Positions 1 through 64,000 of a stretch of DNA of 64,000 bases are shown here, piece by piece; the stretch's first letter is position 1; each line of letters opens with the position of its first letter. The DNA comes from Arabidopsis thaliana (Eukaryota; Streptophyta; Magnoliopsida; Brassicales; Brassicaceae). The notes under the pieces are model-generated. The model ran no database searches and was not told the DNA's origin. It was given only the letters and a program-made list of their open reading frames with translations. The position numbers and the translations under genes are program-made. The stretch covers positions 13,703,001-13,767,000 of the forward strand of contig NC_003075.7 of NCBI RefSeq assembly GCF_000001735.4, read 5' to 3'.

Positions 1-416
1 ATAGTTCGATTTGTCTATTTTGGTCTTGTTAACGTTTATGTTTTCTTCTAGAAAGAGCTTTTGCAATTTTGTAATCTCCTTAAGTTATCGACCTATAGAA
101 GTTACGAGTGCTTATGGATTTTGACCAGATGGTAAAATATATTCTTTAGCAAGACTGGTTTTCTTAACAAATTTCCAATCTTCATAAAGTCATATCTCAA
201 GTAACAAAGAAACAGGCGTACATGCGAGACTACTACTTTTAACATTAAACAATCATTCAAAGATCAAAGTGTGATAACAATGTCAAAGACATATACATAT
301 GGGCGTGTATTCTATACTACTTTTATATCCAACAATGAGCTCTTTACACAAGATTTGTTGTCTCTACCAAATCACCTTGGCTCGGTCTACTGAAATATAT
401 GCGCTATTTCGCATTG
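1..416. other. Gene-free left edge
   Basis: AT-rich sequence downstream of the first minus-strand gene, probably holding its 3' untranslated region. I see no convincing coding exon on either strand. Confidence 0.5.
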
Positions 417-1655
417 TCAGTCTGCATCTGTTACTTCTGCTTCTATGTCTACGACTGCTGTTGAGGAACCCTTTCCTGCACATTCAAACACTTAATCTCA
501 CCATTTGATATACAAGAGATATGGTTACTTGATTTGCGCAGAAGTAAAACAAAAATTTGGGTAAGTAACCTTTCTTAGGTTTAGAAGAAAACCCATTTAA
601 GTCTTGTCCAAAAGCAGTAGTTTGGTTGGAGAATTTCACTGGTTCCTTAACAAACTTATCATCCACGACTGCATTTTCCACGATAAGAAAACACAATGCT
701 AAATGCTTTGAAAAGAGATATACTTAGATAAATTGGAAAAAATGGAAGAATCATCTTATTACCTGAGAATGGTTGAGTACAGAAAGGGCAAAGCTGAACT
801 TCATCATCCATCGCTGACCTGCAGACATTTTGATATTCAATCAAGCTCGATTTGGCGAAACAACAAAAACAACTGAGAGGGATTTGATTCTTGTTATATC
901 CTTACTTGAATATCTGAAACTCATTTCCACAATTAGGACACTGCACAAGCGTAAACAGAGAGATGAAAAACCGCAAAAACTAGCTAAGTGGAACATACTC
1001 TTGACGGATTTACTCAAAACACAAGTGCTAGCTAGCTAACTTATAGTCACGAAACTGAAATTCTTGAAATGCTTTTTTAAGCTAAAGAGACAAGTAGACT
1101 TACATTGCTCTGGACAATATCTCGTTGTGCCCACCAAAAAAAGGCTCCCAAACCCAAAATTGGAACAATCACCACAATCAGCTGCAAAATTGTAAGAACT
1201 TCAGTTCACCAGCACAATTAGATAACCAGAGACATTAAATGATTAAGACTTTAGAGAGATAGAGAGAGTAATACCCAGACAGAGACAATAGCATCCAAAA
1301 TCCAACCAAGCTGACCAGTCATAGAGAGATAAGTCAAGCCAATGGCCAAAGCAAGGTTTCCGAGAATCCTCCCATTTCCGTTGTTATCTCCACCATTAAA
1401 CTTCAAACCCCTAACCCTAACCACCCGTCTTTTACGGTTAAGAGATTTCTCACTAGCTAGCATCCCAATATCTCCCAGACCCATCACTCGCTGTCTCTGT
1501 CTATGCTCAATCAAGCAAGCTCTCAACCCCAACTTGGTTTGGAGCATAGAAGGAGCCAAGCTCCGTCTTTTAGCGTGTAATCTGTTACTGGGTTCCTTGT
1601 TGAAACCGTCGTGTATGGAGAAGTTACAAAGGATAATCTGCGGAATCGAAGCCAT
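417..1655 (-). CDS. Membrane-anchored zinc-ribbon protein, probably plastid-targeted, function unknown
   Basis: Six exons on the minus strand: 1655-1275, 1181-1104, 940-906, 818-763, 668-570 and 475-417, all with GT-AG borders and matching phases, giving 235 residues. The N-terminal ~85 residues are rich in Arg, Lys and Ser with few acidic residues, like an organelle transit peptide. A hydrophobic stretch follows at about residues 95-150 and probably makes two membrane passes. After it come CPNCGNEF and, about 20 residues later, LCPFC: a four-cysteine zinc ribbon. The C-terminus is acidic (ends AEVTDAD). An open frame continues upstream of residue 1 into the tRNA, but 1655 is the first sensible ATG. 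I recall a transmembrane-protein annotation at this place in Arabidopsis (At4g27390) but no known function. Plastid targeting is inference. Confidence 0.85.
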
Positions 1656-1781
1656 CGTCTGAATTTTGATTTCCCAAACACAAAGCTCGAGTTGAGAAGG
1701 ATCCACTTCAACGACAAATGATATTTCACGACAATGCTGTGTTTTAAGGTTATATTGAACATTAACAGAAACTAGAGCATC

Positions 1782-1786
1782 GCGGG

Positions 1787-1829
<43 letters not shown>

Positions 1830-1854
1830 GCGTGTTCGATCCACGCTCACCGCA
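1782..1854 (+). tRNA. tRNA-Phe (GAA)
   Basis: A 73-base cloverleaf with a 7-bp acceptor stem (GCGGGGA with TCACCGC, one G-A mismatch), a D arm with the A-box GCTCAGTTGG, an anticodon stem TCAGA/TCTGA with loop CTGAAGA (anticodon GAA), and a T arm with TTCGATC. It matches plant cytosolic tRNA-Phe as I remember it. CCA is not encoded and there is no intron. A run of five T at 1855-1859 serves as the Pol III terminator. It lies head-to-head with the preceding minus-strand gene, 127 bp from that gene's ATG. Confidence 0.97.
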
Positions 1855-1859
1855 TTTTT
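1855..1859 (+). terminator. Pol III terminator of tRNA-Phe
   Basis: TTTTT directly follows the last base of the tRNA-Phe gene, the usual RNA polymerase III stop. Confidence 0.8.
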
Positions 1860-2340
1860 GTTATTTGTCCCTACTTTAATTGAAACGCGTCGTTTAGGAA
1901 CAACAAGTCTTATTTTATTTTATTTTTAATTCACTTACTTGAAACGCATCGTTTTTGACGCGTAATGAATTAAACTGTTTACCTTTGACTTGAGAGATGT
2001 AGTAGAAAAACTTTAAGATCTTCGAGAACAGACTTAAATTCATGTTGCATTAGAGTTTGATGAAAACCGATTGATTTTATTTTATTTTATATACATGTAT
2101 TAAGATCGAGTGTAATAGTATATTTGTCCCATGTTCATTTTTTGGATGTATATACGACTTTTAGAAATTTATGCGTTCTCAACAAAAAGAAACCATCAAA
2201 GGTAGCCCTCTTCCGAAGAAAAATATTTGACTTTTATCAACCTTATAAACTAACAATCGAAAACTCATCCCAACACAATCTTCTACCTTCTTCTCTAATC
2301 CATATAGATTCCACACTTCAGCCAAAAAAAAAAAACGAGG
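1860..2340. promoter_or_regulatory. Upstream region of the Root_cap-family gene
   Basis: AT-rich. It contains two near-identical 16-bp direct repeats, TTGAAACG(C)(G/A)TCGTTT, at 1880-1895 and 1939-1954. A TATAAACT-like box lies near 2244-2251, about 90 bp before the ATG, followed by an A-rich leader. No other coding exon seen. Confidence 0.4.
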
Positions 2341-3637
2341 ATGGAGGTCCCAAAATCCTCATTGCTAATGATAATTTTTGTGGTAGCTTCATGTTTCTTG
2401 CATGTCAAGGCTTGGCATGGTCAGACTTATTGTGGTGGCAATGCGACTCCCCGATGCCAGCTCCGGTACATCGACTGTCCTGAAGAGTGCCCTACCGAAA
2501 TGTTCCCCAACTCTCAGAACAAAATTTGTTGGGTTGATTGCTTTAAACCCCTTTGCGAGGCCGTGTGTCGGGGTAATTATTTAACCACCAATTTCTTTTT
2601 GTAATTGATGATATACCAATGCAGTTTAAAATTAGAATTAATAGAATTTCATCATTTTGATTAATTTTAGATTTTGAAAATATGTTTTAAGATTTGGATA
2701 TGATCTTTTGTAGCGGTAAAACCCAACTGCGAATCCTATGGATCAATTTGTCTAGATCCGAGGTTCATAGGTGGTGATGGAATTGTGTTCTACTTCCATG
2801 GAAAGAGCAATGAACATTTTAGCATTGTCTCGGACCCTGACTTTCAGATCAATGCTAGGTTCACTGGTCATAGACCTGCTGGCCGCACTAGAGACTTTAC
2901 ATGGATCCAAGCTCTCGGCTTCCTCTTTAACTCCCACAAATTCTCCCTTGAGACCACCAAAGTCGCCACTTGGGACAGCAACCTTGATCACCTCAAGTTC
3001 ACTATCGACGGCCAAGATTTAATTATCCCTCAAGAAACTTTATCCACTTGGTAATCATAGAAACTCAAATTTTACCCTATCATTTTTGTAGGTTGCGATT
3101 GTTTCAACTTTTAAACGTCATCTTTGTCTATTCGTTTAGATTTTCATGTAAACACTCATTATTTTAATGCATATTATCAGGTACTCATCCGACAAAGACA
3201 TCAAGATTGAAAGGTTGACAGAGAAGAACAGTGTGATCGTGACTATCAAAGACAAAGCTGAGATCATGGTCAACGTGGTTCCAGTGACCAAAGAAGATGA
3301 TAGAATCCACAACTACAAATTACCTGTAGATGACTGTTTTGCCCATTTTGAGGTCCAGTTCAAGTTTATTAATCTGTCCCCAAAAGTCGATGGAATCTTG
3401 GGACGCACTTATAGACCCGATTTTAAGAATCCGGCTAAACCAGGAGTCGTAATGCCAGTGGTGGGAGGTGAAGATAGCTTTAGGACATCTTCTCTGCTCT
3501 CTCATGTTTGCAAAACTTGTTTGTTCTCTGAAGATCCCGCCGTTGCGAGTGGCTCTGTCAAGCCCAAAAGTACATACGCATTGTTAGATTGCAGCCGTGG
3601 TGCGTCTTCCGGCTATGGACTCGTCTGCAGAAAGTAG
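2341..3637 (+). CDS. Root_cap / LEA-related secreted protein
   Basis: Three exons (2341-2572, 2714-3050, 3181-3637) with GT-AG borders give 341 residues. The first ~25 residues form a signal peptide (hydrophobic core LLMIIFVVASCFL, cleavage near VKA/WHG). A cysteine-rich segment follows at about 28-77 (YCGG, RCQ, CPEECP, CWVDC, LCEAVC). The rest is a conserved beta-rich domain with FTGHRP, a WIQALGF-type motif and a late GREVHP-type region, as in the plant Root_cap family (Pfam PF06830), annotated as late-embryogenesis-abundant related. Function in the family is poorly known; root cap and root expression are typical. I recall the Arabidopsis gene as At4g27400. A broken partial copy lies 0.7 kb downstream. 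Confidence 0.9.
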
Positions 3638-4359
3638 TTACCAATACAAACTCAGTTTGCTAAGAATTACAGATATTAAAAGTATATTGTTATGTTTTGT
3701 GTACGTATAAAATTTATATGTTTGTCAAAATAAAACAGAGGAATAAGGTAATTAAGAACCAAATTCTAAAGAAAGTAATTGTAACTCAGTTATTTACATG
3801 TACCAGATTATCTAATCCTTAAGAAAACCATTATATTTTTGTTGTGCTCCAAATACGCAGTAATCATTTAGAGCCTAGCGTAAATTGATAAAAAGGTTAT
3901 CTTCTATTTGAACACTGACTTCAAAACCCAACTTAATTAAGACATCAAAAGATGTTAAGCATCACACTCTTGGATCCGGCTATTAATATATACAATGTAC
4001 TTTTGTTGTTTTAAGATTTCCAAAAGTCAAATTAATAAAATGAGCAGCTTATTGCAGCAAGTTACAATGCTCCTAATATAAGGACCGATAAGTGTGGATC
4101 ACGCTCGTGTGGACGTAACTTCTAAAGACTTTTTCTTTATTTTTGAAGTTTCAAGTTTTTAAAGTCATATACATTTCAACTTAATGCATGTGTGGGTGAT
4201 GCCCAGATAAGGCACACAAACCCGGCAACTCCCGATCTCAACGTGAAGTAAAATAGTTTATTTTAAATAAATTTACAGAGTGGCGTCTACAAATTCACAA
4301 TCAACACGTTTCTTTTGACACCAGTCGACACATAATAAAACAGGAAGAATAAACTAGAC
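3638..4359. other. Intergenic, between Root_cap gene and its broken copy
   Basis: AT-rich sequence with the 3' untranslated region of the preceding gene near its left end. I see no further exon of the Root_cap family here. Confidence 0.5.
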
Positions 4360-4575
4360 ATGAAGATCTCAAACACCTCTTCGTTAATGCTGTTTTTTCT
4401 TGCGGCCATGTTATGTTTCTTGCGAGCCAAGTCACAAGGAGTTTACTGCAGCAACCCTTAGGAACGATGCTTCCAAAAGTACATACTGTGTCCGCAAGAA
4501 TGTCCCACCACCGGTGCCGCAAACTCTATGAACAGAGTCTGTTACGTAGAGTACTCTGCAACTCCGAGTGTCGCA
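4360..4575 (+). pseudogene. Exon-1-only pseudogene of the Root_cap-family gene
   Basis: ATG at 4360 opens a signal-peptide-like sequence (MKISNTSSLMLFFLAAMLCF) followed by YCSNP, CPQECPTT and VCYVE. It aligns residue by residue with exon 1 of the gene at 2341 (YCGGN, CPEECPTE, ICWVD). One in-frame TAG follows YCSNP. One frameshift lies after VCYVE: the expected cysteines (LCNSECR) continue only in another frame, ending at a donor-like AGTAAG at 4574-4579. Exons 2 and 3 are absent. It is a decayed tandem copy of a host gene, still recognisable and thus not very old, or part of an unrecognised transcript. Confidence 0.7.
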
Positions 4576-4927
4576 GTAAGCGAAAATGCCTTTGAACTTT
4601 TTGTATTAAGCTTTTTACCAAATTTTGGGTGTTAAGTTATTCAATTCAGAACTTAAACCGTTTTGTGCAAATGGTATCAACACATAACCGGTGTAAAAAT
4701 ATTGGTAACCATTTATTTTTCTCTCCGTTGAGAAACATTACACATTTGTGGGCCGTCAAGTTGGATCAAACTAGTCCCCAGTCGAGCCTTTTTCCTTTGT
4801 GGAATCCTAAGCCTCACCGAATCGGTAAAAGCCCCATATAAATCCCTATTATTTACATCAATTGCCACTCTACTATCTCCAAGTTTTTTTTTTACTTTTT
4901 TCACCCATCAGTAACTTCACATCTCTC
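4576..4927. other. Intergenic / 3' region of RD26
   Basis: Lies between the broken Root_cap copy and the RD26 stop codon. It probably contains the RD26 3' untranslated region on the minus strand; no coding signal seen. Confidence 0.45.
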
Positions 4928-6013
4928 TCATTGCCTAAACTCGAATGTTTGACCCGAAACACCAAACCCACTCGAGCTGTACCCGAAACTCTGAGTCAAC
5001 CCGCTCGAGTTCTGCTGCCGATTCACATGCCCACTCTCCGCCTCACCTTCCGCCGCTCGAAACGCATCGTAACCACCGTAACTCGGTAATCCATTGGTCG
5101 GAGCTAGCTCTGGAATTGGATTAAGACCTGCCAAGCTAGCCCAATCAAAGTTCCCGTTAAGAATCGTCCTGAGCGAATTCATCCGAGGAAGATTAAAAGA
5201 CTGGTCTTTTATCTCCGGGAACGAATCAAGAACGTCGTCAAGCTGTGATGAAGAAGACGATGACGACCCATTCGTGCTATGCTCTTCACGACAAGCTTGA
5301 ACAGGAGTAACAGCTTGTCTCTGAGATCCAGATGTTTTCTTGTAAATTCGACACAACACCCAATCATCCAACTGTAACAAAGAAGCAAACTTTATCAGAT
5401 TTTGATTTCAATTTTAACGAATTTGGATCTGGGAAAGTTTCAGTCTTTATTTACCTTGGAGCTTCCATGGCTACGAGAATGTTCTATTAAGCGATACTCG
5501 TGCATAATCCAGTTGGTTTTAGTGCCTTTGGGAGCTTTTCCGGCGTAAAAGACCAGAGCTTTTTTAATCCCGACACGACGACCATCCGCCGTGATAATTT
5601 TGTCAGTACCCGTTGCTTTCCAATAACCCGACCCGGCTACTCTATTGGGTCTTGACCCGTTCGGATATTTCCGATCTCTTGGGCTAAAGAAATACCATTC
5701 CTTCTCTCCAAACAAAGCCTTACCTAAATAGTTACAATTATACTCCCTTTAGTTTTAACATTTTCTCAAATTAAACCCAAAAGTATGACAATTGAAAATA
5801 ACACCCTACAAATGTGAAACATGTTTGCTTACTTGGCAAATCCCAAGGATCGAACTTGTAGAGATCGATGTCTCCGATGACCTGGAGAGAGAAATGATAG
5901 CCTGCAACTTTCCGACATAGATACTGAACAAGAAGCTCTTCATCTGTCGGATAAAATCTAAAACCTGGTGGCAAACTCAACTGGGCTAACGGATCTTTCT
6001 CTCTAACACCCAT
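4928..6013 (-). CDS. RD26: NAC-domain transcription factor RD26 (ANAC072)
   Basis: Three exons (6013-5833, 5723-5455, 5371-4928) encode 297 residues. The NAC DNA-binding domain fills residues ~14-165: [15 protein letters not shown] (A), [12 protein letters not shown] (B), [15 protein letters not shown] with [16 protein letters not shown] (C), [20 protein letters not shown] (D) and WVLCRIYKK (E). The C-terminal half is Ser/Asn/Gln-rich with a poly-Ser run and is the activation region. The intron positions are the standard ones of the ATAF/SNAC group. From the literature RD26 is a nuclear activator induced by drought, salt, ABA and jasmonate that also counters brassinosteroid growth programmes. 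The residues agree with RD26 as I recall it. The upstream DNA carries ABA-type elements. Confidence 0.97.
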
Positions 6014-7377
6014 TTATACTCTTCTACTTCGATTCCTCAGCAACCAAAAAAAAAAAGATTTCAAGTTTCGAACTCTAAAAACCCAAATTATATGTTTTTG
6101 TTTTTATGTTCGTCGATCTTTTGGACAATATAGTAAGTAGTTGGTTTATATAGGCTACGGAAAAGCCAAAGGTTCTTCAAGGATAAGTACGGTCGTCCTT
6201 GTCTTACTGTTCTAAAATCTAATTACGATTTTCTTTGTGGACCCGTTTAACCATTTAGATACTGCCACGTCTATGAACTGGCCGACCTTATCGATGTGTT
6301 GTACAATATTTTCCAGCGATATAAATGTGCAAAAAACACGAGGAAAATTTTCTCATGAGTAAGAAATTTGTGTACTACGATTATGAGAAAAGTCCGCTGA
6401 GTGATTGCAGTAATTTATTTTTTCTTATTCCATCGTGACATGTAAAATGTCTAAATATTTACTAGAAATATTCTAATTATAGTAAGTTTTTTTCCACTGA
6501 GAAAGCAATGAAGCTTTATTATTTCTATATTCGACTATATTGGTGCCGTTCGGGTGCATGAACCGTCAGGAAAAGCTAAAGTTTATCGACACGTGTTAAG
6601 CCAGTTGTCCTTTCTTCTAGAATTTTGATCAAAAGCCTAACAACGATGTGTATCAAAATGCTCCAAATAATTAGAGGCCAGTTCGATATTTAGTTTGTCC
6701 TGAAGCACTCGATCACTACATAGATTGGAGTCAGAAAAAGAAAAGAAGAAGCACTAACTATTTGACAGATAAATCTATTGAGTAAAACAAATGGCACTAA
6801 GACGTTTTTATGAACAAAAGAGTATTAATCAGACACGCGTGGAATGCATTTTCCCGTCCGTGTGAATTGTACACGTGTTGGGAGAGTTAGGCAAGACTTC
6901 AATATAAAAGAATCAAAAGAGACAAAAAAGAAGAAAAAGTAATAATAAAAACAGCAGAAAATATTGAACAAGTGTACAAACTACAAAGTTCTAACTAAAA
7001 TAAATTGAAAAGATACGTTAACATAAGACACGTATATACAGAACACTAATAGTATGATTTTAATATTTTTTAGTTAAAGATAATAACATTTGAGAATATA
7101 TGATCGTTTGTATTATACCATTAAGATTATCTCACAAATGTAGCAAGTAGTCTCTTTGTTTTTGATTAAAGGATAAATTTCAAGTTTTGTCAGAACAACT
7201 AAATTCGATTTTTATATATATTTCAATGATTATCTCATAAAAGACTTATTTCATATATTTTAGTTTATATTTAAACAAAAAGAGGTTAATTAGGGTTTCG
7301 TTCACTCAAGAAATACTAGAAATGGCCTAAGAAGTTGACAAGTGAATATTTGGACCATGCTGAACAGGTCAGAGAAG
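6014..7377 (-). promoter_or_regulatory. RD26 promoter with TATA box, G-boxes and a CE3-like element
   Basis: On the minus strand a TATATAAA box lies at 6145-6152, about 135 bp upstream of the RD26 ATG. Two CACGTG G-box/ABRE cores occur at 6590-6595 and 6872-6877. Between them, GACACGCGT at 6832-6840 is the exact reverse complement of the CE3 coupling-element core ACGCGTGTC. These elements fit the known ABA and drought induction of RD26. Function is inferred from motif identity only. Confidence 0.55.
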
Positions 7378-7545
7378 CCTTTTTATATATAAACATGTGA
7401 CGCGATTCAAAGAACTCGATTCTTCTTCTTCTTGATAATTCTTTTTTTTTTGTTCTTAATTATTATTATTCTCTACAAATCGTTTTCAATTGCTTTTCGG
7501 ATTTTTAGATTTTAGTGAACGTGGAGAATTCTTGTTCACAGAGAG

Positions 7546-7686
7546 ATGGACATGCCCACCCATTTCTTTTGTAAGATAATAATTTCTGAATATCAGCAAA
7601 GATACGACAAGTTTGGTTCAACGATTCGCATAACTGCAAAATGTGTTGATAAGAAACTCATCAATCGCTATTCAATTAGCGTATAA
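7546..7686 (+). CDS. Possible 46-residue peptide or non-coding transcript
   Basis: A strong TATA box (TATATATAAA, 7384-7393) is followed by a CT-rich leader typical of plant 5' untranslated regions, then ATG at 7546 and a 46-codon frame ending at 7686. The product starts MDMPTHFFCKIIISEYQQRY and has no family I recognise and no signal peptide. The transcript would run away from RD26. The promoter-like architecture is the main support. The frame is short enough to be chance, so this may be a non-coding RNA. Confidence 0.3.
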   Translation: MDMPTHFFCKIIISEYQQRYDKFGSTIRITAKCVDKKLINRYSISV

Positions 7687-8374
7687 TGCTCTTATGATCC
7701 TGACAAAAAAATAAATTAAGAGATATGGTTTTGATGACAATGAGGTAAAGAACAGATTGCCATAATCTAAACTTGTTCAAAAAATTCTTCAATGAATTTA
7801 TTTTATTTTAATAACATTTTTCTACTTTTTTTTCAAAAATACATTTTAATTGACAGAAATTTACCACTTTTGCGATAAATATCGTTGGTGACGTTTAAAT
7901 CATTTTAATATTTGTTTAGAGAATAAATAGGTAGACTTCTATTTAATGAGTTCTAAACGTATATTATATATGGTCTTTTCTAAAGTATGTTTTTCTCTGC
8001 CAAGTTACATGTTGGTTAAAGCTTTAAAAGAGATAAGGTGATCACGAAGGTTTACCAAAAAGAAAAAGAGAGAAAACAAAAACAAAAGGCATTATGCTTT
8101 CTAAATGCATAGTCTATATATGCACTCTACATTTGTACATAATTAATTCGACAATACTTATAGTAGATAAGCAAAATCTGGACTACATAATTAATTCGAC
8201 ACTCATAATTGATTTAGTGATGACTATTCCATTCTGAATTTTAGACTCTTCTAAAATTTTGTAGATGGTAGCACCTAATCTATATAGAGATCGATGATTC
8301 TTAGACCCTTTTTTACCAATGAAATGTTTAAATAGTTCCCACTTCAACACAATTCTTCCAAAAATGACAAACTT

Positions 8375-8428
<54 letters not shown>

Positions 8429-9433
8429 TTAAATGAACTTAAAAACATAAATTGGAAAATGGTTATTAATTAAGAAGACAATTCTAAGTGTAAAATAGCG
8501 ATCTGTAGCTGCAATTGTTTTCTGAAATTGTTGAATAATTATTTTGTTCGTATATATGATGAATAGCGTACAACATACAAAACAATCAGCTGGTTTATAT
8601 ATTAAAAATAAAATGAGAAACTAAGAAGGCCGCAATGGGTACCAGCGACTAATTAATTAACTTTTTAAGTCCTCTTCCTAATTTTCTTTAAACAGAAAAA
8701 TTAAAATAATTTTATTATCTCATTTATGTAAATTAGAGTTTTATGTTTTCTCAAACGCTTGATGTCTTGTTTTTTTTGTTCTTTAATTTTATTTATAACA
8801 CATAAAAACGTTACTTTGCAAGAAACTACAAAAAAAATTGGCTGAATTTTTTAGGGTATTGTCTGGAAACCAAGTTAAATCATTGTTCCCCTAACACCAC
8901 TTATTGCTTGAAGTAATCTCAAATAATGGGTTATGTGATCATATCATTTGGATAGGAGGCTTGGAAGCCCATAGACCATAGTACGTTTACTATATATGCA
9001 CCACAAATTCGTCAGCAGCTCGAATACAATTTCTTCATTTGGTTTTTGGTTTATATCAGAATATGACTTTTTAAAAGTGATCAGATAAAACCGCGTGAGC
9101 TAAAAATGTCTTTAGATGTACGAATTAATGAAGACTGGAATGATAACGTGTAAAGTGTGTTGGACTGGGAGCGCATACCAATAAGCAAACATGAATTTGG
9201 CTTTGAACTTTCCTTTTATACACACACAGAACATGTTCTTCACATTATACTACTTAGATTCTGATATAACTTGGACCACTTCAGCCGGACCAAATCAATC
9301 TCTCAAACTATAATTGATTTAACAAAAAACAATAATGCAATAAGAACTTATTGCTGTTATACATTCGTTCTTAATTACTCAAAAAAGTTCTAAAATCAAA
9401 AACAAATAAAAAGTGGAGATTATAACTAAGTAA
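7687..9433. other. Gene-free, AT-rich intergenic
   Basis: Very AT-rich, without convincing exons on either strand. The ABCG9 3' untranslated region probably occupies the right end. The main feature is the dinucleotide array at 8379-8425. Confidence 0.5.
8379..8425. repeat. (AT)n microsatellite, about 23 units
   Basis: An uninterrupted AT dinucleotide tract of about 47 bases in intergenic DNA. It should be length-polymorphic between accessions. Confidence 0.95.
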
Positions 9434-11797
9434 TCAGCCAGATTTGGTCTTACCAATCCTCGTCAAAGCGATATAAGCTATAACTCTATAAACAACAAGC
9501 ATCGCAGTTAAAGCTAAGGCAGAGACTAATCCACTATTAAACCCTATATGCTTGATACCTTCAAAGTCACCAACATGACACCTCAATTTCCCATTATCGC
9601 CACATGGATACAACTCATTCGCCGTGTACTGACCCAATATCAGTAGTTTATATGTATAGTAACCGATTGATACGTATTTAATCCAAGAGATGAACACTGG
9701 TACATGTTGAACGTAGTATCCTCCTGCTAACAAAAACGTGAGCATTATGACTGACCCGAGTGTTGTGGCTGACTTCTGGTCCATAACTAGGGCACCTAGG
9801 GCTAGCCCTAGCCCACCCGAGACAAGGACATGGACGAGGAGTACCAAAAGGGTCACAAAAAAGTTTGCGAGGTTATGGTTTAGACCGGCCATCCAATATG
9901 TGATGACAAGAAAACAAGTTGGTAATATAAGCTCCATTGGTAGATCCCCGACTACTCGGGACAGGAAGTAAGGCGAGAGCCTGTACATCCCCGAAGAACG
10001 TTCTTTCTGGAGCATTGCTCGCTCTTGAGGAAATGTGAAGATTTGTTGGAAGAGAGGGAAGAATGCCCAAAAGGATGAGATAAAGAACAACAGCCCTATC
10101 TGCAACAATAAACCACAAGTATGGTCACCTCATGGATATAGACAATGATGTAGACAAAAGTGTGTAGTTAAAGCTAAAATACCTGATCTTGTAATCGAGA
10201 AATTTTCGTTTGCCACCAAAGAAGACCACAGAGGAAAGAGACGATGAATATCTGAGCAACTTTCATGCCAGAGAAAGAATCGTGACGCCTTTGCTTAAGG
10301 CCTCTCTTCAAAAGAACACAAAACTGCTGCCACCACGTCGTTGGCCAGTCTCCATAGGTATTGGTCGCTACACGAGAACTCTCTCTTGGTTTGTTACATA
10401 GATCATCTTGTCCTTTAACCTCATTGATAACACTGTCCAACAGGTTTGTCTTGTAAAACGCAACTAGAGCTGCCTTCATAGCCTCTGGTCTTTGGGATTC
10501 ATCTGATCCAACACCTATAGAAGTATAATATATCCATGTGAGATTCAACACGGAGACACAAAAAACTATAATATGACGGCTTACTTGGCCAGCAAGATAT
10601 CACAAGGAGAGGCTTACCGTTTGCGATGTCCAAGAGAAAATCCGAGGGATTAATCCTTTCGACTAAGGGGGAGTATCCAACGCTAGCAAAATAATCCATA
10701 GCATTGGATCCAAGCCCGAAGTAGACCGGATTACCTTCTGAAAGGAGCAGAAGCTTATCAAACATATAGAACAACCTACTAGAAGGTTGATGAATTGTAG
10801 TCACGACCGTTCTCCCACCACGAGCCAGTTCCCACAAAATCGACACAATCCTTTGAGCAGTGGTAGAATCAAGCCCAGAAGTGGGCTCATCAAGAAAGAG
10901 CAAACTAGGGTTTATAAGAATCTCTTGCCCTATACTAACCCTTTTCCTCTCACCACCTGAAACACCTCTCAAGAAGGGTCCTCCAATGATAGTATCCTTA
11001 CATCTGTCTAGACCCAGTTCAGTCATGACTGCCTTAGCTTGTTTGATCTTCTCTTGTTTTTTAAAAGAATTAGGAAGCCTAAGAAGCGCAGTGAATACTA
11101 GAGTTTCCGTAACAGTCAAGTTAGGGTAAAGAGCATCATCTTGAGTCACGAAACCCGTAGTTCGTTTCACAGCTTTGGATAATGGCTTGTTATTGTAAGA
11201 TATGTTCCCTGTGAGCTTTCCTTTACCTTCCCCAACCCGTCCTCCTAAAGCCGTCAACAAGCTGGTCTTGCCGCTCCCGGAGGGACCAAGCATAGCCAAG
11301 ATCTCTCCCGGTTTGACGATCCCTGTTAAGCCCTTCAAGATGGTTCGCTCCTCGGTTTTGTCATTCTTTCCGAAACAGCCTTGTGAATCCTTCAGCTTCA
11401 CCGTGTACACAAGGTTCTCAAACTGCTCCAAAACATCAAGACCAAGATTGAATTAAAAAAAAACATCAAAACAAGATTGAATAAACAAGGTTCTTGAAAG
11501 ATTATTTAATATATATATGCCCTAATAATATGAAAAGTTCTCAATACTATTAATACACAAAGCAGCACTTTTAACCTAATGAACCACGGTGTGTTCTCCA
11601 TGTATCATAACTAAAAAGATGCATATAATAATTATAAAGTATGTATCAAGGTGATAACAAGATTTATCTATAAACAAACATACCTTTAAGGTAACAGGAT
11701 TATTAGCCTTTTTGAAAATTGAAAAAGGAAGAGATCGATCATCGTTGGTCTTCGCGATCGGGGTTTCAACATCCATAGAAACCTCTTGATTATCCAT
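9434..11797 (-). CDS. ABCG9: Half-size ABC transporter ABCG9 (WBC9)
   Basis: Four exons (11797-11684, 11422-10618, 10514-10183, 10099-9434) encode 638 residues in the ABCG order: nucleotide-binding domain first, membrane domain second. Walker A GPSGSGKT is at residues 84-91; further on are the signature VSGGERKR, Walker [13 protein letters not shown] and the switch histidine in TTIHQPSS. About six membrane helices fill the second half, beginning near [13 protein letters not shown]. Half transporters must dimerise. From the literature ABCG9 works with ABCG11 and ABCG14 in vascular lipid/sterol homeostasis, and with ABCG31 in pollen coat steryl glycoside deposition. The open frame extends upstream of 11797 but only with a non-ATG codon, so 11797 is chosen. 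Sequence agrees with ABCG9 as I recall it. Confidence 0.95.
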
Positions 11798-13525
11798 CCC
11801 CAACAATGATCGATCTATAAAGCTTTACTCTCAGATAACTAAGGATTAAAGCTGAATCAATCGAAAGGAAATCAAATATTTGCTCTTCCACTAATTAAGG
11901 AAGTATTTGTTGAAGTTGAATCGAGAAGGAGAACAATTGCTAATAGTATTTTATTTTGTTGGCTTAGGGAGTTCTAAAGACAGAAAACAAAACTAAAAAA
12001 CTCTAAAGTCTTTTATTTAGCTAAATAAATAGAAATTAGGGTTCACGTAAGGCAAGTGAGAGAGCGTTTTAAGGATATATAGAAGGAAGATTCTTTAGAG
12101 AATGCTTCTGTTACTAAGCACGCTTTTATTGTGGGATGTTTGTTTCGATTGGCCGAAAAAAAAATTAATTAGAAATCAATCTGAGAATCTTCTATTTGCT
12201 ATTCTTTTATTTTGCTTTTTAGATAATTATATATTATTCATACAATCTTTAATTGCGCTTTTGTTTCGTCCAACGATTGGTTAATATTTAATAATTAATT
12301 TATTATTGATAACCTAGATAAAATTAAGCATTGTAAAGTTAAGTTAAAAATAAAGATATTTGAGACGAATACTCTTTTACCTCTATAATTTATTTATATT
12401 AGTCGTGTGCATAATAAAATACGAATAACAGAAATCTTTATATAAATTTCAAAAACATGATACCACTAGATTTAAATATAGAAAAATCCTAAACCAAATA
12501 GAAAACCCAAATTTTTAGTCACCTTGAAATAATAGGAAGAGAACAAAACTGAATGGCAAAGCATTAAGGAGATGTAATCACCACTTACGAAATCAATGGT
12601 GGGGGATTCGCAAGTGAAACGTAAGAATTGAGCACGCGATCATCCACTAAAAACGATATTTAAGTGCTCATGACTGATATGGACGATGAAGACCCTCCAT
12701 CAGACCATCGCATTTACTGCTAGCCAACGGATTCATATTTCACATAGAGCATTGTGATTCGTTTTTTTAAATAAAAATATTACAAACATACAGTGATTGA
12801 ATAATTCACCATCGGATAGGAGATTATGGTTCGAGTCTTCCCATCACAATTTCAATCATTAATTGTTGGTTAACTAGTAAGAATATTCAGTTTTTCCACA
12901 CATTTTGGAGATTATAAGTTAGGATTCTATAATTTGATCCGAGTACTCATGTTATCAAAAAAGAATTGTTTTATAAAAAAAGGTGCAATCAAATATAGTT
13001 GCATTTTACATATAGAACGAAGAAGTCTACTTTGAGGGGAATATGGTTGCATTCAGTAACATTTTTTAGTGAAAGTTTAATCGTCAGTGCTTAGACCTTT
13101 TCCACTGAACGAAAAGGCCTTAACCTGCATTTTCTCCACTCTCATATGAGATTCAATTTGTATGGAAACTAAAAATGTAGGTACTTTACTCTTACAATTA
13201 TTAAAGTTTAATTGGATTAAAACATATTATGTAGTAATCTCCTTTCAAGTTAAGGATTAAGTTTCAAAAAAAGAAAGTCCAAGCGAATCCTCTGGATGAG
13301 ACAGAGAGTTATGAAATTACATCTTTAAAGACCGTTAGCTGAGTCAACTTCCGGTGGTTGCAACCCCCACACATAAAATAAGAAAATTGGTCCAAATATT
13401 GTATTGTCACTCTCGTCTACAGTTCAACGTACCCCTCACAAAAAGCTTTAGCCATAACTAGTCTCAAGTATCGAGTTTATTATCGAAGACATTAGTGAGA
13501 TTGCAAAGGAAAAGAAGTGGAAGAT
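11798..13525. other. ABCG9 upstream region and intergenic DNA
   Basis: The first ~250 bases are the likely ABCG9 promoter and 5' leader. The remainder is AT-rich with no exon I can support. Confidence 0.45.
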
Positions 13526-13702
13526 ATGATAGCTGAAACGGGAATGGTGATGGTAGGTGTTTTGGGATTATGGGCACGCTTTGTCCGAAAACCGCTCCTT
13601 CAATTCACCGGAGAAATGATGCAAGTAATCTCCGAAGTCGTGTCGAGGATGTGTCAACCAGATACAACATCTTATGCTACTCTTTCTTCAACTGCTAATT
13701 AA
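13526..13702 (+). CDS. Possible small protein of 58 residues
   Basis: ATG at 13526 opens a 58-codon frame ending at 13702. The product starts with a hydrophobic, Met/Val/Gly-rich helix (MIAETGMVMVGVLGLWARFV), followed by RKPLLQFTGEMMQVI and a polar tail. The composition is balanced and codon choice looks plant-like. A hydrophobic N-terminus followed by Arg/Lys would suit a membrane-tethered or organelle protein. I recognise no family. No clear TATA box is visible directly upstream. It could be a genuine small gene missed by length filters, or a chance ORF. Confidence 0.35.
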   Translation: MIAETGMVMVGVLGLWARFVRKPLLQFTGEMMQVISEVVSRMCQPDTTSYATLSSTAN

Positions 13703-15816
13703 TAACCCTCCTCCCAATATCGTCGGAAGGTGATAACATATTTAAATTTAGAGTTACATATAACTTTTTTTAACCTTGTTATTTGTAGGTTCTCGATTCT
13801 ATAATATATACGTTTTTCGTTTTCTTTTGAATGTTAAAATTATGGATCAACAAAAGAAAAGTTATATACCTGGTTTTGTGTTCCTCTCTCGACATATGAT
13901 ATATATGTTTACATGAAAGCTTAACCGCAATAGAGTACTAGTGAGGCATCATAGAGGCTTAGTAGATCTATTTTAGGCGAAGCTGCACGACATCAGTAAA
14001 TTGATTGATAATCAAAGGTTTAGAAATCGCAAAAACCATATGTGATTAGAATAACGACATCGGAAGAAGATGTGTTCTCGGGTTCATGAAGCTGATCCAC
14101 ATAAATTAGAGCACGTGTATAAATGAGTCTCGTTATAATAACGACATATATATGATTTATTCGGTTTGTTTGATTCGGGTACACTAAAATTAGGTTCGGT
14201 TCAGATTTGGTTTTGATTTTCTATTTTGGTGTTACCGTTTCTGCTAAGATCGTTGATTGTCTGCTTCATTTGCTTTTACTTCGTCCACAAAGTTTTACGA
14301 GAAAGGTTGGCACGGGACTTACGGGTCCCCATTGACCTGGTTCATATGTGGTTCCTAGTTCAAGTCGTTTGATCTTAATTTCGGCTACTTTTTATAATTA
14401 ATTATTTGGGTTTGGGCTGGGCCATGTAAGCCCAATATAAAAACAAAAAAACACACAGTTTCACTAACGACGTAGAACCATGGAAAATTTTACTCATGGG
14501 CCTATTTGCTTCAATCATCTTTCTTTTTTGTCACTTCTTGATGCCTTGTCTCTTATTTGGACCACAAAATATCTGTTGCAGCAACAAAGGAAAAAAAGTT
14601 GTAAACGTTTAATTTGTTTTCTGTTTATAATGTAAATGTAACAAAATCTCAAGAAAAGTAATAATGAAACATTCGTTTCTCAATATCCTTTGACAAGAAG
14701 TATAAGAAGAAAAGTAGCTACAATTGATCAATCACGTGACCCACATTAGTATTAATCACAATACTTAATAATTGCTTATAATTATTACAAACACAACTTC
14801 ACTGTGACTATTCTTGAGTTGGTTCTTCCTACAAGTGGTTATATATCTTTTGACGATAATCTTGTGATATGAATTAATGAAGCATATGTTCTAACTAACA
14901 ATGGAAAACTTTCTGGTGACTACCCACTTTACCATCATTAATGATTATAATTTCCAACCTTACACTATATAACGTATCAAACAGATAGCAAATTTACATT
15001 TTGCAATTATTAAGAACTTCAAGCACTTATCTTGTGCAATAAGGTCGTCGCCCCATTCTCAACCTCACATGGTTAGTTATGAAATCATTTGTGTATTTCG
15101 ATTGTCTCCCCTCCAAGCTAAGATAAATCATAATTACTAAACATCATAAAACCTCACACTGCTATCTTTGCAGTATATTCTACTATTATCTTTATCTTGA
15201 GTAACTGTTACTATCATTTGTCTCTCTTCGTACCCAAGTTTTGACATGTGACATGTCAACTAACACTTTCACTTCCAACAAAACACTTGTTTATTCAAAT
15301 TCATACTATACACTTCTCATATAATTTACGAACATTTTCTGTTGTCGTATAAAATATTTCTATACAATTTATGCTGTTTTCTTATTCTCAGTTTCTCACC
15401 ATACAATACTAACAGTAATAGAATATGTGTCTATCGGTGAAGTGGGTGTGTCGGCGTACATAACGAAGGGACCAAATTGATCATTTATTAAATATTTAAT
15501 CAAAAGAAGAAAAACAAAAAGAATCAAAAACCTCCATGAAATAAAATAAAATCCTCTCTCTTCTTCTTCATGTGAATGTCTGAGTTTCAATGCATGTGCT
15601 CGCTCTTGGATCTCAATCGTTCTTCTACAGCTTTTTCTTCACTCTCTTCTCTATCCCTTAGCTGTCACGAAACATTCTCTTTCACTCTTCCCTTCTCTCT
15701 CCCCAAAATAAATCAGAAACCTATCAACATTCTTCAACAGCCACAAGTAAAATTTATAGACATTTCTGTCTGAAGAAGAAAAAGATTGAATTTTTTTGCT
15801 TGTTGTGGGTTCTTTA
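13703..15816. other. Intergenic region and CIP7 leader
   Basis: Mostly AT-rich DNA without exons. The last ~270 bases are CT-rich and look like the CIP7 5' leader. They contain an ATGTGA start-stop at 15570-15575 and a 65-codon upstream frame at 15576-15773. Confidence 0.45.
15576..15773 (+). other. Candidate upstream ORF in the CIP7 leader
   Basis: A 65-codon frame (start MSEFQCMCSLLDL) lies in CT-rich sequence and stops 43 bases before the CIP7 ATG. If the transcript starts upstream of 15570 it would be read before CIP7 and could lower its translation. The transcription start is not visible from sequence, so this is conditional. Confidence 0.3.
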
Positions 15817-18800
15817 ATGGATCCAAGAACAAGACTTGACTATGCTCTGTTTCAGCTCACACCAACTAGAACAAGGTAGTTTAGTTGGTAGATTCTTTTT
15901 GTTTATTACCATTTTTGTCACAGTCTTATGTTGATGATTCTGATTCTCTAAATTTTGTTGACTCTCTGTATTAAAGATGTGATCTTGTGATATTCTCTGG
16001 TGGTGAGAATGAGAAACTTGCTTCTGGGATTTTTCAACCTTTCGTTACGCATCTCAAGAGCGTTAGTGATCAGATTTCTAAAGGTGGATACTCCGTTACT
16101 CTCCGTCCTTCCTCCGTTGGTGTTCCTTGGTTTACTAAAGTGACCCTTCAGAGGTAAAGTCTCGCTGTCTCCTAACAAAGTTTAAAACTTTATGTCATGA
16201 ACACTAAAATTTGATTGTTTTGTTTCCGATTTTGGGGAACAGATTTGTGCGATTTGTGACTACTCCGGAGGTTCTTGAGAGGTCTGTAACATTAGAGAAG
16301 GAGATTGAGCAGATCGAGGATTCGATTCAAGCTAATGCAGCCGCCATTGCCGGTGAAGCTGAAGGTATGTTTGGACATAGAATCAGAGATTTTCAAAATT
16401 GGTAATTTAACACATAGAAATATAAAAATGTTCAATCCTTTTTCAACATTGTGTAATCTTGTTCATATGTAGGAAACGAGTTGGGTGGTACATGGACTTC
16501 TCAAAAGTCTACGGCTTTATCAAAGGTGAGTTTTTTTCTGTTCACTCTCTTAGATGCCAAAACTTGAGTTATTGCTTAATGTTTCAATTGTTGTGGACTC
16601 TGTGTATGTGTAGACGAAAGGGGAAACTGATGGAGACACTGTGGAAGAAAATTCGAAGTAAGTTTTAAGTAGTGTTTTCCCTGTTGGTCTTGTGAGTTGA
16701 GTTTACTGTTTCTGTGAAGTTGATTGATCCTGATAAGGGTGAATTGAATGGAATAGGGTTGGTCTTCAGCGTGTTCTGGAGAACCGTAAAGCGGCTTTGT
16801 GCAAAGAGCAAGCGATGGCTTATGCTCGAGCTTTGGTTGTTGGGTTTGAACTTGACTACATGGATGACCTCTTTTCGTTTGCTGATGCTTTCGGAGCTTC
16901 GCGGTTAAGGTATGTAGCTAAACCATTCATGTCGTTGTGTTATTTGTAAGCATTTGTAACGAAATTATGAATGAACTTGTGTTCTTTTTGCATCCAGGGA
17001 AGCGTGTGTTAACTTTGTGGACTTGTGCAAGAGAAAGAACGAGGATAGAATGTGGGTGGACCAAATCACTGCTATGCAAGCATTTCCTAGGCCTGAATTA
17101 ACGTTCATGGGTGACTCTGGGATCGTACTCGCTGGTGAAGAGAATGATTTGTTGAATGCTACAAACGTAAAGCATGGAAACTCTATGGATGCCTCGAGCC
17201 AGGGTAGCTTTGAGACTGGCCAAGGTCCTTATTAACATTAATTCTTATTTATTCATTAGATGATGCTTGCATTTGGTTTCTTTTCGGTTGGTAACTAAAG
17301 CTGAATTAACTGTATTGTGCAGAAGGGAGAGCTCAAATGGCAATGCCGTGGCCAAACCAGTTTCCTCAGTACATGCAGAACTTTCAAGGACATGGGTATC
17401 CGCCTCCTTATATGTTTCCGGGGATGCAAGGTCAATCACCATATTTCCATGGGAATATGCAATGGCCTGTAAACATGGGAGATGTGGAGTCAAATGAGAA
17501 GTCTTCCAAGAAGAAAAAGAAGAAGAAGAAGAATAAGAAGAAGTCGAAGCAAGATGAATCTGCCGAGCCAAGCGATAATTCCAGTACTGAGACCGAATCA
17601 GAAGACGGAAATGAAGGAAAGAAACAATCCAGGAAAGTGGTTATCCGCAACATAAATTATATAACTTCAAAGAGGAATGGAGCGAAGGAGAGTGATTCAG
17701 ATGAGTCTGGAGAAGAAGAAGGGTTTGTGGATGGAGATTCTATTAAGCAGCAAGTAGAAGAAGCCATTGGCTCAGTGGAGAGACGTCATAAATCGACTTC
17801 ACACCGTCAGAGGAAACACAAAAGTCACAACGGTGATGATGATTCAAGTAACAAGGAAACTAAGGGGAATGATAATTGGGATGCCTTCCAGAATCTTCTT
17901 TTGAAAGACAATGATTCAGAGCCAGAAGAATTACTACGTATATCATCAACTGCGTTAAATATGGCGTCTGAAGTTGTGAGAAAGAGAGAACCGCCTTCTG
18001 ATGATTCATTCTTGGTTGCAATTGGAAATGAGGATTGGGGAAGAGAAACCAGCATTGAGAAATTCAATGCAGGTGAGAATGTTCGGATAATAAGGAAAGG
18101 GAACAACTATGACGAGGAGATGTTGAATCCGGGTAGAAGCGATGAATCAAGAAGCTATTCGCAGGCAGAGATGTCGGTTCATGATGGGAAGCTCAGAACC
18201 AGAAATGAGGCGGAAGAAGACTGGTTCATACGTAACCAAGCTGGTCCAGAAACAGATCCAAGTCTTGTCAAAACATTTGTAGGAGACCATTTCCACTTAA
18301 ATAAGAGCAGTGAGAGAGATGTCCTGACCGATGACTCTTTCATGATCCATTCTCGTGTTGAGAACCAAGTAGAAGATTCTCGGTTAAGGACAGAAATCAT
18401 GGACTTAGACGTTTACGGAACCACCCAACAAGAAAACAGTGCCCCGGAGAACACTCCGCATGAACCAGATGACCTATACATGGTTCTTGGACGGGAACAA
18501 GATGTTAAACCTACATTGTTACCATGGACCCCTGAAATTGACTTTGAGACTAACACTTTGGCTCAAAGAACAAGCAGAATCGATTTGATAACTGCCACAA
18601 AGGCCTCTGCAGGTGAACAAACCTTAGATGGTAAAGAAAAGAAGAGTCGTGGTATCTCCAAGGGGAAGGATGCAAAGTCAAGAGCATCAAGTAGACCTGA
18701 CCCGGCGTCAAAAGCCAAGAGACCTGCTTGGGGAAGTAGAGCTGCTGTCTCCAAGTCCAAATCCGAGATGGTAAGTTCCGTAACCGCTTTTCGTCTTTCT

Positions 18801-19736
18801 TGATTAGTTTCCTTCTCTCATCTGGATTTGGTTTTTTGATAGGAGGAAGAGAGAAAGAAGAGAATGGAGGAACTTTTAATTCAGAGGCAAAAGAGAATTG
18901 CGGAGAAGAGTTCCGGTGGTAGTGTATCAAGTTCTTTAGCGTCCAAGAAAACTCCTACTGTGACCAAGTCAGTGAAGAGCTCGATAAAGAATGAGAAGAC
19001 TCCTGAAGCCGCGCAGTCAAAGGCTAAGCCAGTACTGAGAAGTTCCACCATTGAGCGCCTTGCTGTTGCTCGGACCGCTCCAAAGGAGCCACAGCAAAAA
19101 CCAGTAATCAAAAGAACATCAAAACCTTCAGGATACAAGACAGAGAAAGCTCAGGAAAAGAAATCGAGTAAAATAGGTCAATCAGATGCGAAAAGTGTGG
19201 AACTTTCTCGTGACCCGAGTCTCGAAATCAAGGAAACGGTGGTGGAAGATTCACATTCTTACTTGTCAGAGAAGCAAGTTGATGCACTTCCTGCTGTTGC
19301 TTCTGTTGATGATTTCAAAGACATTAAAGAATTGCATAGCTTGCCATCAGAAGAAACGGCCAGAGTAAAGAACAGACCGAATGAAATCATAGCAGAGAAA
19401 GTACAAGATCAGACGAAGATCGATGATCAGGAAACAGTGAAGAATACATCTGTTTCTGAAGATAAGCAAATCACCACGAAGCATTACTCAGAGGATGTTG
19501 GAGAAGTCCAGGCTTCACAGGAAAAACCGGTGTCTCCAAAGAAGTCGGTGACTTTTTCAGAGACAAACATGGAGGAGAAGTATTATTTCTCACCAGCGGT
19601 CTCAGAGATTGACATCTCAACGCCACCTGCTACTGAAGCAGATCATTCGAGGAAGAAATGGAACAGTGAAGAGACGTCTCCCAAGGCAACGGCTAAAGTC
19701 TTCAGGAAGCTTCTTATGTTCGGAAGGAAAAAGTAA
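15817..19736 (+). CDS. CIP7: COP1-interacting protein 7
   Basis: Nine exons (15817-15875, 15977-16153, 16243-16364, 16473-16525, 16614-16657, 16757-16909, 16998-17224, 17323-18770, 18843-19736) encode 1058 residues. The N-terminal ~200 residues ([20 protein letters not shown], then the CDLVIFSGG region) form the conserved CIP7-family domain. A Gly/Pro/Met-rich patch leads to a basic cluster from residue 341 (eight Lys, Asn, three Lys), a likely nuclear localisation signal. The C-terminal two thirds are polar, acidic and Lys/Glu/Ser-rich, probably disordered with coiled-coil stretches, ending [10 protein letters not shown]. From the literature CIP7 is a nuclear transcriptional activator that binds the photomorphogenesis repressor COP1 and promotes light-induced genes, chlorophyll and anthocyanin. 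Residues agree with CIP7 as I recall it. Confidence 0.95.
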
Positions 19737-20902
19737 AACCGACGTTGGAATTCTTCTTCTCCGGCATCATCGAACCTTTGTTTTGAGACGACGTCATGTT
19801 GAGTTCAGTTAAAAAGCCTCTCTTATTCTTTAAATTTTTCCTTGTGTGATATTAAATACTGTTTTTCATTTTATTGTTGTTATCAGTTTGATTTGTCTGT
19901 TTATATTACATTTGTTGATGTGTTGTTTATAGCATTGAAAGTGGGCATTTGAGTGTGTATAAAAAATTGGTTTGGTGAGTTGAATAATGTAAGAATCTTT
20001 TGTATTTTTCTAATTAAACTGTTTATGATCATTAGGAGAACAATATATGGGGATGTGTTGGAATCATGAATCGTAGGTTAAATCCTACAAGAGGAAAAGC
20101 TTCAGGAGACAGAGAAGATGAAGAGAAGAGAAGAAAGGAAGAAGAAGAAGAAGTCGTGACAAAGAAAGTCAGCTAATAGACATATCTCCGCTATTTAAAG
20201 TCGAGTCTAAGCCTTTATACACTTAAAGGTTGAGGGTTCGAACCCTTGTTATGTCTTTTTGCCCTAAAAGAAAAAAACTTTCTCATGAAATTCCGTGAGA
20301 TGATTCTTCCATTCTAAGCATTTGGTTCTGTTAGATTGATAAAGAAGTCTCCTACAGTACCAAGGCAATGTGCCATCCATCTACAATTTGTATAACTATA
20401 TCTTTTGGTAACATGTTCCCATCAAGTGGGAATCTAATTCCCCTGTTATTCTTTTCACGTTCTAAGCATTTTTCAAGCTGTTTACCATTTTGAAACTTAG
20501 TAACGATCAAAAAGAATAAGGGATTTCGTCACGTAAATTAAATAGAATCTGTATACAGGTCATTTAAAAAAATATTTTAGTAAGATACACAGGCACAGCT
20601 CAACGTCTGATCTTGGTTTGTCATAAACAGCAGAGAATTCTACCACAAGGAAGCTCTGGTACTATCTTTCTCATTAAGCATCCGCGACTACAATATTCCC
20701 CAATTTATTAAATAAACTTTTCCATGATGCAAAAGTACCTTTTATTAAACACTACGAATAAATAAATAAAGGTGAAACACCCATTTCAAAGAAATGGTAA
20801 CGTGTCTTTTTCATTAGGCGAGACTAGCCAATCTAAGCAAACAGAGTCGTCTTTATATCTAAACGAACATTTTGTGAAAGAAAGAGAGACTAAGGTGAAT
20901 CC
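19737..20902. other. Intergenic, CIP7 3' region to DUF1218 gene promoter
   Basis: Holds the CIP7 3' untranslated region and the upstream region of the DUF1218 gene. A purine-rich GAAGAA tract lies near 20116-20155. The tRNA-like motif GGTTCGAACCC at 20235-20245 is reported separately. Confidence 0.45.
20160..20265 (+). other. tRNA-like or SINE-like remnant
   Basis: A perfect Pol III B-box-like palindrome AGGGTTCGAACCCT lies at 20233-20246. A possible 6-of-7-pair acceptor stem (GACAAAG with TTATGTC) and a downstream T run are present. No anticodon arm can be drawn, so it is not a functional tRNA. It may be a tRNA-derived relic. Confidence 0.2.
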
Positions 20903-21872
20903 ATGGCGTCCAAGATTGTCTCAGCCATAGTATTTGTGTTTAACCTCATTGCCTTTGGTTTAGCCGTTGCTGCTGAACAAAGAAGAAGCACTGTGAGTCA
21001 CATCTCCACAGCGATATCTAATTTGAACAAGATGATAATTATGTGATCTATCTTAATATTTTGGAGTTAAATATTTTTTGGTGGGGCAGGCAAGGGTTGT
21101 GCAGGACACTGAGGTGCAATATAACTACTGTGTGTATGACTCGGACAGAGCTACAGGGTATGGAGTTGGAGCCTTTTTGTTCTCAGTGGCTAGTCAAATC
21201 CTTATCATGCTCGTTAGCCGTTGCTTCTGTTGTGGAAAGCCTCTCAAGCCTGGCGGTTCACGCGCTCTTGCCCTCATTCTCTTCATTGTTAGCTGGTTTG
21301 TTATTATAACTCAATTAGTACATCACATATATATCCCTAGCTTAAGCTAGCTTAGACATATCTGGCGTTTTTATTTCGTTCAAAGATGATTCAAAACTCA
21401 CAATCAAACATTTACAATAGATCTTAGTTTATAGAACTAGAATTATCATTAATCTATCATGGTATCAAAATCGCAGTAAATCTTATTATCAGCTTACACA
21501 TTTTCATTCTCTTTTCAATGCACAGTTAATAATTCAAATCTAACATGCGTCTCTTAATCCGTTATGAAGCTAAACGTGCTTATTAAACAACCGACATTGT
21601 GCTAATATTTTTACAACTTGAATGTTGTTTTGTTGGCGAAAAAAAGGATGTTCTTCTTGATAGCGGAGATATGTCTATTAGCTGGATCGGTAGAGAATGC
21701 ATACCACACAAAGTACAGGACAATGTTCATGGACAATCCTCCTGATTGTCAAACTCTACGTAAAGGCGTCTTTGCAGCAGGCGCCTCATTCGTCTTCTTC
21801 AACGCCATTGTCTCTCAGTTCTACTATTTCTTCTATTTCTCTGCTGCTGAGGCCTCTCTTTCACCTTACTAG
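20903..21872 (+). CDS. DUF1218 four-helix membrane protein
   Basis: Three exons (20903-20992, 21090-21295, 21647-21872) encode 173 residues. An N-terminal hydrophobic helix (IVSAIVFVFNLIAFGLAVAA) is followed by a loop with a YNYCVYDSD motif and three more helices. CFCCGKPL follows the second helix, and NPPDCQTLRKGVF precedes the last one. This cysteine pattern and topology belong to the plant DUF1218 family (related to the vein-patterning proteins VCC/DEAL), thought to sit in the ER or plasma membrane. The precise role of this member is unknown to me. The last acceptor is unusual in lacking a pyrimidine tract (GCGAAAAAAAG), but the phase supports it. Confidence 0.85.
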
Positions 21873-22647
21873 AGGTTCTTAACCAACAAATAAGTTTTAT
21901 TTTTTTTCTCTCTAAATGTGCTATTTGATATGCTAATATCATATTTTGAGGTGGGTTTTCTATGTACAACTATGATGAAATGTTACAACTATGACAAAAT
22001 TATTTGAAAGTGATGGTACACATGAGATTTGTAGATTTATTTGTATGGTTATTAGATCGAGTTGAAATGTTGTTTTAAAAAGAGTGGATGTAATTTGACG
22101 ATTTTGTGACATATGACATAATGCTCTTATTCATTGAATAAGGTTTGAGCTATTCTCGTGAATGCGTAAATTCAAATTCGTATAATGCATACTTTTGACA
22201 GAGTAACAATTGTTTATTACTGGAGAAACTTATCCAAACATGAGAACGTCCATAACAACTAGTAGCAAGCAACTAGCTCTATCTATCTCCTTCTCCCATG
22301 CCAAAGGGTATGGAATCCCATCAACACCAATCAGCAATCACCATCCCTTTATTGCAACTGTTCCATTTGTTAACCCAAAAAAATAGTTTAAAGACATTAA
22401 AATAAAATATCTAAGGAGAAGGAAATCTAATTCTCAAATTCTCATTGGATATTAAACGACGACGTGGCAGATACTTAGTTCAAGATAATGCTATCCACAC
22501 ATCTTCGGTGACCTCTGTGGGGACCAATCTTCCTTTGTCCGAATATCTCATTTGCTAGTACATAAACGCACATACTCTCTTTCGCAAAATATCCACTACG
22601 ATAGTTTTCTTCAGCAATCACACTCTCTCTTTGTTCGAGTACCAACA
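21873..22647 (+). promoter_or_regulatory. PORB upstream region
   Basis: Contains the preceding gene's 3' region and the PORB promoter. ACGACGTGGCAG near 22458-22469 is a G-box-like/ABRE core. The leader before the ATG at 22648 is CT-rich and includes AAAATATCC, close to but not identical with the evening element. No exon seen. Confidence 0.4.
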
Positions 22648-24107
<1,460 letters not shown>

Positions 24108-24664
24108 TAAACTTGAAGTCTGTTAAATTTGATGACACCTCTCGGTACCAATCGAAGAAATCTAGTGAATTTCCGGGATTTTTAGATATCTGATTCTGTT
24201 GCGAAGTTTTTTTATCCTTATTAGTGTCTGTTGAGTGTAGATTGCTTGGCGAGTAGCCCACAATAAAGAAATAAAAATGGCGAATCTTTAGCTTTATTTA
24301 CTCTGTTTTTCATCGAAACAGATTCAGTAATATATACTCTGTTTTTTCATCTTACATTTGTTTGCAAAACCGATATTATCAACTTCTCAGTAACACAATT
24401 CGTTCCTGAAAGAGTGCAAAAAAAATGTTCCTCTACAACACCAGAAGTGTTAAGAGCATCAATCATACACTGAAGGCCAAGGATTCATGATCACAAGTGT
24501 TAAAAGTTTATTGTCTGACTTAAAGTAAGAAACAGAACATTAAAAGCTTTATTATTCACAGTTTTATTCATGGCAAGCTTAGGAACAGTCCATAACTAAG
24601 ATGAAAGCGGAGAAGAAGCACAAGTGCGAAAAAGAAACCAAATTGAAAGTGTTATTAAAAGTAT
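24108..24664. other. Convergent intergenic region
   Basis: Holds the 3' untranslated regions of PORB (+) and the amidotransferase-like gene (-). No coding signal. Confidence 0.5.
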
Positions 24665-25683
24665 TCAGAGAGACCAATTGGCTTCACTTCCTCGACGAGG
24701 GATACTGTTAACACGATTGTACACATCCACCTTGAAGTTGGCACCGCATAGAACTCCTTCACTGTCTACCCTCGGCATCGCCTTGATCTTGTTCATTGGA
24801 TGCTCAAAGCTCATTAACCCTCCTTCACTATGGAACATACACCCTGCCAAAATTCATCAAACACTTCACTAGTTACATATCTCATTCCATCAAGTACATA
24901 CAAGTCTTTGTGTTACCAAGCATATCAAGATCTCAGTATCACCTGTAGGAAATGGAGCAAAAGATTTAGCACAACCCTCTTTGATAACATCCAAATCATC
25001 TGATATAACAACAGATCCATCAGCAGCTATGCCCCAGTATAGCTTCACCCCTCCATCAGATCCCTACATGAATTACATCAAATTGACTTATTCAAATCTT
25101 TAAACATTGAAATTGAGTTCCAACAGGCGTGGACTGATTTTGTGAATTAGTACCAGAGCAGTGAAGACAGAGCCGGCTTTGCTATCATAAACCACAAAGG
25201 AAAAGCTACCGTCTAAGTCTTTGACGACCTGATCAGCTGGATAAGGACCTCTGTCTCTAAGAGTCCTATAAGCTTCGATCACAAACATGGCCTCGTTTGT
25301 TGTCTTGGTGAGACCATACTGTTTGTTTAGCTGACACAGATTGTTCAAGCTCCCAAAGAAGAGACAGTAGATGTCATCAAATCCACAAAACAACCTAACA
25401 AAAACAGAAGATTAATGGAGCAGAACACCTTAAAACAGAAGAAGATTAAGCAAGATTTGTGTATGTGTTACCTCTGGTGGATGGAGAAGGAAGCAGAGGG
25501 ACGAACGTAAGCAAGAACAGCAGCTTGTCCGAAAGACATGGAGAAAGTGTTGAGAGGGTAACGTAATAAGAAATCATTTAGGGTTTCTTCTGGAAGTTTT
25601 GGTTGTTTAGAGCATTTCTCAGATGCCGGACTGTTGAGTTCCTCCGGCGGATGAGCAAACGCCTCGTGGAAGATAGCCAACAT
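24665..25683 (-). CDS. Aluminium-induced-type protein with YGL and LRDR motifs
   Basis: Four exons (25683-25472, 25394-25154, 25063-24943, 24843-24665) encode 250 residues. The fold is that of class-II glutamine amidotransferases (GATase_7/DUF3700, stem-specific TSJT1-like). The name-giving motifs QYGL and LRDRG lie near residues 100 and 117. The N-terminus is MLAIF rather than MC-, so the usual Cys2 nucleophile of amidotransferases is missing and glutaminase activity is doubtful. Family members respond to aluminium, auxin, sugar starvation and dark. Function of this member is unknown to me; I recall the Arabidopsis gene as At4g27450. Confidence 0.9.
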
Positions 25684-27210
25684 TTCTCTCCTCCTTTAGA
25701 GAACCAAAAAAAATCAAAAATCTAAATGGAAAAGAGTTGTGTGTCGCTGTAATAAGAATCTTTGAAGGAAGATTGAAGAAAGTGGCAGAGTAATATATAT
25801 TTGAAGCGTTGTGTTGTGGCTAGTTGTTTTAGTCCTCCGCTGTCTGTTTTTCTTCTTTTCCTGTGGGAAGGAAAAACGTTTTGGATGCGATCATGAGACT
25901 ATTTCTTCTTTAGTATTTATTAATGGACATATTATTCCAATTTGTCTATTATCTTATTCATCATCTGAATTCTAAATTTGGATAAAGATGATATGACATA
26001 ATAAAGCTATAAATGTAACTTTTAAATATATTTTTTTCTTTTTTTTGTCGGAACGTAACTTTTAAATTTTAAAAACCAACAGAATAGTATCATAAAAAGT
26101 ATGGAATTTTTTAAATAAAATTTATTTCAATTTAATGTTTTTTTTTTTCCTCGATTCGAACTAATGTTTTAGATTAACAAAAATGTTGGTATTTTAATAG
26201 GTTTTTGGATATCGAATCTCTGGCGTATTATTTAGCGGGGGAAGAATGGGAATTGGTGGGGCCGTGAAAGAGAGATGTCAGTGTCACGGGATAAGCATTC
26301 TCGTACTTTCATGTGTTCTTATCTTCCCACTTTTGTTTTTCTGCATTTTTTTCCGGATAAACCCCTTATCCATTTCATCATAATTGATTTTCCTTGGTAA
26401 CTTTTTTTTTATGCCATGATCATCTTTTACTTCTTGAACAATTAAAGTTTTGTCTTAGCGGCCTAATTAAAAAATTTACATTGTCATATAGCCACTTAAA
26501 CTCTATATGAAATTTACTTACTTTTCATATGAGAACCTTTAGTAGAACTAATAATTCCTTTTTCTGTTTTTTAAGTTTTATAGAGATAAATGACTTTTAT
26601 GTGTGATGTGATTCCCGATACTTTGATGGGTTCCCATGACTAAACAGTGTTGCATTATATTGTTGCTTCATCCTCATCATTGTCACTGGCACATTTGTTA
26701 AAAAAGCTTATCTTGAATTTTCCATGACAGCACCATGATCGGCCCAATAATTATATCCATATTTCACTTTTGGGCCTAATGGTCCTATAATCTTATTTAG
26801 TAAATTGATTCCATCCTGCTTTGCTCTAGGATAGTACTAAATTACTACTGCATAGATAGACGTCAAATTATTGCGACTTTCAGTTTTGCAAAAAACAGAA
26901 CAAACAAAACTAGCACCAGAGATTCTTGAAATGGTTGACTAATCTCGGGGTAATGAGACCTCCTAATAGTAGTTTCATAAACTTTTTTTATTTTTTCATA
27001 AACTTTTTATTATACAAAATGGTTTATGTTTTCAGCATTTGACTTACTAACATAACAACAACAAAAATAAGCCTGCTTCAAATTGTTTAATAGATCTCGT
27101 GAAGTCAAAGTTAAGAGTTTTTCACATACTGCAGTCAAATAAATTTTCGACTATCTAAACAATGTACTAAGTGTAATCAGTGGAAATCAATCTTTGACAT
27201 AACCAAATTT

Positions 27211-27272
27211 CAAAAGTTACATTGCATGACTTCTTTTGTGTTTCTAGTATGCATCCAAAAGTTACATTGCAT
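27211..27272. repeat. 17-bp direct repeat pair
   Basis: CAAAAGTTACATTGCAT occurs exactly twice, 45 bp apart, in gene-free DNA. Confidence 0.8.
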
Positions 27273-28267
27273 ATAACTTGTTTTACGTTGGACACATCAC
27301 CGTAGATGCATGGACGAGGATTTTGAATCCAAATTACCATATAATAATTCAAGATAAGTCACGTCCAATATCATCTAATGCAAATTTACAACTAGTAACC
27401 AATTAAATAGTTACGAAAGATAAGCAAACACACGTCTCACTCTCAGCCCTATTTGTGTTTTCATGTCTCATCTCTTTTAAAGTTCCTGAACTACTAGCCT
27501 TAATTAAAATATACGTTAAAGACTCTATTTGAAGGTTCTTTTTCGCCTTTTTTGGGTTAATTATTGTATGCAATATTATTTTTGTAAATGAAAATCAAGG
27601 TCTGCTTATCTGTACTGCACGTTCCATATAAGGACAACCACAGATCACGTTGCTTACGTCAGCGACTGTACAAAATGCTGGAGGCCCGTCACGTTCGTAT
27701 CGCCTACTTTCGTTGAATCTAATATTGTTCACGCCAACGCCGATTCATATATCATTTCATTTAGATGCCATGTTCACTTTTATATCATATATACTGTTTT
27801 CATTTTCAAATTCAAATTCATAAATAAAATCTAAGTTAACAAAGTGGTTAGTATTGTAGACTATGTTATATATATGATGATGCTTCATTTGTTTAATTGT
27901 TTGTTTCCACCATCCTTATAACCAAACTGATGGTAGATTAGTAGTTATATATATGCACATACTACACATGCAAATGTAAAGACTAAAAATAGTATCCGTT
28001 TTCCTAAAATTAATTATACTGTTTAACTGGTAAACGCAATGATTAGTTGGTCCGAATAACTTAATGAAAGCATCATAGAAAAAAAAACAAAGGCTTGGAA
28101 ACATAAAGCCAACATGCAAGGTCACTGAGGTTTTATAAATAACATTGATCGACAATTTGTTATTTAGTGAAAACGTACAATTATCAGTGAATATTAATTA
28201 TTATATTCGTACGGTTCTGATCAGTGTCTTAGATTATTATCCTTTACTTAAAATATACTCGATCTAC

Positions 28268-28281
28268 CAGTGACGTCACTG
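28268..28281. promoter_or_regulatory. 14-bp perfect palindrome with TGACGTCA core
   Basis: CAGTGACGTCACTG is its own reverse complement and contains the full bZIP/TGA-factor site TGACGTCA. A second arm CACTGGT lies 11 bases further right (28293-28299) and pairs with ACCAGTG at 28266-28272. It lies about 1.7 kb upstream of CBSX5; a regulatory role is inference. Confidence 0.35.
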
Positions 28282-29938
28282 TGCAAAGTCACACTGGTCA
28301 GATTTGTTGATGTACCACCTTCATCTATGTTCCTTTTGGGCTGGACCTGTCAATTTGTAGCTTGTTTACTGAATTACGTACTTAATGGGCATGTGAACAT
28401 AAATTTTTAACTAGATTATCCAACGTTTCATAGATTAAGCTAATTGGTGTACTTCCCCTATACTTCTGTTAGGTTTTATTATAGTGACCAATTAGTTTCA
28501 TTTGCATATGATGACTAATCGTTTTACTTTACTTCCTTTTCTTAATGTTAAGTGATATGAGTTCCAATTTAAAACCACTTAAAAATCAGTGGCTTGGTTC
28601 ATATCCTCTATATATTATTGTAAATCGCATATCTTGTCCTGTTGTCCACTGTGGAATTTTAAAAGTTTAAAGATAAAACAATTATGTCAGTTCGTGACAT
28701 ATAGAGAGCTATTCAGATAATCACATTCAGCATATATATACTGAAATTCCGAGTAAAAAATGCTGTAGGCAAATGAGGTTCACATGATCACTTACGTACA
28801 TAGAATCGAATAATTTACAGAGAAAACACAACACATTGCGAAAACAAGAAGGTCGAGAAAACATATTTTGTATTAAAGTAAGTACTTGGAAAACACTTGG
28901 CCAGGAAAAAAAAAAAACAACAGTCAAACACTTGGCCAAGTTGTTACATTGCGTGCAAGTACGATTTGTTTATATGTAAGAATTGGAAAGCGTATTTTAA
29001 TGGGGCGTTTAGTTAGGGTCGAAATATGAAAACACCATCTATGACCAAAACAAATCAGGGTCAAGCTAGTTTTAAATCTGCATTTTTTTTATAAGAAATT
29101 GTTTGTAAGAAATCAATAGTATATAAGGAAAATAGACTTGGTGTAACAGAAAAAGTTATTTAATCAACAGAGGTGAGAAAAAGTGTTTGATAGAAGATAT
29201 GATGCAGACCAGGTGCCATTGCCAGCATGTTGCATTGTTGGACTTGAAGTAACCGAGTAAGTAGATAATTGAAACGTGTCTTATAATTGTCATTAAGGGT
29301 CACACCACAAAAAGGTTTTTGTGATTATTAAGGTCATAATTCCCCTCACAAAAGTTGGAAATATAAAAATTGAAAAACTTTGGTCATATCTAATCTAATC
29401 TTTATCTTTGGTTTGGTTTTATACGATCATCCCGAAGAAACATCATATAAACCTCTCCCATATCATACCTACAAAGAACATGCATGATTTTAACTTATTT
29501 TCAGTTGTTTCTTCTAGTGGGTTTGAGAACTCATCATCAATTGTCGTCATCTGTTTGCTTTGTGCTCTTGCATGCTTACTTGAATGAGTTATAACAATAG
29601 AGAACTTTTTAGTTTTATTTTAGCAACAACACTTGAAAGTATAACTTGTTCTACTCGATTTCATAATAAGTGTGTGTGAGATCTTTTGATTACTACTAGA
29701 GACTAGAGTTGCTTTTAAAAGTGTAATTTTTATTTTTATTTTGACTCGATATACTTTTCAACAAAAACCAACTTATATTTTTCTTATCTTTTAATAAAAA
29801 AAGAGGTATGATATGCATTATCAAAGGATCTCCTAAACTTGTCTATAAAAGATCTCACGAGGCGGTCTCTGATCAAAACATCGTACAACCCATCTCTTTT
29901 TTTTTTTTTAACTTGTCTTCTCTCTTTCCTTAACTTTG

Positions 29939-31263
29939 ATGGCACTGTCCCTTCTCTCCTACAACGTCTCCGACCTCTGTCTCGGCAAACCTCCTCTTCG
30001 TTGTCTTTCCTCCTCTTCCTCCTCCGTATCCGACGCCATCGCTGCCCTCAAATCCTCTGAAGACACTTTCCTCTCCGTCTGGAATTGCAATCACGACGAT
30101 GACAATAACACAGAGTGCGAGTGCTTGGGGAAAATATCAATGGCTGACGTCATCTGCCACTTGTCCAAAGACCATGACCACAGTCTCTGTGCCTTAAACT
30201 CATCCGTCTCTGTTCTTCTCCCCAAAACTCGTTCCATTGTCCTCCATGTTCAACCATCCTGCAGGTTCTTTATTCTTCCAAACTCTCTCTGTTTTGAGGG
30301 TCTACATAAAAATTCAACCTTTAGTTGTGCTTACTCTGTTTCTATGCTCTGTTTTTTTGTAATGTTCTTTAAATTAATGGTTTTTGTGGGGTTACTCTGG
30401 TTTGACTAATCAGCTTAATAGAAGCCATTGATCTGATAATCAAAGGAGCACAGAATCTGATTGTCCCGATACATACAAAGCCCTACACTAAGAAAAAGCA
30501 GCACAACGACAACGTTTCGGTCACCACCACCACCCACTCGAACGGACAACGATTCTGCTGGATCACACAAGAAGACATCATTCAGTTTCTCCTCGGATTC
30601 ATCGCCGCATTCTCTCCTTTGCCAGCGATGTCCCTCTCTGATCTCGGTGTCATCAACAGCACACACACAGTTGTTGCGGTCGATTACCACTCCTCAGCGT
30701 CCGCAGTTGTCTCTGCCGTATCCAACGCTCTTGCCGTCCAAACCTCTGTCGCAGTGGTCGACGGTGAGGGAGATGACCCTTTTACGTCTTTGATCGGCGA
30801 AATATCCCCGATGACATTAACTTGCTGCGACGAGACAGCAGCTGCGGCGGTGGCGACGCTCTCCGCTGGAGATCTGATGGCGTACATAGACGGAGCAAAT
30901 CCTCCGGAGAGTCTTGTTCAGATCGTTAGGAACCGTTTGGAGGATAAAGGATTGATTGGTTTGATGTCGCTTTTCGATTCTCTCTCATCTTATTCGACGT
31001 CGTCGGGTTATTCGTCGGAGGAAGAAGCTCCAGTGAGAACGACGTCGTATGGACGGTCGATGAGTAGCTCAGCAAGAATGGCAAGGAAGTCGGAGGCGAT
31101 AGTGTGTAATCCAAAGAGCTCGTTAATGGCAGTGATGATCCAAGCGGTTGCTCATCGAGTGAACTACGCGTGGGTGGTTGAGAAGGATGGTTGTTTCGTT
31201 GGCATGGTTACTTTTGTTGATATCTTAAAAGTTTTTAGGAAATTTTTGGAGAATGACATGTGA
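29939..31263 (+). CDS. CBSX5: CBS-domain protein CBSX5
   Basis: Two exons (29939-30264 and 30414-31263) encode 391 residues. The frame is open slightly upstream but the first ATG is at 29939. The protein carries two divergent CBS pairs. One runs over residues ~20-195, with DAIAALK, ADVICHL, SLIEAIDLIIKG and ITQEDIIQFLL. The second runs over ~215-390, with SASAVVSAV, ETAAAAVATL, SLMAVMIQAVAHRV and GMVTFVDILKVF. An acidic/Ser-rich linker (SSYSTSSGYSSEEEAPV) lies inside the second pair. No transit peptide or membrane helix is evident, unlike the redox-regulating plastid CBSX1/2. CBS pairs bind adenosyl ligands; the ligand and partner of CBSX5 are not known to me. Several codon runs are GC-rich compared with neighbours. 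Confidence 0.93.
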
Positions 31264-31495
31264 AAAGTTTTTTAAATATATTTTCTTGTGTTTTGTCGAT
31301 TACTAAAACCCAACAAAAATGTGTATTTAGGGGTGTTTTGTTTGTTTGTTTTGTGTTTTGGTGATGAGCCGGTTGGAGTTTGAGATTAACTAAAACTGAA
31401 TCAAACGTTTTTGGTTTGTTTAGTTGGTACTTTAATAGCAATCAATTGATTTGCTCATTTTGTCAACAAATAGTGTATATCTTTGAAACGTTTTT

Positions 31496-31556
31496 AGACC
31501 ATCTCCAATGTATTTTCATTCTAAAATAAAGTAAGTGGGGTTGGAGATGTCTTTAG
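31496..31556. repeat. MITE-like short inverted repeat
   Basis: AGACCATCTCCAATG at the left and TTGGAGATGTCTT at the right form imperfect terminal inverted repeats (about 12 pairs, one inserted base) around ~35 AT-rich bases. Small elements with ATCTCCAA ends are common in Arabidopsis intergenic DNA. It could also be chance. Confidence 0.4.
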
Positions 31557-31741
31557 TCTTGCTATATTTTTTTAATAGCTTCTTATGTTTATTACATGTA
31601 CCATGATGAAGTGTTGTAAACTTGATGCTAGTGTTCTTGCTAGGCTAGGGCTATGGAAAGGTATGAAAAACTTTAGAATGAACAAGCTTATTTTCTCAGC
31701 TAAGGACGAAGATTTTATTGGTGAGGTTTTGAGGCCACATG

Positions 31742-31831
31742 TTTGGAAAAATGAAATCTAATTTTAATCGGCTAAGATAAATGTAGTAATCCTCATTTGG
31801 AAAATGAAATCTAATTTTAATCGGCTAAGAT
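31742..31831. repeat. 36-bp direct duplication, period 54
   Basis: The segment beginning TTTGGAAAAATGAAATC and ending CGGCTAAGAT at 31742-31778 recurs at 31796-31831. The only difference is one base in an A run. It is a recent local duplication. Confidence 0.85.
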
Positions 31832-32575
31832 TTTAACATAATCCACCGAGTAGTTTTAACTTTTAATCCGACATTAGTGGATGGGAAGATATTTAGATAG
31901 AGGCATTATCCAATTATTAACAAAACAAAAAACTGCCCCCACCGTCGTTGTCTAAAAATATATTATATTAAAATAATTGGCAAAGACGAAGACGAAGCAC
32001 CCTCATCTCCGTCGTTTGTCTTTAAAACCTTTTGCCATTACCATCTTCGCACGTTGAATATACGTCGACTTTAAACATCTTCCAATCTCTGAAAGCCCCT
32101 CTCTTTTCTCCATTTCGTGCTTCATCATATTCGTCGTCGCTTCGGTAGGTTCTTCTTCATCTCTCTTCGATTGGATTGGATTGGATTCTATTTGAGTAAA
32201 TTTGTTGTTGGTTCGTTGATCGCGTATGTCAACGGATTATTTAGGGTTCCACCAATTTTTCGATTCATCTGTGCTAGTCTTCTGGAATTTGAAAAATGGG
32301 AATTGGATGGGTTTGAAATTGGAATTCTAGTTTCTCCCGTATTGATTTTTGCTGGCAATTATGCTGATCTAGATTGTTTTCTTATAGCTGGATTGTTGTT
32401 TTGCATATGAGATTCTCGCAATCTCTTTGAATTGCTTAAGATTTGACCACAAGTCTAGTATATTGGATATTTGATTTTTGTAATGTTCTCTGATTAATTT
32501 CTCACATTTCCTTTTATGACTGTGCTCTGATGACATTTTATGTATGTTTGCATCGTGAACAGGGTCTTACCTCTC

Positions 32576-33305
32576 ATGGAAGGGAACTTCTTCATCAGGT
32601 CTGATGCTCAACGAGCACATGACAATGGCTTCATAGCCAAACAAAAACCTAATCTCACCACGGCTCCAACAGCAGGTCAAGCTAATGAAAGTGGCTGTTT
32701 TGACTGCAACATCTGTTTAGACACAGCCCATGATCCGGTGGTCACTCTCTGCGGGCACCTTTTCTGCTGGCCTTGCATTTACAAGTGGTTACATGTTCAG
32801 TTATCTTCTGTCTCCGTTGATCAGCACCAGAACAATTGCCCTGTTTGTAAATCCAACATTACTATCACCTCTTTGGTTCCTCTCTATGGAAGAGGCATGT
32901 CTTCGCCTTCTTCCACGTTTGGCTCCAAGAAACAAGACGCACTGTCCACTGACATACCCCGCAGACCTGCTCCATCAGCCTTACGCAATCCGATTACCTC
33001 AGCATCATCTCTGAACCCAAGCTTGCAACATCAAACTCTGTCTCCTTCATTTCATAATCATCAGTATTCCCCTCGTGGCTTCACCACAACCGAATCAACC
33101 GACCTTGCCAATGCTGTAATGATGAGTTTCCTCTACCCTGTGATTGGAATGTTTGGAGACCTGGTCTACACCAGGATATTCGGGACCTTCACAAACACAA
33201 TAGCTCAGCCTTACCAAAGCCAGAGGATGATGCAGCGTGAGAAGTCTCTTAATCGGGTATCGATATTCTTCCTTTGTTGCATCATCCTTTGCCTCCTTCT
33301 CTTCT

Positions 33306-33307
<2 letters not shown>
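32576..33307 (+). CDS. RMA3: RING membrane-anchor E3 ubiquitin ligase RMA3
   Basis: A single coding exon of 243 residues. An upstream non-coding exon (ending about 32144) is joined through an intron of ~418 bases with GT at 32145 and AG at 32561-32562. A C3HC4 RING finger lies at residues ~42-93 ([28 protein letters not shown]; longer spacers contain KWLHVQ). A Ser/Pro-rich linker follows, then a C-terminal membrane anchor at ~227-243 ([14 protein letters not shown]). This is the tail-anchored RMA architecture; RMA proteins act at the ER in protein quality control and in turnover of membrane proteins such as aquaporins. The stop codon is followed immediately by a long CT tract. Identity to RMA3 is from memory. 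Confidence 0.95.

Positions 33308-33381
<74 letters not shown>
33308..33381 (+). repeat. (CT)n microsatellite directly after the RMA3 stop
   Basis: A nearly pure CT dinucleotide tract of 74 bases begins at the first base after the TAG of RMA3. It is therefore in the 3' untranslated region as a UC-rich tract, where polypyrimidine-tract-binding proteins could act. That role is inference. Confidence 0.95.
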
Positions 33382-33385
<4 letters not shown>

Positions 33386-33834
33386 GTATAGTACGTGATG
33401 TACATAGGCTGTAAAACTCGAATTTACTGTGGTATAACCACTACTGCAGACACCGTTGTTCCGAGTTAGGTCTCAAATTGCAGGCCAATATCTTGTTGTG
33501 TATTACAAAGATATCGATAAAATGTGCTTGTATCTAATCTTCATGAACCCATGACTATGTTTGAGAAGCGTATGAACACTTTATCATCTAATTTTTCCAC
33601 CTGTTGTTGAGTTACCTGTTTTGTATCAGAGTAAATTTATTTCCCTTAGTCCTTCTAACAAAAGATGACCCTGAGTTTCGTGACGAAGAGGTAGAAACGC
33701 TAGAGGGAAAGATGAAGGGAATTGGATTATTATTCTGGCTTAGAAAATAGTGAGAAATTTCCATAATGTTTGTCAGTTTGCAGAAAGAATTATATAGACT
33801 AATTGGACATGGATCTCTAAAGCGCATATGAAGC
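33382..33834. other. Convergent intergenic region
   Basis: Contains the rest of the RMA3 3' untranslated region and that of the GT14 gene on the other strand. No exon seen. Confidence 0.5.
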
Positions 33835-35317
33835 CTATCTACATTGCCTTTGAGTCAATTTAGATGTCAAAACAAGTCTGCTAACAAGCACACGAAGCCT
33901 GTTAGCTCCAGGACCGGGCTTGATCTTCGACGGATCACCAACCCTCGAGCATTTTGGTTCCCCTGCACACCAACCACCAGGCGTGAAGTTTCCGTTACCT
34001 CTACCGAGCAGCTCTTTATCGATCTTATCCAAGGCAGGATCATTGTGTCTGAACTTGCGGGAAAACGCACTTCCACTTGCAATCATCCTCTCTGTATCGT
34101 TGATGGTGAGCGCCCGAGGATGCTGTTTAGGAGGGCGGTCCCATGAGATGAAATGCAGGTCGTGGTTCAGCACAGTGGAAGAGTACTCTGGAGCGTTGCA
34201 GATGACAGTATGGAAATATCCTTCCGGTGTAGAGAGGAAATTGGTGTAATACATTAGAAGAGTCCGTGGAAGATTGTCCCATCCCCAAATGCAATATTCT
34301 ACGAACGACCGAGATAAGACCATCCAAGCGGAACCTGCAGTTTCACAGATTAGTCACCATTTTTCATAATCATTACTCACTAATCACTGAATTACCGGTA
34401 AATAGTTTGAATGCAGTTGGCATTGTTCTGCGAGGTGTAACCCAGAAGACATCTGACTTCTTTGTGGAGTAAAGCCCCGGGTCTATGATCAGCGGCTTTG
34501 CTCGTTTTTCTCTGCGAAAAAACCGCATTTGGATGAAAACAGAACTAAAAATGTCTCAAATGTACTATACAGAGAAATAATCATTACTCTTTCCAGCCTA
34601 GTTTGCTACTGTGGTCGATAAAGTTGAGGTTCCGGTCCAGTCCCGAGAATGTATCAATCAGATCTGCAAGCAAGGGGCATTGATAATCCGGGCAGAGATT
34701 ATTTGAAACGAAGAAAGAGAGACTAGATACATAACTATATTACCATCTTGAGTGACTAGAGGATAATCCGAGGCACTGAGATTGATGAACCAATCCCATT
34801 CTTTACTCTGCTTCAAGAGAATAGCGCAAGCGTGGAGCGTGTTAGCCACCATTGTGGGTCCTCGATACGTAACAAGGTTAGCCTTTGTGATCATGTGAAC
34901 ATTTCCAACATCGCTAAAAACAGGATCTTGGCTCACACGTTTAGCCAGCTCAAGCCTCTCTTCAGCAGGAGACTCGAGATCAAGATGAACAACGTACTGA
35001 TTCCTAGGATGGTATAATGTTCGTAACACTCTCCACAGACTCTCTAAGTCACCTCTTGACCCTGAAACTAGATAACCAAAGCGAGGAAGACTAGGCTGTA
35101 CTGGAGGAGGATGCGAGGACTGATTGATCTTTGACTCTGCAAATTCGACTCGTGTCTCGTTGGTGGTCGATAGATTGTAGGAGAAGATGAGTGAGTTAAT
35201 AGAACGGACAGAAGAGAGGAGACCCATGTTGAAGGATGCAGCTATAAGGAATATGAACATGAGAGAAGCCATTGCTAGAGGGAATATCCATCTCTTCTCT
35301 GAGTTTGAGGACGCCAT
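33835..35317 (-). CDS. Core-2/I-branching beta-1,6-N-acetylglucosaminyltransferase-like protein (GT14)
   Basis: Four exons (35317-34744, 34663-34588, 34511-34396, 34334-33835) encode 421 residues. It is a type II Golgi-style protein: short basic cytoplasmic tail, one membrane helix at ~11-34 ([18 protein letters not shown]), then a luminal domain. Family motifs are visible: [54 protein letters not shown] and, near the end, [18 protein letters not shown]. Plant GT14 members of this branch include beta-glucuronosyltransferases acting on type II arabinogalactan (AtGlcAT14 proteins). Whether this member (At4g27480 as I recall) has that activity I cannot tell from sequence. Confidence 0.92.
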
Positions 35318-36960
35318 TAAAGAGCCTTCTCATATGTGATCGATCTCAAAAACCAATGTTATGTCAACGAAAGAAGCCAACACTTTGATATTGTCGACGC
35401 ATCAGAGAAGAAAGATCTTCACAAATCGAGGTAGCGCCTAACCTACGCCACAGTTGACACACAATCAGAAATCTATACATGTATTGATGAATATTGAATT
35501 CAAACAACGATCAAACACAGTTTCTGATCCTTGATTCCGATCATGCAAAGAGTAAAATAAAAAATTGATACAAGTCGAAAAATTGAAGAGGAAGAAAAAC
35601 AGAGGATTTGATGAATCGTCGTGATCACAAAGTATGAGTATGAGCCGATCTTGTAATAATAAAAAAGATCGAAAAGAAAAATCTAGAGCTGTCTAAGGAT
35701 AATGAAACCTACTTTACATGTTCCTATTCGTAAGAAATCAAATAACGTAAAAAAAATACCTGGTTCTTAAAATTTCATGGAGATGACGTGAGAATGTTTA
35801 AAGATCCGGGCAGTTCTTAACACAATCCACGAGGTTGTCTTTGTCTGAAACGAAGATTTGTTTAATTAAAGTGTCGGATTACGTACCTTTTTTTTTTTTT
35901 CTTTCTTTTCTATAGAAACTAGATAATGAAAGAAAGAAAGAAATCTGAGAGTTATGGTACTAGCCACTGGGCTTCGGTTTTTCCACAGAGATGTTTTCGT
36001 TTTAACTCACTTCCCAGAAAGAAACGGTGCCTTCTCCTTTGACTTTTTATCTGAGTCCTTTGATTTTTGATTTGTTGTGAGGTACTGGCGTATTAAATTG
36101 CATTAATTTCAATATACAGGCTAAAAAAACATAGGAGTACTTCTTATTCATTATTGGAGGATGTTACTACTGTATACTGGTGTGGACAAAACGTGTGATA
36201 TGGACCGACGACGTTGATGATTGCATTTCGAATAAAATGAAAATGGAGGAAAGTGGCCTAGTAATGCGGAAAATGCCAAACATCGTATGATCGAGGCATA
36301 ATGAAACCCATAATAATGTTTTTAAGAGGTGGCATTATGATGATTTAGCTTAATGGTTATGTGTCCTCATTTCAATCTTTGGGTTATACTTAATTTGTAT
36401 TATTAGTTAATATATGTAAATATGTTTTCCTTAATGGTATTGGATTTATTATTAATGGTATGAATATGTAAAGAAGTATTTAGTGGAAAATATATTTTTC
36501 TATATCCCATTCACCTAAATTCCATTAATTGTCAAACATTTAGAGCTATTAGCTATAGTATTTTTATTTGATATCAACAACTCTATTTTTATTTGATTAC
36601 TACACTTTTCTTTTTAATGTTAAGATTTATACCAAATATTTTAAAATGATTACAAAAGTAAAATCTTCTAGTAAATTGAAACTACGTAAATAAAAATGTT
36701 TATTACTTTAGTTACTTAAATATACAATTTCCCCCTTTTTTTTAATTATTTTTTGCTAAACCCTAAAAATCTTTTAACGGCGTTTATCGTTCTTCCACTC
36801 TCTCCGCCGCGTTCTCTGTCTCTCAAACCCTCAGGGTAACGATTCTTCTTATTAGACCAACTGTTGCTTCTTTCGCATCGTAGCTCTGAGATTGACCCAT
36901 TGATTTCTCAACTCTTTCTCAGTAATCAGATTCGATTTTGTTTAGTCTCAGCTCAGAACA
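35318..36960. promoter_or_regulatory. Divergent intergenic region between GT14 gene and RRP41L
   Basis: The left part holds the GT14 leader and promoter (minus). The right end holds the RRP41L leader, with a telo-box AAACCCTA at 36758-36765. Telo-boxes are frequent in promoters of plant ribosome-biogenesis and RNA-processing genes, which suits an exosome subunit. Between them the DNA is AT-rich with no exon. Confidence 0.45.
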
Positions 36961-38647
36961 ATGGCAGCTAAACCTGGAGCCGCAACTCCAACGTATTCAC
37001 CTAAAATCGTCGGAAGAAGTCGGCTTCCTATATTCAAAGATTCCGACCTCGATTGGTCTCGTCCTGATGGCCGTGGCTTCCACCAATGCCGACCCGCATG
37101 TAAAAACACCTTTGATTCCTCTAAATTCTTAATCGTTAGGGTTCTTCATTGTGAAATTACGGTTGGATTCATATGACTCCAGTTATTTGTGAGACTAAAC
37201 TAGATTTGAATTTTGTTTCTTTTGTGAAAAATGCTTCTTTCAGTACTTCAAACTGGTGCTGTGAGTTCTGCTTCTGGTTCTGCTTATGCTGAGTTTGGGA
37301 ACACTAAAGTTATTGTTTCAGTGTGAGTATTATTAGATTAGAAAACTTGTATATTCAGGATTTGCATTAACTTTTCTGTCAGCTAAATTCGCTTTTGTGT
37401 GTTCAAAAATTTTAGATTTGGGCCAAGGGAGAGTAAGAAAGCAATGGTTTATAGTGATGTAGGTAGATTGAATTGTAATGTTAGCTATACAAATTTTGCT
37501 TCCCCTACTCTTGGCCAGGTAATCTCCAAATTTCGCAACATTTGGTGTTAACTTGTTTCATCAAATTTAGTAATACATTGTGGTATTTTAGGGAACTGAT
37601 CACAAAGAATATTCATCAATGCTTCACAAAGCATTGGAAGGTGTAATAATGATGGAGACGTTTCCAAAAACAACCGTTGATGTTTTTGCATTGGTTCTTG
37701 AATCTGGAGGAAGTAAGTCTTAACAATAACTCGACTGCTATCAAAATTATTTTACCAGAATGTGATTGCTTATTGGTTCGCTTGGACATTCGTGGAGTTG
37801 ATTATGGAAGCAACTTATTGGATTGTTGTTTGGCATTTTCTGATTTTCTCCAATGGTATTGTATTGCAGGTGACCTCTCTGTTTTGATATCATGTGCTAG
37901 TCTTGCTTTAGCTGATGCCGGAATTATGATGTATGACCTTATCACAGCTGTTTCAGTGGTATGTGTATGTTACAATAGTTGCATTGATTCCTCTGCGTTA
38001 TCTCTTATGTTTATTAGCATTAAGTGAAGAAGAAAGTAACACATACATTGACATATACAAGTGCACCATAGTCTGAGACATGTAAAACGTATAGATATCT
38101 GTTAATTCTTTATTTTGATACACTGAAATTATGCCTGCAATTTTCGAAGTCTTGCATAGGCAAAAGCCTTATGATAGACCCGGTTACAGAGGAGGAAGGA
38201 TGTGAAGATGGCAGCTTTATGATGACGTGCATGCCATCTCGTTATGAAATCACTCAGCTAACCATCACTGGTGAATGGACAACACCTAATATCAACGAGG
38301 TATGCCTTTCAATAATATCTCTTGTCCTTAATTTGCCGATGACGGTTAGAGACAAAAGGTCTTTCTTTTCTTAGTGTTGAATATTGATGTTATTCAACTG
38401 CTTTGTTTGTCTAAATCACATGGATATTGGTTAATTAGACTGTTCTTCATTTTCTTTTTAAGCTGTTCATACCATAGGGTCTATGTTGTTAACATATAAT
38501 TGTGACATAGGAGCTGTGCAGACATGTTACCAAACATTTGTATTTCAAATATTGCAGGCAATGCAGCTTTGCTTGGATGCTAGTTCAAAACTTGGAGAGA
38601 TCATGCGTGATTGTCTGAAACAGTCTGCCTCAGCTTCCGATGAATGA
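36961..38647 (+). CDS. RRP41L: Exosome core subunit RRP41L (MTR3-like, RNase PH fold)
   Basis: Seven exons (36961-37099, 37244-37322, 37416-37518, 37592-37712, 37870-37958, 38150-38299, 38558-38647) encode 256 residues, all phases consistent. The N-terminus has RPDGRGFHQCRPALLQTGAVSSASG, the RPDGR motif of RNase PH family proteins. It is followed by GNTKVIVSVFGPRE, ALVLESGGSDLSVLISCASLALADAGI and the late LIDPVTEEE segment. It forms one of the six RNase PH-type subunits in the hexameric ring of the RNA exosome, which degrades and trims RNA 3'-5' in nucleus and cytoplasm; plant exosomes retain weak ring phosphorolytic activity in RRP41. From the literature RRP41L affects seed germination and early seedling growth. 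Confidence 0.93.
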
Positions 38648-40613
38648 GCATAAATAACTATGATTTTGGATTGTAGCTCAGACTTGGTATGAAACCGGTT
38701 TTAGCTGTTATAGGTAAACGGATTTAGTCTAAACCTGTGTGTAGTTTAAACCGATGTATGTTTTCACATAAGATTTGATGGAACTAGATCTTTAGCTATG
38801 AAATGGATCCCAATTGCGAGTGGTATCAAAGACATACAGAATTTAAAGTAGGGAATTTCAACAAATCAATCACATTGTTCTTTACAATTTCAAAAAACTT
38901 GTGGATGATATTAATATCAGATTTTCTAAATTTATACGAAAATGGAATGATATTAAGAATAGTATACAGAAAAATGAAGAAAAGAGTAACTGATTTTTGC
39001 ATCTTAAAAAAGAAAAAGTCTTCTCTGGTTCACACATCACACAAGTTGGGGGCGGTGATGAAGGAGGGTGTTTAGGTAATATCAGCTAACGTCGGAACTT
39101 CAACTGATCATGTAGTACGTACGATACGAAGAAGAAGAATCTAATCCGCATGACATGTGATTATTTTGGTCAGAGAGAGAAGAGAAGACGTGTGTCGCAG
39201 CAAAGTGGACAGTTGTGCCCTTATAGCCAAAGAAGACTTCACACGTTTTCAACACCACCTAACAACTGTTTCTTTCTATCTCCCACCTCTTCCCCATTTT
39301 TGTCTTTTTATTTCTTCTTCTAGTTTCTCCCAATTTTCTCTTTGATTTTTTTTTGTTTTTTCTTGTCTTCTTGTTAAGATTGATACATGAACTAATAGAG
39401 TAACTAGTAAATTCTAAGACCTTTCAGCATTCTTGAAATGACAATTACAAACACACGATAATTTGCGGGAACATGAATGATAGAAGACATTAGAAAAAAA
39501 AAACTCCAATGTATAAAAAGTTTATGAAAAATATAATAACATTTTTTACGAATTATTCAGTTTTCTGTAAATTTTTATTTATTTCGTAAATGCTTGTATC
39601 TAACATTTCAGCTAGATTGTTCTACTGATTAATTTCTATCTAACATTTTATGAACTTTATCATTTCAGTAACCGCAATGCCCGTGACCACTCTGCATATA
39701 AAAGTGTATGTCTTCTTCACATTCAATCACACGTACTTTCAAAATTCTACTAAAAATTAAATGTTTTTTTTTTATATAACTAATCAAAGATATCTAAAGT
39801 TTTTGAGTCAAAGTTATGCGTTACTCAAATAGAAAAAAACATTTAGAAACCTAAAATAATATCTGCTCCTCCTAAAACATTTAATAACATTCAAAAACAA
39901 GTCAATAAAAAAAAAAAAATTTACGAATAAAGCCCTTAATTAGTCAAAAATGAACGAACAAAACAAAGGTAGGAGAAAGTATGAATGGCCCAATCGGGGA
40001 GATTGCAGTAGATTCATACAAATCTGTAAATACAATTTTACCGGGTTTGGTAAAAATCACAATAGATCATTTTTTATTAATAAGAAAGAGAAAAAGAATG
40101 CAAATTCGTGGGGTTTCCAAGAAATGCAAGTGATATATTTAGAGATTGAGATCTGACCCCATTTTTTGCTTAACACACAAAAAATCCTTGGGCAGAGGAA
40201 AAAGTTTATAGCGACTCTTTTCCTCTAAAAGGGTCTGTCTCTTCCTTCTTCTCTCTTCAGATCTCCATTTCACGGTATCCTTCTCTCTTCCCCTTGTCTC
40301 TATTGACTTTTATTTGCTTTGATTTTTATCGATCGTCTCTGATCTTTTGCTAATTTAACTTGTTTCCGTTTGTTTTGAATTTACTCTCTCCTGATCTTTG
40401 GCATGTATTTTGAATCTGCTGTTCTTAGTTTTTTATTTGATCTTGTTCTCGTCTGTCTTAATATTGAATAATTGACTAGTTTTATTTACAGATCTTTGCA
40501 TTATAGATCCCTTCAAGTGCGATTTTAATCGTAGATTAGTTTTGGATCCGTTATATTGGACTGATGTTTTTGATGTATTTTTTGGTATTAGGATCAATCC
40601 TGTGTTTGAAACA
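38648..40613. other. Intergenic region and PPI1 leader
   Basis: AT-rich DNA. The right end contains the PPI1 5' leader with a likely leader intron: GT at 40275-40276, AG either at 40490-40491 or at 40590-40591. No coding exon seen elsewhere. Confidence 0.45.
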
Positions 40614-42900
40614 ATGGGTGTTGAAGTTGTAAACTCTGGTGGATTTGAGGTTGCTCCGGCTCCTTTCGAGGGGAAACCTGAGAAGAACGGGAAGCTGGAC
40701 CAAGGAAAAGGAGATGATGCCCCCATCAATTTTGGTTCAGTCGGTGAGCTACCAAAGAATGCCGAAGAGAATAATAACAAAGTGGTCAACTCTGATGCAC
40801 CCAAAAATGCAGCAGAAGAGTGGCCTGTGGCTAAGCAGATCCACTCTTTCTACCTTGTTAAATACCGTTCTTACGCTGACCCCAAAATTAAAGCTAAGCT
40901 TGATCTAGCTGATAAAGAGCTTGAAAAGTTGAACAAAGCTCGGACTGGAGTTTTGGACAAGTTGAGAGCTAAGAGGGTATGTTTTTTTTGCTACCTTCTT
41001 GTGTCGGATTTAGGAGTTTCGTTATTTCTTTTATAGTGGTGCTGATAATGCGGTTTTGGTAATGCCTAGGCCGAGAGATCAGAGTTATTTGATCTGCTGG
41101 ACCCGTTGAAGTCAGAGCGTAAGGGATTCAACACAATGTTTGATGAGAAAAGAAAGGAAATGGAACCATTGCAGCAAGCACTGGGAAAGTTAAGGAGCAA
41201 TGATGGTGGGAGTGCTCGTGGCCCTGCTATCTGTTCCTCCGAGGAAGAGCTGAATAGTATGGTAATTATATGAGACCTTTTTTTTTGTTTTCGATAGCTT
41301 TGGTTAGCCTTTTCGGTATTCTCATTTGCCTGAGTTTGTGGAAAATGAAGATATACAGCTATCAGTATCGGATTCAACATGAAAGCATTCCGTTAACCGA
41401 GGAGAAGCAGATTCTCAAAGAGATCAGGCTGCTTGAAGGGACAAGAGATAAGGTCATTGCTAATGCCGCTATGAGAGCCAAAATCAAAGAATCTATGGGT
41501 CAGAAGGATGATATCCAAGGTCAAGTTAAGGTAAGAGAGTTGTGGCCGGATTCTTGCTGTTATATAGTCTGTAGAAGTTGGTTTCATATGTGATGCTTTT
41601 TGCAGTTAATGGGTGCTGGTTTGGATGGAGTGAAAAAGGAGAGGCAAGCAATTTCAGCAAGGATTAATGAGCTGAGTGAGAAGTTGAAAGCTACCAAAGA
41701 TGAGATTACGGTACTGGAAAATGAGCTCAAGACTGTGAGCGAAAAGAGAGACAAAGCCTATTCAAACATTCATGACCTCAGGAGGCAACGCGATGAGACG
41801 GTACAAACACTTACTTTTGAGCATTTTCTTCTGATGAAGAAGGATTCGTTTGTGTCAATTAGTAATCTTTGATTTTTGTATTCTTTTCTCATACAGAATT
41901 CCGAGTATTACCAAAACCGTACTGTGTTGAACAAAGCTAGAGACTTGGCTGCACAAAAGAACATAAGCGAGCTTGAGGCGCTAGCCAATGCTGAGGTTGA
42001 GAAATTTATATCCCTTTGGTGCAGTAAGAAGAATTTCAGAGAAGATTATGAGAAGAGAATCTTGCAATCACTTGATTCTAGGCAGCTGAGCCGAGATGGA
42101 CGGATGAGGAACCCCGATGAGAAGCCTCTGATTGCTCCAGAGGCAGCACCATCAAAGGCAACGCCTTCTGAAACCGAGGTTGTCCCTAAAGCTAAGGCAA
42201 AGCCGCAGCCAAAGGAGGAACCAGTTTCTGCACCTAAACCAGATGCTACTGTTGCTCAGAATACTGAGAAAGCTAAAGATGCAGTAAAAGTAAAGAATGT
42301 TGCTGATGATGATGATGATGAAGTATATGGTCTTGGAAAGCCGCAGAAGGAAGAAAAGCCGGTTGATGCAGCTACGGCGAAGGAAATGAGAAAGCAAGAG
42401 GAGATTGCTAAAGCCAAGCAAGCCATGGAAAGGAAGAAGAAGCTGGCAGAGAAAGCTGCTGCTAAAGCTGCTATAAGAGCTCAAAAGGAAGCTGAGAAGA
42501 AAGAAAAGAAGGAAATTACCTTTTCTTTTTTGTTGTACCTCAATGCTCTTTGCATTCTTCTCTCTCCATTCTAACAGTTCTCGCCATCTTTTTTTGTGTG
42601 TTGCAGGAGCAAGAGAAGAAGGCCAAGAAGAAAACCGGAGGCAACACAGAAACCGAGACTGAGGAAGTTCCAGAAGCTTCTGAGGAGGAGATTGAAGCTC
42701 CGGTGCAGGAGGAGAAACCGCAGAAGGAAAAAGTCTTCAAGGAGAAACCAATAAGGAACAGGACCCGCGGTAGGGGACCAGAAACGATCCCAAGAGCGAT
42801 CCTTAAGCGTAAGAAGTCGACTAATTACTGGGTTTATGCTGCTCCAGCGGCTCTGGTGGTACTGTTGCTTCTTGTCTTGGGTTACTACTACGTTCTCTAG
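40614..42900 (+). CDS. PPI1: Proton pump interactor 1
   Basis: Six coding exons (40614-40976, 41070-41261, 41351-41530, 41606-41800, 41897-42511, 42607-42900) encode 612 residues. The N-terminal ~90 residues are acidic and disordered. A long coiled-coil region spans ~95-390 (repeated EKLNKAR, ISARINELSEKLKATKDE, HDLRRQRDE). A Lys/Glu/Ala-rich segment with a five-Asp run follows. The protein ends in a tail anchor YWVYAAPAALVVLLLLVLGY at ~587-610. From the literature PPI1 binds the autoinhibitory C-terminus of plasma-membrane H+-ATPase AHA1 and stimulates it; it sits mainly on the ER. The join between the last two exons is odd: the donor is not GT (42512-42513 is GA; a three-base shift gives AT-AG), yet the frame requires removal of this 95-base segment, and the 612-residue product agrees with PPI1 as I recall it. 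Confidence 0.93.
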
Positions 42901-43283
42901 ATCGAACGGAGTGATCAAGCGAAGCTGTCTTGTTGTAGTTTGGAATACTTTAAAACTGGGATTTTTGCCTTCTTGACTCTTAAAAAACTCATAAGCTTAT
43001 GCATCTTTTACATACGAGTAGAGACTCTTTTCTTTTAAGTACTTTTTACAATCTTCTCTTCTGTTGTTGAGGCTTTAACTTTGAAGGAAGAAAACAGTTT
43101 TTGTTACATTTTATAGTTTTCCATAATGTACTGCTTGAGATTTGATATTTCTTTTCGTCTCTTTGCAAGGTCGTTGGGTCAAAAAATTTCCATGATAATA
43201 GAAACCATTTTATACATAATTATCAGAGACTAAAGTAGTGACATTTCTACATGATGAACTCTTTTACAACAGAAGATTAACAT
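42901..43283. other. Convergent intergenic region
   Basis: Contains the 3' untranslated regions of PPI1 (+) and of the unknown gene on the minus strand. No coding signal. Confidence 0.5.
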
Positions 43284-45996
43284 TCAGCTTTTAGACCCTC
43301 TTCCTCTGTTCTCTCTCCAAGCTTTTTGCTTCTTATTCCACCTTTCTTTAGCAATCTTGTCTGACTTCCACCGTTGGTTCCGAAATCGTTCTCTCCCTTT
43401 TAGCCAGTCGGAGTAGTCCTTACCGGGATCACACGCTATGAAATCTGCCAACTCGTCCACATCGGTTTTTGTCACGTTACCTTTTCCTGCCATACACCAC
43501 AGAAATCTCTCCCCATTGCAGGTTTCCTCTTCAACACCAACTCCTGAATCTGAACCATTCTCTGGACCTTTAGCTTCAGACACCTTCCTGCACAACCATG
43601 GAGTAATATGTAGTTGTTGGTTAAAGCTCTCATGGATGCATTATGAAAGCGAAGAAGAGAAAAAATATGACTTTTGCTGGTCTATACATACCCCAAGTAC
43701 AAAGTTCGGTTTTTGTGAAACTTCAAAGCAACTGCCCCGCTCTGTTTCCTATCTACTGCTGTCTGTACCATATAATTATATTGATCCATTTAGAAAAGCG
43801 CAGAATTTAGACTTTGTGCAAAAGAGTTTTTAGTTGTTACCTTGTCAGCTTTACCAGAAGCAGCCAAGTTTTTGGAACCACTGGATAGTATAGACGATGA
43901 CGTGTTTTCTGAGTGACCAACTGAATCCCCAAGTGCTTCCAAGTCACCCCCTTCTAGGATGAATAAATACATAGATATCACCATTCCAAAAATGGAGTCC
44001 TTCACTAGAAAGTCAAGCTTGAGTGCAAAGCTTACAGACAGTAAGCCTGAAAAATGCATAAGCATCCACTTAGATCTGTGAGGGTAAGATTCCATTCTAT
44101 CGCGCAGGAAACTTTGACAGGGCATATGAATATTGAACTGTTCAAAACGTTGAACAACATCCATCATGGCTTTGTATTCCTTGCAAGCTCGAACATCACC
44201 TCCAGCTTCATGCCAGTTCCAATTCCTGAGAACCCGGATGGCTTGCAACATCGAACAAGTCATGAACTTAAGTGTGGATGCAAGCAGATATAGATCTTCC
44301 ATACTAGATGTGTTGTATTTTTCCAACACAGAGTCCATAACATCATCAGAACTAGCTCTAAGTATCACGCAACCAAGAATTGATAAGGTCTGAGACAACA
44401 TACTTTCAGAGCAGGAGCTATCAAATACACATAAGCTTTCCTTTGCGTATGCAACAGAATACGCTACCAGCTCATTGTTTTCTCTCTTCGCATTATCACT
44501 TTGATATGAATCCCATGAATCCTTTAGCTGCTGTGTAACATCATTAACTTTCGCCAGTGTTGAGGGCAAAAGACGATGTTCAAAAGCCACCCGAGACTTA
44601 CTCGTCAAAAAGCCAAACTTCCCAGACAGGCCATTCTCACTCTTAGACATGTGTCTCTTATACAAAACAACAGACTTTTCAAATGCATCAATATAGTGAT
44701 CAATAAGCTGAAGGTCTAATCCCTTAAAACATGGATGTGAACAAATACCAATGGCGTCAGACACCAATAAAACCACATAGGCATGGATCATTTTTGGTGC
44801 AGAGAACATAACCGGGTTTAGCAGCAAGGACACAGCAGCACTCAAGCTTATCTGGGGAGTTCTAAATGCATTACCTTTCTTCCAATATAATCTCTCAACA
44901 CACATTTGATTCGTTTTCTCATCAGAAGTTGCGATAATAAAATGAGCAGAAACGATTTGCACCACACCGGCCCTATCATGCTTACTAAACAGTCTACATG
45001 AGGAGAATGCAGAATCAACTACGAAAAGAAGGTCGCTGATTGACTTATTCACCAAAATCTCATCCATAAAAACCTGTACATATAAATAATCAAAAACCCA
45101 GTGAGCATGCTTTCTTCAACTTAAAAGCCCTTGCCAAAGGTATAGTCAAAAAGCCACAAGTTCATCAGAAATCCAAGATAAAAATGAGCCACAAATTAGT
45201 TAACTTTTACCTCAATCCCTGTACAAAGAAACGTATGACGGGGATCTAAAGAACCGTCATGCGTGAATACAAAAGAACAATCTCCATTTCTTGCACGAAT
45301 CAATCTACCGAGGATCGAGAGAAGAGTTTTGGCCTTCTCCAGAACAAGCTCTTGTTTGGCCACAAGTAAAGACATGATCTTCATACAACATTTTAAGAAC
45401 AGCGAAGCTAATTCAATACTATCTTCTGTACTTTCAAATGTAGGACAAGTTTCAGCCTTTTGTTTGAATAAAGTAGCGAACAGGCTTTCGAGACTCCTAT
45501 CAAGCTCTGTGAACAACACATCAGAGAGGAAACAGACATCATCGAAATTGATCAAGTCCACTTTCTCTCCACGGAACTTGATATTCCAATGATGTGAAGC
45601 AATGTCACAATTCTCCCAATTTGTTGGTTGGGTTAATGATAAAGGACCCAGAAGGCACAATAAACGTTTCAAAATTGGCTTCTGAGAAACCTGGAAATTC
45701 AAAAGGACTGTTGATTATTTCCAAAAACCCACAAATCCTAAATTACTTCACACCCTTAAAAATCATAACTTTTGAGCACGATACTAATCCTCGACAAAAT
45801 TTAGGAAACTAATCAGAATCTAAGCATTGCCCAGTACGGCTAATTGAACAGAAACCAAGATGCAGAAACATTGTACTCGAAATTGAGAAAATTGTACCTG
45901 AGAGGACGTAATTGCTGAAGCAAGGGATCGGAATAAGTTGACGGGATCTGAGACCTTCGAAGCTGGGCGTTTCTTACTCTTCCGCTTGGCCGTCAT
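43284..45996 (-). CDS. Large helical protein of unknown function, 728 residues
   Basis: Five exons (45996-45898, 45690-45211, 45073-43841, 43762-43692, 43587-43284) with consistent phases. The protein begins MTAKRKSKKRPASK, a basic patch that could be a nuclear signal. A long Leu/Ser-rich, alpha-helical middle (residues ~34-590) resembles an ARM/HEAT-like solenoid, with no motif I can name. The last ~110 residues are polar and basic (KGRERFRNQRW, KERWNKKQKAWRENRGRG), suggestive of nucleic-acid or ribosome contact. The small fourth exon (71 bases) is needed to keep the frame. I recall the locus as At4g27510 with no solid function. The open frame extends 5' of 45996 only through a non-ATG codon. 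Confidence 0.85.
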
Positions 45997-47667
45997 CGCC
46001 GTAAGGAAAGAGGAGAAAATGCTTGTTTCGGTGAGGTTCTCGATTTGAGTGACTTTTGGTGTGTGGCGGGAAAGCACAAAGCACGCGTCGTTTTTGTGTA
46101 TTCAAAACGACACGCAGTTATTAAGAAAGAAGGCTATGTTTGTTTGTTTGGTCACAAAGACTAAGTCGCTCCTGACCAGGTTACAGTTAAGTTGACTCTT
46201 GAGTTCCCGACTTTGGATTGAACAGGAGTGATAGTGAACTCAATCTTGTTTTGGGCTCTTCAAATTGGGCTTGAGCATCAAAATTTTGACAAGCTTACAA
46301 ATATGGACTGGACAATCGCGTAATATGACTTTTGATCTTTGTGCGTCATGATTTCTTATTTTTTTGTTTTGCCTGGTTGAAAATATTTTGAGAGGAACTT
46401 GGTGCTTGGTGGGTCTTGATAGAGACACTATGTATTGTCAGTTGTCACTGTTTCTGTGTCCAATTTCAACACTTGGACGATTCGTAGCATACGCCACGTT
46501 TCACCGTCGAGGGGCCTATACTAGCTAGCGATGATTCAATGGCTACTTGTCACGTGTACCTCTCCATAGCCTTGCAACATAGCTATCGTCTTTAATATCT
46601 TTGGTCTCATTCAAAATAACACTACTTTGGTTCTGTTCTTAACATGTTTTTTTTCTTCCTAATACAATCTTTCAGCCTCAGTTAATTTATTTATACGAAC
46701 CAAACAAAATTAACATCCCGAAAATGGGGAGGATTACCACGAACACAATTGTGAAAAAAAACAAAAAAAAACACGAACACAAATGATTTTAGCTTCTTTC
46801 TTGCGTTCAGTTGAACACTTTTCTTCATAGTGATCGATTGGTAAATTCAAGTCAATACGTTTCAAAACGCTCCATATATTGGATGCAGTGAATGCAAAAC
46901 TATTGTAGGTCCATAGGTTTCTACTGCCGACAGAGAGAAGAAATAAGCAAAAATTCAATTTGGTAAAGTGAAATTAAACCGTGGACTGTGGACAAGAAAA
47001 AAAGGAAGAAAATTCTGCAAGACATGTCGTAACCACGTATCTTGTTAGATCATAAAATACAAATAAAGTGGAAAAAAAAGAACTTTCTTGCATGAGTGAC
47101 ATTGACATAAAGAAAAGCATCAAAAAAATACGTGGAGCTTTTAGTAGGTAAATGAATTAATTGAAAAGTAACTTTCTTGCATTAGCCAAATGTGATTGTA
47201 AAAGCATTGAACTATATATGTAAATGCAAGCTTCGTACGACCCAACTTTGTATCAATCCATTATCCATGCAACTCTAAATTATTGAACGAACTAAACAGC
47301 ATTAAACTTTACTACTACTTTGTTGGTTAGGTCCTAGTATTACAAACTCTCTACTTCAAAATATTCTTGGAGAACAGATTAAACGACCTCATTGCGTTTG
47401 AGTTTGAGATGCGACATTGAGTTTCAACACTAACCTTATGCATTCACATGTAAATGTAATTAATATATAAGTATGATGTATCACATAATGTTGGTATAAG
47501 TGGAGTTATCATGTTTAGAACTGTCTATTATTTATAACAAAACAATCCAACTATACTGAATAATACAGAATCAAACTGGGATCCAAAAACAATTTAAAAC
47601 AAAGTTGGAAACTCAACCGAAACAAGAACAAATCGAATCCGACATGAAACAAGTCTCACAAGTGTTC
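45997..47667. other. Intergenic region
   Basis: The first ~150 bases are the promoter of the preceding minus-strand gene, with an inverted repeat GTCGTTTT...AAAACGAC at 46087-46111. The rest is AT-rich with the ENODL2 3' untranslated region at the right. No exon supported. Confidence 0.45.
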
Positions 47668-48819
47668 TTAAGCTGACAGAAAGATGGTCAAAACCAAACT
47701 TAAAACCGTAGTAATCGACATAACGGTCATACCATTCGCCGACGATTTTTTCTGCCCTGGAGCTCCAGCCGGCGTAGAGATATCACCAGCGGCTGATGGA
47801 CCATCTCCTGAAGGACCCATCGCCGAGCCTGACGGAGAATCTGACGGTGAAGAAGAAGTAGAGCCTCCCGGAGCCAACGATGGAGAAACGGTGGGTGAGT
47901 TTGAAACAGGGGATGAAGATTTAGGTGCCATTGATCCAGGTGGTGAAGTCATCGGAGCAGAAGACGGAGGAATAGTTGAAGATGATTTAGGTGCCATTGG
48001 TGCCGGCGGTGAAGTCATCGGAGCAGAGGATGGGGAAACAGGGGACGTGGATTTAGGTGGTGCCGGTGGTGAAGTCGTCGGAGAAACAGGGGAGCCGGAT
48101 TTAGGCGCCATTGATCCTGGAGGAGAAGTCGCCGGAGAGACAGCTGATGAAGATTTAGGCGAGTGAGCTCCTCCAGGCGGAGTAGTCGATCCCGGAGGAG
48201 AAGTCGTCGGAGAAACAGGGGAGGAAGATTTAGGCGAGTGGGCTCCTCCCGGCGGAGTCATTGATCCCGGCGTAGAGCTTCCCGGTGCAGCGGCGTGAGG
48301 AGACTGAGCCGTTGATGGAATCCTAGCAGATATGACAACGACATTAAGCTTTTGACCCTTCTTACAGTTATCTTCATTGCCACTGATGAAGTAAAACGGA
48401 CCATAACGATCAAGAGAGATCTCAGAATCTCCATCGTCCACTCTTTTGATCGGATTCTTTGTATTACAAGCGTCGTAATCAGCCTTGTTCACCTCTAGCA
48501 CCGAGTCAGCTCCCTTAGCGTAGCTAAAATCTGCAAGAATCGAAATTGAGTTTCAGACAAAACAAAAGTACACTCTAAGTTAACGAAATGACACAAACGG
48601 GTAAGAGAGTGAGAGAGAGAGATGATATATACAGAGAGTGTCGTGAACAAGGAAACGGTTTTTGCCAGACCAAGATTCGTAGTTTTCAGGTGGGTTTGTA
48701 ACCCACGCGCCACTGCCTCCGACATTAAACTTCCGTGCGTTGGAGATGGTGAAGAGGGTCGAGAGAGAGAGGAGGATGGTGAAGAAGAAAGAAAGGCTTT
48801 TCATTTTTAGAAAGGTCAT
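47668..48819 (-). CDS. ENODL2: Early nodulin-like arabinogalactan protein ENODL2
   Basis: Two exons (48819-48633, 48530-47668) encode 349 residues. A signal peptide (to ~29, ...TISNA/RKF) precedes a plastocyanin-like domain at ~30-130 (FNVGGSGAWVTNP, DTLYFSYAKG, YDACNTKNPI, FYFISG, NCKKGQKL). The histidine copper ligands expected in true phytocyanins are missing, so it should not bind copper; two Cys remain for the disulfide. A ~185-residue tail is rich in Ser, Pro, Thr and Ala (SPxSPxTSPP repeats), the substrate for arabinogalactan O-glycosylation. It ends in a hydrophobic GPI-attachment signal (TTVLSLVLTIFLSA). It is a cell-surface GPI-anchored chimeric AGP. An alternative start at 48804 (MKSLS) would also give a good signal peptide. 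Confidence 0.95.
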
Positions 48820-49639
48820 GTTTTTCAAAAGCTGCGAGAGATTTTCAACAAGATAAGAGATGTTTATATAGAAATGAAGCGTTTATAATGGGCTAAGGAA
48901 AGTGTGAAGCTTTTTTGTCTTAATGATAGAGAGAGGTCGTTTTTATGGGTAATACGTGTTCGAAATTGAATCTCTGTATCTACTCGTTTTCCTCACATTA
49001 AAAGAAGATATTGCTTCTTCGTATCTGCCGACGTGTTTAATTTAATTCTTTTTGGGATTTGAAGTTATATGAATTTATCCCCGGGAAAAACGCATTAGAG
49101 AACAGTTGGTTTTGTGGAAAGAATCGGATTCAACGAATCATATGCTTCCATTATATATGAGAATACCGAAAAGTCTGAAATCTTGCATCAGGTCTTAATT
49201 GCAAATTCATTTTCCATTTGATATGAGAATACCAAAAAGCTTCAACCATATCGACATTAGTACATATTGGTCTGATGGTCTCTCCTACGTATTTTCGACG
49301 AAAGAAACTTGCGAACTCGGAAGAGCGGTACAGGTGGTAGTCCGTAGTCTATAGTAGATACAACACTTGCAACATTTTGAACATATGGGCTGGGCTTATA
49401 AGGTTCGGGCCCTTTATTTTCTTTCTTAGAGTTGATGATGATAAGAAGACTAGAGTCACTTTTTTTTAGCACAAGAATCTCTGAATCAGCCTTTGCTTCT
49501 GTTGCTCTGGGGACACGTGAGAAGCACAGTGATTAGCCACGTGTTCTTCTCCCGACACTAACTCGATCCTCAAAGTACTTCCATCGGTGTGTATATAGAT
49601 GAGAGCGAGAGCTAGATAATGAATTGAAAAGTGTAGAAA
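48820..49639. promoter_or_regulatory. Divergent promoter region
   Basis: Separates ENODL2 (-) from the small LEA-like gene (+). A TATATAGA-type box for the right gene lies at about 49593-49600, some 40 bases before the ATG. CACGTG-type cores occur at 49512-49518 (ACACGTGAG) and 49537-49543 (CCACGTGTT), two ABRE-like G-boxes in one 30-bp stretch. They suit ABA-responsive expression of an LEA-like gene. Confidence 0.5.
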
Positions 49640-50122
49640 ATGGCGGCTATGTTTTTAGCAAAGAGAGGAGCCATAAACATACATAGAGCTTCTTCATTAC
49701 ACATAGATTACAACAACAGTTCTCGATCTGTTGTTGATGGAGTCATTACTATCACTAACTCTCGTTACTTCGCATCCCACGTACGTTTTTGAAATTTGTT
49801 GAAGATAGATTAATTATGCATACAAAAATCGTTGAGCTGTTTTCACTTAATATTTTCACATATTCTGCAGGGGAACAACGGAGAGAAGTCAGAGGAAGAG
49901 GCGATGGGGACAACTACAGATGGTAAAGCTCCGAATGTGACATTGGGTCATGCGGCGGATACAGCCAAAGAAGGATTGAAACGAGCCACCGATGCAGCCA
50001 TCAAGAAGAGTGGAGATGTGGGCAAGCCGAAGAGTGTAGAGAATGATGAAGGAGATGATCAGGAGGATGTAGCAGTGGGTGATGATGGAACTGTCAAAGG
50101 CCAAAATCAGTCAGCAGGATGA
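49640..50122 (+). CDS. Small LEA-like protein, probably organelle-targeted
   Basis: Two exons (49640-49780, 49871-50122) encode 130 residues. The N-terminus MAAMFLAKRGAINIHRASSL lacks acidic residues and is amphipathic, resembling a mitochondrial presequence. The second half has HAADTAKEGLKRATDAAIKK, an 11-residue-periodic amphipathic segment typical of group 3 LEA (LEA_4) proteins. An acidic Asp/Glu-rich C-terminus follows. Paired ABRE-like G-boxes upstream fit a desiccation or ABA role. I recall an uncharacterised locus here (At4g27530). Function and targeting are inferred. Confidence 0.8.
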
Positions 50123-50448
50123 GAATATATATAGAGACTTCGTTAAAAGATTATCAGCTCCTAATGAAATGGATGCTGGTTTAAACCGTGTAGTATGTTT
50201 TTTTATTTATGTAGAAAACCATCTGTTACCATTTATAAACTCATCCTTTTATTTCTTACAATGTGTGGTTTCTTTTTTGTTTTGTTTTTAGATGATGTTG
50301 TCTAACATTCACACTTTCTTAATCTACCATCTAACTGCTATTGTTGTCTGCCTCTCTCTGAGTTTGAGTTACCAAACACTACATTTCTTGATTTCCAAAA
50401 CTGCTGATGAATCTCTCATTCAAAATCCAAAACTCGTGTGGATGCGGT
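50123..50448. other. Convergent intergenic region
   Basis: Short gap between the stop codons of the LEA-like gene (+) and PRA1H (-), filled by their 3' untranslated regions. No exon seen. Confidence 0.5.
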
Positions 50449-51660
50449 TTATCTTCCTCGAGTTGGTTTCTTGGATGGCGTGAGCTTTCTGAACCCAGCA
50501 TGCAATATCATAACTACAACATAGACACAGAAGTATTAGAGGTCATGAAAGGCCATACAAAGTTATATCAGACTTGACAATTGCTTAGTAAGTTACCTGA
50601 ATAACTGATCGCAAGAGCAGAGAAAAGAGCCATTTGGACATTCAAAAACGTTAGAAGAACCGCTGTTGCTGCAAGTAGAAGAAGCAAGGAAACGATTTAA
50701 GGTCCATCCTACTATATAATCCATTGACAAATGTCAGTTTCTTGCTAATACCATGTATAATCAATCCCATAAGAACTTTCAAAACATTGTAGCCCGGAAC
50801 AAATTGATCCAAAACATTACAGAAACTCAAAAGTCTCTCTTATTGAATGCATATCAAAACGTTTTGCAGCATTCTGTGACTATAAACAAGTTGCAGAACT
50901 ACAAATACCACCACGGTCCCATCTTCAATTAGCAAAAGACAGGAACAAAATGATCGAAAAACTCACCGCATTGTCCAATACCAATCGAGAGTTTCCTCAT
51001 GGAAGGGTGACGATCAAATTTCCACTTATCACTGCAGTATTTGAATAGCTCCCAAAGAGCTAAGCTTCCTAACAATCCCACCAATGCAAGTGGCATCTGA
51101 TATCTACAAACACCAAAAATCAACACTTCAATTCCAACACAATTTCAAGATTCACACTTTAGTCTAAAGCTTTAGCCTTTATCTAATTAAAGAGTAATGG
51201 GTCCTCACAGTGCACAAGCAAAGAAGACGATGAACAACGTAGCGTAATTCCTAGCGAATCGTTTGATATTCTCATGAACTCTCATTCTCGCTTGCTGAGA
51301 AGACGACGGGAACGAATAAGAGTCACAATTGCCAATGAAACCGGTGGTCCACGGTGTCGTATCTCCGGAAAAATCATCGGCGGAGAGCTTAGAGAAAGGG
51401 TTAATAGTAAGAAGAGAAGAGACAGTGACGAGTCGAGATAAGAGAGAAGCGAAGAAACCACCGGTAATGGATGAAACGACATCGTCAGATGCCGCAGAAG
51501 TTGCGGCAGCTGAGGATGAAACGGAGGCGGAGGAGGAAGCGGCAGCTGCAGCGGCGGAGGTGCGGTGATCGAGGAGCTCGAGGTAACCGGAATCTCGAAG
51601 CCAAGATTCGAAAGCAGGATCGGGGACGCTTAGAGAGAGAGGATTAGGAGAGAAAGCCAT
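50449..51660 (-). CDS. PRA1H: Prenylated Rab acceptor family protein PRA1H
   Basis: Four exons (51660-51209, 51103-50967, 50668-50597, 50513-50449) encode 241 residues. The N-terminal ~65 residues include a low-complexity Ala/Ser stretch. The PRA1 domain begins near SQQARMRVHENIKRFARNY, with two hydrophobic hairpins: ATLFIVFFACALYQMPLALV with LLGSLALWELF, and ATAVLLTFLNVQMALFSALA with ISYSVMILHAGF. PRA1 proteins sit in ER, Golgi and endosomal membranes, bind prenylated Rab GTPases and aid vesicle traffic. The usual PRA1 region is present but the N-terminus is longer than in most family members. The first in-frame ATG is at 51660. Confidence 0.93.
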
Positions 51661-52688
51661 TGTTGTTGTCGCCGTGATTATCCCATAGTAGGTCTCTCGT
51701 CTCCTCGGTCTTCCCAAAATCAATTTACAAGAAATTGCAACTCGTGATCCAAAATATCTTCATAATTGCTAATATAGGGCTCTTATATTATCTTTTGTTA
51801 ATTTAACTCCTATAATGTAGTTTAATGGTTCTTGTTAATCAATTGGCTTACTAAATACCTTTTATATTAGATGAAACATGCATGCACGAAACTAAATATC
51901 ATATTAATTATTAAAAAAATCATTCTATGAATTAAGATAGCTAGTAGTTTAAAAAATAAAATAATAACAGAAATTATTTATTAAATCCCATTTTTTAAAA
52001 ATAAAAGATTCTGGTATGTACATGTTTTTTAAAATGGAACTAAATATATTGATACAGTATCTATTAATTTTAATTTTTGAATATCAAATGATGATAAATA
52101 GTTATCCTAAGAAGAACTATACAATGTATAAAACCAGGTTATTGGATACAGGTATTAATTAACTAGTGATTTTAAAATATGAGTGTGGACAAATATATGA
52201 AAGACACATGTCTAAAAATGTGAGAACCACTTGATTATAAAATCGTCTACTAATATATAGTATAAGATAATAAAGTTTCTTATTTTGTGTAAACAAACGT
52301 TCACAAAGAAATAAATTCAAAAGGTAATATTGAATTGAAAACTCTGTCTTTAGCCAAGTGTTTTAACGAGTTTGAGATTTTATCCTCACTTTATCTAATA
52401 TATTAATGGGATCTGATACACGACAGAAATAAAGAAAGAAAAAAACAGAAGCATGTACGTATATATTTTCAGGACTATTCTAGGAAAAAAATCAGCAAAA
52501 GTGAAAATAATCTAAAGCTAACTAGAGAAAGTTTTTCACCTCACCAAAAGGAAAGACTAGCTAAATTCTTAATTATTATCCCGCACCCTGCCAAAAGTCG
52601 AGCGTTAAGTTTCTTATAAATTAGAAGAAAGACGAGACCATTCTTCTCATAGCTTTTTTAGAAGGAATACTGATAGAGAGAAAGAAAA
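51661..52688. promoter_or_regulatory. Divergent intergenic region upstream of PRA1H and TPS4
   Basis: AT-rich. The left ~100 bases are the PRA1H leader. The right end is the TPS4 promoter and leader, with a TTATAAAT-like box near 52613-52620. No other exon seen. Confidence 0.4.
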
Positions 52689-55600
52689 ATGGCAAGGCCA
52701 CGACTGCTTGTAGTGTCGATGTCGCTTCCGGTCACTGCAAAGAGGACTGGAGAAGAGTCTTGGTCTTTCACGATGAGTCCTGGTGGTCTAGTTAGTGCTC
52801 TTCTAGGTAAGAGAATGTACCAACTTTGGTAATATCGTAATTAATAATTAATTATTGCTTTAAACACAAAGAAACCTGTTTTAATTTTCGTCATGATCTC
52901 TTAAAGGTTTGAAAGAATTTGAGACCAAATGGATTGGATGGCCTGGAGTAGATGTTCATGATGCGATTGGCAAAAAGACACTCTCCATTACCCTAGCTGA
53001 AAAGGTACGTACACATTCGTAAATCTTCTATCGTATACAGTCATGTTTAATTTTGTTTTGTAACTCGAAATTAGAGTCTGAAAACATGAACTTTAATACG
53101 GATTGTGTAACCGTTATGTAAGTATTGCATGGTTAAAGAGAGTAAAGGAGACAATGATCATTAATTGATCTTGACTAATAAAACACGACCACCTAGATTA
53201 TGTCATTAATTATCATATTAAAACATTTTTTTTGGTTAAAATGCTAAAGATTGTGGTAACTTTTTTTTTGTTAATAATATGATGATTTCATTCTTGGTTT
53301 TGGTTTTGTAGGGATGTATCCCAGTGTTTTTGGAAGAAGTGTGTGATCAATACTATAATGGCTACTGCAACAATATTCTGTGGCCGATTTTTCACTACTT
53401 GGGAACGCCACCAGAATATCGTAACGATGCAACCATAACATACCAGTCACAGTATGAAGCATACAAGAAAGCAAATCAAATTTTCTTTGATGTTGTCAAA
53501 GAGCACTATGAAGAAGGAGATGTGGTTTGGTGCCATGATTATCATGTTATGCTTCTTCCTCAATATCTTAAGGAATACAACAGTAAGATGAAAGTTGGAT
53601 GGTTTCTCCATACACCATTTCCTTCTTCCGAGATGTACAAAACATTGCCCTCGCGATCCGATCTGCTTCGTTCTGTTCTTACTGCTGATTTAGTTGGGTA
53701 TGTAAATATCTTTTACTTTTTAACAGTGTAGTAATCAACCCATGATCTCATATATACTCCCTTTTCTCTGTTTTTTTTTTTTGTTGTTGTTTGTATAGTT
53801 TCCATACCTATGACTTCGCAAGACATTTTTTGAATGCATGCATGTGTATTCTTGGAGTCGAAGCAACATCTGAAGGAATTGTGGATCAGGGCAAAGTCAC
53901 TCGAGTAGCTGTTGTAATGACCTATCTTAAAATCTCTTTATATTGATTATATGCTATGATTTGTTTAATTTAATGAAACATTTTGTCTTATTTGGATGTT
54001 AGTTTCCCATTGGGATAGAACCTGAGAGGTTTATAAACACAAGTGAACTCTCTGAAGTTGTTCAATACATGAAGAAGTTCAAAAACGATTTTGGTGGGAG
54101 AAAGGTATATATATTTACTTATATATTTGAAGCTTAGAAGAAGAAACTGTTTAATTAACATAATGATTTTTGTTGACAGTTGATATTAGGTGTTGATCGT
54201 CTCGATACGATCAAAGGGATTCCACAAAAATATCAGGCATTTGAGAAGTTCTTAGAGGAAAATGCAGAGTGGCGTGGTAAAGTCATGTTACTTCAGATTG
54301 CAGTGCCAACAAGGAACGGTATTGGTGAATGTAAGTTTTTTCTATCTCTTCTTCCTCTTTTATAAGCTAATATGTGCATCATATTCATAGGATTGTGTTT
54401 GTGTCCTATTACAGATCAAAAGATCAAAGACCAATGTCATTACCATGTTGGACGAATTAATGGTCGTTTTGGTTCCATCTCTTCTGTTCCAATAATTCAC
54501 CTGGTTTGTTATTTTCTCGGTTTTATGATGTTGTCACGAGTTATACTATTTGTGATGGTCTTATAGTAGTTTCTGATAAAGATTTCATCCTTCTATGTCA
54601 GGATTGTTCTATTGACTTTAATCAATTATGCGCACTTTATGCCATCACAGGTAATATTCATACTACATTGATGATTTGGTTATAATATTATGTATAAAAA
54701 TGAAACATCTTCCATATATAATATTAGTTTGGCTCTTATGAAACTGTTGTCAAGGTTGATTGGTAACAAATGAGTTTATGTTGTTCAGATGTATTACTTG
54801 TAACATCTCTGAGAGATGGAATGAACCTTGTGAGTTCTGAATTCATTGCCTGCCAAAAAGCAGAAAAAGGGGTTCTCATTCTAAGCGAGGTAAATTAAAT
54901 TTTACATAGTTCTGATGTTAATATTTTATGAATCAAATAATGCTCAAAAGTAATTTCTATTTGTATGGGGTTCACAGTTTGCAGGTGCTGGACAGTCACT
55001 TGGTGCCGGAGCTATTTTAGTGAATCCTTGGAACATTAAAGAAGTTTCTTCTGCCATTGGAGAAGCTCTAAATATGTCACATGAAGAAAAGGAGAGAAAA
55101 CATAAAATCAATTTTCAGTATGTGAAAACTCACTCCACTCAGCAGTGGGCAGATGATTTCATGAAGTATGTGCAAACCAAAACATTGATTTTCTTAATCT
55201 CAACTTTGTGTTCTTTTTTTTTTAGATTGACTCTTACAAACATTTTATGCAGTAAACTTATTGAGATTACAACCAGCGCGGAGCTAGGAGCTGGATTAGC
55301 CGCCACACTTGAACTTCCAGAACATGATGTGATTCAACAATACTCAAAGTCTAACAATAGACTGCTGATTCTTGTAAGTGGTACATATATCAAGATTCTC
55401 TTGTACCTTTTCTTGTTGTCACTTAGTTATCTTTTTAACTTCTAAAACAACGTCCAGGGATTCTATGGAACGCTCACTCAGCCGATGAAAAATCAAGAGA
55501 GAAGAGGCGACGGAATGAATCTTGAACTGCATCCACAGCTAAAAGAGAGACTCAAAGAATTATGCAGTGATCCAAAAACAACAGTAGTTGTCCTGAGTAG

Positions 55601-56740
55601 AAGTGAAAAATGCATATTGGATAAAGTAAATGTTGCCTCTCTCTTCTTTTAAATTTAGTTACTTATTTTCTCATTGTGTTCTGACATTGTAACTAAAACT
55701 AAACCAGAACTTTGGAGAATATAACATGTGGTTGGCTGCTGAAAATGGGATGTTTCTAAGGCATACAAGTGGAGAATGGGTGACAAGAATTCCAGAACAC
55801 ATGAATTTGGAATGGATTGATGGTGTTAAGGTTAGTACATATTTCTCATAACTCAAGATTGAGAATTGTATACTTTAACCTCCTCAATCTCTTGTTGTTG
55901 CTTTGTTTGCAGCATGTTTTCAAGTACTTCACTGAAAGAACTCCAGGATCATATCTCGAAACAAGCGAGGCTTCGCTTGTATGGAACTACGAAAATGCAG
56001 GTGATCATATGGACTGAATATATGCAAATTATCCGCTTGCATTTTTTTTTTGATTTTCCAACACTTATCTTTGTTTCCTTGATCTGTTGTTTTGTTTGTA
56101 GATGCTGAATTCGGGAGAGCTCAAGCAAGAGACATGTTACAACACTTGTGGGCAGGACCAATCTCTAATGCCTCAGTGGATGTTGTTAGAGGAGGCCAAT
56201 CTGTTGAAGTCCATGCCGTTGGTGTGACAAAGGTAAATAAATACTCTGTTTCTATATCATCCATTCCCAAAAGATTCTCATTTTTCTCATGTATGTTCTT
56301 TCTCTGTTACCTTAGGGAAGTGCAATGGAGCGTATTCTCGGAGAAATAGTGCATAACAAGTCAATGGCTACACCAATTGACTATGTCTTGTGCATTGGTT
56401 GTTTCTTGGGGAAAGTAAGCTTCTTATGTAACCAAATATTGATTGATAAACAAAAAAGTAAAACTATCCATAGATTTTGATACAATGGTTGACATATATG
56501 TTTCAGGACGAAGACGTTTACACATTCTTCGAGCCAGAGTTGACCAAGAAAGCCAAGTCGCTTTCTTCTTCAGGTAGTGACTCCCCCAAGAAGGTATCAT
56601 CGACCATTGTTGACCTCAAGGGAGAGAATTACTTCTCCGTAGCTATTGGACAAACGCACACAAAGGCTCGCTATTTCCTTGACTCATCTGATGACGTTGT
56701 GAAACTTATTGGCAAGCTTTGCACACACAACAATGCTTGA
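52689..56740 (+). CDS. TPS4: Trehalose-6-phosphate synthase-like protein TPS4 (class I)
   Basis: Seventeen exons: 52689-52806, 52907-53004, 53312-53697, 53799-53913, 54003-54104, 54180-54330, 54415-54503, 54602-54650, 54789-54889, 54978-55165, 55253-55373 (or from 55226), 55458-55625, 55708-55830, 55913-56000, 56102-56232, 56316-56414, 56507-56740. They give 786 residues, or 795 with the longer exon 11, the length I recall. The GT20 synthase domain covers ~1-470 ([54 protein letters not shown]). The C-terminal TPP-like domain has LGFYGTLT where active phosphatases have DxD (LDYDGTL), so phosphatase activity is not expected. It lacks the ~90-residue N-terminal extension of TPS1. TPS2-4 are seed-biased TPS1 relatives. 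The last exon has a dead duplicate at 59.95 kb. Confidence 0.93.
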
Positions 56741-57113
56741 TTCTCTCTGTAACTAGAGATGTTAGCTAAATGATACTATTGAATATTTTAATTGTGCAAA
56801 ACTCATTTGCATCGTTCTGTTTGTTTCTGTTTTCAGTTTGTTTCTTTGTCTCTTTCTTCCCTTTGTTCTTTAATGGATTAGAAACTATTTTCTTAAGAGA
56901 TTTTATTGTCTTGCCCTTACAACTACGAAACACATTATTATAAAGCCAACTAGGGAAAACAGAGGTACTTCAAGTAAGGTTTGGTTTATAAAACCTTATA
57001 AATCCCCTACTGCTACTTAGAAACATGATACAAACAAACAAAAACACACTTGGAAACAGAAGCACTTCAAGATATATAGTTTGGTTTGTACCAACCTTAT
57101 TGATCACTCCCTT
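56741..57113. other. Convergent gap between TPS4 and UGT79B2
   Basis: 3' untranslated regions of both genes. This stretch is duplicated at about 60186-60656, between the dead TPS4 exon and UGT79B3. Confidence 0.6.
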
Positions 57114-58481
57114 CTACTTCGAAACATGGTTGGTCCCAGAGACAAGATCCTGCAATGACTCTATGAAATTATCGACATAACCGGTCACAAGTCCAGGACT
57201 AGTTAGTGTCTCCCTCCACTTGGTGTGATTCTTCTTCACCAGATTCCCGATCTCACTGTCCCTTTTCATCACACTATTGATAGCATCGAACAAGCTCTCT
57301 TTCGAGAACCATCCTGTTTCCTCTCTTGCCACTTCAACCGAAACCTTGAGTTCGTCACTCAGCAATCTTGTGTTGAGGACCTGATCACCCAACTGTGGTA
57401 CCAAGACTATCTGACAATCACTCAGCAAAGACTCCCACATTGATCCAAACCCACAATGGCTCACAAAGCACCCGACTGATGGATGAGACAATAGCAATGG
57501 TTGTTGAACCCATTCTCCCCAAACAACTCCTCTTCCTTTAACCCTCTCCTCGAATCCTTCAGGAAGTGCTTCTTGAATCGTTGATGAGCCTCTAGGTGGC
57601 TTAACCGCTACAAGAAACGGTGAACCTGTTAGCTCCATTCCTAAGCAGAGTTCTTGGAATTGATCTTTCTCTAAAATGACTTGTGAGCCCAACGCACAAA
57701 ACACCACTGAGTCTGGTTCATACCCACTTAGCCACTTAACCCATCGTTCCTCTAGCTCTCTAGTCTTGTCTGGCTCAGGGAACACCGGACCTGTCAAGAG
57801 AACCTTTTTCCTGCAATGTTTTTCGATATAGTCGCAAAAGTTTCCTTCGATTTCTCTGGCTGTCCTTATCGCAATGACATCAGAGTTCATAAGACTTGTA
57901 GTGACTCTTTCCAATAAGTTTGGTCCGACATTGATTGTATTTGTAGACTCCAGATTCTTCATGGTGTAAGCATCTTGTTTACGAAGCAGCACCTTCGATG
58001 AAGGATATCCCGGCGGAGGAACACCTAACTCACCACCTGGAACAAGCATACTAGCTATAGTCGATGCAGATACCACGACGTACTTTACAGTCTTAAGGCC
58101 AAAGTCTCTAGCTACCTCTGGAATCCAATGAGCGAAGTCAAAGAAGATCAGGTCCGGTTCCACGGCTCGGACCACACCTTCAACTTGATCACGTGTGAGA
58201 TCCATAGCAGACATCAAGAGATCAGCTGATGTCACGGGGATCTCAGAGACTGTCTCTGTGCCAACGGGGAGACCATCCACATGAGGGACGGTGACAGAGC
58301 GAAAGACAATGTTGTGTGGAAACAGATTGAGATTTTCCAACTGTTTCAGAGCTTTCTTGGGAATCAAAAAAGTGACCGTATGACCTTTCTCAGCCAATTT
58401 GTTGGCAAGAAAAAGGAACGGGGTCATATGGCCTGTTGCGAACCATGGATACATAAGTACATGAAACTTCAAACCACCCAT
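57114..58481 (-). CDS. UGT79B2: UDP-glycosyltransferase UGT79B2
   Basis: Intronless, 455 residues. The GT1 fold shows the catalytic His18 ([10 protein letters not shown]) and the C-terminal PSPG box around residues 335-378 ([30 protein letters not shown]). The box ends in Gln, as in enzymes using UDP-glucose-type donors, though family 79 enzymes often use UDP-rhamnose or UDP-xylose. Group A (UGT79/91/94) proteins add a sugar to a sugar already on a flavonoid. From the literature UGT79B2 and UGT79B3 glycosylate anthocyanins, are induced by cold, salt and drought, and are direct targets of CBF1. It differs from UGT79B3 by about 23 substitutions and a different C-terminal tail (NHVSK). Confidence 0.96.
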
Positions 58482-58935
58482 TTCTGTATTTTTTCCTTTC
58501 GTTTTCTTGTTTCTTTGTATCTCTATTATGCTTTGGAGACTAAAAGGTCTAAAATCTATATGATGCCGCGGTTGGTATGAAAATATCTAACACGTGAGTA
58601 TATTAGTCGGCCAATGTCACTTCGTCGGTGCTGTCTCAAAAGTTATTTACTATTTGTTTAAGTACTTTGGTAAGTGCATGTGTAACTTGGAGGACCATTA
58701 AGATTAAGGTCATTTTACTACTTGATTACTTCTTTTTTTTCATTGCTTTTACGTTCTTGATTGTTACTCGTCCTTTCCCCAAAAAAAAAAGATTTATTAC
58801 TCGTCACCTTTCACTTTAATACGATGGTGACATGTATTTTTGTTATGACCCAGTCCAGCGTTAAATCAAAATTCTTGGTTGTCCTTGCGTGGACACGTCG
58901 ATTGGTCCGTTACCATTGATTTAGATGGTCGGCAT
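58482..58935 (-). promoter_or_regulatory. UGT79B2 promoter with DRE/CRT cores and a G-box
   Basis: On the minus strand RCCGAC (DRE/CRT) cores lie at 58611-58606 (GCCGAC), 58629-58624 (ACCGAC) and 58933-58928 (GCCGAC). A CACGTG G-box lies at 58591-58596. They fit the reported CBF1 control. The first ~80 bases upstream of the ATG align with the UGT79B3 promoter; the DRE and G-box sites do not. Confidence 0.55.
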
Positions 58936-59934
58936 TCATTTATCTTTGACAAAATCCAACTAAAAAGTAAAAACAACTGTCATCTTTTACTACTCTCTCT
59001 TCACAAATATCTACCCGTCATCATAAAAAAGACGATAGACCGAAATCACCTTTTTGTAAAGTTTCATCCTTTTCTTTCCTTTAAAAATAAAACGAAATCT
59101 AACTTGAATTTAACAAAAAATAAATAAATTAAGGCATTGTTCATTTATGCTGCGAGTTACAGCAATTGGTCACCTACCAATATTTAATAAGATTCCGTTC
59201 TATTATACCACATGAAAATAATGTTTACAAAGCCTTTAGTCTCAATTGCTAAGTAGCCCATTAACACAGTAATTTGTAAGAAGCAGAAATTGACTCGTAA
59301 AACAAGTACTAATCGATTGAACAAGTGGCCGTACCGAGAATGATTTGTGGCGTACCAAGTTCTTTTGTCACAAACTTCATCTCTGATATCCAACCAGTTT
59401 CCATTTCCCAAAAGATCTACTAGAGTAATGTGTAGTGAGATGCCTAATCTCACAGGCCTCTTTATTTCCAAGTAGTGTGTCTCAGGTTTTAATTGTTGGA
59501 CTAGAACCAACAATTTCTCCTATTTCCCACATATAGCCTTATCCATGGGTAAGCGATTTCCCATAGCCTCAAAAGTATATTGGCTAGTTATGAGAATATA
59601 TATGTTTTAGTGTCGACGCTACAGCAATTATTTATGCTGCCATCTAAGAACCTCATGAGATACCAAGCTAACCAAATGGAGCATTCTTTACATAGGAAAG
59701 CACTACGTAATGAATTCATAGTGGCTTTTATGCAACCATTTGGAGGGATGAAGGAGTTGCACCAAAATTTGGATATTACTGCAATCAGTGAGTTAAGTAG
59801 CTGGAACCGAATGCAAAAGGTAAATATTTACTAGTACATTCTTCATTTTAACCTCTGCAACAGTGGGACACAATTAGCAAGAGAAATATTTTTGGTGCAT
59901 AGAGGAACCTCTATATATCTAATTGGCATAGTTG
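58936..59934. other. Unit-specific insert with an exon-like fragment, in the gap between duplication units
   Basis: From about 58972 to 59833 this DNA has no counterpart in the second duplication unit, which has ~90 unrelated bases at the matching place (62443-62530). Inside it, 59625-59819 is an uninterrupted 65-codon frame (LFMLPSKNLMRY..., MQPFGGMKELHQ, SSWNRMQK) with an AG before it (CTACAG) and a GTAAAT donor after it. It looks like one internal exon of a foreign gene, parent not recognised. The ~100 bases 59834-59930 match 62531-62600. Confidence 0.45.
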
Positions 59935-60185
59935 TGATATATATGTCTCAGGACGAAGACGTTTACAACTTTTTCGAGCCCGAGTTGATCAAGAAAACTA
60001 AGTCGCCTCCTTCTTCAGGTAGTGACTCCCCCAAGAAGGTATCATAGACCATCGTTGAATTCAAGGGAGAGAATTACTTCTCCGTAGCTATTGGACAAAC
60101 TCACACAAAGTCTCACTGTTTCATTGACTCATCTGATGACGTTGTGTAACTCATCCACAAGCTTTGCACTCACAACTTGTATGAT
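59935..60185 (+). pseudogene. Dead copy of the last TPS4 exon
   Basis: The end of intron 16 (ATATATGT(T/C)TCAG) and exon 17 of TPS4 (56507-56740) are repeated from 59952. [40 protein letters not shown] and SSDDVV are all recognisable. At least two in-frame stops (TCATAG after PKKVS, and GTGTAA after DDVV) show it is not coding. No other TPS4 exon is present. It is a by-product of the tandem duplication that made UGT79B3. The 3' flank also matches the TPS4 3' region. Confidence 0.93.
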
Positions 60186-60656
60186 TCTCTCTGTAACAAG
60201 AGATGTTTGACTAAAGTGGTACTATTGAAGATTCTGATTGCAATTTTGGCACTCTGATAAACTCATTTGCATCGTTTTTCTTTCTTTTCTATTTCAGTTT
60301 GTTTCTTTGTATCTTTTTGTCACTATCTTCCCTCTATTCCCTAATGGATTTATAAACTTTTTCCTCAAGAATCTTTCTTGTGTTAGAAGCTAACTCATAA
60401 AGCAATCTTGTGACAACCAAGAAACACATCAGTCTAAAAGCCAACTAGAAAACAGAGGTACTTCTACATAGTTTGTTTATTAAAAAAGAAAACATTAAAT
60501 GATCACTCACTGCAACTTAGAAACATCAAACAATAAATGAACCATACAAACAAGAAAAAACACACTTGGAAACATAAGCACTTCAAGATAGTTTGGTTTA
60601 TATCAACCTTATTAATCACCCCCTTCTACTTAGAAACGTCATAGTGTTCCTATCTT
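60186..60656. other. Duplicated 3' flank of TPS4/UGT79B2
   Basis: Corresponds to 56741-57113 with small insertions (for example a second copy of an ACATAAGCACTTCAAGATAG-like stretch). No coding sequence. Confidence 0.6.
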
Positions 60657-62018
60657 TCAGTCATGGGTGGTCCCAGAGACAAGATCCTGCAATGACTCTA
60701 CGAAAGCATCGACATAACCAGTCATTAGTCCAGGACTAGCTACTGTCTCCCTCCACTTGGTGTGATTCTTCCTCACCAGGTTCCCGAGCTCGCTGTCCCT
60801 TTTCATCACACTATTGACAGCATCGCACAAGCTCTCTTTCGAGAACCATCCTGTTTCCTCTCTTGCCACTTCAACCGAAACCTTGAGTTCGTCACTCAGC
60901 AATCTTGTGTTCAGGACTTGATCACCCAACTGTGGTACTAAGACTATCTGACAATCACTCAGCAAAGACTCCCACATTGATCCAAACCCACAATGGCTCA
61001 CAAAGCACCCGACTGATGGATGAGACAATATCAATGGTTGTTGAACCCATCCTCCCCAAACAAGGCCTCTTCCTTTAACCCGCTCTTCGAATCCTTCAGG
61101 AAGTGCTTCTTGAATCGTTGATGAGCCTCTAGGGGGCTTAACCGCTACAAGAAACGGTGAACCTGTTAGCTCCATTCCTAAGCAGAGTTCTTGGAATTGA
61201 TCTTTCTCTAAAATGACTTGTGAGCCCAGTGCACAAAACACCACTGAGTCTGGTTCATACCCACTTAGCCACTTAACCCATCGTTCCTCTAGCTCTCTAG
61301 TCTTGTCTGGCTCAGGGAACACCGGACCTGTCAAGAGAACCTTTTTCCTGCAATGTTTTTCTATATAGTCGCAAAAGTTTCCTTCGATTTCTCTGGCTGT
61401 CCTTATCGCAATGACATCAGAGTTCATAAGACTTGTAGTGACTCGTTCCAAGAGGTTTGGTCCGACATCGATTGTATTTGTAGGCTCCAGTTTCTTCATA
61501 GTGTAAGCATCTTGTTTACGAAGCAGCACCTTTGATGATGGATATCCCGGTGGAGGAACACCTAACTCACCACCTGGGACAAGCATACTAGCTATAGTCG
61601 ATGCAGACACCACGACGTACTTTACAGTCTTAAGGCCGAAGTCCCTAGCTACTTCTGGAATCCAATGAGCAAAGTCAAAGAAGATCAGGTCCGGTTCAAC
61701 GGCTCGGACCACAGCTTCAACTTGATCACGTGTGAGATCCATAGCAGACATCAAGAGATCAGTTGATGTCACAGGGATCTCAGAGGCTGTCTCTGTGCCA
61801 ACGGGGAGACCATCCACATGAGGGACGGTGACAGAGCGAAAGACAATGTTGTGTGGAAACAGATTGAAATGTTCCAACTGTTTCAGAGATTTCTTGGGAA
61901 GCAAGAAAGTGACCGTATGACCTTTCTCAGCCAATTTGTTGGCAAGAAAAAGGAACGGGGTCATATGGCCTGTTGCGAACCATGGATACATAAGTACATG
62001 AAACTTCAAACCACCCAT
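60657..62018 (-). CDS. UGT79B3: UDP-glycosyltransferase UGT79B3
   Basis: Intronless, 453 residues, the tandem twin of UGT79B2. It has the same catalytic His18 and PSPG box ([27 protein letters not shown]). Differences cluster near residues 36-47 ([14 protein letters not shown]) and in the last 65 residues, leaving a long almost identical centre. This is compatible with gene conversion or simply recent duplication. The role is the same by homology: transfer of a sugar to anthocyanin glycosides, stress-induced. The C-terminus ends GTTHD. Downstream flank includes the dead TPS4 exon, proving a shared duplication unit. Confidence 0.96.
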
Positions 62019-62831
62019 TTCTGTATATTTTCTTTTCGTTTTCTTGTTTCTTTGTATCTCTATTATGCTTTGGATACTAGATGGGTCTATATATAGTGCC
62101 AGGGTTTGGTGTGAAAATCTAACAAGGCCTACCTAACTCTGGTTGTGTTCTCTCGATAGTTATTAATATATACACCGTTTGGTTGTTGCTGACATGATTC
62201 TCATACCAAAACATAACGCTGGTTTTCCCATTTGCTGCTTTGATTGCTTATTTATAGTTGTATTACTGGTCGATTGAGCCTTGCGTAGACACGTCTGATT
62301 GGGGTCCGTTAAAATTTTAATTGAGCCTCGATATAGATGCGCACTAGATGTATCCATGGTGGCCTGTAGTATTTGTTTACGACCAATAAAACTTGGGGTG
62401 TTCGGTAAAAGTGTACATTGCCTTCTCCGAAATCCAACTAAAACCGTACCGGAAATTTAATATCCTTGCTATAAATGCGTGGTAGTTGGAATCGACATGC
62501 AAAAAGAACCAAGATTTTGTAGGCCATGTACTCATTCTTCATTTTATCCTCTGCAACCGTGGGACATAGAGGAGGAACCTCTAGTCTAGATATCGATCTA
62601 CTTGGTGCCAACTGAATGTCCCAGTTTTAGTGTTGATATTTACACATCATAAGCTATATAAAAAAGAATTGTAATTTTTCGTTAATCATAATTTACTAGA
62701 GGCGGGCACAACAGAATGTACATGGGTATTGTACATATTGACAATAGAACAGAGATGAACATACGAATAACAATGTGAGAAACACTTGCACTTGCACATA
62801 CTCATGATTTTGAGATTTGATGAAATGAAAA
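62019..62831 (-). promoter_or_regulatory. UGT79B3 promoter and end of duplication unit
   Basis: A TATA box (CTATATATAG) lies at 62087-62096, ~70 bases upstream of the ATG. 62262-62350 aligns with 58860-58935 of the UGT79B2 promoter. I find no RCCGAC core here. 62531-62600 repeats 59834-59930 and marks the unit end. To the right is the 3' region of the next minus-strand gene. Confidence 0.5.
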
Positions 62832-63306
62832 TCAAAGGATCACGAGAGGGGCCTCATCGGTTTTAGCAGCAGGTGTGGTCTCTTGTGCTGGTGGCTCAGT
62901 CTCAGAAGATGTTTTTTCTTCTGCCTTCACAGCTTCTGGAGTTGGCTCAGCCTTGGTTGCCTCAGAGGAGTCCTCTTTTGTCTCACCTTCCTTCTTTGTC
63001 TCTTCAATGGACTCTTCCTTCTTCTCCTTTAATCAACAATCAGCAACAATAGTTTTAACTTAATATGAGTTTGTTCAATCAAGAATTTGTAGTAAATTCT
63101 GTTTAATTGGTAAATTTCATGTTATTCAATTCAAGAATCTTTAAGATCATCTACTAAATTATTTAGAAAGAATATATTGGACTCACCTGAGTTAATGTGG
63201 CATCTGTCTCGGTCGCGGCATTCTTGGACTCAACAACAGCATTTTCGGTCGAGACAGAGCCTTCGACGATGTCAGATTCCTTAGGTTTGCTCGCACAGGC
63301 TCCCAT
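62832..63306 (-). CDS. Small acidic protein with N-myristoylation motif, function unknown
   Basis: Two exons (63306-63187, 63026-62832) encode 104 residues. The N-terminus MGACASKPKES has Gly2 for N-myristoylation, Ser6 favouring it, Cys4 for palmitoylation and a Lys cluster, so plasma-membrane attachment is likely. The rest is Glu/Lys/Thr/Ala-rich and surely disordered (KKEESIEETKKEGETKEDSS, KAEEKTSSETEPPAQ), ending APLVIL. The intron falls after residue 40. I do not recognise a named family. The acceptor TTAAAG is pyrimidine-poor but phase and coding content support it. Confidence 0.8.
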
Positions 63307-63461
63307 GGTTTTTGGATTGAAAGGATTAGTTTGGAAAACAAAACTTACAATGGGAAGAGCTGTGGAGCAAAAAAAGAAAGAAAGAAAAGGAGAACTCCTC
63401 TAGACAAAGCTGACTTTGAAGAGGCCAAAACTCTTTAATTTTATAACCGGAGGCTGAGCAA

Positions 63462-63745
63462 ATGGAGGAGAGGGCTGTGAACAGATTCATACAGGAATCG
63501 TATGGACTAAAGCTATTTCAGGTAAAGTTTTGGTTAATTTCAGAATCACAAGTCATTACACCTTTGATTCTCTGTGAGGACCTATTTATCCGGAGGACAA
63601 CTTTTATCTCCACCATTCTTCTATATCCTGTTTAGGGGGCAATGGCTTCTTTTCTGCTGGCAAATTCTGACATCTCATGGATTCACAAGCTCCTCCTGGT
63701 TAGATTGCAATACTCTGCAACCGAACCGAATAATAACGGGTACAG
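63462..63745 (+). CDS. Possible 5' part of a divergent gene, incomplete
   Basis: ATG at 63462 opens MEERAVNRFIQESYGLKLFQ, ending in a good donor CAG/GTAAAG at 63522. A pyrimidine-containing acceptor at 63634-63635 joins in frame to GAMASFLLANSDISWIHKLL and on to a donor ACAG/GTAATA at 63746. The next exon is unclear and the window ends 250 bases later. The two short exons may belong to a small gene or pseudogene sharing a 155-bp bidirectional promoter with the myristoylated protein gene. I do not recognise the protein. Confidence 0.3.
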
Positions 63746-64000
63746 GTAATAAGCAATGCAATGGGAATAAAGGTGAATAAGAACACAAGGACCATGTTCA
63801 TAACAAATCCAGTAGGAAAATTCTTATCGGAGAACAGATGTTCAGATTCGTTTCTATATGCAAAGTGATGATATTCTAGCTATTCAAACGGAAAAGATGG
63901 TTACTGCCTCATATTTGAAAGATGAAAAATGGTTTCCAGTTTTCTCAAGCCCAAAGAATTTATCTCATCCCCGGTTCGGCTGCCTACTGCGGATCCTTGT
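63746..64000. other. Right edge, unassigned
   Basis: No exon I can support; it may hold later exons or the intron of the doubtful gene starting at 63462. Confidence 0.4.

Follow-up and report, generated by a model that had tools for sequence, protein, structure and literature searches.

The PPI1 locus and its coding exons

The window analysed here is the whole stretch of 64,000 nucleotides at C4:13703001-13767000 of Arabidopsis thaliana, whose genome was used with 119.66 Mb in seven contigs. The window contains the gene PPI1 (At4g27500) on the forward strand, which was identified by matching the primers printed for At4g27500 in PMC5716242. Two of these primers map at 42339-42359 and 42775-42796, on either side of the last PPI1 intron, and a third one is present in the joined PPI1 coding sequence and absent from the unspliced DNA.

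Following the reading frame, the coding sequence of PPI1 is made of six exons on the forward strand, of which the first four are found at 40614-40976, 41070-41261, 41351-41530 and 41606-41800. The fifth coding exon (41897-42511) becomes exon 6 when a 5' leader exon is included in the numbering, and its 3' end up to 42511 is a purine-rich stretch, ...AAGAAAGAAAAGAAG. The last coding exon (42607-42900) carries the C-terminal hydrophobic anchor and ends with the stop codon TAG at 42898-42900. The joined exons have 1839 bases and translate into 612 residues with a single terminal stop, which agrees with the length of 612 residues given for PPI1 in PMC11394911.

Besides the coding introns, PPI1 probably has an intron in its 5' leader at 40275-40591 on the forward strand. 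Because this intron would add one to the count, the "intron 6" of the published gene model corresponds to the fifth coding intron here. The leader intron begins with CACG|GTATCCTTCT, which by eye agrees at 8 of 9 positions with the U12 donor consensus RTATCCTTT. A candidate for the U12 branch site, which has the consensus TTCCTTRAY and is found close to the acceptor, is GTTTTTGAT with 6 of 9 matches, about 18 bases from the acceptor. The leader intron may be a GT-AG intron of the U12 type; its donor match is weak when taken alone, because [AG]TATCCTT is found nine times in the window, counting both strands. Furthermore, a natural antisense RNA, At4g07855, is named with PPI1 in PMC10363097, with high expression throughout pollen development.

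The last intron and its termini

The last intron of PPI1 (42512-42606, forward strand) is 95 bases long. It starts with GA at 42512-42513, it ends with AG, and its removal restores the reading frame, as is characteristic for the GA-AG group of plant non-canonical introns. The GA-AG intron of PPI1 is already known and in print: Pucker et al. 2017 (PMC5716242) describe PPI1 with seven exons and a GA-AG combination in intron 6, which is the same intron, based on Sanger-sequenced cDNA amplicons of the accession Nd-1. The junction is thus established by the published cDNA of Nd-1, and the present analysis adds to it the anatomy of the sequence, the frame and the sequences of the paralogues. We found no discussion of paralogues or of the origin of the GA in the sections of PMC5716242 used here.

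A preliminary description of this stretch had claimed that the reading frame can only be continued by passing from 42511 to 42607 and that the left border lacks a GT. Both claims hold. The intervening 95 bases contain an in-frame TAA at 42572-42574, which is reached when translation continues through 42512, and there is no GT dinucleotide in the 168 bases across 42364-42531. A first-order model of that exon predicts 4.7 GT in 168 bases, and zero GT occurred in 0.9% of 20,000 simulated stretches. We scanned for alternative introns of at least 60 bases, taking donors from 42272-42571 and acceptors as far as 42760. The scan gave 110 GT-AG pairs with an open frame, every one of which costs the product 24 to 122 residues. 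In addition there are 359 GC-AG, 233 AT-AG and 53 AT-AC pairs with an open frame; the GC-AG and AT-AG pairs were counted only, and some of the AT-AC pairs come near to the full length.

The same mRNA is obtained from five placements of the cut, namely AG-GC, GG-CA, GA-AG, AA-GG and AA-GA, and GA-AG is the only one among them with an AG acceptor. Shifting the intron to 42515-42609 gives AT-AG termini. As the preliminary description had stated, the AT-AG and GA-AG placements lead to the same protein of 612 residues, but their mRNAs differ, with GAA in the former and GAG in the latter. cDNA therefore separates the two, and the predicted reading of the junction is AAGGAGCAAG for GA-AG and AAGGAACAAG for AT-AG. 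The 13-base motif GAAATTACCTTTT is found at 22 places in the genome compared with 23 for its reversed control and is therefore not special.

Probable assignment to the major spliceosome

We infer that the last PPI1 intron is of the U2 type, which is meant as a statement on the mechanism and not on membership in the canonical class. Its donor AAG|GAAATT (42509-42517) agrees with the usual donor consensus CAG|GTAAGT at six of nine positions, which are -2, -1, +1, +3, +4 and +6. The mismatches are at -3, at +2, where the T is missing, and at +5. U2-type introns have GT or GC at this place and the last PPI1 intron has GA at 42512-42513, hence it is non-canonical. The remaining features are U2-like. 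CTAAC at 42571-42575 fits the U2 branch pattern CTRAY and is probably the branch site, with the branch A at 42574, 32 bases before the intron end. It is followed by a pyrimidine-rich tract with the acceptor, TTTTTTTGTGTGTTGCAG|G (42580-42606), so that the intron ends in TTGCAG|G.

The preliminary description had also considered removal of an AT-AG intron (42515-42609) by the minor U12 spliceosome. The donor of this placement, ATTACCTTT, matches the U12 consensus at 7 of 9 positions, against 2 of 9 for the GA placement, and the protein is the same as with GA-AG. However, the two mismatches at +3 and +4 lie in the core of the consensus, the GT-AG intron of PPI1 at 40977-41069 likewise reaches 7 of 9, and the homologous introns of the paralogues reach 3 or 4 of 9. 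The best match to the U12 branch consensus in the last intron is 5 of 9. TTCTAAC, which had been read as a weak U12 branch site, contains CTAAC and is better understood as a good match to the U2 pattern. Moreover, it is 32-35 bases away from the intron end, and U12 branch sites are usually nearer. The paralogous introns match the U12 branch pattern at 7 of 9 positions, but this score discriminates poorly, as two of the four GT-AG coding introns in PPI1 reach it too. Finally, the published call is GA-AG (PMC5716242), which implies AAGGAGCAAG at the junction. Removal as an AT-AG intron by the U12 machinery is highly improbable on these grounds. The earlier claim of a non-canonical last intron is borne out in its GA-AG form by the published cDNA, and its AT-AG or U12-like form has to be given up in view of the poor donor and branch site.

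The homologous intron in the paralogues

A protein search in the same genome found relatives of PPI1 on chromosomes 1, 3 and 5. The intron is kept at the same position and in the same phase in the chromosome 3 gene, which we take to be At3g15340, and in two copies on chromosome 5. These two PPI-like genes (C5:14415200-14417132 and C5:14474500-14476432) are 59.3 kb apart, have the same search scores and are identical around the intron. As they are identical over the compared stretch, they would go back to a recent duplication. The PPI-like gene on chromosome 1 (C1:19791471-19792010) reads through the intron position without an intron, which therefore either disappeared from this gene or was acquired by the others. 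One scan of viral_contigs gave no relatives of PPI1 exon 5.

Judged by the reading frame, the donor of the chromosome 3 paralogue would be AAG|GCAATC and that of the two identical chromosome 5 copies AAG|GCAATT, both joined to GAG as in PPI1. A GC would thus be found at the homologous donor in three of the three paralogous copies which keep the intron, with donors taken from the frame and not from cDNA; two of the copies being identical, the argument is built on no more than two different introns of paralogues. The chromosome 3 gene was searched from 60 bases before the intron to its end and has no GT donor there that keeps the frame. In the chromosome 5 gene, of which one copy of the two was examined, the natural acceptor can be reached from two GT donors, with introns of 41 and 32 bases, which is too short for plant introns. 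Longer frame-keeping GT introns of this copy require acceptors within the purine-rich exon. There are also seven GC further upstream in the exon which keep the frame in both the chromosome 3 and the chromosome 5 gene. We set these aside because their use would delete conserved residues and because their place is not homologous. In all, none of the four intron-bearing copies, representing three distinct sequences, appears to have a plausible GT donor.

The putative GC donors that the paralogues have at the corresponding site are a small addition to the published record. None of the papers listed by a literature search named At3g15340 together with GC-AG; genome annotations probably carry the GC donors, so novelty is not implied.

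History of the donor

The paralogues suggest a history in which GC came before GA. Among the 161,774 annotated introns of A. thaliana, 1742 (about 1.1%) have GC donors and 14 (about 0.01%) are GA-AG introns, as tabulated in PMC10668435. Because both are this rare, an independent loss of GT in PPI1 and in its paralogues is unlikely, and common descent from a non-GT donor would be the simpler account. We consider it likely that the last PPI1 intron is a U2-type intron whose donor drifted from GC to GA, and which is cut before 42512 at AAG|GAAATT and joined at 42607 as TTGCAG|GAG, giving the normal PPI1 of 612 residues. A more far-reaching reading, in which we have about even confidence, is that this intron has had no GT since before the PPI duplication. 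It would then have carried a weak GC donor (AAG|GCAAT), with the later change to GA in PPI1, so that GC would be a stepping stone to GA-AG introns in plants, and it would mostly be the purine/T-rich boundary, and not U1 pairing, that keeps the donor in place.

Alternatively, the GA of this U2-type intron could have come straight from GT in the PPI1 lineage, while the paralogues acquired their GC on their own. In favour of this course, introns usually start with GT; against it, GT would have to be lost twice, independently, at one homologous intron, in a genome where GC makes up around 1% of the annotated donors, and the precedent in Trema passed through GC (PMC10668435). We regard it as unlikely.

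This precedent is intron 12 of SYMRK in Trema orientalis, where a step from GC to GA left around 95% of the transcripts spliced compared with 99.9% for GC, and the gene remained functional when the GC-to-GA change was engineered in Parasponia (PMC10668435). Like PPI1, SYMRK is a working plant gene with a GA-AG intron and with relatives that have GC at the same donor. The GA of SYMRK is a regional allele and was compared between accessions and species, whereas the GA of PPI1 is in the reference genome and the comparison is between paralogues. A further parallel is the copepod Eurytemora affinis, with 36 sampled GA/GG donors, for which an AG at the exon end is obligate and an A at +3 is nearly always found (PMC5714493). 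The PPI1 donor shares both the AG and the A at +3. GA/GG donors make up around 12% of the sampled introns of E. affinis, in contrast to the 14 GA-AG introns of A. thaliana.

Recognition of the GA donor

The PPI1 GA donor and the putative GC donors of its paralogues are each predicted to form a duplex with U1 of -3.0 kcal/mol. For the four coding introns with GT-AG termini the values are -4.3 to -9.5 kcal/mol, and at least two other places in exon 5, among the top ten listed, reach -4.6 kcal/mol. Since it is weaker than these introns and these exon places, the GA donor is not singled out by U1 pairing itself. Position counts against the donor consensus, with 6 of 9 for the GA donor and 6, 6, 7 and 4 of 9 for the four GT-AG introns, flatter the GA donor relative to its predicted duplex.

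The base composition changes abruptly at the last intron. The last 30 bases of exon 5 are 90% purine and contain 3% T, followed by 48% T in the intron and 0% T in the next 30 exon bases. The four other PPI1 introns have 40-48% T, two of them 45 and 48%, and are flanked by 10-27% T before and 27-33% T after the intron. The contrast at the boundary comes from the exon side, because T is no higher in the last intron than in two of the other PPI1 introns. We infer that the position of the cut would be set by the AG at the exon end, the G at +1 and the A at +3, and that it would also be guided by the abrupt change from a purine-rich exon to a T-rich intron. The good branch site, the pyrimidine tract and the acceptor may help to define the boundary, and without a rival GT over 168 bases AG|GNA could be enough at the donor.

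Two other explanations for the use of a GA donor involve U1 more directly. A nearby canonical GT could recruit U1 and the cut could then slip to the GA, as has been suggested for non-canonical sites generally (PMC6310983). The same has been put forward for the human FGFR GA donor, for which PMC7072748 cites a canonical site six bases further upstream, and a GT is also found close to the GA donor of AGY1 in the same genome, four bases downstream (ACG|GAAAGTAATT, read from the sequence). Around the PPI1 donor, however, the closest GT on the upstream side is 150 bases away, and the two on the downstream side (42532 and 42535), at distances of 20 and 23 bases, share 2 and 4 of 9 positions with the donor consensus, so that we see hardly any chance for slippage in PPI1. 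A variant U1 snRNA with a U opposite +2 that reads GA donors, which was proposed for Eurytemora (PMC7072748), is likewise very unlikely in A. thaliana. The canonical ACTTACCTG 5' end is found in all 12 U1 loci that pass the Rfam cut-off and, counting all matches, in 14 of 16, the remaining two being weak matches with 5' ends that are not readable. No U1 with an altered 5' end was detected among the 41 candidates scored out of 1492 first-look candidates in the genome. The boundary defined by composition, branch site and acceptor thus stays the preferred explanation for PPI1.

Intron 4 of AGY1 (At4g01800) is a further GA-AG intron of the same genome and is confirmed in PMC5716242 as is that of PPI1. 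It lies within C4:772000-776500. Its predicted U1 duplex has -6.2 kcal/mol, compared with -3.0 in PPI1, and pairs partly with the downstream GTAA, which alone gives -3.2 kcal/mol. With a nearby GT in AGY1 and none in PPI1, GA-AG introns in one genome may therefore have different origins.

Retention of the last intron

The preliminary description had proposed that the intron could be regulated by retention, which would truncate the tail anchor. On retention the stop is indeed reached and the anchor is lost, but the effect is not a simple truncation, because 20 hydrophobic residues replace the anchor. The product would have 535 residues (515 + 20, by arithmetic) and end in EITFSFLLYLNALCILLSPF. 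As retention would affect the last coding intron, no downstream exon junction would mark the message for decay, assuming that there is no intron in the 3' UTR.

A regulated switch, in which the retained intron swaps the tail anchor, would fit the hydrophobicity of the retained tail, with a best 19-residue mean of 1.88 compared with 2.26 for the real anchor, so that the retention protein might still meet membranes. It would also fit the less complete splicing of a GA donor in SYMRK (around 95% compared with 99.9% for GC, PMC10668435). The paralogues speak against it: translation of the chromosome 3 intron ends after two codons, and the chromosome 5 intron contains no stop in frame, so that reading continues out of frame in the following exon. 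Moreover, T-rich introns are expected to read as hydrophobic, and the chromosome 5 intron reaches 2.16. Because the stop and the tail differ in the paralogues, the hydrophobic tail looks more like a side effect of T-rich introns than a conserved switch, and we consider regulation by such a switch very unlikely. No literature report on retention of the last PPI1 intron was found; the one paper that contained the locus name together with intron retention, PMC10363097, has a single passage on PPI1, which concerns the antisense transcript.

Implications

As the last PPI1 intron is already documented, it is ordinary as a discovery. Gene finders without transcript hints can misread PPI1, as reported for Nd-1 in PMC5716242. 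The intron is useful as a natural experiment, in which one genome has the same intron with GA in PPI1 and, going by the frame, with GC in the paralogues. Such a pair of GA and GC donors permits a direct test of the weight of the second donor base in plant splicing and of GC as a way to GA.
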